Below are positions 1 to 33,955 of a stretch of 33,955 nt of DNA, one piece after another; positions within the stretch are counted from its first letter, which is position 1; each line of letters starts with the position of its first letter. The position numbers and the translations under genes are program-made. A model generated the notes under the pieces. The model searched no databases. It was not told the DNA's origin and saw only the letters and a list, made by a program, of their open reading frames with translations. Origin of the DNA: Microcaldota archaeon (GTDB lineage: Archaea; Micrarchaeota; Micrarchaeia; Anstonellales; Anstonellaceae); assembly GCA_026414185.1 (NCBI GenBank), contig JAOAJL010000009.1:3798-37752 (forward strand), given 5' to 3'.

Positions 1-1
1 G

Positions 2-604
2 GCGCGCGACAACATAGAGCTTGGAAAGTTCTCGCTTGTAGGAATCCCCCCAGCCCCAAGGGGTGTCCCGCAGATAGAGGTGACATTTGACATAGACGCA
101 AACGGAATCCTGCATGTCTCGGCAAAGGACCTGGGCACCGGCAAGGAGCAGAAGATGCAGATTGTCGCGCCGCACAAGATGGACAAGGCGGAAATTGAAA
201 GGAAGATGCGCGAGGCGGAGCAGTTTGCCGAGGCGGACAGGCGCGCGCGGGAAGAGGCTGAGCTGAAAAACGAGGCAGAATCCCTTGCCTACACCGCAGA
301 GAAGATGCTTTCCGACCTTGGCGACAAGCTTGATTCTGCGATGAAGGAGAGGGTGAAAAAAGCAGCAGATGACGTGCGCGAGGCGCTCAAGAAAAACGAC
401 ATATCCGCGATAAAGTCCGCCTTTGATGCCCTAAAGCGCGCCCTTCAGGAAGCAGGCGGCTCCATCTACGGAAAAGGGCAGGGAGGGGCTGGCGGAGGAC
501 CGGGCGCAGGCTCTCCCGGCGATGACAGCGGGCCGACTGGCTACGGACCTGGTACTCAGGGCGGGGAGGGAAACGTTTATGATGCTGACTATAAGAAAGT
601 GTAG
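2..604 (+). CDS. dnaK: DnaK (Hsp70) chaperone, C-terminal fragment cut by the window edge
   Basis: The reading frame is open from base 2, so the gene starts upstream of the window and about 200 C-terminal residues are visible. The fragment begins in the substrate-binding beta-sandwich, with the family signatures [20 protein letters not shown] and [10 protein letters not shown]. It continues through the helical lid (about residues 60-150 of the fragment) into a Gly/Pro/Ser-rich linker and the acidic-basic tail YDADYKKV. DnaK is the ATP-driven cytosolic chaperone that works with DnaJ and GrpE. Here dnaJ lies about 16 kb downstream, beyond a pilus and signalling region, and no grpE is seen. The tail is close to the usual family length and has no frameshift. 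Identification is firm; only the missing 5' part limits it. Confidence 0.96.
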
Positions 605-620
605 CAGCGCCAGATGGCGC

Positions 621-630
621 AAGGAGGTGA
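621..630 (+). promoter_or_regulatory. Very strong Shine-Dalgarno site for the 14-codon ORF
   Basis: AAGGAGGTGA ends 5 nt before the ATG at 636. It is close to the full complement of the 16S rRNA 3' end and is the strongest-looking site in the window together with the one ahead of the P1 gene. It sits 16 nt after the dnaK stop. Such a site in front of a 14-codon ORF is the main argument that the ORF is translated. Confidence 0.7.
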
Positions 631-635
631 CGCTT

Positions 636-680
636 ATGGACAAGAAAAAGTCAAAGAAATCCGGCTGCGGCTGCTGCTAG
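636..680 (+). CDS. 14-residue Lys/Cys-rich microprotein downstream of dnaK
   Basis: The ORF encodes MDKKKSKKSGCGCC and stops at TAG 678-680. It follows dnaK by 31 nt, has a near-perfect ribosome binding site with the 5-nt spacer typical of this genome, and is followed directly by a hairpin/T-tract terminator, so it is probably co-transcribed with dnaK. The first half is basic and the end is a Cys-Gly-Cys-Cys cluster that could bind a metal, form disulfides or be modified. It is too short for family recognition. Known: archaea carry many unannotated tiny Cys-rich proteins. Inference: a small metal- or stress-linked peptide. It could instead be a leader-type or decoy ORF. Confidence 0.55.
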   Translation: MDKKKSKKSGCGCC

Positions 681-691
681 CCCCTTCCTTT

Positions 692-717
692 CCGCTTTTC
701 TTTTTTTCAAAAAGCGG
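692..717 (+). terminator. Hairpin with T-tract ending the dnaK unit
   Basis: CCGCTTTT (692-699) can pair with AAAAGCGG (710-717) around a T-rich loop (701-707). It lies 11 nt after the microprotein stop and ahead of the TATA box of the pilin operon. The T-run alone would suffice for archaeal termination. Confidence 0.6.
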
Positions 718-723
718 GAAAAC

Positions 724-733
724 AATATAAATA
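724..733 (+). promoter_or_regulatory. TATA box of the pilus operon
   Basis: AATATAAATA is centred about 26 nt ahead of the ATG at 754. That is the usual archaeal TATA-to-TSS distance, so the transcript is probably leaderless and starts at or next to the ATG. No Shine-Dalgarno is seen before 754, which agrees. Confidence 0.65.
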
Positions 734-753
734 GTCCCAGCGAATCCCGCTTG

Positions 754-2721
754 ATGAGAGGGCAGTCTTCAACCGAATTTATGCTGGTGGTAGCACTCGG
801 TTTAGTCTTCATCGCCTCGCTCTATTTTTTCACCTCAAGCTTTTCAAACGAGAACGTCAGGCTTTCGCAGGCGCGCGACACAGCAGACAAGCTCGCCTCG
901 TCCGCAGACTATGCCGGTTCGCTTGGGGAGGGGGCGAGCATAAAAGTAGCAATCAATATTCCCGAAGGCATATCCCTCATCAACGTTTCCGGAAACCGCG
1001 TGCAGTTGCGCCTCTCCACCCAAAGCGGACAATCCGACGTTTTCTCAAACACAAGATATTCCATTCTTGGCTCTGTCCCGACTTCTGCCGGCATGCATGA
1101 AATAACAATAACAAGGCTTTCTAACAACAGAGTTCTTTTCGGGCGCTCTTATCTATCCTGCAGTCCGAGGCAGATTTCCCTTGCTGTTGCGCAGGGGAAC
1201 TCTTCGCAATCAGCCGCCATCATCACAAACACAGCCAACTTTACGCTTACTTCCCTCTCCGTTTCAATCTCGGGCGAGGCAGCTGCAATGCTCTCTGCCA
1301 CGCAGCCCCCATCTTCTCTTGCCCCGCAGGCAAGTGCCGTTTCCAACATAACCGCTTCTGTTCCGCCTTCAAAGCAGCCTGGAGCATATCAGGCAGTCCT
1401 CAGCGCCACGGCAAGCAACAACTCCGAGTGCTCAAGCGTAATCACGATATTCGTCACCCGTGCGGGAGGGGAGGACATTTACGGGCCTGCAACCACCTCA
1501 ATCTCCTATTTTCCCTCTTTCCCAAACACCACGACAGCAATAACCGTCAATGCTACAGGAAACGACACCCTCTATGGCAACAGCACGATAATCTCCTGCC
1601 AGCTTGAGCTTGACTACTCGGGCATATGGATGGAAATGGCGGCGGCAGACGGCTCATTTGATTCTCCTGTTGAGAGGGCGACCCTTCTCATTGGCACTCT
1701 TCCCGCCGGAAATCGCACTGTGAGGGTGCGGTGCATAGACTGGATTGGCAATGTTGGCGCGCCCTCTTCAATCACAATAAGTGTTCTTCCGCCAACCTCG
1801 CCTGACAGCCAGGGGCCAGTCGTCCAAAGCCTCTCACTCTCCCCGCCAGCCCCCAACACATCATCCATAATAAGCGTCAGCGCAATAGCCAACGACACGG
1901 CAACCGGCGGAAGCAACATCAAGATGTGCGAAGCAAGCGTTGATGGCGGAAGCTGGCTGAACATGAGCGCAACCGACGGAAACTACAGCTCCCCAGTGGA
2001 GCAGGTCACCAGGACAATCGGAAGCCTGCCGCGCGGCACCCACAACGTTTCGGTCCGCTGCAGCGACGTCATAGGCAATAACGGAACGGCATCAACACTC
2101 TGGTTCAATGTCACAAGCGGCTACAAGAAGAACATCCTCATAATAACCGCCTCATCAACGCCGACAGCCGCAGAAAGCTACTGGATAAACTGGATAGCCA
2201 ACCGCACCTCAAATGAAAGTTTCAGCTGGGCATATGACTTGGCTACGCAGGCGGCGATTACCTCAAACGCCACCAATCTCTCAGATTACCGGATAGCGGC
2301 GCTTCCATCCTCGCCAGCAAGCAACCCAGCACTTTGGGCTGCGCTCAACGCCTACCGCAGCACAGGCAACTTCGTGGTGCTTCTTGGTCAGGGGATGCAA
2401 TATGGGGTTCCGGGGATGGGCGTCGGCTCAAGCATATCCACCCAAAGCACCAATTCGCTCGTCCCGCGAGTTTCCCACTACATCACCTCAGGCTTCACTG
2501 TCGGAACCACATACACCATACAGACCGCATCATCCACCATATATTATTCAACAAACATCACAACCAACGTGCTATCCACCACGACCAGCACACGCGCCGT
2601 GGTGGCTGCCGGCGCGACCTTCGTAACTCACGGCTCAACCAGGCCAGACACCTTCAACGCAAACGGAGACACGTTCGCAAGGCGAGTTATTGACTGGGCG
2701 CTCCTGAACTCGCCAAATTAG
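754..2721 (+). CDS. Large surface protein with class III (pilin-type) signal peptide and repeated Ig-like domains
   Basis: The 655-residue product starts MRGQSSTEFMLVV, a class III signal peptide: a short basic stretch, the G|Q processing site with the conserved Glu at +5, then a hydrophobic helix (about residues 9-28). After a pilin-like domain (about 30-130, paralogous to the next gene) come Ser/Thr/Asn-rich beta regions. Two tandem repeats of about 100 residues (roughly 245-343 and 357-455) share the pattern C-x-(9-12)-W-x-M ... DG-x-(2)-SPVE ... VRC-x-D-x-IGN. The C-terminal part (about 460-655) opens KNILIITASS and contains GNFVVLLGQG, resembling a Rossmann or glutamine-amidotransferase-like fold. 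Many N-glycosylation sequons (NxS/T) fit an exported protein. The start was chosen from the TATA spacing; TTG 751 would be the alternative. Probably a pilus-tip or adhesive subunit (inference). Confidence 0.8.
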   Translation: MRGQSSTEFMLVVALGLVFIASLYFFTSSFSNENVRLSQARDTADKLASSADYAGSLGEGASIKVAINIPEGISLINVSGNRVQLRLSTQSGQSDVFSNTRYSILGSVPTSAGMHEITITRLSNNRVLFGRSYLSCSPRQISLAVAQGNSSQSAAIITNTANFTLTSLSVSISGEAAAMLSATQPPSSLAPQASAVSNITASVPPSKQPGAYQAVLSATASNNSECSSVITIFVTRAGGEDIYGPATTSISYFPSFPNTTTAITVNATGNDTLYGNSTIISCQLELDYSGIWMEMAAADGSFDSPVERATLLIGTLPAGNRTVRVRCIDWIGNVGAPSSITISVLPPTSPDSQGPVVQSLSLSPPAPNTSSIISVSAIANDTATGGSNIKMCEASVDGGSWLNMSATDGNYSSPVEQVTRTIGSLPRGTHNVSVRCSDVIGNNGTASTLWFNVTSGYKKNILIITASSTPTAAESYWINWIANRTSNESFSWAYDLATQAAITSNATNLSDYRIAALPSSPASNPALWAALNAYRSTGNFVVLLGQGMQYGVPGMGVGSSISTQSTNSLVPRVSHYITSGFTVGTTYTIQTASSTIYYSTNITTNVLSTTTSTRAVVAAGATFVTHGSTRPDTFNANGDTFARRVIDWALLNSPN

Positions 2722-2731
2722 GTTGATTGCG

Positions 2732-3148
2732 ATGAGCGGCGCCAAAAAAGCCCAAGCTTCGCTTGACCTTCTCTCCTCCAGCATGATAGCCCTTGCCGCC
2801 TCAGCAGCTCTTCTTGGAGCAGTCTTCCTTCTTTCAACCGATGCCTTTTCCATTTCCTATGCGAAGGATGCGGTGAGGCGCATCAGCTCAGCGATAGACG
2901 AGGTTGACGGGCTTGGGGAGGGCTCAAAAACAACTCTCCTTGTGCAGCTTCCCGCCGGCATAGAGTCATTTTCAGCCTCCGGCTCGGCAATAAGAATGCG
3001 CCTGCATACCGCAAGCGGCGTTAGCGATGTTTTCGCAAACACCAAGGCGCAACTGAATGGCACTCTTCCAAAAAGCCCTGGGTTGCACAGGATAACGGTT
3101 TCCGCAATGCCCGGCGGTGCAGTGCAGATAACCAACTACACGGGATAG
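2732..3148 (+). CDS. Pilin-like secreted protein, paralog of the large surface protein's N-terminus
   Basis: The 138-residue product has a class III-type signal: KKAQASLDLL, then a hydrophobic helix about residues 17-36. The mature part aligns by eye with residues about 40-140 of the preceding protein: GLGEGSKTTLLVQLPAGIES against SLGEGASIKVAINIPEGISL, RMRLHTASGVSDVFANTKAQ against QLRLSTQSGQSDVFSNTRYS, then LHRITVS against MHEITIT. This is a tandem duplication in which only one copy gained the large extension. ATG 2732 lies 10 nt after the previous stop behind GGTTGA with the usual short spacer. It is likely a minor pilin or pseudopilin of the same fibre. Confidence 0.8.
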   Translation: MSGAKKAQASLDLLSSSMIALAASAALLGAVFLLSTDAFSISYAKDAVRRISSAIDEVDGLGEGSKTTLLVQLPAGIESFSASGSAIRMRLHTASGVSDVFANTKAQLNGTLPKSPGLHRITVSAMPGGAVQITNYTG

Positions 3149-3150
3149 CC

Positions 3151-3579
3151 ATGGTCGCCCCTGCAAAGAAAAATGGCCAGTCCGGCATTGAGTTTCTCGT
3201 GATGTCCGGCATTGTCCTGCTTGCTTTTTCAGCCGCCTTGTCGGCTTATTTCCTGCTTTCCTCCGAAGCAGAGGCGAAGCAAGATGCGCTTGAGGCAAAC
3301 GCAGTATGCCTTGACGTTTCCGCCTCAATCAACTCCCTTGCCTCTCTCCGCGGGAACGCGAGCCATTCCTTCGCGCTCCCAAGGCAGATAAACGGGAAAA
3401 ACTACACAATCTATGTTTCATCAGCATCGCGGCTTGTAAAGGTGGATTATGGATACGGGGGCGTGGGGTGCCGCCTTGCCACCTCTGCCATATCAAACTC
3501 AACCGGCGCAGGGCTTTTTGTTCTGCGGAGGAATGCCACCATTGCGGCAAGCAACGGATTGGTGAGGGCAGTGCCATGA
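3151..3579 (+). CDS. Pilin-like protein with class III signal peptide
   Basis: The 142-residue product begins with a basic stretch and KKNGQSGIEFLV. This is a textbook archaeal class III motif (G|Q, Glu at +5) followed by a hydrophobic helix about residues 15-37. The mature domain is beta-rich with two cysteines (VCLD and VGCRL) that could form a disulfide, and ends in a hydrophobic strand region. It starts two bases after the previous stop and overlaps the next start by ATGA, so translation is coupled. The prepilin peptidase that would process it is not in the window. Confidence 0.82.
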   Translation: MVAPAKKNGQSGIEFLVMSGIVLLAFSAALSAYFLLSSEAEAKQDALEANAVCLDVSASINSLASLRGNASHSFALPRQINGKNYTIYVSSASRLVKVDYGYGGVGCRLATSAISNSTGAGLFVLRRNATIAASNGLVRAVP

Positions 3580-4073
3580 AGAAAAATGCAAGATCTCTCA
3601 TGAGGGGGCAGGCGCTATCTACCGACGCCATCATCTCGCTTAGCGCATTCTCCATCCTTCTTTTTTTCATCGCAAGCTACTGGACATACGCTTCCCAGTC
3701 GGCAAGCGAAGCGTATTCGCAAAGCAGGCTTGAAAAAAGCGCACTTTCAGCTTCAGATTTGCTTGTGAAAAGCCCAGGCTATCCGCCAAACTGGGAAAGC
3801 AACCCGCAAACAGCCTCGTCAATAGGGCTTGCGCAGTCTCCAAACAGGCTTTCCTCCCCCAAGCTTTCTGCCCTCGCCTCTCTTGGATACCAAAACGCCA
3901 AGCTTTATATGGGGCTTGAAAAGGACTTCTACCTTGCCATAACCCTGCAAAACGGAAGCACCGTCTTCTCCCTCGGAAACTCAACTTTCAATGCGAGCCA
4001 GTCGGTTACAATAACAAGGCTCGCCTTCCTGAATGGCTCGGCAGTGCGGCTGAGGCTGGTGCATTATGAGTGA
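3576..4073 (+). CDS. Pilin/pseudopilin-like secreted protein
   Basis: The 165-residue product starts MKKNARSLMRGQALSTDAII and has one strong hydrophobic helix (about 19-38). RGQ-ALSTD resembles the class III processing site, but with Asp where Glu is usual. The rest is Ser/Asn-rich with a beta-rich C-terminal end. ATG 3576 overlaps the previous stop (ATGA) and has GGTGAGGG about 7 nt upstream; an alternative ATG at 3600 would still include RGQ. It also overlaps the following gene. Its place in a run of similar genes supports a minor subunit role; the exact function is unknown. Confidence 0.75.
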   Translation: MKKNARSLMRGQALSTDAIISLSAFSILLFFIASYWTYASQSASEAYSQSRLEKSALSASDLLVKSPGYPPNWESNPQTASSIGLAQSPNRLSSPKLSALASLGYQNAKLYMGLEKDFYLAITLQNGSTVFSLGNSTFNASQSVTITRLAFLNGSAVRLRLVHYE

Positions 4074-4494
4074 GAAAAAAGCGTTCATCTTCACCCTTGA
4101 TGCCGCTTTCGCAGTCATAGTGCTGTCTGTCTTTGCCGCCTCGCTTTTCTTTTTGGCTTCCCAGTCGCACGAAGGCGGGGCGGTCCCCCTCGCCCAAAAG
4201 AAGCAGGCAGGCGATGCACTTGCGGTGCTTGACATGTCTGGCGCCCTCTCTTCCAAAAACTCCTCTCTTATGAACTCCACTTTAGCCTCTCTGCTGCCGC
4301 CCTCCCTGAGCTACAACCTCTCAGTTGCCTATTACAATTACAGCGGCGGTTTTGTTTCCGTTGCGAACGTTTCAGTTGGGGCGACCTCGCCCAACCAGAC
4401 GCAGTTTGTTGAGGCGGAGCGGCAGTTTATCATACTGAATGGCTCTGAGATAGGAAACTACGGAATAGCGGTCTTGCGGGTGTGGCAGCAATGA
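4066..4494 (+). CDS. Small secreted pilin-like protein (FTLDA-type N-terminus)
   Basis: The 142-residue product begins MSEKKAFIFTLDAAFAVIVL. The K-[GA]-F-x-F-[TS]-[LI]-D-A start followed directly by a hydrophobic helix (about 10-32) is a recurring N-terminus in archaeal pilus clusters and lacks a clear G|Q site. The exported part is Ser/Asn-rich with several sequons and ends ...VLRVWQQ. It overlaps its neighbours by 8 nt upstream and 4 nt downstream, so it belongs to the same operon. Likely a membrane-anchored accessory or minor pilin subunit. Confidence 0.75.
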   Translation: MSEKKAFIFTLDAAFAVIVLSVFAASLFFLASQSHEGGAVPLAQKKQAGDALAVLDMSGALSSKNSSLMNSTLASLLPPSLSYNLSVAYYNYSGGFVSVANVSVGATSPNQTQFVEAERQFIILNGSEIGNYGIAVLRVWQQ

Positions 4495-5312
4495 AAAAAG
4501 GGATAATGACCATCGCAACCATGCTTCTTTGCGCAGCCCTGCTTGCGCTTGTGTCAGCCATCGCATTCCATTCAAGCGCGCTCCGCTTCTCTTCCGCCCG
4601 CCTTTCCCAGCTGGAAGACGCCTCCCAGCAGTATGACTCAGCCGCTCATGCCTTCATATCGCTCGCATCCGCCGGACCAGCAAATGTCTCAATCGTAGGC
4701 AACAACGTTTCAATATCCCACAACATAAGCTCGCTACCGGCATATCGGCGCGACATAGCCCGCCTCGCATCTTTCATATCCGGGCATTCCACGCAGGACA
4801 TAGTCCTAAATACCACTTATGCCTCGCGCCCAGCCATGCTAATACAGCCCCAAGAGGTAGCCATAGATGGATTCGGCTCCAAGCTGTCCTTCACTCCGGA
4901 AAACAGCGGCGCAAGCGCAGGCAACCTCTCCGCATATCGCATTCTCCTGCTTTCTTCCCAGCCAACTCCCTCATTTTTCTGGAACAACCTCTCCTCCGAG
5001 CCACCCTCAAGCCAGAATGCCACTCTGCTTTATGCCGGTTTTCAAGGCTCAAACGGCACTGTCTGGATTTTTCAGAGCCTACACAAGCACCAGTACAGCG
5101 AGCTTCGGCTTCTTTCAGCGTCAAACCAGTCGCTTGCCTCAATCTACCTTCAGTCTCCTGCCGCCCTAACCGTCAGCTATGATTCCTCTGCAATCGCCTC
5201 CATCTTGGCAACCCTTTCCTTCAACAGCACTGTCAGCGCGGTGGAGCTTGGCAATACCCTTATTAACATAGCCGGAGTAGCGAACCTGTCTGGTCCTGCG
5301 ACAATAAGGTGA
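4491..5312 (+). CDS. Secreted or membrane-anchored protein of the pilus cluster, unknown family
   Basis: The 273-residue product starts MKKGIMTIATMLLCAALLAL. The single N-terminal hydrophobic segment (about 5-27) is followed by a long Ser/Asn/Leu-rich exported part with many sequons. No G|Q site is visible, so it may be held by its uncleaved helix or carry a non-canonical signal. ATG 4491 overlaps the previous stop (ATGA). I do not recognise a domain. By position it is the last of six consecutive envelope proteins before the CBS protein and the ATPase, and may serve as a pilus base or stator-like component (inference). Confidence 0.7.
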   Translation: MKKGIMTIATMLLCAALLALVSAIAFHSSALRFSSARLSQLEDASQQYDSAAHAFISLASAGPANVSIVGNNVSISHNISSLPAYRRDIARLASFISGHSTQDIVLNTTYASRPAMLIQPQEVAIDGFGSKLSFTPENSGASAGNLSAYRILLLSSQPTPSFFWNNLSSEPPSSQNATLLYAGFQGSNGTVWIFQSLHKHQYSELRLLSASNQSLASIYLQSPAALTVSYDSSAIASILATLSFNSTVSAVELGNTLINIAGVANLSGPATIR

Positions 5313-5317
5313 TTGCG

Positions 5318-6010
5318 ATGAAAGTCAAGGAAATAATGCGCAAGGACTTTGTCTATTTCCAAGCAGACGCAAAGATGGACTTCATAGTCCGCACTCTGGC
5401 GCAAAAGGGGATAAGTTCCGCTCCTGTTTTTGACCGCGGGGAGTTTCTGGGCATATTGGGTGAAAAGGACCTTCTGCGCTACTTTTCCCCCGCCCATTTC
5501 CCATTCCTCTGGATCAAGGACAAGCCATCTCCGATTGAGAAGATGAAATCGGTCACCGCTTCCGACCTTTGCCACAAGCCCGCATTTGTTCTCAAGCCTG
5601 AGGACAGGCTGGACGAATCGCTGTCCAAGATAGCCTCGGCAACAGAGTGCATTCCGGTAATTGATGACGGAAAAGTCGTCGGTCTGCTAAGAAGCGAAGA
5701 CATACTAAATTTCTTCCTGATGGAGCTTGCAAAGGGCGATTTTTCGTCCATCAAAGCAAGCGAGGAGGATTCCCAGAAAATGGGCAGCGCCATGGACGAA
5801 ATCCTGCGCATCGTCCGCAAGGAGAATGAGGTTTCGGTGAAGAGGATAAGCAGCGAGCTTGGCCTTTCGTTCAAGACCGCAGAAAAGCTCTGCGAAATAC
5901 TTGCCCGCCACCACCTGATAGAAATGCACTACTCCCTCCTAAAAGGGCCGCTGATAAGCGCACTTGGAATCGGACCTATCGTGAAGGCAAGTGAAAACTC
6001 CAAAAAATAA
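5318..6010 (+). CDS. Two CBS domains plus C-terminal winged-helix protein
   Basis: The 230-residue product has a CBS pair. The first (about 1-60) begins VKEIMRKDFVYFQADAKM and contains GISSAPVFDRGEFLGILGEKDL; the second (about 75-140) contains ATECIPVIDDGKVVGLLRSEDIL. After a linker, residues about 160-215 form a winged-helix-like segment (VSVKRISSELGLSFKTAEKLCEILARHHLIE). CBS pairs bind adenine nucleotides, so an energy-sensing regulator is plausible. GGTGA with a 5-nt spacer selects ATG 5318. It sits between the secreted subunits and the assembly ATPase, in the same operon. It could regulate pilus gene transcription or bind the ATPase; the sequence does not decide. Confidence 0.85.
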   Translation: MKVKEIMRKDFVYFQADAKMDFIVRTLAQKGISSAPVFDRGEFLGILGEKDLLRYFSPAHFPFLWIKDKPSPIEKMKSVTASDLCHKPAFVLKPEDRLDESLSKIASATECIPVIDDGKVVGLLRSEDILNFFLMELAKGDFSSIKASEEDSQKMGSAMDEILRIVRKENEVSVKRISSELGLSFKTAEKLCEILARHHLIEMHYSLLKGPLISALGIGPIVKASENSKK

Positions 6011-6021
6011 GGTGGATGATG

Positions 6022-7551
6022 ATGAAGAGAAAAAAGCCAAAAGCCGCAATCCAGGAAAAATCCCCAGCTCCCCTCAGCAGGCAGCCGAAAGAAGCCTACA
6101 CCCTCCGCGACGGAGAGCTTGAGGCAAGGATTTCAATATTCAAAAAGCAGGGTGAGCACGTCCTGACCTACGAGCTTTCAGCCCCAAAGTGGGAGCCCGG
6201 CACAGAGGCGTTCATGGAGGATGCCAAGCCTGAGCTTCTCAAGAAGGTTTCAATCTCAAGTCAGGAAGCCCTCAACATAAAGATGACCGATGAGCTTCGC
6301 ATGCGCTTTTTTGAGGAAGGCAAGAAGATGATAAGGGAGAACCTTCCCCAGCTTTCAGAGGAGAAGGCGGAGACGATGGCGCGCAAGCTTGTGCAGGAGA
6401 TGCTTGGGCTTGGTGAGATAGAATTCATGCTTAAGGACGACATGATAGAGGAAATCTGCGTAAATTCGTCCTCCCAGCCAATCTGGGCATATCACCGCAA
6501 GTACGGCTGGATGAAGACGAACCTGCGCATACCAAGCGAGGCGGAAATATGGAACTACTCCTCCTCAATTGCGCGCGGGGTCGGCAGGCAGATAAACACG
6601 CGCACCCCGCTCCTTGACGCCTATCTGCCGACAGGAGACCGAGTGAATGCGACGCTTTCCCCCATCTCATATTACGGGAACACCATAACCATCCGCAAAT
6701 TCGCAAGGAAGCCCTGGACAATAACCGACTACGTCCGGACAGGAACAATCTCAAGCGAGCTCGCGGCTATCCTCTGGCTTTCAATACAGTATGAGCTCAA
6801 CATGATAATATCCGGCGGCACAGGCGCAGGGAAAACCTCAATGCTTAATGTCCTTTCCATGTTCATCCCGCAGAACCAGCGCGTCGTTTCCATAGAGCAG
6901 ACAAAGGAGCTTACGCTTGACCCGGATTATTTCCAGTGGGTTCCACTGGTGGTGCGGGAGCCGACGTCGGAGGGCACGGGCGGAATCTCCATGCTGGACC
7001 TGATGGTCAACTCGCTGCGCATGAGACCAGACCGCATTCTCGTAGGGGAGATAAGGCGCGCGGAAGAGGCGCAGGTCCTTTTTGAGGCGATGCACACCGG
7101 GCACTCGGTTTATGCCACTCTACACGCAGAGACGGTGTCCGAGACAGTCCGCAGGCTTGCCAACCCGCCGCTCTCAATCCCGCCTGTCATGATGGAATCG
7201 CTCCACCTCGTCCTTGCGATGTATCGCGACCGGCGAAGCAACATCAGGCGAGTTTTTGAGCTTGGGGAGATAATCCCGACTGAGCGCGAGGGCATAGCGC
7301 AAAACATCATTTACCGGTGGCGGCCCTACAAGGACTCCATAGTCCCAGCCGAGCCCTCCGCGCGCCTCTTTGAAACAATCAAGCAATACACCAACATGGA
7401 TGATGCGGAGATAAAGCGCGACCTTGATGAGAAAAAGAAAGTGATTGACTGGCTTTGCGAAAAAGGGATAGACACGGTGAAGGAAGTCGGCGAAATAATC
7501 GCGGCGTATTACGACGAACCGCAGGAGCTGCGGGCGAGGATGAAGAGATAA
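6022..7551 (+). CDS. Type II/IV secretion (TadA/ArlI/VirB11-type) assembly ATPase
   Basis: The 509-residue cytosolic ATPase would power pilus assembly at the inner face of the membrane. Visible features are a basic N-terminal tail, a long N-terminal domain, LGEIEFMLKDDMIEEICVNS (the usual lead into the core), Walker A GGTGAGKT (about residues 265-272), the Asp box around VSIEQTKEL, Walker B ILVGEIRRAEEAQVLFEAM and the His box GHSVYATLHAE. The C-terminal domain includes YRWRPYKDSI, typical of the archaeal ArlI/GspE2 group. Three ATGs overlap at 6016-6024; the third (6022) gives the best spacing to GGTGG. It is followed by the two membrane partners in the order ATPase-TadC-like-TadC-like. Confidence 0.95.
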   Translation: MKRKKPKAAIQEKSPAPLSRQPKEAYTLRDGELEARISIFKKQGEHVLTYELSAPKWEPGTEAFMEDAKPELLKKVSISSQEALNIKMTDELRMRFFEEGKKMIRENLPQLSEEKAETMARKLVQEMLGLGEIEFMLKDDMIEEICVNSSSQPIWAYHRKYGWMKTNLRIPSEAEIWNYSSSIARGVGRQINTRTPLLDAYLPTGDRVNATLSPISYYGNTITIRKFARKPWTITDYVRTGTISSELAAILWLSIQYELNMIISGGTGAGKTSMLNVLSMFIPQNQRVVSIEQTKELTLDPDYFQWVPLVVREPTSEGTGGISMLDLMVNSLRMRPDRILVGEIRRAEEAQVLFEAMHTGHSVYATLHAETVSETVRRLANPPLSIPPVMMESLHLVLAMYRDRRSNIRRVFELGEIIPTEREGIAQNIIYRWRPYKDSIVPAEPSARLFETIKQYTNMDDAEIKRDLDEKKKVIDWLCEKGIDTVKEVGEIIAAYYDEPQELRARMKR

Positions 7552-7566
7552 GTTGCGGTGCGGCAG

Positions 7567-8481
7567 ATGAGAAACAGCGTTCCACTCTTCCCATTTCCCT
7601 TCCAGCCCATGCGCAAGCTGATACACGGCTTCTACCCATTCTCCGCCCTTGTCCTCAGGTTCTACCCTTCCCTTGAGCTTGAGCTTGCCGAAGCGGAATT
7701 CCGCATAGAGGCAAAGGACTACGTGGGCGCGGCAATCCTCGCCTTCCTCACCTATTTTTCTGCGGCAACAATAGTCCTTGCGAGCATAGCGCAAACAAAA
7801 AACCTGCTTCCGCAGATGGACAGCAGGCTGGCGGTGCTTTTTTTCTCCTTCGCAATCGCGTTTTCCATATTCGTATACATAATGTCAGTCCCAGCATGGG
7901 TATCAAGCAGAAGGAAAGCTGAGATAGAGAAGAATCTTCTTTTCGCAACCCGCCATCTCCTCATCCAGACAACTGCGGGCGTCCCGCTTTTTGACTCCAT
8001 CGTTTCCATAAGCGAGGACTACGCCGACCCAAACCTAAACTACGGGGAAATCTCCCGCGAATTCCGAAGGATAGTCAAGGAGGTGCGCGGGGGCAAGGAG
8101 CTTGGCGAGGCGCTTGAAGAATCGGCAGCACGCAACCCATCCCCATATTACAAGCGCCTTATGTGGCAGCTTGCAAACTCAAGCAAGGCGGGGAGCAACA
8201 CGGGCGCCGTCCTGCGCGATGTAGTAGATTTCCTCTCCAACGAGCAGCGCATTCTCATACGCAACTACGGCTCCGAGCTGAACCCACTTGCCATGTTCTA
8301 CCTTATTGCATGCATAATCGCCCCTACGATGGGGCTCATCTTCCTTGCAATATTCTCCAACATCGCAACAATCCCGATAACAGAATTCACGTTTATGGCA
8401 GCTATTGGAGTGCTCGTAGTGGGGCAGATAATCTTCATAGGGCTGATAAAAAGCAGGCGTCCTACGGTGGCGTTTTCATGA
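7567..8481 (+). CDS. TadC/ArlJ-type pilus assembly membrane protein (T2SSF domain), first copy
   Basis: The 304-residue product has two hydrophobic segments after an amphipathic N-terminus (about 53-75 and 88-108). A cytosolic T2SSF domain follows (about 120-230), with NLLFATRHLLIQTTAGVPLFDSI and VRGGKELGEALEESAARNPSPYYKRLMWQLANSSKAG. Two C-terminal membrane helices come last (about 245-268 and 276-296). This is the half-length TadB/TadC-like form that partners the ATPase as the inner-membrane platform. GGTG with a 5-nt spacer supports ATG 7567 over GTG 7558. The stop overlaps the next start. Confidence 0.92.
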   Translation: MRNSVPLFPFPFQPMRKLIHGFYPFSALVLRFYPSLELELAEAEFRIEAKDYVGAAILAFLTYFSAATIVLASIAQTKNLLPQMDSRLAVLFFSFAIAFSIFVYIMSVPAWVSSRRKAEIEKNLLFATRHLLIQTTAGVPLFDSIVSISEDYADPNLNYGEISREFRRIVKEVRGGKELGEALEESAARNPSPYYKRLMWQLANSSKAGSNTGAVLRDVVDFLSNEQRILIRNYGSELNPLAMFYLIACIIAPTMGLIFLAIFSNIATIPITEFTFMAAIGVLVVGQIIFIGLIKSRRPTVAFS

Positions 8482-9428
8482 TGGAAAAGACACTTGAGCG
8501 AATACAGGGGCTTCTTTATTCCGCAGACTTGAACTATGACGCGCGCGAGTTCTCCTACCAGGCGGTTGCCTTCGGGCTGTTGCTTTCGGCAATTCTCTGG
8601 GCTGCAATTTCATTATTCAGTCCTCCTGCGGCGCTTCCTGTTGCAGCGGCTACATTTGCCATATTCATCATATCTATCTACGCCCTTCTTACAATACTGG
8701 CAAGCAGGCGCCTGGCGGTTATTGAGGACTGCCTGCCGGATTTCCTCTCCATAATGGCAAGCAACATAAGGAGCGGCCTCACTTATGACCGGGCATTGAT
8801 GCTTGCCGCCCGCAAGGAATTCGGACCACTCTCTTCCGAGGTGGATCGCGCTGCGAAAGAGGTATTCACCGGCAAGAGCCTTCAAGAGGCCATGATGGGC
8901 ATGACCCGCCGAGTCAAATCCGAGACTTTTTCAAAGACAATACGGCTTATAGTGGAAGGCATAAACTCCGGCGGCAACCTCGCAGAGCTTCTGGAGAACA
9001 CAGCACTTGACATAAGAAGATACTCGGCAGTCCGCAAGGAAATCTCCGCAACAGTGCTGACATACCGCATATTCGTGCTTGCGGCTGCGGCAATAGGCGC
9101 TCCGCTTCTTTACGCAGTCAGCGTCACGCTGATGGATTTCAGCGCCAGACTGCAGGCGATGATGCCAAGCAACGGGCTTCTCGCCTCCAACCTGCCTCTT
9201 GCAAGCGGGCACACGCAGATAGCCCCGGAGGCAATATTTGGCTTTTCCATAATTTCGCTGTCAATAACGGCATTTTTCAGTGCGCTTGCCTCAGGCGTAA
9301 TATCAAAAGGCAGGGAGTCCGAGGGCTTCCACCAGCTTCCAATCGTGCTGATTCTTTCGCTTGCGGTCTTCTTCGGTGCGCAGATTGCCCTCCGCACGAT
9401 ATTCAGCGTGTTTTTCTTCCAAGGCTAA
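8478..9428 (+). CDS. TadC/ArlJ-type pilus assembly membrane protein (T2SSF domain), second copy
   Basis: The 316-residue product has two membrane segments at about 29-50 and 55-75. The T2SSF domain (about 83-195) contains LPDFLSIMASNIRSGLTYDRAL, GPLSSEVDRAAKEVFTGKSLQEAM and IRLIVEGINSGGNLAELLE. C-terminal helices lie at about 205-225, 260-280 and 290-312. With the preceding gene it forms a heteromeric platform, as in Tad systems that use TadB and TadC, rather than the single fused ArlJ of archaella. ATG 8478 overlaps the previous stop and has GGTGG 7 nt upstream; the adjacent ATG 8481 is possible. This is the last gene of the plus-strand operon, 21 nt from a convergent pilin gene. Confidence 0.92.
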   Translation: MMEKTLERIQGLLYSADLNYDAREFSYQAVAFGLLLSAILWAAISLFSPPAALPVAAATFAIFIISIYALLTILASRRLAVIEDCLPDFLSIMASNIRSGLTYDRALMLAARKEFGPLSSEVDRAAKEVFTGKSLQEAMMGMTRRVKSETFSKTIRLIVEGINSGGNLAELLENTALDIRRYSAVRKEISATVLTYRIFVLAAAAIGAPLLYAVSVTLMDFSARLQAMMPSNGLLASNLPLASGHTQIAPEAIFGFSIISLSITAFFSALASGVISKGRESEGFHQLPIVLILSLAVFFGAQIALRTIFSVFFFQG

Positions 9429-9449
9429 GCCCACAACCGCCCAGCCGCC

Positions 9450-9911
9450 TCACCCTACTCTGCCACTGACAACTCCCGAGTCAATATAGGAGTTGCCAGT
9501 AGCCATGTCGGTATAGGTGATGCCTATCCTGACTGTGTAGGCGCCGCCGGCAGATGCGCCTGAAAAAGTCCCTATCGGAAGCGTGCCGCTCTGCTCCCCA
9601 TTGAGCAAAAGCAGGGGCGCAGTGTAGTTTATGGTCTGCGTCCCATAAGTTGCGTTTATCCTCGTTATGTTTATGTCGGTGCCTGCGTTGTTTTTGAGCT
9701 TGAGCGTAAGCGCTCCAGCCGAATCAACCCTCCAGCCTTCCGCCGAAACCTGTGAAAAGCCCGACGCCCTGCTTCCAACGAAACTTATGGCATCAAAAGT
9801 TCCAAGCGACGCAAGCGCAGCCGCCACAAGCGCAATCAGAAGAAGCGCCCAGCCGTAAGTCATAAGAAAATCAAGCGCCGCCTGCCCAGCCTTCCGCCCC
9901 ATGAAAACCAT
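9450..9911 (-). CDS. Archaeal type IV pilin (major-pilin-like)
   Basis: The product has about 150 residues and begins with MGRKAGQAALDFLMTYGWAL, a very characteristic archaeal pilin start: basic residues, G|Q site, acidic residue, then MTYGWALL and a hydrophobic helix. The short mature domain is a beta-sandwich type (LTLKLKNNAGTDINITRINA is typical), with Gly/Ser/Thr-rich loops and no Cys. It is encoded convergently to the assembly genes, 16 nt after the KaiC-like gene on the same strand, so these two form one unit. ATG 9911 and ATG 9902 are both possible starts. By its compact form it is the best candidate for the main fibre subunit of this cluster. Confidence 0.88.
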   Translation of the reverse strand: MVFMGRKAGQAALDFLMTYGWALLLIALVAAALASLGTFDAISFVGSRASGFSQVSAEGWRVDSAGALTLKLKNNAGTDINITRINATYGTQTINYTAPLLLLNGEQSGTLPIGTFSGASAGGAYTVRIGITYTDMATGNSYIDSGVVSGRVG

Positions 9912-9927
9912 ATCCAAAACCAGCCGC

Positions 9928-10707
9928 TCACTCAAAAACTTCCGCGTCAGGATAGACCTCAATTCCGTCCTCCCCAATCTCAAAGGGCGCCCTCTTGAGA
10001 AGGTGCCTTGTCCTCTCCATCTTCCTGACAAAAACGGTCCTCACAAAAGATGACGAGTCCTTCCTCGTTATCAATTCAAGCAATATCACGCCGTTTGGCA
10101 CAAACTCCTCGTAGCCGCTTGAAGAGAAGGCTTCAGAGTCCTCCGCAACATCCGCCACTGCAAGCGCAGTGCAGCCAAGCCGCTGCATCTCGCGCCGAAG
10201 CTCATATAGGGACTTCCTGGCGTCATACACGTTGTTGAAGTAGGCGCTGATGAGAGAAAACGGCTTGATGACAAGGCGCTTTGCCCCAAGCCTTTCAATC
10301 TCGTCAATTATGGACTGCTTCAGGGTCTCAAAGCGGTGCATGTCCGGCTTTATCACCGAAAGCCTCTTTTCCGATACGAGCTCTTTTGCCTTCCAGCCGA
10401 AAGACTCTGCCAGCGCTATGACATCCTCAGGCTCCTTTTCCAGCGTTATGTATACTCCGGGCTCGCCTTTTTTTGCGCCATGAATGAGATATTGCAAAGC
10501 AAAGATGTTCCTGCCAGTGCCGACCTTGCCCGCCAGCAGGTTGAGAGTGCCCTCCGGCAAGCCCCCCTCCACCATGCTGTCAAATCCCGCAATGCCCGTC
10601 TCCACCCTCCTGACAGGAGAAGAGCGCTTCTCAGAGGGCGGTATGAGCGAACCTGCACGCACCTCTTTTTTCCCTGCACCTTTTTTGCCCCTTCTCCTTT
10701 TCTTCAT
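9928..10707 (-). CDS. KaiC/ArlH-like RecA-fold protein with degenerate Walker motifs
   Basis: The 259-residue product has a basic N-terminal tail (1-30) and then one KaiC domain starting VETGIAGFDSMVEGGLPEGT. The P-loop position reads GKVGTGRN (60-67) instead of GxxGxGK[ST], so the catalytic Lys is Arg and the Ser/Thr is Asn. The glutamate strand YITLEKEPEDV is kept. The Walker B position reads KRLVIKPFSL (143-152), with Lys where Asp is expected. The end FVRTVFVRKMERTRH...PFEIGEDGIEVYP is a clear KaiC C-terminal motif. ArlH, a KaiC-family protein of archaella, binds ATP at the ArlI-ArlJ motor; by analogy this may be a non-hydrolysing regulator of the pilus motor. ATG 10707 was chosen because a TATA box lies 26 nt upstream. 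Confidence 0.85.
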   Translation of the reverse strand: MKKRRRGKKGAGKKEVRAGSLIPPSEKRSSPVRRVETGIAGFDSMVEGGLPEGTLNLLAGKVGTGRNIFALQYLIHGAKKGEPGVYITLEKEPEDVIALAESFGWKAKELVSEKRLSVIKPDMHRFETLKQSIIDEIERLGAKRLVIKPFSLISAYFNNVYDARKSLYELRREMQRLGCTALAVADVAEDSEAFSSSGYEEFVPNGVILLELITRKDSSSFVRTVFVRKMERTRHLLKRAPFEIGEDGIEVYPDAEVFE

Positions 10708-10728
10708 AAAGCCAATTGCGAAATCAAA

Positions 10729-10737
10729 ATTTATAAA
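10729..10737 (-). promoter_or_regulatory. TATA box for the KaiC-like/pilin unit
   Basis: Read on the minus strand the sequence is TTTATAAAT, centred 26 nt before ATG 10707, with no ribosome binding site. This predicts a leaderless transcript and decides the start codon. Confidence 0.65.
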
Positions 10738-10792
10738 GTCTTTAGAGGGCAGAGAGGAAAAAGTGCAGACTCCGCCAAGCAGGGCGCTATCA

Positions 10793-10800
10793 TTATATAC
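10793..10800 (+). promoter_or_regulatory. TATA box of the signalling operon
   Basis: TTATATAC lies about 52 nt ahead of ATG 10849, giving a predicted leader of roughly 25-30 nt that contains GGTGG/GGTGC elements. It faces away from the KaiC-like promoter, so the 141-nt gap between the two genes (10708-10848) holds both promoters. Confidence 0.6.
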
Positions 10801-10848
10801 CTTAGACACATCTGCTTTTTGCTGGTGGTCACGCAGCGGAGTGGTGCC

Positions 10849-11199
10849 ATGGCAAAAAAGATACTCGTAGTGGATGACGACTTTGAGGACTTGGAAACAA
10901 TGAAGTCAATTCTGGAAAAGGCAGGCTTTTCCGTTTCTGCCGCAACCAACGGCGCCAGGGCGCTTGACATTCTTAAGAAAGACAAATGCGACCTCCTCCT
11001 TATTGACATAAGGATGCCCACGCTTTCCGGCTACGACCTTCTGCAGCTTCTCCGCGAAAAGCTCAGCAAAGACGTGAAGATGGTCTATGTTTCAATCCTC
11101 CCGAAGCAGGAGGTGGATTTGCAAGGCGCAGACGGATTCATACAAAAGCCCTTCTCCCCATCATCTTTCCTAAAAGAAGTCAAAAAAGTCCTAAAATGA
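10849..11199 (+). CDS. Single-domain response regulator (CheY-like receiver), first
   Basis: The 116-residue product is a complete receiver domain and nothing else. The acidic pair lies in ILVVDDD (D9-D11), the phospho-acceptor is D53 in LLLIDIRMP, the Ser switch is in MVYVSILPK, and the conserved Lys is in FIQKPFSP. It has no output domain, so it must act by protein contact as CheY does. First gene of a tight operon with a second receiver 10 nt downstream and a histidine kinase 3 genes on. ATG 10849 starts at the conserved MAKKILVVDDD. Confidence 0.93.
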   Translation: MAKKILVVDDDFEDLETMKSILEKAGFSVSAATNGARALDILKKDKCDLLLIDIRMPTLSGYDLLQLLREKLSKDVKMVYVSILPKQEVDLQGADGFIQKPFSPSSFLKEVKKVLK

Positions 11200-11209
11200 G
11201 GTGGGGCTT

Positions 11210-11563
11210 ATGGCAAAAACGATAATGGTGGTTGATGATGAAGAGGACATACGCTCCACAGTCAAAACAGTCCTTGAAAAAAAAGGCTACAAGGTGGTGG
11301 TTGCCGTAAACGGCGATGACTGCCTCAAAAAGCTGAACAAATGCAAGCCAGACCTCATACTGATGGACATAATGATGCCCGGCACTCCGGTCAAGGAAAT
11401 CATACCGAAAATAAAAAATGCCAAGATTGCCTACCTGTCAGTAGTCCGCACAGGGGAGGCGGAACGGGAGGAGCTGCTGAAGGAGAAGAACATAGTGGAT
11501 TTCATCCAAAAGCCGTTTGACATAGAGGAACTCCTCTCAAGAATAAAGAAAATATTGGGTTGA
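11210..11563 (+). CDS. Single-domain response regulator (CheY-like receiver), second
   Basis: The 117-residue stand-alone receiver has acidic residues D9/D10/E11 in VVDDEED, phospho-acceptor D53 in ILMDIMMPG, a Ser in IAYLSVVRT and the Lys in FIQKPFD. It resembles its neighbour closely enough in length and layout to be a duplicate. GGTGG with a 5-nt spacer fixes ATG 11210. The partner kinase is probably the histidine kinase at 12128. Two solo receivers in a row suggest a branched or sink-type phosphorelay. Confidence 0.93.
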   Translation: MAKTIMVVDDEEDIRSTVKTVLEKKGYKVVVAVNGDDCLKKLNKCKPDLILMDIMMPGTPVKEIIPKIKNAKIAYLSVVRTGEAEREELLKEKNIVDFIQKPFDIEELLSRIKKILG

Positions 11564-11567
11564 TGCC

Positions 11568-12098
11568 GTGGATGTGCAGGAGGAGCTTTCAAGGCACCAG
11601 GTTCTTCTGGTTTTAATGCCCAACGGCAATTACGACCACATCGCCCTGGCGCACCTAAAAAAGCTCTCAAAAAAGCCAACCTGCTTTGTCACCCTGAACA
11701 AGACTTATGAATCCCTAAGGGAGCTTTTGGAAAAGAAAAAAATAAGCCAGGAAAACATAGTTTTCATAGACGCCATATCCAAAACGATAAAGTCCATGCC
11801 CAACCAGACGAAAAGCTGCTATTTCATCACTTCTCCCACGTCCCTCACAGAGATGCAGATAGCAATCCTGCGGCTGATGAAGCACGGCTTTGAATACGTC
11901 ATTTTTGATTCTCTCTCCTCAATTCTTGTGTATCAGAAAAACGCCCCGATCGGGAAGTTCGTCTCGGCACTTTCTAACAACGCTCGGCAGAACAAAAACA
12001 AGCTCGTTTTCTATATGGTCAAGTCCAGCCAGCACAAGGCGCTGGTAGATGAATTGAAGATGTTTGTGGATGCGGTTTTGGCATTGCCGGGCGCCTGA
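11568..12098 (+). CDS. KaiC/RecA-like domain protein without a P-loop, unknown function
   Basis: The 176-residue product alternates strands and helices in the RecA-like order: VLLVLMPNGNYDHIALAHLKKL, CFVTLNKTYESL, NIVFIDAIS, then the Walker-B-like YVIFDSLSSILVYQ (D114), with a final strand KLVFYMVKS. The first loop (NGNYDH) is not a Walker A motif, so ATP hydrolysis is unlikely. Such reduced KaiC-like domains accompany two-component genes in several archaea. The start is GTG 11568, 4 nt after the previous stop; GTG 11574 is possible. It may be the effector bound by the receivers (inference). Confidence 0.75.
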   Translation: MDVQEELSRHQVLLVLMPNGNYDHIALAHLKKLSKKPTCFVTLNKTYESLRELLEKKKISQENIVFIDAISKTIKSMPNQTKSCYFITSPTSLTEMQIAILRLMKHGFEYVIFDSLSSILVYQKNAPIGKFVSALSNNARQNKNKLVFYMVKSSQHKALVDELKMFVDAVLALPGA

Positions 12099-12127
12099 AT
12101 GCTGAAATCTGCCAAGAGGCGTCAATT

Positions 12128-13489
12128 ATGGAAGCGGCGGACAGAAAGGCAATTCGGAAAATCGACTGGAAGCTTGCCCAGCTTTTCCTGGCAATCTCCC
12201 TTCTTGCGACATTCTTCGGGATTATAAATATCGCCAATCTTGGCTCAATTCTCTCCAATCTCCAGCATATCTCAGCGGACAAGGACGCAGAATCGGCTAT
12301 GGCAGCGATAGAGCTTCAGCGGATTATCATAATCATCTCCGTCATAGGCATGTGCGCAGTAGCATTCGTAGTCTTTTACTACGTGCGCCAGAATATATAC
12401 CTCCCAATCCAGCAGTTGGAGTCTGCGATGCGCAAAATAGAGCAGGGAGACTATTCCGTAAGGCTGGATTTCGGGAATCACCCGGAGCTTCGGCACATCA
12501 GCGAAGCCTTTAACAAGGCTGCGGAGCAGCTTGCGCACCTGGAAGAGGAGCGAAAGCAGATTGACAAGGCAAAAACACAGTTTCTCTCCATCACTTCACA
12601 CGAGCTTCGCAGCCCCATGACTCCGATGAAGGCGCAGCTGCAGATGCTTGAGCAGGGATATCTGGGAAAGCTCAACAGAAAGCAGCGCCAGTCGCTGGAA
12701 ATAATACTGCGCAATGCGGACAGGCTTGACAAGATACTGGTTGATTTTCTTGACATATCCCGCATTGAAGCCGCGAGGCTCAAATTCGAATTCCGAAAGA
12801 CGGATTTGGCTGCTACTGCGCGCGAGGTAATAAAATATATGAAAGGCTATATGCCTGAGAAAAAGATAAAGATAAAAGACAGAATAGAAAAACTGCCCAT
12901 TATTGAGGCGGACCCTGACCGTGTCAGCCAGGTGCTCCGCAACCTCATAGGAAATGCCATAAAATTCTCAAACCCAGGAGGCACTGTTGATGTGAGCGCC
13001 AGGGCGGAGGGCAATTTTATCCTATTCAGTGTGAAAGACCGCGGCATAGGCATATCAAAGGAAAACCAGCTGCGGCTGTTTGAGCCATTCTTCCAGGTGG
13101 ACAAGTCATTTTCCCGCAGCCGGCAGGGGACTGGACTTGGGCTTGCAATCTGCCGCGGCATAATAGAATCCCAAGGCGGAAAGATATGGGTTGAAAGCGA
13201 GGAAGGCAAGGGCTCAACATTCTATTTCACAGTTCCGTTTGAGCCTGTAAGAGAGATAAAGCCGATAAGGATTCTCTTTTCGGCAAGGGCTGAGCTGGAA
13301 GACAGGCTGAAATCGTCATTCAAGGAATATCTCGGTCCGATGGGAGAATCAGAATTTGAGTCGCTGAAAAAGGAGGGAAAGCTTTCCAAAAAGGGCATGC
13401 AAGAATACATAGAGGACCTGTTTTCCAAAGGCATAATAGGGCAGGCCGAAAAGGAGAATTTCGCCAAATCTCTCCCAGAAGGTTTTTGA
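12128..13489 (+). CDS. Membrane sensor histidine kinase (HAMP-HisKA-HATPase)
   Basis: The 453-residue product has membrane helices at about 15-40 and 65-87 with a short loop of only about 25 residues between them. HAMP follows (about 88-140), then HisKA with phospho-acceptor H158 in ITSHELRSPM. The catalytic domain carries the N box VLRNLIGNAIKFSNPGG, G1 DRGIGIS, F box FEPFFQ and G2 GTGLGLAI, so the enzyme looks active. After the usual end of the kinase (about residue 375) there is an extra region of about 75 residues with predicted helices (ELEDRLKSSFKEYL ... MQEYIEDLFSKGIIG) that I do not recognise. The overall form is bacterial, suggesting lateral origin. It likely phosphorylates the two receivers upstream. 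Confidence 0.94.
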   Translation: MEAADRKAIRKIDWKLAQLFLAISLLATFFGIINIANLGSILSNLQHISADKDAESAMAAIELQRIIIIISVIGMCAVAFVVFYYVRQNIYLPIQQLESAMRKIEQGDYSVRLDFGNHPELRHISEAFNKAAEQLAHLEEERKQIDKAKTQFLSITSHELRSPMTPMKAQLQMLEQGYLGKLNRKQRQSLEIILRNADRLDKILVDFLDISRIEAARLKFEFRKTDLAATAREVIKYMKGYMPEKKIKIKDRIEKLPIIEADPDRVSQVLRNLIGNAIKFSNPGGTVDVSARAEGNFILFSVKDRGIGISKENQLRLFEPFFQVDKSFSRSRQGTGLGLAICRGIIESQGGKIWVESEEGKGSTFYFTVPFEPVREIKPIRILFSARAELEDRLKSSFKEYLGPMGESEFESLKKEGKLSKKGMQEYIEDLFSKGIIGQAEKENFAKSLPEGF

Positions 13490-13504
13490 CAAAGGGTGGT
13501 TGAG

Positions 13505-16462
13505 ATGGTGGAGACTGCAGCAATCGCAAAGAGGATTTCTCTCCTCATCATCCTGCTGGGGCTTTCAATCTCCGCAGCCTACATCCTTGACTTGTCATTG
13601 CTCAACCTCATCTTCCTGGGGACTGTCCCGATGAAGTTTTTTACAGCCGTGGCACTTGTCCCAAGCGGCTTAATACTTTACTCGCTTGCAGAAAGAAGAC
13701 TTTTGTACGACTTTCTGCTTCCAGTGGCAGCCATCTTCCTTGCGGTGCTTGTCATCCACATAAGCTTGGCAGGCTATTTCCATCTGAGCACCGATTTCCT
13801 TGATTTTGCTTTGAGAAAAGTCCCCAGCGCATCAAAAAACCTGCCCTCCGTTCCATCAGCAGGCACTCTGCTGTGCTTCATACTCATAACAACAGTCGCC
13901 ATACTGGAAATTGCGGGGAAGGGCGCGAATCTCGCCCCTCCATTCTGCTATGCCGTCGCTGCCATCGGCTTTTTCGGGCTTCTTGGTCACATCATAAATG
14001 CTCCTGCGCTCAGCTTTGGGATAGACGGAATAAGCAGCCCCATGTCACTTTATTCCACAATACTGTTTCTTCTATGGGGCTCAGCGGCAGTTCTGCTGTA
14101 CGGAAGGAAGCAGGAGGCAAGCCAGGCGGCATCCTACTCCACTGTTTCCATCAGCACCATCCTTCTTTTCGTCCTGCTTGCCATTTCCCTGATTGGCATC
14201 TCTATAGGCGCCTATCTTCTTTATATTGAGGCTGACAAGCTTCTGACCAATGCAGTTTATGAAAATCTAAAAGGCGCGGCAGAATTCAAGGCAGACCATA
14301 TCCGCACCTACCTTAGCGATATGAAGCGGCAGGCAGTCCAGGCAGCCAACCGCGTCACTTTCTCAAAGCTTCTCTCCACGCCAAAAGACAGCCCAGAATA
14401 CCCATCTGCGCTTGCTTCCGCGCAGGGCAGCATAGAACAACTGGCAAAATATGAGCCAACCTATCATGAAGCATTCCTTATGGATTTGAACGGCACTATT
14501 GTAATCTCAAGCGACCGAAGCAGGATAGGGGCAGATATGTCAAACGACGAATTTTTCTCAAATGGCTTGCGCGGCACCTCAATAAAAAGCGTCTATTACA
14601 GCCGTGTCACCGAAAAGCCGCAGCTTGGCGTCTCCTCTCCGGTATATGGCGCGAACGGCAGCGTCGTAGGAGTCTATGCCGCCCGGATAAACCTTGATGA
14701 GCTCAATAGCATAATGCAGGACAGAACAGGGCTCGGGATGAGCGGAGAGATGGTGCTGATTGACAGGAAGGGCAAAGTCCTCACACCCCTCTTGTATGCG
14801 CCAGACTCGGTCCTAAAGCGCACCATTCAGACAGACCTTGCCAGACAATGCATACTTGATATGGATATTCATATGCAGCAAAATGGCAGCATCGCTTTGC
14901 ATGATGAGGAAGTGATGGTATACAGGGACTATCGCAACATAACCGTCATCGGCACTCATGATTACGCTTTGCCGCATGCCGAATGGTGCATAATAGCCAA
15001 AATAGACGAGTCCGAAGCGCTTGGCAAACCGCGAAGCGAGCTTCTTGCAGTCTTCCTTATAATCCTGGTCGGGCTGATAATATCAATAGCAACTGCCGTC
15101 TATATAGTTTCAAGGAAGCTGTCCTTCTCCATCCGCTCTCTTACGCAAGATGTCGGGAAAATAACCCGCGGCGAGCTTGGCATCCGCCTGAAACCGTCAA
15201 ACATAAGGGAAATCCAGGAGCTCACAGATTCCCTCAACCGCATTCTTGCCAGCCTTAAGCTTGCCATCCTGCGAACAGGCATGACAAAAGAGCAGATGGG
15301 GCTTGGAGAAGCCATTGCTGCCAAGAAGGAGGCAGAGGACAGATACAGGATACTTTATGAAAGCTCAGGCGAGGCTATAATGACCCTCGAACCTCCAGAG
15401 TGGAAATTTACAGAAGCAAATCCAGCGGCTCTCAAGATTTTCGGCATTGAAAGCAAGGATGAATTTTCAGCCCTCTCCCCCGCAGACCTTTCCCCCAAAT
15501 ACCAGCCAGACGGTCTGCTTTCCTCAGAAAAGGCAAGGCAGATGATAGACAAGGCAATCAAGGAAGGAAGCAACTTCTTTGAGTGGATGCACAGGAAAGC
15601 CAGCGGAGAGGAATTCCTCTGCACCGTCCATCTAACACGAGCCAATATCGGAGGCAAAGAAATCCTGCAAGCGATAGTGCGGGATGTCAGCTCTTCCAAG
15701 AAGATGGAGGCTGAGCTTAAGCTATACCAGCGCGGCTTTGAGACCTCTCCAAACTCAAAAGTCCTCGTAGAATACCGAGACAGAAAGCCAGTCATCATTC
15801 ACGTCAATGAGAGCTTCACCCGCTACTATGGCTATAGCGCGGAAGAGGTGCTAGGCAAAAACCCATCCATCCTCAAGTCTGGGTTGCAGAAGAAGGAATA
15901 CTACAAGCGGATGTGGTCGGATTTGCTCAATCCAAAGATAGGCTACTGGCGCGATGAGATAGTCAACAGAAGAAAAGACGGAAGCCTCATAAGCGTACTT
16001 CTAATTATAAACACCTTCTTTGACAGCAAGGGCAAGCCAACGCATTTCCTTGCCGACCACATTGACATAAGCGAAAGAAAGGGGATGCAGAAGAAGCTGG
16101 CAGAGGTTCAAGCCCTCCAAGCATCCGCCCTTGACGCAATCCCTGATTCATTTTTCATCTGCGACCTCAAAGGCAGGTTCATCTTCTGGAACGCAGCCTT
16201 CAAATCAGAAACAGGCTACAGCGACGAGGAGATATCCAAGATGAAGCCCACGGACTTCTTCAGGGGAGCGGACATAGTGCGCATAGCGGGCGCAATCCGC
16301 AAAGGGCTTAAAACAGGCTCTGCCGTGGTGCGCGCAGACGTAATCACCAAAGACGGCAGGCGCATAGCAAAGGAGTTTTCAGGCTCCGTAATAAGGGGGG
16401 CTGATGGCAAGATTGTCGGCTTCGCAGGGGTTGGCAGGACGATAAAAAAAGAATCCGGATAG
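13505..16462 (+). CDS. Membrane multi-sensor protein: MASE-like region, Cache, HAMP and three PAS domains, no kinase
   Basis: The 985-residue product starts with about six or seven hydrophobic helices (residues 8-235), like a MASE-type integral sensor. An extracellular double-Cache-like domain follows (about 245-502; FEATURES: AFLMDLNGTIVISSDRSRIG and GEMVLIDRKGKVLTPLL). A membrane helix (about 507-530), HAMP (about 530-585) and three PAS domains (about 609-735, 738-862, 863-985) with PAC-like ends such as HIDISERKG complete it. It stops right after the third PAS; there is no HisKA, HATPase, GGDEF or methyl-accepting domain. GGTGG with a 5-nt spacer fixes ATG 13505, 15 nt after the kinase gene. 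It may present signals to that kinase in trans (inference). Confidence 0.9.
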   Translation: MVETAAIAKRISLLIILLGLSISAAYILDLSLLNLIFLGTVPMKFFTAVALVPSGLILYSLAERRLLYDFLLPVAAIFLAVLVIHISLAGYFHLSTDFLDFALRKVPSASKNLPSVPSAGTLLCFILITTVAILEIAGKGANLAPPFCYAVAAIGFFGLLGHIINAPALSFGIDGISSPMSLYSTILFLLWGSAAVLLYGRKQEASQAASYSTVSISTILLFVLLAISLIGISIGAYLLYIEADKLLTNAVYENLKGAAEFKADHIRTYLSDMKRQAVQAANRVTFSKLLSTPKDSPEYPSALASAQGSIEQLAKYEPTYHEAFLMDLNGTIVISSDRSRIGADMSNDEFFSNGLRGTSIKSVYYSRVTEKPQLGVSSPVYGANGSVVGVYAARINLDELNSIMQDRTGLGMSGEMVLIDRKGKVLTPLLYAPDSVLKRTIQTDLARQCILDMDIHMQQNGSIALHDEEVMVYRDYRNITVIGTHDYALPHAEWCIIAKIDESEALGKPRSELLAVFLIILVGLIISIATAVYIVSRKLSFSIRSLTQDVGKITRGELGIRLKPSNIREIQELTDSLNRILASLKLAILRTGMTKEQMGLGEAIAAKKEAEDRYRILYESSGEAIMTLEPPEWKFTEANPAALKIFGIESKDEFSALSPADLSPKYQPDGLLSSEKARQMIDKAIKEGSNFFEWMHRKASGEEFLCTVHLTRANIGGKEILQAIVRDVSSSKKMEAELKLYQRGFETSPNSKVLVEYRDRKPVIIHVNESFTRYYGYSAEEVLGKNPSILKSGLQKKEYYKRMWSDLLNPKIGYWRDEIVNRRKDGSLISVLLIINTFFDSKGKPTHFLADHIDISERKGMQKKLAEVQALQASALDAIPDSFFICDLKGRFIFWNAAFKSETGYSDEEISKMKPTDFFRGADIVRIAGAIRKGLKTGSAVVRADVITKDGRRIAKEFSGSVIRGADGKIVGFAGVGRTIKKESG

Positions 16463-16519
16463 CCGCTTTGCCCTTCCAGCAATTCAGTCGCCTTGCCGCG
16501 TCTGTCAATACCATATTAA

Positions 16520-16537
16520 CATTTATAAACTTAAATA
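16520..16537 (+). promoter_or_regulatory. Promoter of dnaJ (two overlapping TATA-like elements)
   Basis: CATTTATAAAC (16520-16530) and CTTAAATA (centred about 16533) precede ATG 16566. The bases ATAGCAGTATCCTAT (16535-16549) directly after them recur exactly at 33506-33520, again behind CTTAAATA, which may mark a shared control element. Confidence 0.5.
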
Positions 16538-16565
16538 GCAGTATCCTATCGGCAGAGTGATTGGA

Positions 16566-17699
16566 ATGACCACCAAGCGCGATTACTACGAGATACTGGG
16601 GGTTCCGCGCAACGCCACCAAGGAGCAGATAAAGGACGCCTACCGCACTCTTGCGCTCAAGTTCCACCCTGACAGGAACAAGGAGCCGGGAGCGGAGGAG
16701 AAGTTTAAGGAAATCTCCGAGGCATATGCTGTCCTTTCCGATGATGAGAAGCGCGCGGTTTATGACCAATACGGGCATGCCGGCTTTGACGCCCGCTACT
16801 CGCAGGAGGACATCTTCCGTAGCGCGAATTTTGAGGACCTCTTCCGCGAGTTCGGCTTCTCCTTCGGGGGCATGGGCGGCTCCCCATTTGAGGACTTGTT
16901 CTTCTCCTCTTTCTTCGGGGGCTCGCCACGCTCAAGAAGGGCTTCTGGCAGAGGGGCGGATTTGCGCTATGACCTTTACATAACGCTGGAAGAGGCAGCA
17001 AGCGGAACAGAAAAAGAAATCTCCTTCAAGCACAACTCAAGGTGCAACCGCTGCAGCGGAAGCGGGGCAGAGCCAGGAAGCAGGATATCTGCCTGCCAAA
17101 AGTGCGGCGGAAGCGGGCAGATAAGGCAGAGCAGGCGGCTTGGGGCGTTCGGCTCTTTCTCCTCTATCTCAACCTGCCCTGCCTGCGCAGGCAATGGCGA
17201 GAAGCCGGAGAAGCCCTGCCGAGACTGCCGCGGCTCCGGCTCAGTGATAACAAGCGAGAAGGTTTCAGTTGAGGTCCCCCCGGGCGTGGATAGCGGCTCC
17301 CAGCTGCGCCTGGCGGGGTTGGGGGAGCGCGGTCCAGCCGCAAACGGCGACCTCTACGTATTCGTTCACGTGAAGGAGCACCCTGTTTTCAGGCGCGAAG
17401 GCGACGACATCCACCTTGACGTGCCGATTTCGTTTTCGCAGGCGGCGCTTGGCGCGGAAATAGAGGTGCCCACCCTCACAGGAAAGGCAAAGCTGAAAAT
17501 CCCCGCAGGCACGCAGACGCACACGATATTCCGCATGCGCGGCGAGGGCATGCCACGCCTTCGCGGCAGGGGCAAGGGCGACCAGCTTGTCCGCGTCATA
17601 GTGCGCACGCCCACCAATCTTTCCGAAAAGCAAAAGAGGGCGCTGTCCGAGCTTGGCGACACGCCAAAAAAAGGCTTCTTTGACGGGATGTTCCGCTAA
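16566..17699 (+). CDS. dnaJ: DnaJ (Hsp40) co-chaperone
   Basis: The 377-residue product is a complete type I DnaJ. The J domain begins [20 protein letters not shown] with HPD at 34-36. A Gly/Phe-rich linker follows (about 75-130), then four zinc-binding repeats [24 protein letters not shown] and CRDCRGSG, then the C-terminal substrate domains ([20 protein letters not shown]). It stimulates DnaK ATPase and hands over unfolded clients. ATG 16566 starts the conserved N-terminus; GTG 16557 is less likely. It has its own promoter and is separated from dnaK by about 16 kb of pilus and signalling genes, unlike the adjacent dnaK-dnaJ order of many genomes. Confidence 0.97.
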
Positions 17700-17755
17700 G
17701 CAGGAGCAGACCTGAAAAGAAAGCCCGCCTGCGCGCGGAAACCGCCAACAGCATC

Positions 17756-17765
17756 TCTTTTTAGC
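17756..17765 (+). promoter_or_regulatory. Possible TATA-like element for lysS
   Basis: TCTTTTTAGC is centred about 27 nt before ATG 17788, matching the leaderless spacing seen elsewhere, but the match to a TATA box is poor. The 88-nt gap between dnaJ and lysS holds nothing else recognisable. Confidence 0.3.
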
Positions 17766-17787
17766 ATTTGCAGGACAATCATGCCTC

Positions 17788-19338
17788 ATGCCAGAAGCCA
17801 AATCTGAGGAAAAAAAGTCGCTTCACTGGTCCGAGCAGATTGCGCAAGAAATCATTGAGAAAAAAAGCGAGCCCTACGTGGTTTCCGGCGGGCTTACGAC
17901 CTCCGGACCGACTCACCTTGGCACAGTCTGCGAGTTCCTCTTTCCCCAGGCGATAGTGGATGCGCTGCACTACGCCGGCAAGAAGGCGAAATTCTACTTT
18001 GTTGCGGACATCGCGGACTCCTTTGACGGCGTGCCGGCTGTTTTTGAGGGATACGCCGACCAGCTTGCGCCGCACCTTGGCAAGCCGCTTTTTTGTGTGC
18101 CGGACCCGACAGGCAAGAGCGCCTCCTTTGGCGAGCACTTCCTTGCGGATGCGAAGGCGGCGATGGAGAGGCTTGGCGCAAAGCCGCAGATAGTCAGGGC
18201 AAACGAGCTTTACTCCTCCGGCGCATTTGACGGATATGCAAGGCTCTTTCTCTCGCAGGAAGAAAAGGTGCGGCAAATAGTCGCGCGCACCTCGCTTCGC
18301 GAGTCCCTTCCGCAGTGGTGGTCGCCCATAATGCCCACCTGCGAAAAGTGCGGCAAGAACGCCACCACCCGCGTGCTTTCCCACAAGGGCGAAGAATACG
18401 AATACGCCTGCGACCGCGACGTGAAATACGCAAGGGGCTGCGGGCATTCCGGCAAAGCCAGGCTCTCAGACCATCTCTACAAGCTCACCTGGCGGCTTCA
18501 CTGGCCCGCCTGGCAGGACCATTTTGGCACCTCTGCAGAGGGCGGAGGGGTGGACCACTTCACGCGCGGGGGAAGCCGCGACACGCTTGAGGCAGTTTTC
18601 CGCGAGATTTTCAAGAAAGAGCCGCCGATTGGCTACAAGTTCGGCTTCATACTGTTTGAGGGCAAAAAATACAGCAAGAGCAAAGGCACGGGCATGGGGG
18701 TTGCTGAGCTGATGGAGCTTCTGCCGCCAGAGGTGATGAAATACATGCTTCTCAAGCCGGACCTTCAGGAGAATGTGGATATCGTTCCAACGGGGGAAAA
18801 GCTCCTGCGCACGATAGAGGACTTTGAGAAGGCGCTTTCCCTCCTTCAGTCCGGCAAGCTTGACTCTCTTTCGCGAGCGGACAGAAAGCGCGCGCTTGCC
18901 GCCCGCTTGGCATCCGAATCTGACTCAGCCAGCCGCGGCTGGAAAACGCCTTTCCTTGACCTGATACTCTACCGCAGTCTTCAGCTTGGCTGGGGCGAGA
19001 TAGCCAAGAAAACAGGCGATGCGCTCTCGGTGCAGAAGCTCTCGCCCTACATAGAGGAATGGGAAAAGAAAAATTTCATTCCAGAGGATTACGCGTTCCG
19101 CTACAAGCCGCAGAAGGCAAAGGGCGCAGCCAGAAGTTTCTTCGCAGCGCTCCAGCCTGGTATGGATGCGCTTGCCATCCACAACCTGGCTTTCAGCACG
19201 GCAAAGCAGAGCGGCACTCCGCCTGCAAAACTGTTTGAGGAGTGCTACCAAGCCCTCCTTGGCAAGCCCAAAGGGCCGAAGCTTGGCAAGCTGATAGAGG
19301 CAATAGGGATAGAAAGGGTAAAGAAGGATGTTCTGTAA
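17788..19338 (+). CDS. lysS: Lysyl-tRNA synthetase, class I
   Basis: The 516-residue enzyme charges tRNA-Lys with lysine. Being class I it belongs to the archaeal type, unrelated in fold to the common class II enzyme. Visible are the HIGH-like TTSGPTHLGT (about 37-46), an insertion with a zinc-binding set CEKCGKNA ... CDRD...GCGH (about 185-220), KMSKS-like KYSKSKGTGM (about 292-301), and the C-terminal helical anticodon-binding part. The length is normal for the family (about 510-540). No class II LysRS is seen in the window. Confidence 0.96.
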   Translation: MPEAKSEEKKSLHWSEQIAQEIIEKKSEPYVVSGGLTTSGPTHLGTVCEFLFPQAIVDALHYAGKKAKFYFVADIADSFDGVPAVFEGYADQLAPHLGKPLFCVPDPTGKSASFGEHFLADAKAAMERLGAKPQIVRANELYSSGAFDGYARLFLSQEEKVRQIVARTSLRESLPQWWSPIMPTCEKCGKNATTRVLSHKGEEYEYACDRDVKYARGCGHSGKARLSDHLYKLTWRLHWPAWQDHFGTSAEGGGVDHFTRGGSRDTLEAVFREIFKKEPPIGYKFGFILFEGKKYSKSKGTGMGVAELMELLPPEVMKYMLLKPDLQENVDIVPTGEKLLRTIEDFEKALSLLQSGKLDSLSRADRKRALAARLASESDSASRGWKTPFLDLILYRSLQLGWGEIAKKTGDALSVQKLSPYIEEWEKKNFIPEDYAFRYKPQKAKGAARSFFAALQPGMDALAIHNLAFSTAKQSGTPPAKLFEECYQALLGKPKGPKLGKLIEAIGIERVKKDVL

Positions 19339-19360
19339 AAGAAGGCAAGGGGAACCCGCA

Positions 19361-20272
19361 ATGCCCACTGAATTCTCCAAGGCAAACAGGCGCTACTATT
19401 CCTGCAGGGGCGGCAGGATTTACTTGGACTTTTCCACATTTGCGCAGGGTAAATGCCTTGCAAGGTGCAATGCGATTGAGTTCTGCCGCGACTTTGCTTC
19501 GCATCCCGCGCCAATAGTCGTCTGCGAATACGGGGTGGGCAGGGGCGATTTTGCCCGCACCTTCCTTGACGAGGTGAAAAAGCGCAACAAACGGCTCTAT
19601 TCAAGGACGCGCTATTACCTTTTTGACTTTTCCGAAAAAATGCTTTCTTCCGCAAGAAAAAACCTGCGTTCCCACCGCAAAATCTGCGTATTTGGCAAGT
19701 TTGACGCCTCCTGCGAGCAGCCCGACCTCCGCTTTGACTACTGCCGCATAAACGAGCTTCTCAGCGATCTGCCCCCGCAAATTTGCATGAAGAAGGGGGG
19801 CAGGATAACGGACGCAGAAGGGAAGGAAATCGTCTCTCCCTCGCCAGTCGTTTCGTCCTTCCTATCACGCGTTGAGGAGGGAAGGCAGATCCCCTTCAGC
19901 TTCTCAGCCGAAAAATTCCTGCTTCTGCTTTCCAGGCTTGGCAAGGCGGGCTTCCGCATAGACGTATTTGACTACGGCTTTTATTTCGCCGAGGACATCC
20001 TTCCTTTTCCTGTGGAGGAGTGGAACAGGCTGGCTGTCCGCAGCTATGGTGGGCAGCTTACTGCCGATTTGAACTTCCCGCAGCTTCTCTCCGCCCTTGA
20101 GGCGTCGGGCGTCCATGCGCTGATTGAAAAGCAGAAATTCTACTGCGAGAAGATTCTCGGAAGGCGCTTGCGGCTTTCGCACACAAAATCCGGCTTGGAC
20201 TACGCGGTAGCCAAAAAAGGCGAGTCTTTTTGCGAGGACGACGGGTTTTATCACCTGAGGGCGGGGAGGTAG
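19361..20272 (+). CDS. SAM-dependent methyltransferase-like protein (MidA-type resemblance)
   Basis: The 303-residue product has the motif I pattern IVVCEYGVGRGDFARTFLDEV (about 56-76) and the motif II strand with acid YYLFDFSEKMLSSA, both consistent with a Rossmann-type SAM binding fold. The next strand region, FDYCRINELLSDLP, resembles MidA-family proteins, in which the methyltransferase acts on a protein partner. The C-terminal third is not recognised. ATG 19361 lies 22 nt after lysS; an in-frame ATG 19328 overlapping lysS would add 11 residues. The substrate cannot be told from sequence. High Cys content (8-9 residues) is unusual but unexplained. Confidence 0.68.
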   Translation: MPTEFSKANRRYYSCRGGRIYLDFSTFAQGKCLARCNAIEFCRDFASHPAPIVVCEYGVGRGDFARTFLDEVKKRNKRLYSRTRYYLFDFSEKMLSSARKNLRSHRKICVFGKFDASCEQPDLRFDYCRINELLSDLPPQICMKKGGRITDAEGKEIVSPSPVVSSFLSRVEEGRQIPFSFSAEKFLLLLSRLGKAGFRIDVFDYGFYFAEDILPFPVEEWNRLAVRSYGGQLTADLNFPQLLSALEASGVHALIEKQKFYCEKILGRRLRLSHTKSGLDYAVAKKGESFCEDDGFYHLRAGR

Positions 20273-20276
20273 GTGC

Positions 20277-20597
20277 ATGCGGCTTACTAAAAACCAGCGC
20301 GCCGCTCTCGGCAGGCTCACCGCCTTTGAGCGCTCGGTGCTACTTGCCTGCTTGCGCATACCGCGGGGGCAGACGCGCACTTATTCGCAGATAGCGCGCC
20401 AGATAGGAAACCCACGGGCATGGCGCGCCGTTGGCAATGCCTTGGCGAAAAATCCGCTTGCCCCGCTCATCCCATGCCACCGAGTGATCCGCTCAGACGG
20501 AAAAATCGGCGGCTATTCAAAAAAGGGCGGTCAGAGGGCAAAGAGCAGGCTTCTTCTCTCAGAGCGCCTCAAGCGCACAAGCCAAACAAACATTTAA
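20277..20597 (+). CDS. ogt: O6-alkylguanine-DNA alkyltransferase, single catalytic domain
   Basis: The 106-residue product is only the C-terminal (active-site) domain of the MGMT/Ogt family. It shows IPRGQTRTYSQIARQIGNPRAWRAVGNALAKNP with the helix-turn-helix and Arg finger, then the acceptor motif IPCHRVI with its Cys, and GGYSKKGGQRAKSRLLLSE. The reactive Cys is present, so it is a real suicide alkyltransferase rather than an Ala/Trp-type ATL protein. The usual N-terminal domain is missing, which makes it a minimal form. GGGAGGTAGGTGC before ATG 20277 supports the start. It repairs O6-methylguanine by moving the alkyl group to itself. Confidence 0.92.
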   Translation: MRLTKNQRAALGRLTAFERSVLLACLRIPRGQTRTYSQIARQIGNPRAWRAVGNALAKNPLAPLIPCHRVIRSDGKIGGYSKKGGQRAKSRLLLSERLKRTSQTNI

Positions 20598-20611
20598 ATA
20601 CAGTTTTATAC
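20592..20611 (+). promoter_or_regulatory. TATA-like elements ahead of the L10e gene
   Basis: ATTTAAATA (20592-20600, overlapping the ogt stop) and TTTTATAC (20604-20611) are both plausible. Either would give a leader of about 80-100 nt before ATG 20719, which is long for this genome. The 121-nt gap (20598-20718) has no tRNA or ORF that I can support. Confidence 0.45.
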
Positions 20612-20718
20612 ACTTTTTAGCTCCGCGTGGGAGTAAGATTATTAATAAGCTCTTGGCTATCTCAGCAAACTCCTTTACGCCAAAGCGATGGCGGACGGAC
20701 AAGCTGAGGTGTATAAAT

Positions 20719-21249
20719 ATGGGCATCAGACCTGCACGCACATTGAGGTCATTGGACAAGACTCCTTGGACCCGCTACTCAAAGAAGAAGCCGCGCAAGT
20801 CCTATGTTAAGGCAATGCCGCACCTTTCCCTTCTTGTCTATGAGATGGGAAACCGCAAGCAGGAGTTTGATTTCACCTACGAGCTTGTGGCGCAGGAAGG
20901 GGTGCAGCTGCGCGACAATGCGCTTGAGGCGGCAAGGCAGGCGGCAAACAAATACCTGGAAAAGACAATCCCGAACCAATATTTTTTCAAGGTGCGCGTC
21001 TATCCGCACAACGTAATCCGCGAGAACAAGATGATTGCTGGCGCCGGCGCAGACAGGCTTCAGAAAGGCATGCGGAGGGCTTATGGCAGGCCGACTGACA
21101 GGGCGGCAAGGGTGAAGGAAAACCAGCCAGTCTTCACAATTCACGTTTCCAAGGAAAACGCGCCGCATATTGAGGAGGCATTCCGCCGCGCAATGAGGAA
21201 GATGTCCGGCAAATACAAGATAGTGCGCAGGCAGTTTTCCGGAAAATGA
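20719..21249 (+). CDS. rpl10e: Ribosomal protein uL16 (archaeal L10e)
   Basis: The 176-residue product starts MGIRPARTLRSLDKTPWTRYS, close to the conserved archaeal L10e start, and contains NQYFFKVRVYPHNVIRENKM, GADRLQKGMRRAYGRPTDRAARV and the C-terminal HIEEAFRRAMRKMSGKYKIV. It binds 23S rRNA near the A site and the stalk base. Length is normal. GGTGT about 6 nt upstream fixes ATG 20719; an in-frame TTG extension to 20653 has no support. A large coiled-coil gene follows 12 nt downstream. Confidence 0.97.
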   Translation: MGIRPARTLRSLDKTPWTRYSKKKPRKSYVKAMPHLSLLVYEMGNRKQEFDFTYELVAQEGVQLRDNALEAARQAANKYLEKTIPNQYFFKVRVYPHNVIRENKMIAGAGADRLQKGMRRAYGRPTDRAARVKENQPVFTIHVSKENAPHIEEAFRRAMRKMSGKYKIVRRQFSGK

Positions 21250-21261
21250 GAAGGGAGGGCT

Positions 21262-23517
21262 ATGGAAGAAGAGAGCATCCGAACGCAATTTGACGACCTC
21301 TTGTCAGCGCTGAAAGGCGCGCAAAAGCCGCTGAGCGTCCGGCAGCTCTCCTCGGTAGCGGCAATGAGCGAAAAAGACGTTTTGAAATGGCTCCACATAC
21401 TTGAGCAGCAGGGCGTCGTGAGGCTTGAGAACCGCCTCAGCGGCGTTTATGCCTCATACACAGGCGAGCTTCGTGCCGTGCCCCAAAAGCCAATGGCAGA
21501 CGGAAGCCAGATAGACGCAAAGAAGAGCGCAATCTACCAGCATTCTGACTCCTTTGAGCGGGAGCTTCAAGTCGCGCGGGAGAGGGAGGAGAATGCGAAG
21601 GGCAGGCTGTCGCACCTGCCGCCAGTTCCGCAGCCAAGCCCCCAGCGCCACAAAGTTGAGATAGCGAAAGCAGACATGGAGCTTGCGCAGGCTGCTGCGC
21701 AGCTTGAGAAAGTGGAAGCCATGCTTTCTGCCCTGCGGGAGCAAAAAAGGCTTGCCAAAGAAAAGAGAGAGAAAGCGCAGAAAGCCGCCCCGCAGTCCGA
21801 GGCGCAACTTCTGCAAGCCGAAAAGGATGGCATGACGATAATAACCGACGAGACAGCGGAAGAAAGGCGGGAGGGCGGGCTTGAGGAGGAAAAAAAGGAG
21901 CAACAGCTCTTGCCTGCCGCGCAGGTTTCGCAGCAGCCGGAAAAGCCACAGACCGCCTCGGCTGAAAAAGCGGCAAGCGCGCCTGAGCCCATAGTGCTGA
22001 ATCTTGAAGAGATAACGGAGCAAAAAACCCAGCCTTCCCAGCCAAAGCCCCAGCCTGCCGCCGACATGCCTGAGGCTGAAGCGGGAGAGAATGAACCAGA
22101 ATTGCGCATCCGGCCGGAGCAGGAAAACCCGCCGCAGGAGGCTCCCGCTAAGGATGCGGCTTTCAGTGCAAGTCGCGAAAAGGAGCTTAAAGAGGCTCTT
22201 GAGCACCTGGCGGAGGCAGGCAGGAAGCGCGGCAGGGCTTCAAAAATAAAAAAGCCCCAGCCCGTTGAGGTTGCCGGAGTTGCCACGCAATTTTCAGAGA
22301 GGCTTCATCGCCAAGTCCAGCGGATAGTCGCGCAGATGCAGAGCATAGACAAGCTCAGACTGGAAAAAGAGAGGCTCCTGACCGAGCATTACCTTCCGAT
22401 GCAGCGCAGGCTTGAATCCGAGATAGAAACAATCTCCGACCGGGTGCTCCGGATGGAAAGGAGCATAGTCGGCATGCAGGAGAGGGCGGCAAACCTGCCG
22501 GGCAAAGTCCAGGCGACAGAGAAGCTCCAGCTGCAGTCCATAAAGGCGCACAGCCAGATGCGCCGCGCTTACGACGAGGCATGCGCCCTCCTTGAAGAAG
22601 CCGGGCGAGAGCTTGGAGAGGAGAGGCAGAAGCTTGAGGCTCTCGCCGAGCAGTCGCGCCAGGAGATAGCGTCCCACCAGGCAAAGACTTTAGAGCTTGA
22701 AAAATCCCTCTCGCAGATTTCGCAGCTTGAGCAGGAGGTTTCAGAAAAAGTGCTTGAGGCGCGCGCCGCAGTCGCGCAGCAGGCTGAGAGGCTTGCCTCT
22801 GCTGAGAAATACGCCCGCGAGCTTTCCGAGCTGAAAGGGGAAATAAAAGAGGGCATAGCGGCGATAAAGCGCGAGCTTGGGGCTGCCAAAGGGACGCTTG
22901 GCGGGATTGAGCGCCAGCTTGAGCAGATGAGGCAGGTTGAGATTTACGCCGATTCGCTCAGGAAGGATTACGACGCAAAGATGGCTGAGCTTTCAGATTA
23001 CATAGCAAAGGGGAATGAGGATTTTGAGCTTCTGAGGGAATCGGTTGAGGCAAATTTCGTCAGACGCTACCTCAAAGAGCTCCGCGAGCTTACTGAAAGC
23101 TACTCATTTGAGTTTTCGCAGGCCAAGAGGCTTGAGGCGGACATAGACAAGCGGATTGAGCAGGAGAAAAACGCGCTTGAACAGCTCATTGACGAGGCGA
23201 AGCGGATCGCGCATCTTTACGAGCTCCAAGGCAGGCAGGCGGAAGGCGCAGAGCGCTTTGAGGAGCACGGAAAGAGGCTTGAGGAGATTGAGAAAATCTC
23301 GCAAAAGCGCACACAGATTGAGCAGATGATTGCCAAGATTGTCGGGGCGAGGCAGGAATCGGCAGTAAAAAGCGTCGCCTCCTCCCCAATAGCAGCCCAG
23401 GCAGTGACCAAAGGGCAAAGGGAAAGGCAAGCTGCCGCCGCAGGAGGCGCGAAGCGGAAAAAGCGGCTGGCTCGGCACAAAAGCGCAAGAAAGCGCGGCT
23501 CAAAAAGGCGAAGCTGA
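21262..23517 (+). CDS. 751-residue winged-helix plus long coiled-coil protein
   Basis: Residues about 10-65 form a winged-helix-like domain (KPLSVRQLSSVAAMSEKDVLKWLHILEQQGVVRLEN). Residues 100-320 are low-complexity, rich in Gln/Glu/Ala/Pro, with short coils. Residues about 335-700 form a nearly unbroken Leu/Glu/Gln/Arg coiled coil. The last 30 residues are very basic (AKRKKRLARHKSARKRGSKR). No Walker motifs or hinge are seen, so it is not a whole SMC or Rad50. A DNA-binding head, long rod and basic tail suggest a structural chromosome or cell-shape protein (inference). GGGAGGG precedes ATG 21262. It lies between L10e and L1 on the same strand. Long antisense open frames here reflect codon bias. 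Confidence 0.85.
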   Translation: MEEESIRTQFDDLLSALKGAQKPLSVRQLSSVAAMSEKDVLKWLHILEQQGVVRLENRLSGVYASYTGELRAVPQKPMADGSQIDAKKSAIYQHSDSFERELQVAREREENAKGRLSHLPPVPQPSPQRHKVEIAKADMELAQAAAQLEKVEAMLSALREQKRLAKEKREKAQKAAPQSEAQLLQAEKDGMTIITDETAEERREGGLEEEKKEQQLLPAAQVSQQPEKPQTASAEKAASAPEPIVLNLEEITEQKTQPSQPKPQPAADMPEAEAGENEPELRIRPEQENPPQEAPAKDAAFSASREKELKEALEHLAEAGRKRGRASKIKKPQPVEVAGVATQFSERLHRQVQRIVAQMQSIDKLRLEKERLLTEHYLPMQRRLESEIETISDRVLRMERSIVGMQERAANLPGKVQATEKLQLQSIKAHSQMRRAYDEACALLEEAGRELGEERQKLEALAEQSRQEIASHQAKTLELEKSLSQISQLEQEVSEKVLEARAAVAQQAERLASAEKYARELSELKGEIKEGIAAIKRELGAAKGTLGGIERQLEQMRQVEIYADSLRKDYDAKMAELSDYIAKGNEDFELLRESVEANFVRRYLKELRELTESYSFEFSQAKRLEADIDKRIEQEKNALEQLIDEAKRIAHLYELQGRQAEGAERFEEHGKRLEEIEKISQKRTQIEQMIAKIVGARQESAVKSVASSPIAAQAVTKGQRERQAAAAGGAKRKKRLARHKSARKRGSKRRS

Positions 23518-23571
23518 ATTTCCGCAATTTCCGCACTTTTTTCCTTGCGCGCCAGCCCGATTTGCCGAACA

Positions 23572-23580
23572 TTTTTAAAG
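23572..23580 (+). promoter_or_regulatory. TATA-like box of the L1-P0-P1 operon
   Basis: TTTTTAAAG, flanked by further A/T bases, lies about 85 nt before the L1 start. This gives a leader of about 55-60 nt that includes the hairpin at 23627-23649. Confidence 0.5.
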
Positions 23581-23626
23581 CTTTATCAGCTAATCCAACC
23601 CACAGCGGCTTTTGCCCGCCGTATCA

Positions 23627-23649
23627 CCATTCTCCCCTTGGGAAAATGG
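23627..23649 (+). promoter_or_regulatory. Leader hairpin overlapping the L1 ribosome binding site
   Basis: CCATT-C-TCCC / GGGA-A-AATGG form a 9-bp stem with one internal C/A mismatch and a CTT loop. The 3' strand runs directly into the Shine-Dalgarno GGGAGGG (23648-23654). Known: L1 represses its own mRNA in several archaea by binding an rRNA-like structure. Whether this hairpin is that site is inference. Confidence 0.4.
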
Positions 23650-23660
23650 GAGGGAGCAAG

Positions 23661-24314
23661 ATGGACAGAAAGCAGATAACGGAAGCGATACAGAAGGCTC
23701 TCCAGTCCAAAGGCTCGCGCAAATTCGTCCAGTCGCTTGAGTTCATAATCAATTTCAGGAATATTGACTTTACCAAGGCGGAAAACAGGCTGAACCTTGA
23801 CATCGTTCTTCCCAAGGGCAGGGGCAAAATCCCGCCAGTTGTGGTGTTTGCGGAGGGGCAGCTTGCCCTTGACGCGAAGAACGCCGGAGCAGACGAGGTG
23901 TTTGATTCCGCCGGCATAGCGAAGCTTGCCTCAGACCGCCAGCGCCTGGCTGCGCTTGCGAAGTCCGCGGAGTTCATCGCCCAGCCAAACCTCATGATTG
24001 CGGTCGGAAAGTCGCTTGGGCAGGTTTTGGGCTCAAAAGGCAAGCTCCCTCGCCCCATCGCGGGCACGAATGTGAAAGAGGCGATAGACCAGGCGCGCAG
24101 AAGGGTCCGCCTGCTCTCAAGAGGCAAATACCTGCCAGTTTCACAGTGCGTCATCGGCTCAGAGAATATGGAGATTTCTGACCTTGTGGAAAACTTTGAG
24201 GCGGTCTACGAGAAGGTGAAGGGAAAGGTGCTTGAGCCAAACATAAAATCAGTCTATGTGAAGCTTTCAATGGGCAAGCCAGTGAAGGTCGGAAGCACGC
24301 AGGCGGCAGGATAG
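23661..24314 (+). CDS. rpl1: Ribosomal protein uL1
   Basis: The 217-residue product has the family features FINFRNIDF-like strand EFIINFRNIDFTKAENRLNL, LPKGRGKIPPVVVFAEG, AQPNLMIAVGKSLGQVLGSKGKLPRPI (the L1 signature region) and IKSVYVKLSMGKPVKVG at the end. It binds the mobile L1 stalk of 23S rRNA and often its own mRNA. ATG 23661 follows GGGAGGG and matches the usual archaeal length; the frame is open further upstream to 23562 without support. The gene order L1-P0-P1 is the archaeal one, but the L11 gene that usually precedes it is not here. Confidence 0.97.
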   Translation: MDRKQITEAIQKALQSKGSRKFVQSLEFIINFRNIDFTKAENRLNLDIVLPKGRGKIPPVVVFAEGQLALDAKNAGADEVFDSAGIAKLASDRQRLAALAKSAEFIAQPNLMIAVGKSLGQVLGSKGKLPRPIAGTNVKEAIDQARRRVRLLSRGKYLPVSQCVIGSENMEISDLVENFEAVYEKVKGKVLEPNIKSVYVKLSMGKPVKVGSTQAAG

Positions 24315-24323
24315 GTGGCTTTG

Positions 24324-25274
24324 ATGACAAAAAGGAAATCCGGGGCAAAGGCTGGGGCAAAAGAGCGCCCAGCAATCCAGCTGAAAAAGAAAAGAGTGGA
24401 GGAGCTTGCGGCAGCTTCCAAAAAATACCCAGTCGTCGCCCTTCTGAACATACGCGCCCTGCCAGACAGGATACTCCAATCCGCAAAAAAGAAGCTTCGC
24501 GGAAAAGCCGAATTTGCAGTTGCCAAAAACAGCGTCATAAGCCGGGCTCTTGAGAAGGCGGGCAAAAGCGCGCTTGCGCAAAAGCTTGATTTCCCCACCG
24601 CCCTTGTCTTCACAAGCCTGACACCCTACGAGCTTTACAAATTCTTCAAACAAAACAAGGTGAAGGTTGCCGCAAAGCCGGGGCAGGTTGCGCCCTTTGA
24701 CATAGTGGTGCCGGAAGGGGAGACGGACCTGATGCCCGGACCTGCGCTCTCAGAGCTGAAAGGCGCCGGGATAAACGCGCAGATAAAGGGGGGCAAAATA
24801 GTAGTTGCAAAGGACTCGGTCGTCGCGAAAAAAGGCACAAAGATATCCGACACGGTCTGCAAGGCGCTTCAAAAGCTCGGTATAATGCCTTTTGAGGCGC
24901 AGGTTAACATGGTCGCCGCCTATGACGGCAAATTCCTCTACACCTCGGAAATTCTTGATATTGACGAGGCAAAGCTCATGGAAGGGCTTCTTGCCTGCCT
25001 GTCCGACGCGTTCAACCTCTCCTACAACTCCTCTTTCCCCACAAGCCAGAACATAGAGGCGCTTTTGTCTTTTGCCATTTCGCAGGCAAGGAGCCTGGCG
25101 ATAAACGGCGGGCTTTATTCCGATGCCTCCGCAGGCATCCTGCTTGCGCAGGCGGCGGCTCTTGGACAAGCCCTCTCGGGCAAGGTGGGCAGTTTAGATT
25201 CAAAGCCTGCAGATGCCGGTGCTTCTACGGCAGCTGCGGCTGAGCAGAAAACGGAGGAAAACAAAACGCAGTAA
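24324..25274 (+). CDS. rpl10: Ribosomal protein uL10 (archaeal P0 stalk protein)
   Basis: The 316-residue P0 has the rRNA-binding N-terminal domain (KKYPVVALLNIRALPDRILQ ... KNSVISRALEKAG), the inserted domain with PGQVAPFDIVVPEGETDLMPGP, and helical spines that carry P1 dimers (DEAKLMEGLLACLSDAFNLS). The C-terminal end is Ala/Glu/Lys-rich and stops ...TEENKTQ, without the hydrophobic GxxLFG-type tail that archaeal P0 and P1 normally share and that contacts elongation factors. GGTGG with a 5-nt spacer fixes ATG 24324, just after the L1 stop. No frameshift restoring a tail is evident before the P1 gene. Confidence 0.96.
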   Translation: MTKRKSGAKAGAKERPAIQLKKKRVEELAAASKKYPVVALLNIRALPDRILQSAKKKLRGKAEFAVAKNSVISRALEKAGKSALAQKLDFPTALVFTSLTPYELYKFFKQNKVKVAAKPGQVAPFDIVVPEGETDLMPGPALSELKGAGINAQIKGGKIVVAKDSVVAKKGTKISDTVCKALQKLGIMPFEAQVNMVAAYDGKFLYTSEILDIDEAKLMEGLLACLSDAFNLSYNSSFPTSQNIEALLSFAISQARSLAINGGLYSDASAGILLAQAAALGQALSGKVGSLDSKPADAGASTAAAAEQKTEENKTQ

Positions 25275-25286
25275 GGAGGTAATGCT

Positions 25287-25607
25287 ATGAAAATCGACCC
25301 ATACCTGCACGCCGCTCTTCTGCTGAAGGGCGCAGAAAAGGAAATAACAAAGGACGCCTTGCTGTCCGTTCTGAAGGCGGCAGGTGCGCCAGCCGATGAG
25401 GCGAAGGCGCAGGTGCTGGCAGAAGCAGTCAAGGGGGTAAACTTTGACGAGCTTCTGAAGGCAGCCGCAGTGCCGGTAGCCGCATCTTCAGCATCTGGCG
25501 CAGCCGCTGCACCCGCGGCAGGAGAGGCGAAGAAAGAGGAGAAAAAGGAGGATGCCGCAAAGGCAGAGGCAGCGGCAGCCGAGGGGCTTGCTTCACTCTT
25601 TGGCTGA
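25287..25607 (+). CDS. rpl12: Ribosomal protein P1 (archaeal L12 stalk protein)
   Basis: The 106-residue product has the helical dimerisation and P0-binding domain (MKIDPYLHAALLLKGAEKEITKD is the start region; ITKDALLSVLKAAGAPADEA follows), an Ala/Lys/Glu hinge and the conserved tail EGLASLFG that recruits translation GTPases. The AAGGAGGTAATGCT-ATG site is among the strongest here, as expected for a protein made in several copies per ribosome. It is the last gene of the L1-P0-P1 operon. Confidence 0.97.
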   Translation: MKIDPYLHAALLLKGAEKEITKDALLSVLKAAGAPADEAKAQVLAEAVKGVNFDELLKAAAVPVAASSASGAAAAPAAGEAKKEEKKEDAAKAEAAAAEGLASLFG

Positions 25608-25652
25608 CTGCGGCGCAGCCCCAAAAGCCAAAGCCCGAAGCCTGCCCATCCC

Positions 25653-25677
25653 TTTTTTCTTTTTTCCACCCTTTTTC
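25653..25677 (+). terminator. T-tract terminator of the ribosomal operon
   Basis: Three T-runs (TTTTTT, TTTTTT, TTTTT) in a pyrimidine-only stretch follow the P1 gene by about 45 nt and precede the photolyase gene. Archaeal RNA polymerase terminates at such T-tracts without needing a hairpin. Confidence 0.6.
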
Positions 25678-25709
25678 TCCCTAACATCCCAGCCTTGCGA
25701 GGTTTCCTG

Positions 25710-27071
25710 ATGCACAAGAAGTCGCTTTTCATCTTTCGCCGAGATTTGCGCCTTGAGGACAACACCGGGCTTATTGCCGCCCTTTTGGAATCAAGGGAAG
25801 CAGTCCCATGCTTCATCTTTGACCCTGCGCAAAGAAAGGGCGCATACTTTTCCCAAAACGCCTTCCAATTCATGTGCGAGTCCCTCTCAGAGCTTGACTC
25901 GTCCCTCCGCGCGCTTGGCTCGCGCCTTTTTGTCCTTGAGGGAAAGCCGAAAGCGCTGGTGCGGGCTGTCGCGGAGGAGGAAGGCATAGAGGCGGTTTTC
26001 GCAAACCGCGACTACACGCCGTTTGCTGTCCAGCGCGACAGGGAAATCTCTTCCGCCTGCAGAGAGCTTGGCATCCCCCTTTACCTTTTTTCAGATGCTC
26101 TCCTGCACGAGCCTGAGGAAGTAAAGAAGCCGGATGGCACGCCCTATACAATCTTCACCCCCTTTTTCAGGGCGGCAAGCCGGCTTGCAGTCAGAAAGCC
26201 GCAGAAAAATTCAGGCAGGAACTATTTCAAGGGGGATTTGCGCGGCGCCGTTCCCATCCCGCCATACAGGAAAAACCCATCCCTTGCGCTGCGGGGAGGA
26301 AGAAGCGCTGGGCTGAAGCTTCTTGCGCGGATAGGGAAGCTGGCGGATTATCCGCGCAAACGCAACATACCTGCTCTTGACGCCACAACGCACCTTTCAG
26401 CGCACCACAAGTTCGGCACAGTCTCCATCAGGGAAACCTACTGGGAAATCGCCTCGCGGCTCGGGGATGCCCACCCGCTGATAAATGAGCTTTACTGGCG
26501 GGACTTCTTCACCCATATCGCATACCATTTTCCGCGCGTTTTCGGCAAGCCCTTCAACCCGCGCTACTCGGGCTTGAGGTGGAAAAGGGACAGAAAGGCG
26601 CTCGGATTGTGGAAAAGGGGAAAGACTGGCTTTCCGATAGTGGATGCCGGCATGCGCCAACTCAACACCACGGGCTTTATGCACAACCGCGTAAGGATGA
26701 TTGCCGCCTCGTTTCTCACAAAGGACCTGCATATTGACTGGCGCGAGGGAGAGCGCTACTTTGCGCAAAAGCTTGTTGATTACGACCCCTGCGTGAACAA
26801 CGGCAACTGGCAGTGGGCGGCTTCCACTGGCTGCGACGCACAGCCATACTTCCGCATATTCAACCCGTGGAGCCAGCAGAAGCGCTTTGACCCCGACTGC
26901 CTCTATATAAAGAAATGGGTGCCCGAGCTTTCTTCCCTCTCCGCCAAGGAAATACACTCGCTTGAAAAGCGCCTCCCGCCAAAAGGCTACCCTGCCCCGC
27001 TTGTCAATCATGCGCGCGAGGCGCACATCTCAAGGCTGATTTTCAGAAGAGCAAGGGAAGGCGGCAGATGA
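25710..27071 (+). CDS. phr: Class I CPD photolyase
   Basis: The 453-residue flavoenzyme splits cyclobutane pyrimidine dimers with light. The N-terminal alpha/beta antenna domain begins SLFIFRRDLRLEDNTGL. The helical FAD domain has INELYWRDFFTHIAYHFPRVFG, GKTGFPIVDAGMRQLNTTGF, MHNRVRMIAASFLTKDL and the signature YDPCVNNGNWQWAASTGCDA, QPYFRIFNPWSQQKRFD. The Trp residues of the electron chain are plausible (W in NWQWAAS). It is of normal length and looks intact. ATG 25710 lies behind GAGGT; TTG 25695 is unlikely. Together with Ogt it suggests exposure to light and alkylation. Confidence 0.96.
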   Translation: MHKKSLFIFRRDLRLEDNTGLIAALLESREAVPCFIFDPAQRKGAYFSQNAFQFMCESLSELDSSLRALGSRLFVLEGKPKALVRAVAEEEGIEAVFANRDYTPFAVQRDREISSACRELGIPLYLFSDALLHEPEEVKKPDGTPYTIFTPFFRAASRLAVRKPQKNSGRNYFKGDLRGAVPIPPYRKNPSLALRGGRSAGLKLLARIGKLADYPRKRNIPALDATTHLSAHHKFGTVSIRETYWEIASRLGDAHPLINELYWRDFFTHIAYHFPRVFGKPFNPRYSGLRWKRDRKALGLWKRGKTGFPIVDAGMRQLNTTGFMHNRVRMIAASFLTKDLHIDWREGERYFAQKLVDYDPCVNNGNWQWAASTGCDAQPYFRIFNPWSQQKRFDPDCLYIKKWVPELSSLSAKEIHSLEKRLPPKGYPAPLVNHAREAHISRLIFRRAREGGR

Positions 27072-27074
27072 CTT

Positions 27075-27263
27075 TCAGAACATCGCAGGAATGCCCCAAA
27101 GCTCAGCCGCCTCATTCTGCGGAAGCTGCACAGGCCCCTGCTCTGTCTGCAGCACCACCGTGCCGCCCAGCCGCCTGAATTTCGCCTCAATCTTCATGTT
27201 TCGCAAGCGTTCCACCACTTCCTTTATCTCCTCGTAAGTCAGCCCGTCTATGTCTATTTTCAT
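27075..27263 (-). CDS. Small hypothetical protein (62 aa)
   Basis: The product starts MKIDIDGLTYEEIKEVVERL and folds plausibly as one or two helices followed by a beta hairpin (FRRLGGTVVLQTEQGPVQL) and an end rich in small hydrophobics (AAELWGIPAMF). GGTGG with exactly 5 nt to ATG 27263 on the minus strand and a TATA-like element upstream support translation. It is convergent with the photolyase gene (3 nt apart). I do not recognise the family; it is not obviously membrane or secreted. Confidence 0.72.
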   Translation of the reverse strand: MKIDIDGLTYEEIKEVVERLRNMKIEAKFRRLGGTVVLQTEQGPVQLPQNEAAELWGIPAMF

Positions 27264-27313
27264 TCCAGCCACCTGCCTCCTCTGAGAGGCAGCTACGGGC
27301 TGCCAAAGCGAGG

Positions 27314-27322
27314 CTTTTTAAG
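27314..27322 (-). promoter_or_regulatory. TATA-like element for the 62-aa gene
   Basis: CTTAAAAAG on the minus strand lies about 55 nt before ATG 27263, giving a leader of about 25-30 nt that contains the GGTGG site and a small GCCTC/GAGGC hairpin (27276-27291). Confidence 0.45.
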
Positions 27323-27360
27323 CTGGGCAGACAGTTTGGTGCCGGTGGGCAGGCTCCCCG

Positions 27361-29154
27361 CTACTCCGGCTTGTAAAGCACAGAGTTGCCGTCGTTATCA
27401 ACAGCAAGCGAAAGAGGCTTTTCAAATGAGTAAAGGATAGTGTTCTTCCCCTCTTTCCTTCCGCTTGCAAAAGCCTGCGCTTTCCCCAGGTCAATCTCGG
27501 CGCCCTCCCTTATGTGCGCAAAAGTCACTCCAGCGCTCCTGAATGCCTGATAATCGTGTATCGCCCCGCTCTTCTCTATGCTCCCAAGCTGCTCAACTAT
27601 GAGCCGCGCGTTGCTTGCCGTTTCAAACCGCCCTGGCACGCCGAGGGTGCTGTCTTTGGTGCACCACCTTCCCTGCGTCACAAGCACGTAGGCTGCCCTC
27701 TGCCCCAGCTGTGAAAGCTTCCTGTTGAGCCCATCTATTTCGCTTGCGATTTCATATGTTTTTCCAGCGGCAAAAGACTCGGGCTTGACGTAAAGCAGGT
27801 GGTAAAGCCCGCTTTGGCATCCGCCCTCAGTCTGCCAGAACCTTGCCAGCACGCAACTTTCATCCAGCTGCGGAAGCGCATCAAGAAGCCGCTCCCTGCT
27901 TCGCGGTATGGGCCTGACTTGAAGCGCGTAAAAAAGCCAGCAGTCGCGCCCGTCCCAGATTCCCCTGTCCGCCGCACCCTCAAACTCTATCTCCATGCCG
28001 TAATAATTCCGCAGAACCTCCATCACGCTGCGGAGGGTTTCAAGAAAGACGGAATTTTTTGGCTTGAGCAAATCCATAAAAATCATGACTGGCGAGGACG
28101 GCTCGCGCCTGTATTCCGTTATCCTGCCGTCATGGAGATAGACGCAGTGCGGCGCGTAGACTTCCGGCTGACCGTGGTCTTGCAGGTATATCTTGGAAAG
28201 GAACTCATCGCCTTTTTTCGGCACGCTCTCGTTTTGCGGGGAGAGCGGCAACACATACATCTTGTTGGGTCCGCTTCTTTTCAGCTGTTCGGCGTCGTAA
28301 ATTGGCACGGGCCAGGGCTTTCCGAGATTGAAGCTGAAGCTAAAGCCGCGCTCGCCTTCCACCGTGCCCGGACCAAGCCCCGCGCACATGGTTACGCAGC
28401 CATCCTCGGGTCTCTCGCCGCGGTGCCGCATCGCCTCTTCGTCCTTTGAAAGCCCGGCAAAGGCAAGGAGGGGATGGTAAAGCGTCTCCCCCTTCTGCTT
28501 TGCCTGCCAGTTCCTGCCAGCGACGTTCATCACCAGGCACGCCATTGCCTCCTGCGTTTTCAGCCCCATCATCCTGCGGTATTTTTTCACCTTCTCAAAG
28601 TAGGTGCTGGCATAAACAAGCTTGAGCGCCGCTTCAAACTGCGCAAGCCGCACCTGCATGCTGGGATGGCAATTCGGCAGGAAGACCGTAAGGTACATGC
28701 CGGCGAAATTGTACCTCTCGGCATCCTCGTTGAGCGCAGAGGAGCGCAGGGCGATAGGGCGCGTGTGGTGCGCAAGTATCCTCCTGAAAATCTCCCTCTG
28801 CTCCTCGGAAAACTTGCCCTCCATGAATTTTCCCGCAAGCTCATCATCGCTTATGGACAGGTGCGCCCAAGACGTCAGCCCGTTTTCCTTCATGAACTTC
28901 TCAAAAACGCTGATGCCGATGACGGTTGCCTTGGGGCAGGCAAAAAGCACGCTGTCGCCCAGCCTTTCGTGCAGAAGGCTCGTGTTTTCCAGAAGTGCGC
29001 TTCTGAATCGCATGAGGTTTTCCGCTTTTCCACCTATCGCATCAAGCCCGTCAGGATAAACCTTCATATTCGGCAAGCGGACCTTCGTCCCGCTGGCGTG
29101 CATCTTGGAGAAATAATCCTCAAACCTCGCGCTTTTCACAGGCAAAATCCGCAT
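27361..29154 (-). CDS. PEP synthase/PPDK-like ATP-grasp domain protein without the phosphohistidine domain
   Basis: The 597-residue product carries the PPDK N-terminal nucleotide-binding fold: DAIGGKAENLMRF (about 38-50), the phosphate-contact motif IALRSSALNEDAERYNFAG (R137), and AALKLVYASTYFEKVKKYRR. The later part has LQVRPIPRSRERL, the strand that closes the ATP-grasp domain. The central swivelling His domain (TxHAAIxxR signature) and the PEP-binding barrel of true PEP synthase are absent, so it is not a full gluconeogenic enzyme. Similar truncated forms occur beside response-regulator-like genes, as here (divergent partner at 29248). An ATG at 29184 lies inside the TATA box, so ATG 29154 was chosen. 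It may phosphorylate a partner protein or small molecule (inference). Confidence 0.82.
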   Translation of the reverse strand: MRILPVKSARFEDYFSKMHASGTKVRLPNMKVYPDGLDAIGGKAENLMRFRSALLENTSLLHERLGDSVLFACPKATVIGISVFEKFMKENGLTSWAHLSISDDELAGKFMEGKFSEEQREIFRRILAHHTRPIALRSSALNEDAERYNFAGMYLTVFLPNCHPSMQVRLAQFEAALKLVYASTYFEKVKKYRRMMGLKTQEAMACLVMNVAGRNWQAKQKGETLYHPLLAFAGLSKDEEAMRHRGERPEDGCVTMCAGLGPGTVEGERGFSFSFNLGKPWPVPIYDAEQLKRSGPNKMYVLPLSPQNESVPKKGDEFLSKIYLQDHGQPEVYAPHCVYLHDGRITEYRREPSSPVMIFMDLLKPKNSVFLETLRSVMEVLRNYYGMEIEFEGAADRGIWDGRDCWLFYALQVRPIPRSRERLLDALPQLDESCVLARFWQTEGGCQSGLYHLLYVKPESFAAGKTYEIASEIDGLNRKLSQLGQRAAYVLVTQGRWCTKDSTLGVPGRFETASNARLIVEQLGSIEKSGAIHDYQAFRSAGVTFAHIREGAEIDLGKAQAFASGRKEGKNTILYSFEKPLSLAVDNDGNSVLYKPE

Positions 29155-29182
29155 CAAATCAGGCAAAAATATAATAGTGGGC

Positions 29183-29191
29183 ATATATAAT
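29183..29191. promoter_or_regulatory. Shared bidirectional TATA region
   Basis: ATATATAAT can serve as a TATA box in both directions: minus strand towards ATG 29154 (about 33 nt) and plus strand towards ATG 29248 with a leader of about 35 nt. A second AT-rich element (29166-29176, TATTATATTTTTG on the minus strand) may also take part. The gap between the two genes is only 93 nt. Confidence 0.55.
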
Positions 29192-29193
29192 CT

Positions 29194-29226
29194 TTTGTGT
29201 CAAAAATCCTTTGTGTCAAAATATCC
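29194..29226 (+). repeat. Tandem operator-like repeat in the divergent promoter
   Basis: TTTGTGTCAAAA occurs at 29194-29205 and again at 29210-29221, a 16-bp period, each copy followed by ATCC or TATCC. Each copy is also an inverted repeat, (T)TTTG-TGT-CAAA(A). The array covers the predicted plus-strand transcription start and lies just upstream of the minus-strand TATA box, where a bound repressor could act on both genes. Confidence 0.55.
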
Positions 29227-29247
29227 TCGCTTTTGAGGGATGAGCGC

Positions 29248-30381
29248 ATGCCCCACTTTCCGCTGGTGAAGAACACCAAGAAGACAGACAGGATAATAGT
29301 GGTAGGCACGCAGGCGGAGATAGACTGCACAAAAGACTGGCTGAAAAGATGCAAAGCCCAAATTCAAGTAGAAGGCGTATGCACTTTCAGCGGCGGCAGG
29401 CAGCTTAGCAGGCAAGAAGGGGAATACGGGCTGAAAAAGAGGCTGGAAAAGGCAACCTCATCCTCGCTTATAATAAGCGACATAGGCGAGGGGCGCGACT
29501 ACAAAATAGAGCATATCGCGCAGGATGCAAAGGAGGTCTCCGACGCCAAGGTGGGTGTGCTGACGAGCAACCGCAGCTTCACCGGAGAGGCGATTGTGCG
29601 CAACCTATTTGTAGAGCAGCGCGGCTTTGACCCCGCCATCCTTGAAAAGATGGACTACATATTCAACTACCACACGGGAGATGGCAGGGTTTTCTGGAAG
29701 CTCATTGAGCTTCATGAAAACACGCTCAATATGGACAAGGGCAAGTCAATCCTCGTGGTTGAGGACAGGCCAGAGTACTACACCAATTTCCTGATTGACC
29801 TTGACAGAATAATAGAGAAGCGCAGCCGCATTCTTGTTGCCCGCACCTATGAGCAGGCAAAAAGCCTGATTTCCCGCCTTAAAAACAGGCTGCTTGGAGC
29901 CATCGTGGATGTCCATTTCCCGAAGAAGAGCAAGGTTGAGTCCGACTCGCACTGGGAGATTTACTACATGATAAAGGGGCAGGATTCAAAGGTGCCAATA
30001 ATCTTCCAGTCAGCGGATGCGAAAATAATAAGGTCGCTCAAAAGCGACAAGCGCGCCTTTTCCCTCTGGAAAGAAGACCCCTCATTTTTCTCCAACCTGG
30101 CGGCGACCATCAACGATTATTTCGGCTTTGGCGACTTTGTCTTTGTCAATCCGGCAGATTTCCAGCAGGTCCGCCGAGCCTCAAGCCTCACGCAACTTGT
30201 GGAGGGCATAACGAAAGTAGAAGACGTTTCAATCCTGTATCATGCTTCCAACAACCACTTCTCCAACTGGCTCCATCTGCATGGCTACTCAGAGGCGGCG
30301 TCAAAAATAAAGCCAATCTCCTCTCCTGACGCAGACTTTGTGCGGGCTGAGCTTCTGCGCATACTCAAGCCCTACCTCTGA
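29248..30381 (+). CDS. Double receiver-like signalling protein paired with the PEP-synthase-like gene
   Basis: The 377-residue product has two receiver-like folds. The first (about 14-140: RIIVVGTQAEI ... LIISDIG with D78) is poorly conserved. The second (about 166-300: SILVVEDRPEYY with E172/D173, GAIVDVHFP with D221, then VPIIFQSADAK) retains the acidic pocket and the acceptor Asp. The C-terminal part (about 310-377) has a conserved-looking NHFSNWLHLHGYSEAA. There is no DNA-binding motif. ATG 29248 follows GAGGGATGA; a TTG at 29197 is unlikely. Known: receiver proteins with this HFS-W-L ending occur beside PPDK-like genes in some bacteria, so the pair may be laterally acquired. The 3' end overlaps the convergent Maf gene by 17 nt. 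Confidence 0.75.
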   Translation: MPHFPLVKNTKKTDRIIVVGTQAEIDCTKDWLKRCKAQIQVEGVCTFSGGRQLSRQEGEYGLKKRLEKATSSSLIISDIGEGRDYKIEHIAQDAKEVSDAKVGVLTSNRSFTGEAIVRNLFVEQRGFDPAILEKMDYIFNYHTGDGRVFWKLIELHENTLNMDKGKSILVVEDRPEYYTNFLIDLDRIIEKRSRILVARTYEQAKSLISRLKNRLLGAIVDVHFPKKSKVESDSHWEIYYMIKGQDSKVPIIFQSADAKIIRSLKSDKRAFSLWKEDPSFFSNLAATINDYFGFGDFVFVNPADFQQVRRASSLTQLVEGITKVEDVSILYHASNNHFSNWLHLHGYSEAASKIKPISSPDADFVRAELLRILKPYL

Positions 30382-30919
30382 GCACTGCCCGCAGCCTCCT
30401 GAGCGGCAAGCCAATCACGGTTTCCCTCTCTCCCCTCACTGAAGCAACCAGTGCCGCCCCCTTCCCAGAGATGTCATAGCATCCTGCCCTTCCCTTCCAC
30501 TCTCCGCTTCTAAGATAGGCTAAAAGCTCCCCGTCAGAAAAATTTCGCATCCGCACCTTTGCCCTTTCGCCATACTTGACGCGCCTGCCATCCGGGAAAA
30601 GCACGCAGACGCCCGTTAGGACACAGTGCGTCTTGCCCCGCAGAAAAGACAGAACCCGCCTTGCCGCCCTCTCATTATCCGTCTTGCGGAAATTCCTCTT
30701 TCCAAGATAGGCGATAGTGTCAGCCCCAACCACGATGCTTTTGCCGTCCGCTACTGCCAAGGCTTTCTTCTCAGCAAGGCGCACGCAGGCTTCGGCAAAG
30801 CTCTCCTTGGGCAGAACCCTCTCGCCAATCTCCGCAGGCTTAACCCGGAAGCTGCGCACCAGCCTTCTAAGCAGGCTCTTCCTTCTTGGAGAGGCAGAAG
30901 CAAGCACAAGCCCCATCAT
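30365..30919 (-). CDS. maf: Maf-family nucleoside triphosphate pyrophosphatase
   Basis: The 184-residue product shows the Maf start LVLASASPRRKSLL, then VVGADTIAYLGKRNFRKTDNERAARRVLSFLRGKTHCVLTGV (the catalytic Asp and the Lys/Thr region), and the C-terminal AGCYDISGKGAALVASVRGERETVIGLPL. Maf enzymes hydrolyse non-canonical or modified NTPs to NMP plus pyrophosphate. The typical Ala-Tyr-Gly is Cys-Tyr here (GCYDISG), a small variation. A TATA-like stretch 26 nt upstream of ATG 30919 predicts a leaderless start; ATG 30916 is equally possible in frame. The 3' end overlaps the receiver-like gene. Confidence 0.92.
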   Translation of the reverse strand: MMGLVLASASPRRKSLLRRLVRSFRVKPAEIGERVLPKESFAEACVRLAEKKALAVADGKSIVVGADTIAYLGKRNFRKTDNERAARRVLSFLRGKTHCVLTGVCVLFPDGRRVKYGERAKVRMRNFSDGELLAYLRSGEWKGRAGCYDISGKGAALVASVRGERETVIGLPLRRLRAVLRGRA

Positions 30920-30937
30920 TTGCCCTTCCTTTGCAAA

Positions 30938-30950
30938 GCTTTAAAAAAAC
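30938..30950. promoter_or_regulatory. Bidirectional TATA-like region between maf and the 24-aa ORF
   Basis: GCTTTAAAAAAAC reads as GTTTTTTTAAAGC on the minus strand, centred about 26 nt from the maf start. On the plus strand it lies about 38 nt from the microprotein ATG 30982, leaving room for a leader of about 13 nt with its GGTGG site. Confidence 0.5.
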
Positions 30951-30981
30951 AACCAGTAATAATCCCGAAGCGGTGGCATTG

Positions 30982-31056
30982 ATGAAGGCAAAGGACCTGT
31001 TTTTTGCGCCTCTGCGGCTGTCCAGCCTCATCATCCTTATTCTTATTATTGGCTGA
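30982..31056 (+). CDS. 24-residue single-helix membrane microprotein
   Basis: The ORF starts MKAKDLFFAPLRLSS and continues with a run of Leu/Ile residues ending IIG before TGA. It has two N-terminal lysines, then one hydrophobic segment long enough to span a membrane. GGTGG (30972-30976) followed by exactly 5 nt before ATG matches this genome's internal-gene pattern, and a plausible promoter lies upstream. No family is recognisable at this size. It could insert in the membrane as a regulator of a transporter or act as a toxin-like peptide; nothing in the sequence tells which. Confidence 0.5.
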   Translation: MKAKDLFFAPLRLSSLIILILIIG

Positions 31057-31128
31057 ATGCCATCCGCCTGTGTGATTGGCAACTTGCACGGGCGCCGGAA
31101 AAAAGAAAAAATATTGTGAGGTGTGAAT

Positions 31129-31413
31129 ATGGAGTATAAAAGAAGAGATGTTGTAAAAAATGGGACTGATAGAAAAAAGAGAGAAATGCCGGTCAAGACT
31201 TTCTTTGACCTGTACTACCCGAAAGACAAGATACCGACTGCCAAGGTGCCGGTTTCAAACGCAGAAGGCAAAACAAACAGCAGCCGTCCCGACGTGGGGG
31301 CATTTGACTGCCACGGCTTTCCGCTTCCAAAAAAGGAAAAGGAATCCCAAAAGAAACCCTCTGAGATTGCGTTTGACTGCCACGGCTTCCCCTTGCCTCT
31401 CACAGACAGGTGA
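31129..31413 (+). CDS. 94-residue protein with a duplicated AFDCHGFPLP motif
   Basis: The N-terminal half (1-40) is basic and includes MPVKTFFDLYYPKDKIP. The C-terminal half carries the decapeptide AFDCHGFPLP twice, at 58-67 and 81-90, separated by a Lys/Ser-rich spacer. Five of the ten codons differ silently between the copies (all of the four FPLP codons among them), so the peptide rather than the DNA is being conserved. Each copy has one Cys and one His. No signal peptide or membrane helix is present. GGTGT sits just before ATG 31129. I do not know the family. Possibilities are a metal-binding motif, a docking tag recognised by a partner, or a multi-core peptide precursor. Confidence 0.75.
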   Translation: MEYKRRDVVKNGTDRKKREMPVKTFFDLYYPKDKIPTAKVPVSNAEGKTNSSRPDVGAFDCHGFPLPKKEKESQKKPSEIAFDCHGFPLPLTDR

Positions 31414-31467
31414 GTGAGCAAGCAAGCAGCCGCAAGCCTCTGCCCCCTTCCTTCATTTTTCCAATAC

Positions 31468-31480
31468 TTATTTAAATACT
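31468..31480 (+). promoter_or_regulatory. TATA-like box for the amidase gene
   Basis: TTATTTAAATACT lies about 55 nt before ATG 31529, giving a leader of about 30 nt that ends in the strong GAGGAGGGG ribosome binding site. Confidence 0.55.
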
Positions 31481-31528
31481 TCCTAACACTTCTTTATCCG
31501 CTTCTGAAGTAAGAAGAGGAGGGGAATT

Positions 31529-32461
31529 ATGTCAAAGAGCAGCTTGCCGCTTGTATTTTTGGATGCTGGCCACGGGGGCAAAGACCCGGGCGCAATTGGC
31601 AATGGCTACAAGGAAGCGAGCCTGAACCGAGCCATTGCAAAACGCCTTCTTGAGAAGCTGTGCGATGAAAAAAGGGTGCGAGCAATTCTCACCCATCAAG
31701 CCGCCGGCAAGGACATAAATGAAACCTGGGCTGCGCGCGACCGCGCCGCTTTCCTGCGCGACTACAACAGCAGCAAGGAGAAGATTGACTATGTGCTCTC
31801 AATACACCTCAATTCCTCAACCTCTCAGTCTGCCTCTGGCTTGGTAGTTTGCCACAACAGCCGCGAGAAGGAAGCCTGGATGATGTATAATACAATGACA
31901 GAGCTTGCCCGGAAAGAAGGCTTTAACATCGAAGGCAACCGCGTGGAGAAGATACAGGACAGACCAGACCTTGCCATCCTCCGCGCATCACTACTTAAAC
32001 TTTTTGAGAAAAACGGCTTGAAGATAGGCGACAAGAAAGAGTTTGAAGATTACTTCAAGAAAGCCACCGATAATTTCAAGGGCGGCATTGCTGACTCTCT
32101 GGACAAAGTTATTGCCGACCGCGTTTCCATTCTGATGGCTACCATACGCGATGAAAGAAGCGCAAACAAGCCCTCCGCCGCATCTGAAAAGAAGACGGAG
32201 TCTCTTGAAAAGGAGATGGAGTCTCTTCGCAAAAAGGAGTGCGCGATACTTACAGGGATTGAGCCCCTTGTCAAGCCATACGAAAAATATTCCGTTCTCT
32301 GCGTAGAAAATCCACAGGAAGGCAAGGACTTGCGGATTCCCGCGCTTCTGGTTGAAACCGGCTTTATCAGCAACAAGGAGGATGCAAACAGGATTGCCAA
32401 GTACCCAAAGAACTACGCTGTCTGGATGGGCGAGGGGTTATATAAAATATTGCAAATCTAA
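31529..32461 (+). CDS. Zinc N-acetylmuramoyl-L-alanine amidase (Amidase_3 family)
   Basis: The 310-residue product has the complete Amidase_3 set: LDAGHGGKDPGAIG (H15), the Zn-binding Glu in KEASLN (E29), SIHLNSS (H93) and the catalytic Glu in LLVETGFISN (E276). The family cleaves the bond between MurNAc and the peptide stem in bacterial peptidoglycan. Between H93 and E276 sits a long helical, charged insertion (about 105-255, with ESLEKEMESLRKKE), as in autoinhibited bacterial amidases. There is no signal peptide or wall-binding domain, so export is unexplained. Archaea lack murein, so it probably came from a bacterium or phage and may attack bacteria or serve another amide substrate. GAGGAGGGG precedes ATG 31529. 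Confidence 0.9.
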   Translation: MSKSSLPLVFLDAGHGGKDPGAIGNGYKEASLNRAIAKRLLEKLCDEKRVRAILTHQAAGKDINETWAARDRAAFLRDYNSSKEKIDYVLSIHLNSSTSQSASGLVVCHNSREKEAWMMYNTMTELARKEGFNIEGNRVEKIQDRPDLAILRASLLKLFEKNGLKIGDKKEFEDYFKKATDNFKGGIADSLDKVIADRVSILMATIRDERSANKPSAASEKKTESLEKEMESLRKKECAILTGIEPLVKPYEKYSVLCVENPQEGKDLRIPALLVETGFISNKEDANRIAKYPKNYAVWMGEGLYKILQI

Positions 32462-32535
32462 AATGGAGATAGTAAAGCTAATAATCAATTGGAAATAATA
32501 ATATTGATTTAGAAAATGAGAGGCGGTTGAAAAAA

Positions 32536-33489
32536 ATGAAACTCTCTTCCAAAAAAGCAGTTATCTGCGCAACCCAGCCTCTATTTGAAAAAAGCCTAAA
32601 GCAGAAGTTTTTTCTTATTCCCCTTGTTGAGCCACTGACATCAAAGGACCTTATCTCCAGATATTTTGACGAGAAAATCGCCCCATCTTGCGTTCTTGAG
32701 ATAAGAAAAGCCATTCAGGAGGAACTTGGCGAGAATGCTTTTGTGAAGTGGAAGTATCTTGGCATATCCGCACGCCTAAGCCCAAGCGAAGAAATTGAAA
32801 AATTGAAATCCATTATGCATTGTGTGAAGAAAAAGACTGAACAGAAGCTGGACTATGTCTCCAAGAGAATTCCTCTTATTTCAAAAAAAATAAAAAATCG
32901 GGACGAGAGGCTGCAGAACCTCAACAAACGCATCTCTGATCAGAATACGCCTGAGCCCACAAAAAGAAAAATAGCCTGGCAGATTTCAAAAAACAAAAAA
33001 ATTCACGAGCAGCACCTGTGGAACCTCAACAAATGCATTTCCGAGCAGAAGGAGCTTGAGCTCAAAAAAGAAAAGATAAGCCGGCTTCTTATTCGCGTGG
33101 AGAGCATCATCTCCTCTTTCCAAAAAGACAAAAATGAAGAAATAATAAAAAGCGCCACAGAGAACTTTCACAAGGAAGGGGAGCTTTTGGCTTTCATCCG
33201 CCTATCAGAAAGCAAGGACCTTCCTCCGAACAACATAAGGATTACCACAAACCTGGATTCAACGCGGGATATCACGCTGGAAGAAATCCGGGAGGCGCTT
33301 TCAGCTTCAGTTCAAAAAAGCGGCCACTCGGTTTCCTTCGCCTTTTTTCCATCTGAGCAGAAATCTCCATTTTTTGAGCTCCAGTCGTCACAACCAATAT
33401 TATTATTCGCTTCGCTTGACGGGATAGTTGATATAATGACGAATATCTCCTATGTCAAGAACATCAATTATGTTTTCCATTCCGAGTAA
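32536..33489 (+). CDS. 317-residue coiled-coil protein of unknown function
   Basis: Residues about 85-200 are a Lys/Glu-rich coiled coil with an internal repeat: ERLQNLNKRISDQ (about 124-136) and QHLWNLNKCISEQ (about 159-171), 35 residues or five heptads apart. The flanking parts look globular (N-terminal VICATQPLFEKSLKQKFFLI; C-terminal strands SFAFFPSE and PILLFASLDGIVDIM). It is richer in A+T and Lys/Ile than most genes here, which may indicate recent acquisition. ATG 32536 follows GGTTGA at 5 nt; TTG 32527 is an alternative. It follows the amidase by 74 nt on the same strand, with an AATCAAT/ATTGATT inverted repeat (32483-32509) in between. No family is recognised. Confidence 0.72.
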   Translation: MKLSSKKAVICATQPLFEKSLKQKFFLIPLVEPLTSKDLISRYFDEKIAPSCVLEIRKAIQEELGENAFVKWKYLGISARLSPSEEIEKLKSIMHCVKKKTEQKLDYVSKRIPLISKKIKNRDERLQNLNKRISDQNTPEPTKRKIAWQISKNKKIHEQHLWNLNKCISEQKELELKKEKISRLLIRVESIISSFQKDKNEEIIKSATENFHKEGELLAFIRLSESKDLPPNNIRITTNLDSTRDITLEEIREALSASVQKSGHSVSFAFFPSEQKSPFFELQSSQPILLFASLDGIVDIMTNISYVKNINYVFHSE

Positions 33490-33494
33490 ATTTC

Positions 33495-33520
33495 ACTTAA
33501 ATACCATAGCAGTATCCTAT
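33495..33520 (+). promoter_or_regulatory. Promoter-like element matching the dnaJ upstream region
   Basis: CTTAAATA (33496-33503) is followed by ATAGCAGTATCCTAT (33506-33520), identical to 16535-16549 behind CTTAAATA at dnaJ. No protein gene starts downstream on this strand within the window, so it may drive a non-coding RNA or be a relic. Confidence 0.4.
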
Positions 33521-33524
33521 TTTT

Positions 33525-33745
33525 TCCGGTAATCTCCCTTATCGGTAAACCGAACCATCGCTTTCCAGCCGCTTTCCCCTCTGCCGGTTTACTGCTACGA
33601 CGTTGATTGGCAAAAATGGAAGGCGGAAGCTGGCTTCCGCGGCAAAAGTGGGCAAAAGAATGGGATTTTTGCTCTTTACCGCCATTTTGGTATACTAAGA
33701 TGGGGTGCGGGGTTTGATGGTTTACTGAGACGGGGTTTTTTCTTC
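33525..33745 (+). ncRNA. Candidate structured small RNA in the hairpin-rich intergenic region
   Basis: The 232-nt gap between the coiled-coil gene and the convergent minus-strand gene has a promoter-like element at its left end. Two local hairpins follow: 33623-33640 (GCGGAAGC/GCTTCCGC) and 33652-33672 (GCAAAA/TTTTGC). A longer-range pairing AAAATGG (33613-33619) with CCATTTT (33682-33688) encloses them, and a GGGG-TTTTTT T-tract (33732-33741) could terminate. No ORF is supported. The end points are estimates and no known RNA family is recognised. Confidence 0.3.
33586..33734 (+). repeat. Short degenerate repeats GGTTTACTG..ACG
   Basis: GGTTTACTGCTACG (33586), GGTATACTAAGATGG (33689) and GGTTTACTGAGACGG (33719) are related; the last two are 30 bp apart and differ at four positions over 18 bp. 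An inverted version, CGGTAAACCG, lies at 33543-33552. They could be protein-binding sites or part of an RNA fold. Confidence 0.4.
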
Positions 33746-33955
33746 CTTTTTAACGGGCATCTTAATTGCAACATACAACTCAACAGTCTCTTTCGCATTT
33801 TCTAAAGTAACCTTAGAAACGTCGTAATTCTCAATATTGTCCTTCCCAAGCACGCCGCTGATAATACTGGAAAGCTCCTCTTTTGTTGGCGCAAAATAAA
33901 TAACCACGCCTTGATCTGCTGCATTGAGATCCGACGGGTATACTGTGACTTTGCC
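33722..33955 (-). CDS. C-terminal part of an unidentified protein, cut by the window edge
   Basis: The frame is open on the minus strand from the window end, giving 77 visible residues: GKVTVYPSDLNAADQGVVIY, then FAPTKEELSSIISGVLGKD, a strand region ETVELYVAIKMPV and the charged end KKEEKTPSQ. The alternation of strands and helices suggests a small alpha/beta domain. It is too incomplete for a family call. Its stop codon lies inside the T-rich stretch that ends the intergenic region, convergent with the coiled-coil gene. Confidence 0.6.
   Translation of the reverse strand, partial: GKVTVYPSDLNAADQGVVIYFAPTKEELSSIISGVLGKDNIENYDVSKVTLENAKETVELYVAIKMPVKKEEKTPSQ

Follow-up and report, generated by a model that had tools for sequence, protein, structure and literature searches.

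It is already established that some archaea produce peptidoglycan hydrolases with which bacteria are killed (PMC12352652). The survey that collected them admitted only modular proteins comprising a catalytic and a wall-binding domain; plasmids and small contigs are over-represented as locations of the resulting set, and 32% of its members feature a signal peptide (Strock 2025; PMC12352652). Pacearchaeota and Woesearchaeota have been described as encoding large lytic-transglycosylase-like proteins (PMC8204110), and the existence of predatory Woesearchaeota has been put forward (PMC9723730). We found no paper in the literature searched that combines Micrarchaeota with N-acetylmuramoyl-L-alanine amidase. 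Here we describe a gene from a Micrarchaeota (DPANN) genome whose product resembles Woldo and Danwoldo of Halogranum (PMC12352652), in that a bacterial wall-cutting domain is found in a murein-less archaeon and is patchily distributed. Unlike that set, it possesses neither a binding domain nor a signal peptide, and its gene is chromosomal and syntenic with ribosomal genes. Archaeal peptidoglycan hydrolases are thus known; what is new is a single-domain, signal-less, syntenic DPANN amidase, together with relatives whose active site is dead. A chromosomally fixed protein of this kind would escape a survey that filters on wall-binding domains.

The window, i.e. the whole stretch of 33,955 nucleotides analysed, corresponds to C34:3798-37752 of the host genome (G000; 960 kb in 35 contigs, 87% complete, 0.5% contamination), and its end is also the contig end, 1.5 kb past the amidase gene. 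The gene and the codons of its predicted active site are listed below.

31529..32461, + strand: open reading frame of an Amidase_3 protein of 310 aa (P0001), a probable zinc N-acetylmuramoyl-L-alanine amidase by PF01520 and fold match
31571..31573, + strand: codon of H15, predicted zinc ligand, in the motif DAGHGGKDPGA (alignment and sequence)
31613..31615, + strand: codon of E29, predicted zinc ligand (alignment and sequence)
31805..31807, + strand: codon of H93, predicted zinc ligand, in the motif SIHLN (alignment); G instead in three relatives
32354..32356, + strand: codon of E276, predicted catalytic Glu, in the motif PALLVETGFISN (alignment); three relatives have L, K or R here

P0001 matches PF01520.23 (Amidase_3) with 90.5 bits (E 1.7e-25), against a Pfam cut-off of 27, and a profile search identified no other PF01520 match in the host genome. 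The residues H15, E29, H93 and E276 are invariant across a 58-sequence alignment comprising P0001, one archaeal ortholog and 56 bacterial and phage amidases, such that both the His-Glu-His zinc ligands and the Glu near the C-terminus are present; N95 accompanies H93. When structurally modeled with AlphaFold2, the core of P0001 reaches a pLDDT of 90-98 and is predicted to adopt the amidase α/β fold. A Foldseek search with this model matched 33 chains of the PDB at E<=0.001, every one of them a peptidoglycan amidase; 5emi (TMt 0.83, E 1.2e-10), 1jwq (0.83) and 4rn7 (0.83) are among them. P0001 shares its fold, zinc ligands and catalytic Glu with the Amidase_3 amidases AmiC2 of Nostoc (5emi), CwlV (1jwq), the C. 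difficile protein (4rn7) and CwlD, as well as motifs of the NR/DRG..VLR and PAxLVExGFISN types, and differs from them in its archaeal host, the lack of an export signal, and a new loop position that is occupied by a long helical insert. Its scores lie far below the NCBIfam cut-offs for the equivalogs AmiB (48.5 vs 532), AmiA (39.3 vs 400) and AmiC (37.3 vs 700), and for CwlD (TIGR02883; 60.3 vs 221.55). A hydropathy scan found neither a hydrophobic N-terminus nor a transmembrane stretch (the top 17-residue Kyte-Doolittle mean is 1.0, at residue 190), and Pfam detects Amidase_3 alone, with no second domain, wall-binding or AMIN included. These data bear out the preliminary description of the gene, which had assigned it to Amidase_3 on the same four residues and had noted the absence of a signal peptide and a wall-binding domain.

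The same description proposed that a long helical insertion might be an autoinhibitory arm.

31988..32332, + strand: lineage-specific insert, residues ~154-268 (~115 aa), predicted to be mostly helical, separating the VLR strand from the PALLVE strand

The insertion is real: in the bacterial and phage alignment rows displayed, VLRxT directly precedes MPAxLVE, whereas ~115 residues intervene in P0001. The longer bacterial rows of the alignment feature long inserts too, placed before DRG..VLR. AlphaFold2 predicts helices across residues 155-242 with modest confidence (block pLDDT ~53-83) and disorder across residues 241-266, and the insert is variable within the micrarchaeal family, being absent from the G014 and G006 homologs. 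AmiA, AmiB and AmiC resemble P0001 in their Amidase_3 core and in possessing an insertion located after the third zinc ligand and before the catalytic Glu. However, the regulatory domain of AmiA comprises residues 151-194, with blocking and interaction helices, ahead of helix 5 (PMC10268282), whereas the insert of P0001 follows the VLR strand, and P0001 has no AMIN hit. The two occupy different loops and are therefore not positionally homologous, and on these grounds we reject an arm of the AmiB type. Gating of the active site by the predicted insert is nevertheless possible.

The gene lies 1.5 kb from a contig end, where bacterial contamination or a chimeric join might place a foreign gene, and the right flank in the host assembly extends no further than that end; we therefore relied on synteny in other genomes. 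The contig itself carries an archaeal lysyl-tRNA synthetase, an archaeal-type L10 and an rpL1-like gene, and also encodes pilin-like proteins and an archaellum/pilus-type ATPase. The features relevant to this comparison are as follows.

23562..25274, + strand: genes of archaeal ribosomal proteins L1 and L10, which anchor the synteny (archaeal-type L10 models)
27361..29184, - strand: PPDK_N-like protein (PF01326, E 7.1e-19), a syntenic neighbour that adjoins Maf in G009 and G007
30365..30919, - strand: Maf nucleotide pyrophosphatase (PF02545, E 9.7e-46), which marks the conserved amidase neighbourhood
31471..31478, + strand: archaeal TATA box-like TTTAAATA, an exact match to the consensus, 58 bases upstream of the amidase ATG
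31516..31524, + strand: Shine-Dalgarno-like GAGGAGGGG, from the sequence

The order rpL1-rpL10 is conserved in six genomes (G007, G014, G001, G005, G006 and G016), and Maf is found near the amidase or a degenerate homolog in five genomes besides the host (G009, G007, G014, G006 and G001). In G007, which is 100% complete, a 40%-identical ortholog is positioned mid-contig on a 249-kb contig, immediately preceded by rpL1-rpL10-P1 and a 65-aa marker gene. Genes of the receiver, PPDK-like, Maf and photolyase kinds lie <=9 kb from it, so that the gene set of the window recurs there in a different order. The ortholog of G009 (32% identity) sits between Maf/PPDK-like genes and the 65-aa marker, and the homolog of G014, from the sister genus, is separated from Maf by 7.4 kb and from rpL10 by 10 kb. 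The orthologs to be sought among DPANN archaea were thus found in genomes of the same genus (G007 and G009), with their neighbourhood conserved. Moreover, the codon usage of the amidase gene (distance 0.099) falls inside the range of the contig (0.063-0.148 for other genes), and the motif TTTAAATA is also found 60 bases upstream of the L10e/L16 ribosomal gene, counted from its listed start, both occurrences being matches to a consensus and not proof of a promoter. Because of the syntenic orthologs in other genomes, the local codon usage and the archaeal TATA box, we reject contamination or a chimera at the contig end; the suspicion that this end might be bacterial is contradicted by the conserved archaeal synteny of the orthologs.

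Just 5' of the amidase, a 96-aa ORF (31123-31413, +) contains the motif AFDCHGFPLP twice (31303 and 31372); every other locus compared is devoid of it. The stretch 27361-30381 of the window comprises a divergent pair, the PPDK_N-like protein and a receiver-like protein with a weak C-terminal DUF5752 match; the pair is also divergent in G007, and both proteins are fast-evolving (34-36% identity). On the 3' side of the amidase, an orphan of 320 aa (32527-33489, +) features a coiled-coil-like middle and a lower G+C (41%). It has no match in 19 related genomes, and was rejected as a co-evolving partner, since it bears no significant similarity to the relatives' genes at the same place.

The phylogeny of the amidase addresses its origin. 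In a tree of 105 sequences, four micrarchaeal proteins group together (SH-aLRT 99) at the end of a stem whose length is 1.73 substitutions per site, and in a smaller sequence set three micrarchaeal proteins likewise form one clade (100/100). This clade nests in no sampled bacterial or viral group, contrary to what recent contamination would produce. A recently captured phage endolysin, one form of the phage derivation that had been envisaged, finds some encouragement in the viral contigs that are the nearest rows by path outside the micrarchaeal family, and in the PHROG endolysin families 435, 489 and 2742 that match P0001. Phage endolysins of this Amidase_3 type resemble P0001 in their catalytic domain and lack of a signal peptide; P0001 differs from them in having no binding domain, in its archaeal housekeeping neighbours, and in its separate clade. 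The best match to P0001 in a phage record is only ~30% identical, none covers 80% of P0001, and a tree holding the micrarchaeal family together with all viral rows is rejected, if borderline (p-AU 0.047). With no phage genes nearby, a clade of its own on a long stem, orthologs in the same archaeal neighbourhood (one of them inside a 249-kb contig), an archaeal promoter motif and native codon usage, we reject a recent phage capture; it and contamination taken together are extremely improbable. The long stem, separate clade and low phage identity instead indicate that the acquisition was old. We conclude from these comparisons that the amidase appears to have been acquired anciently and then inherited vertically in one Micrarchaeota genus, with a relative in the sister genus.

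Across the phylum, PF01520 is present in 11 of 301 genomes, and several genomes are without the amidase. Carriers outside the micrarchaeal family of P0001 mostly possess other architectures, and one shared origin with these other Micrarchaeota amidases is neither supported nor rejected by the trees (p-AU 0.27). Two of them are multi-domain wall-degrading proteins (L011 and L012, from G299 and G277), with the architectures M23+NlpC/P60+Amidase_3 (790 aa shown) and M23+Amidase_3+SLT (892 aa shown, on a 204-kb contig). Two others (L013 and L014, from G038 and G067), from another family of the order, are cysteine-rich Amidase_3 proteins with N-terminal signal-like stretches. A further signal-less, single-domain Amidase_3 of 231 aa (L016; G030:C5:20463-21080), also from another family of the order, has apparently kept its zinc residues and lies on a very long branch.

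Within the family of P0001, three of six members lack the catalytic residues while keeping the scaffold: one from the sister genus (G014) and two from the same genus (G006 and G001). The homolog in G006 (L205:1283-1987, -) is near Maf and divergently oriented from it, as in the window, and that in G001 (L209:6776-7558, +) is 2.4 kb from Maf. Pfam detects Amidase_3 weakly in both, and their scores against a family profile are 28.9 (G006) and 27.8 bits (G001), where 0 of 6232 reversed ORFs score at all; a profile-profile comparison (hhalign) of this degenerate pair gives a probability of 94% (E 8.9e-8). In G006, G001 and G014, H93 has become G and E276 has become K, R or L; H15 is missing too from G006 and G001. 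By contrast, G104-L105, G136-N137-R138, G278, N282 and D285 are kept in 6/6 members, with F replaced by Y in the G278 context of G006. The genomes with degenerate copies, of which G001 and G006 are 55% and 80% complete, respectively, yielded no intact PF01520 protein at another place. A tree of Maf+L1+L10 does not separate genomes with intact copies from those with dead ones, which implies either more than one loss of the site or descent of the dead copies from an old paralog. Conversely, G000, G007 and G009 keep every catalytic residue although their proteins are 32-40% identical, which suggests that this branch is under selection for catalysis. Given the loss of the active site in relatives and the absence of the gene from several genomes, hydrolysis is not the constant function of the family, and the amidase appears dispensable in the lineage.

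One interpretation of these data, which we offer tentatively and consider rather doubtful, is that an amidase-fold family of one Micrarchaeota lineage, originally a murein hydrolase, has more than once, near a fixed locus, given rise to proteins that lack the active site and serve a new role, the working enzyme being kept by sister species. If true, this would constitute an ongoing transition from enzyme to pseudoenzyme in archaea showing no murein of their own. The intact and dead copies in one neighbourhood provide a natural series for the protein's role once murein hydrolysis is unselected. A related possibility, doubtful but the main rival to an enzyme acting on murein, is that the family has been recruited away from the wall, to serve in the cytosol as a scaffold or binder of amidase fold; its catalytic site would then be a relic that only some species have retained. 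The scaffold positions invariant in all six members despite the substitutions at H93 and E276, the homology of the degenerate pair (28-29 bits, hhalign 94%, position near Maf) and the missing export signal of P0001 are consistent with such a role. However, a pure relic would not keep every catalytic residue in three members at 32-40% identity, and the very long branches of the degenerate copies fit decay too.

For the protein of this species, we place roughly even confidence in the proposal that it is an ancient zinc amidase of bacterial type, most likely still acting on murein or its fragments. Zinc would be held by H15, E29 and H93, with E276 as the catalytic Glu, and P0001 would cut the amide bond between MurNAc and L-alanine in bacterial peptidoglycan or fragments thereof; access of the substrate is probably shaped or gated by the lineage-specific insert, which adjoins the strand of the catalytic Glu. 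The family, the intact site, the fold, the archaeal residence, the synteny, the old origin and the loss of the site in relatives are observed here, and catalysis, the murein substrate and the bacterial target are inferred. The substrate is expected to be foreign. No Mur-ligase-type protein beyond FolC was found in the host genome, where the sole Mur_ligase_M match is FolC, its gene sitting in a folD/purN-like cluster, and no M23 peptidase was found there either; to this extent the description of the host as a lineage without murein holds, and we reject murein synthesis by the host. Since the host shows no such synthesis, a working enzyme needs murein from elsewhere. It would come from bacteria, through the killing of neighbours or the uptake of wall material, as a dispensable accessory trait. 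Having no export signal, P0001 might reach this substrate by lysis, vesicles, contact or non-classical export.

A weapon against bacteria is a possible role of the amidase, as had been suggested at the outset, and it raises the question of whether Micrarchaeota interact with bacteria besides their archaeal hosts. Antibacterial or predatory use is complicated by the dead site in 3/6 members, the lack of an export signal, and the lack of an injection-sheath gene: no phage-sheath gene of a contractile injection system was found in the 87%-complete host genome. Feeding is a rather unlikely alternative, in which a cytosolic scavenger cleaves imported muropeptides for peptides and amino sugars, such that the protein serves nutrition and not attack. 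P0001 does look cytosolic, and the trait is dispensable and patchy, but the gene is surrounded by Maf, PPDK-like, photolyase and ribosomal genes, and neither an importer nor a gene for muropeptide use is linked to it. Moreover, known cytosolic recycling relies on other families; the recycling enzyme AmpD is an Amidase_2.

The host may also possess a second protein active on wall-like glycans. A large secreted lipoprotein of 734 aa (G000:C32:47297-49495; L221:10-2214) features the lipobox LLLLSGC and a C-terminal SLT/lysozyme-like motif (RAIISQESQFD..YGLAQ, conserved in G002 and G007), with an SLT-like score under the Pfam cut-off. Its homologs are found in 76/84 genomes of the order, including 27/28 high-quality ones, which makes it a near-universal envelope protein. 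Such a distribution suggests that these cells may handle a wall-like glycan, either their own or their host's, and could be taken to mean that the amidase remodels an unrecognised polymer in the archaeon's own envelope. We regard this as very unlikely, as the amidase is patchy (11/301 genomes of the phylum), unlike a core envelope function, and FolC is the only protein of Mur-ligase type found. The 734-aa lipoprotein is itself a possible candidate for a second wall-active enzyme of the host.
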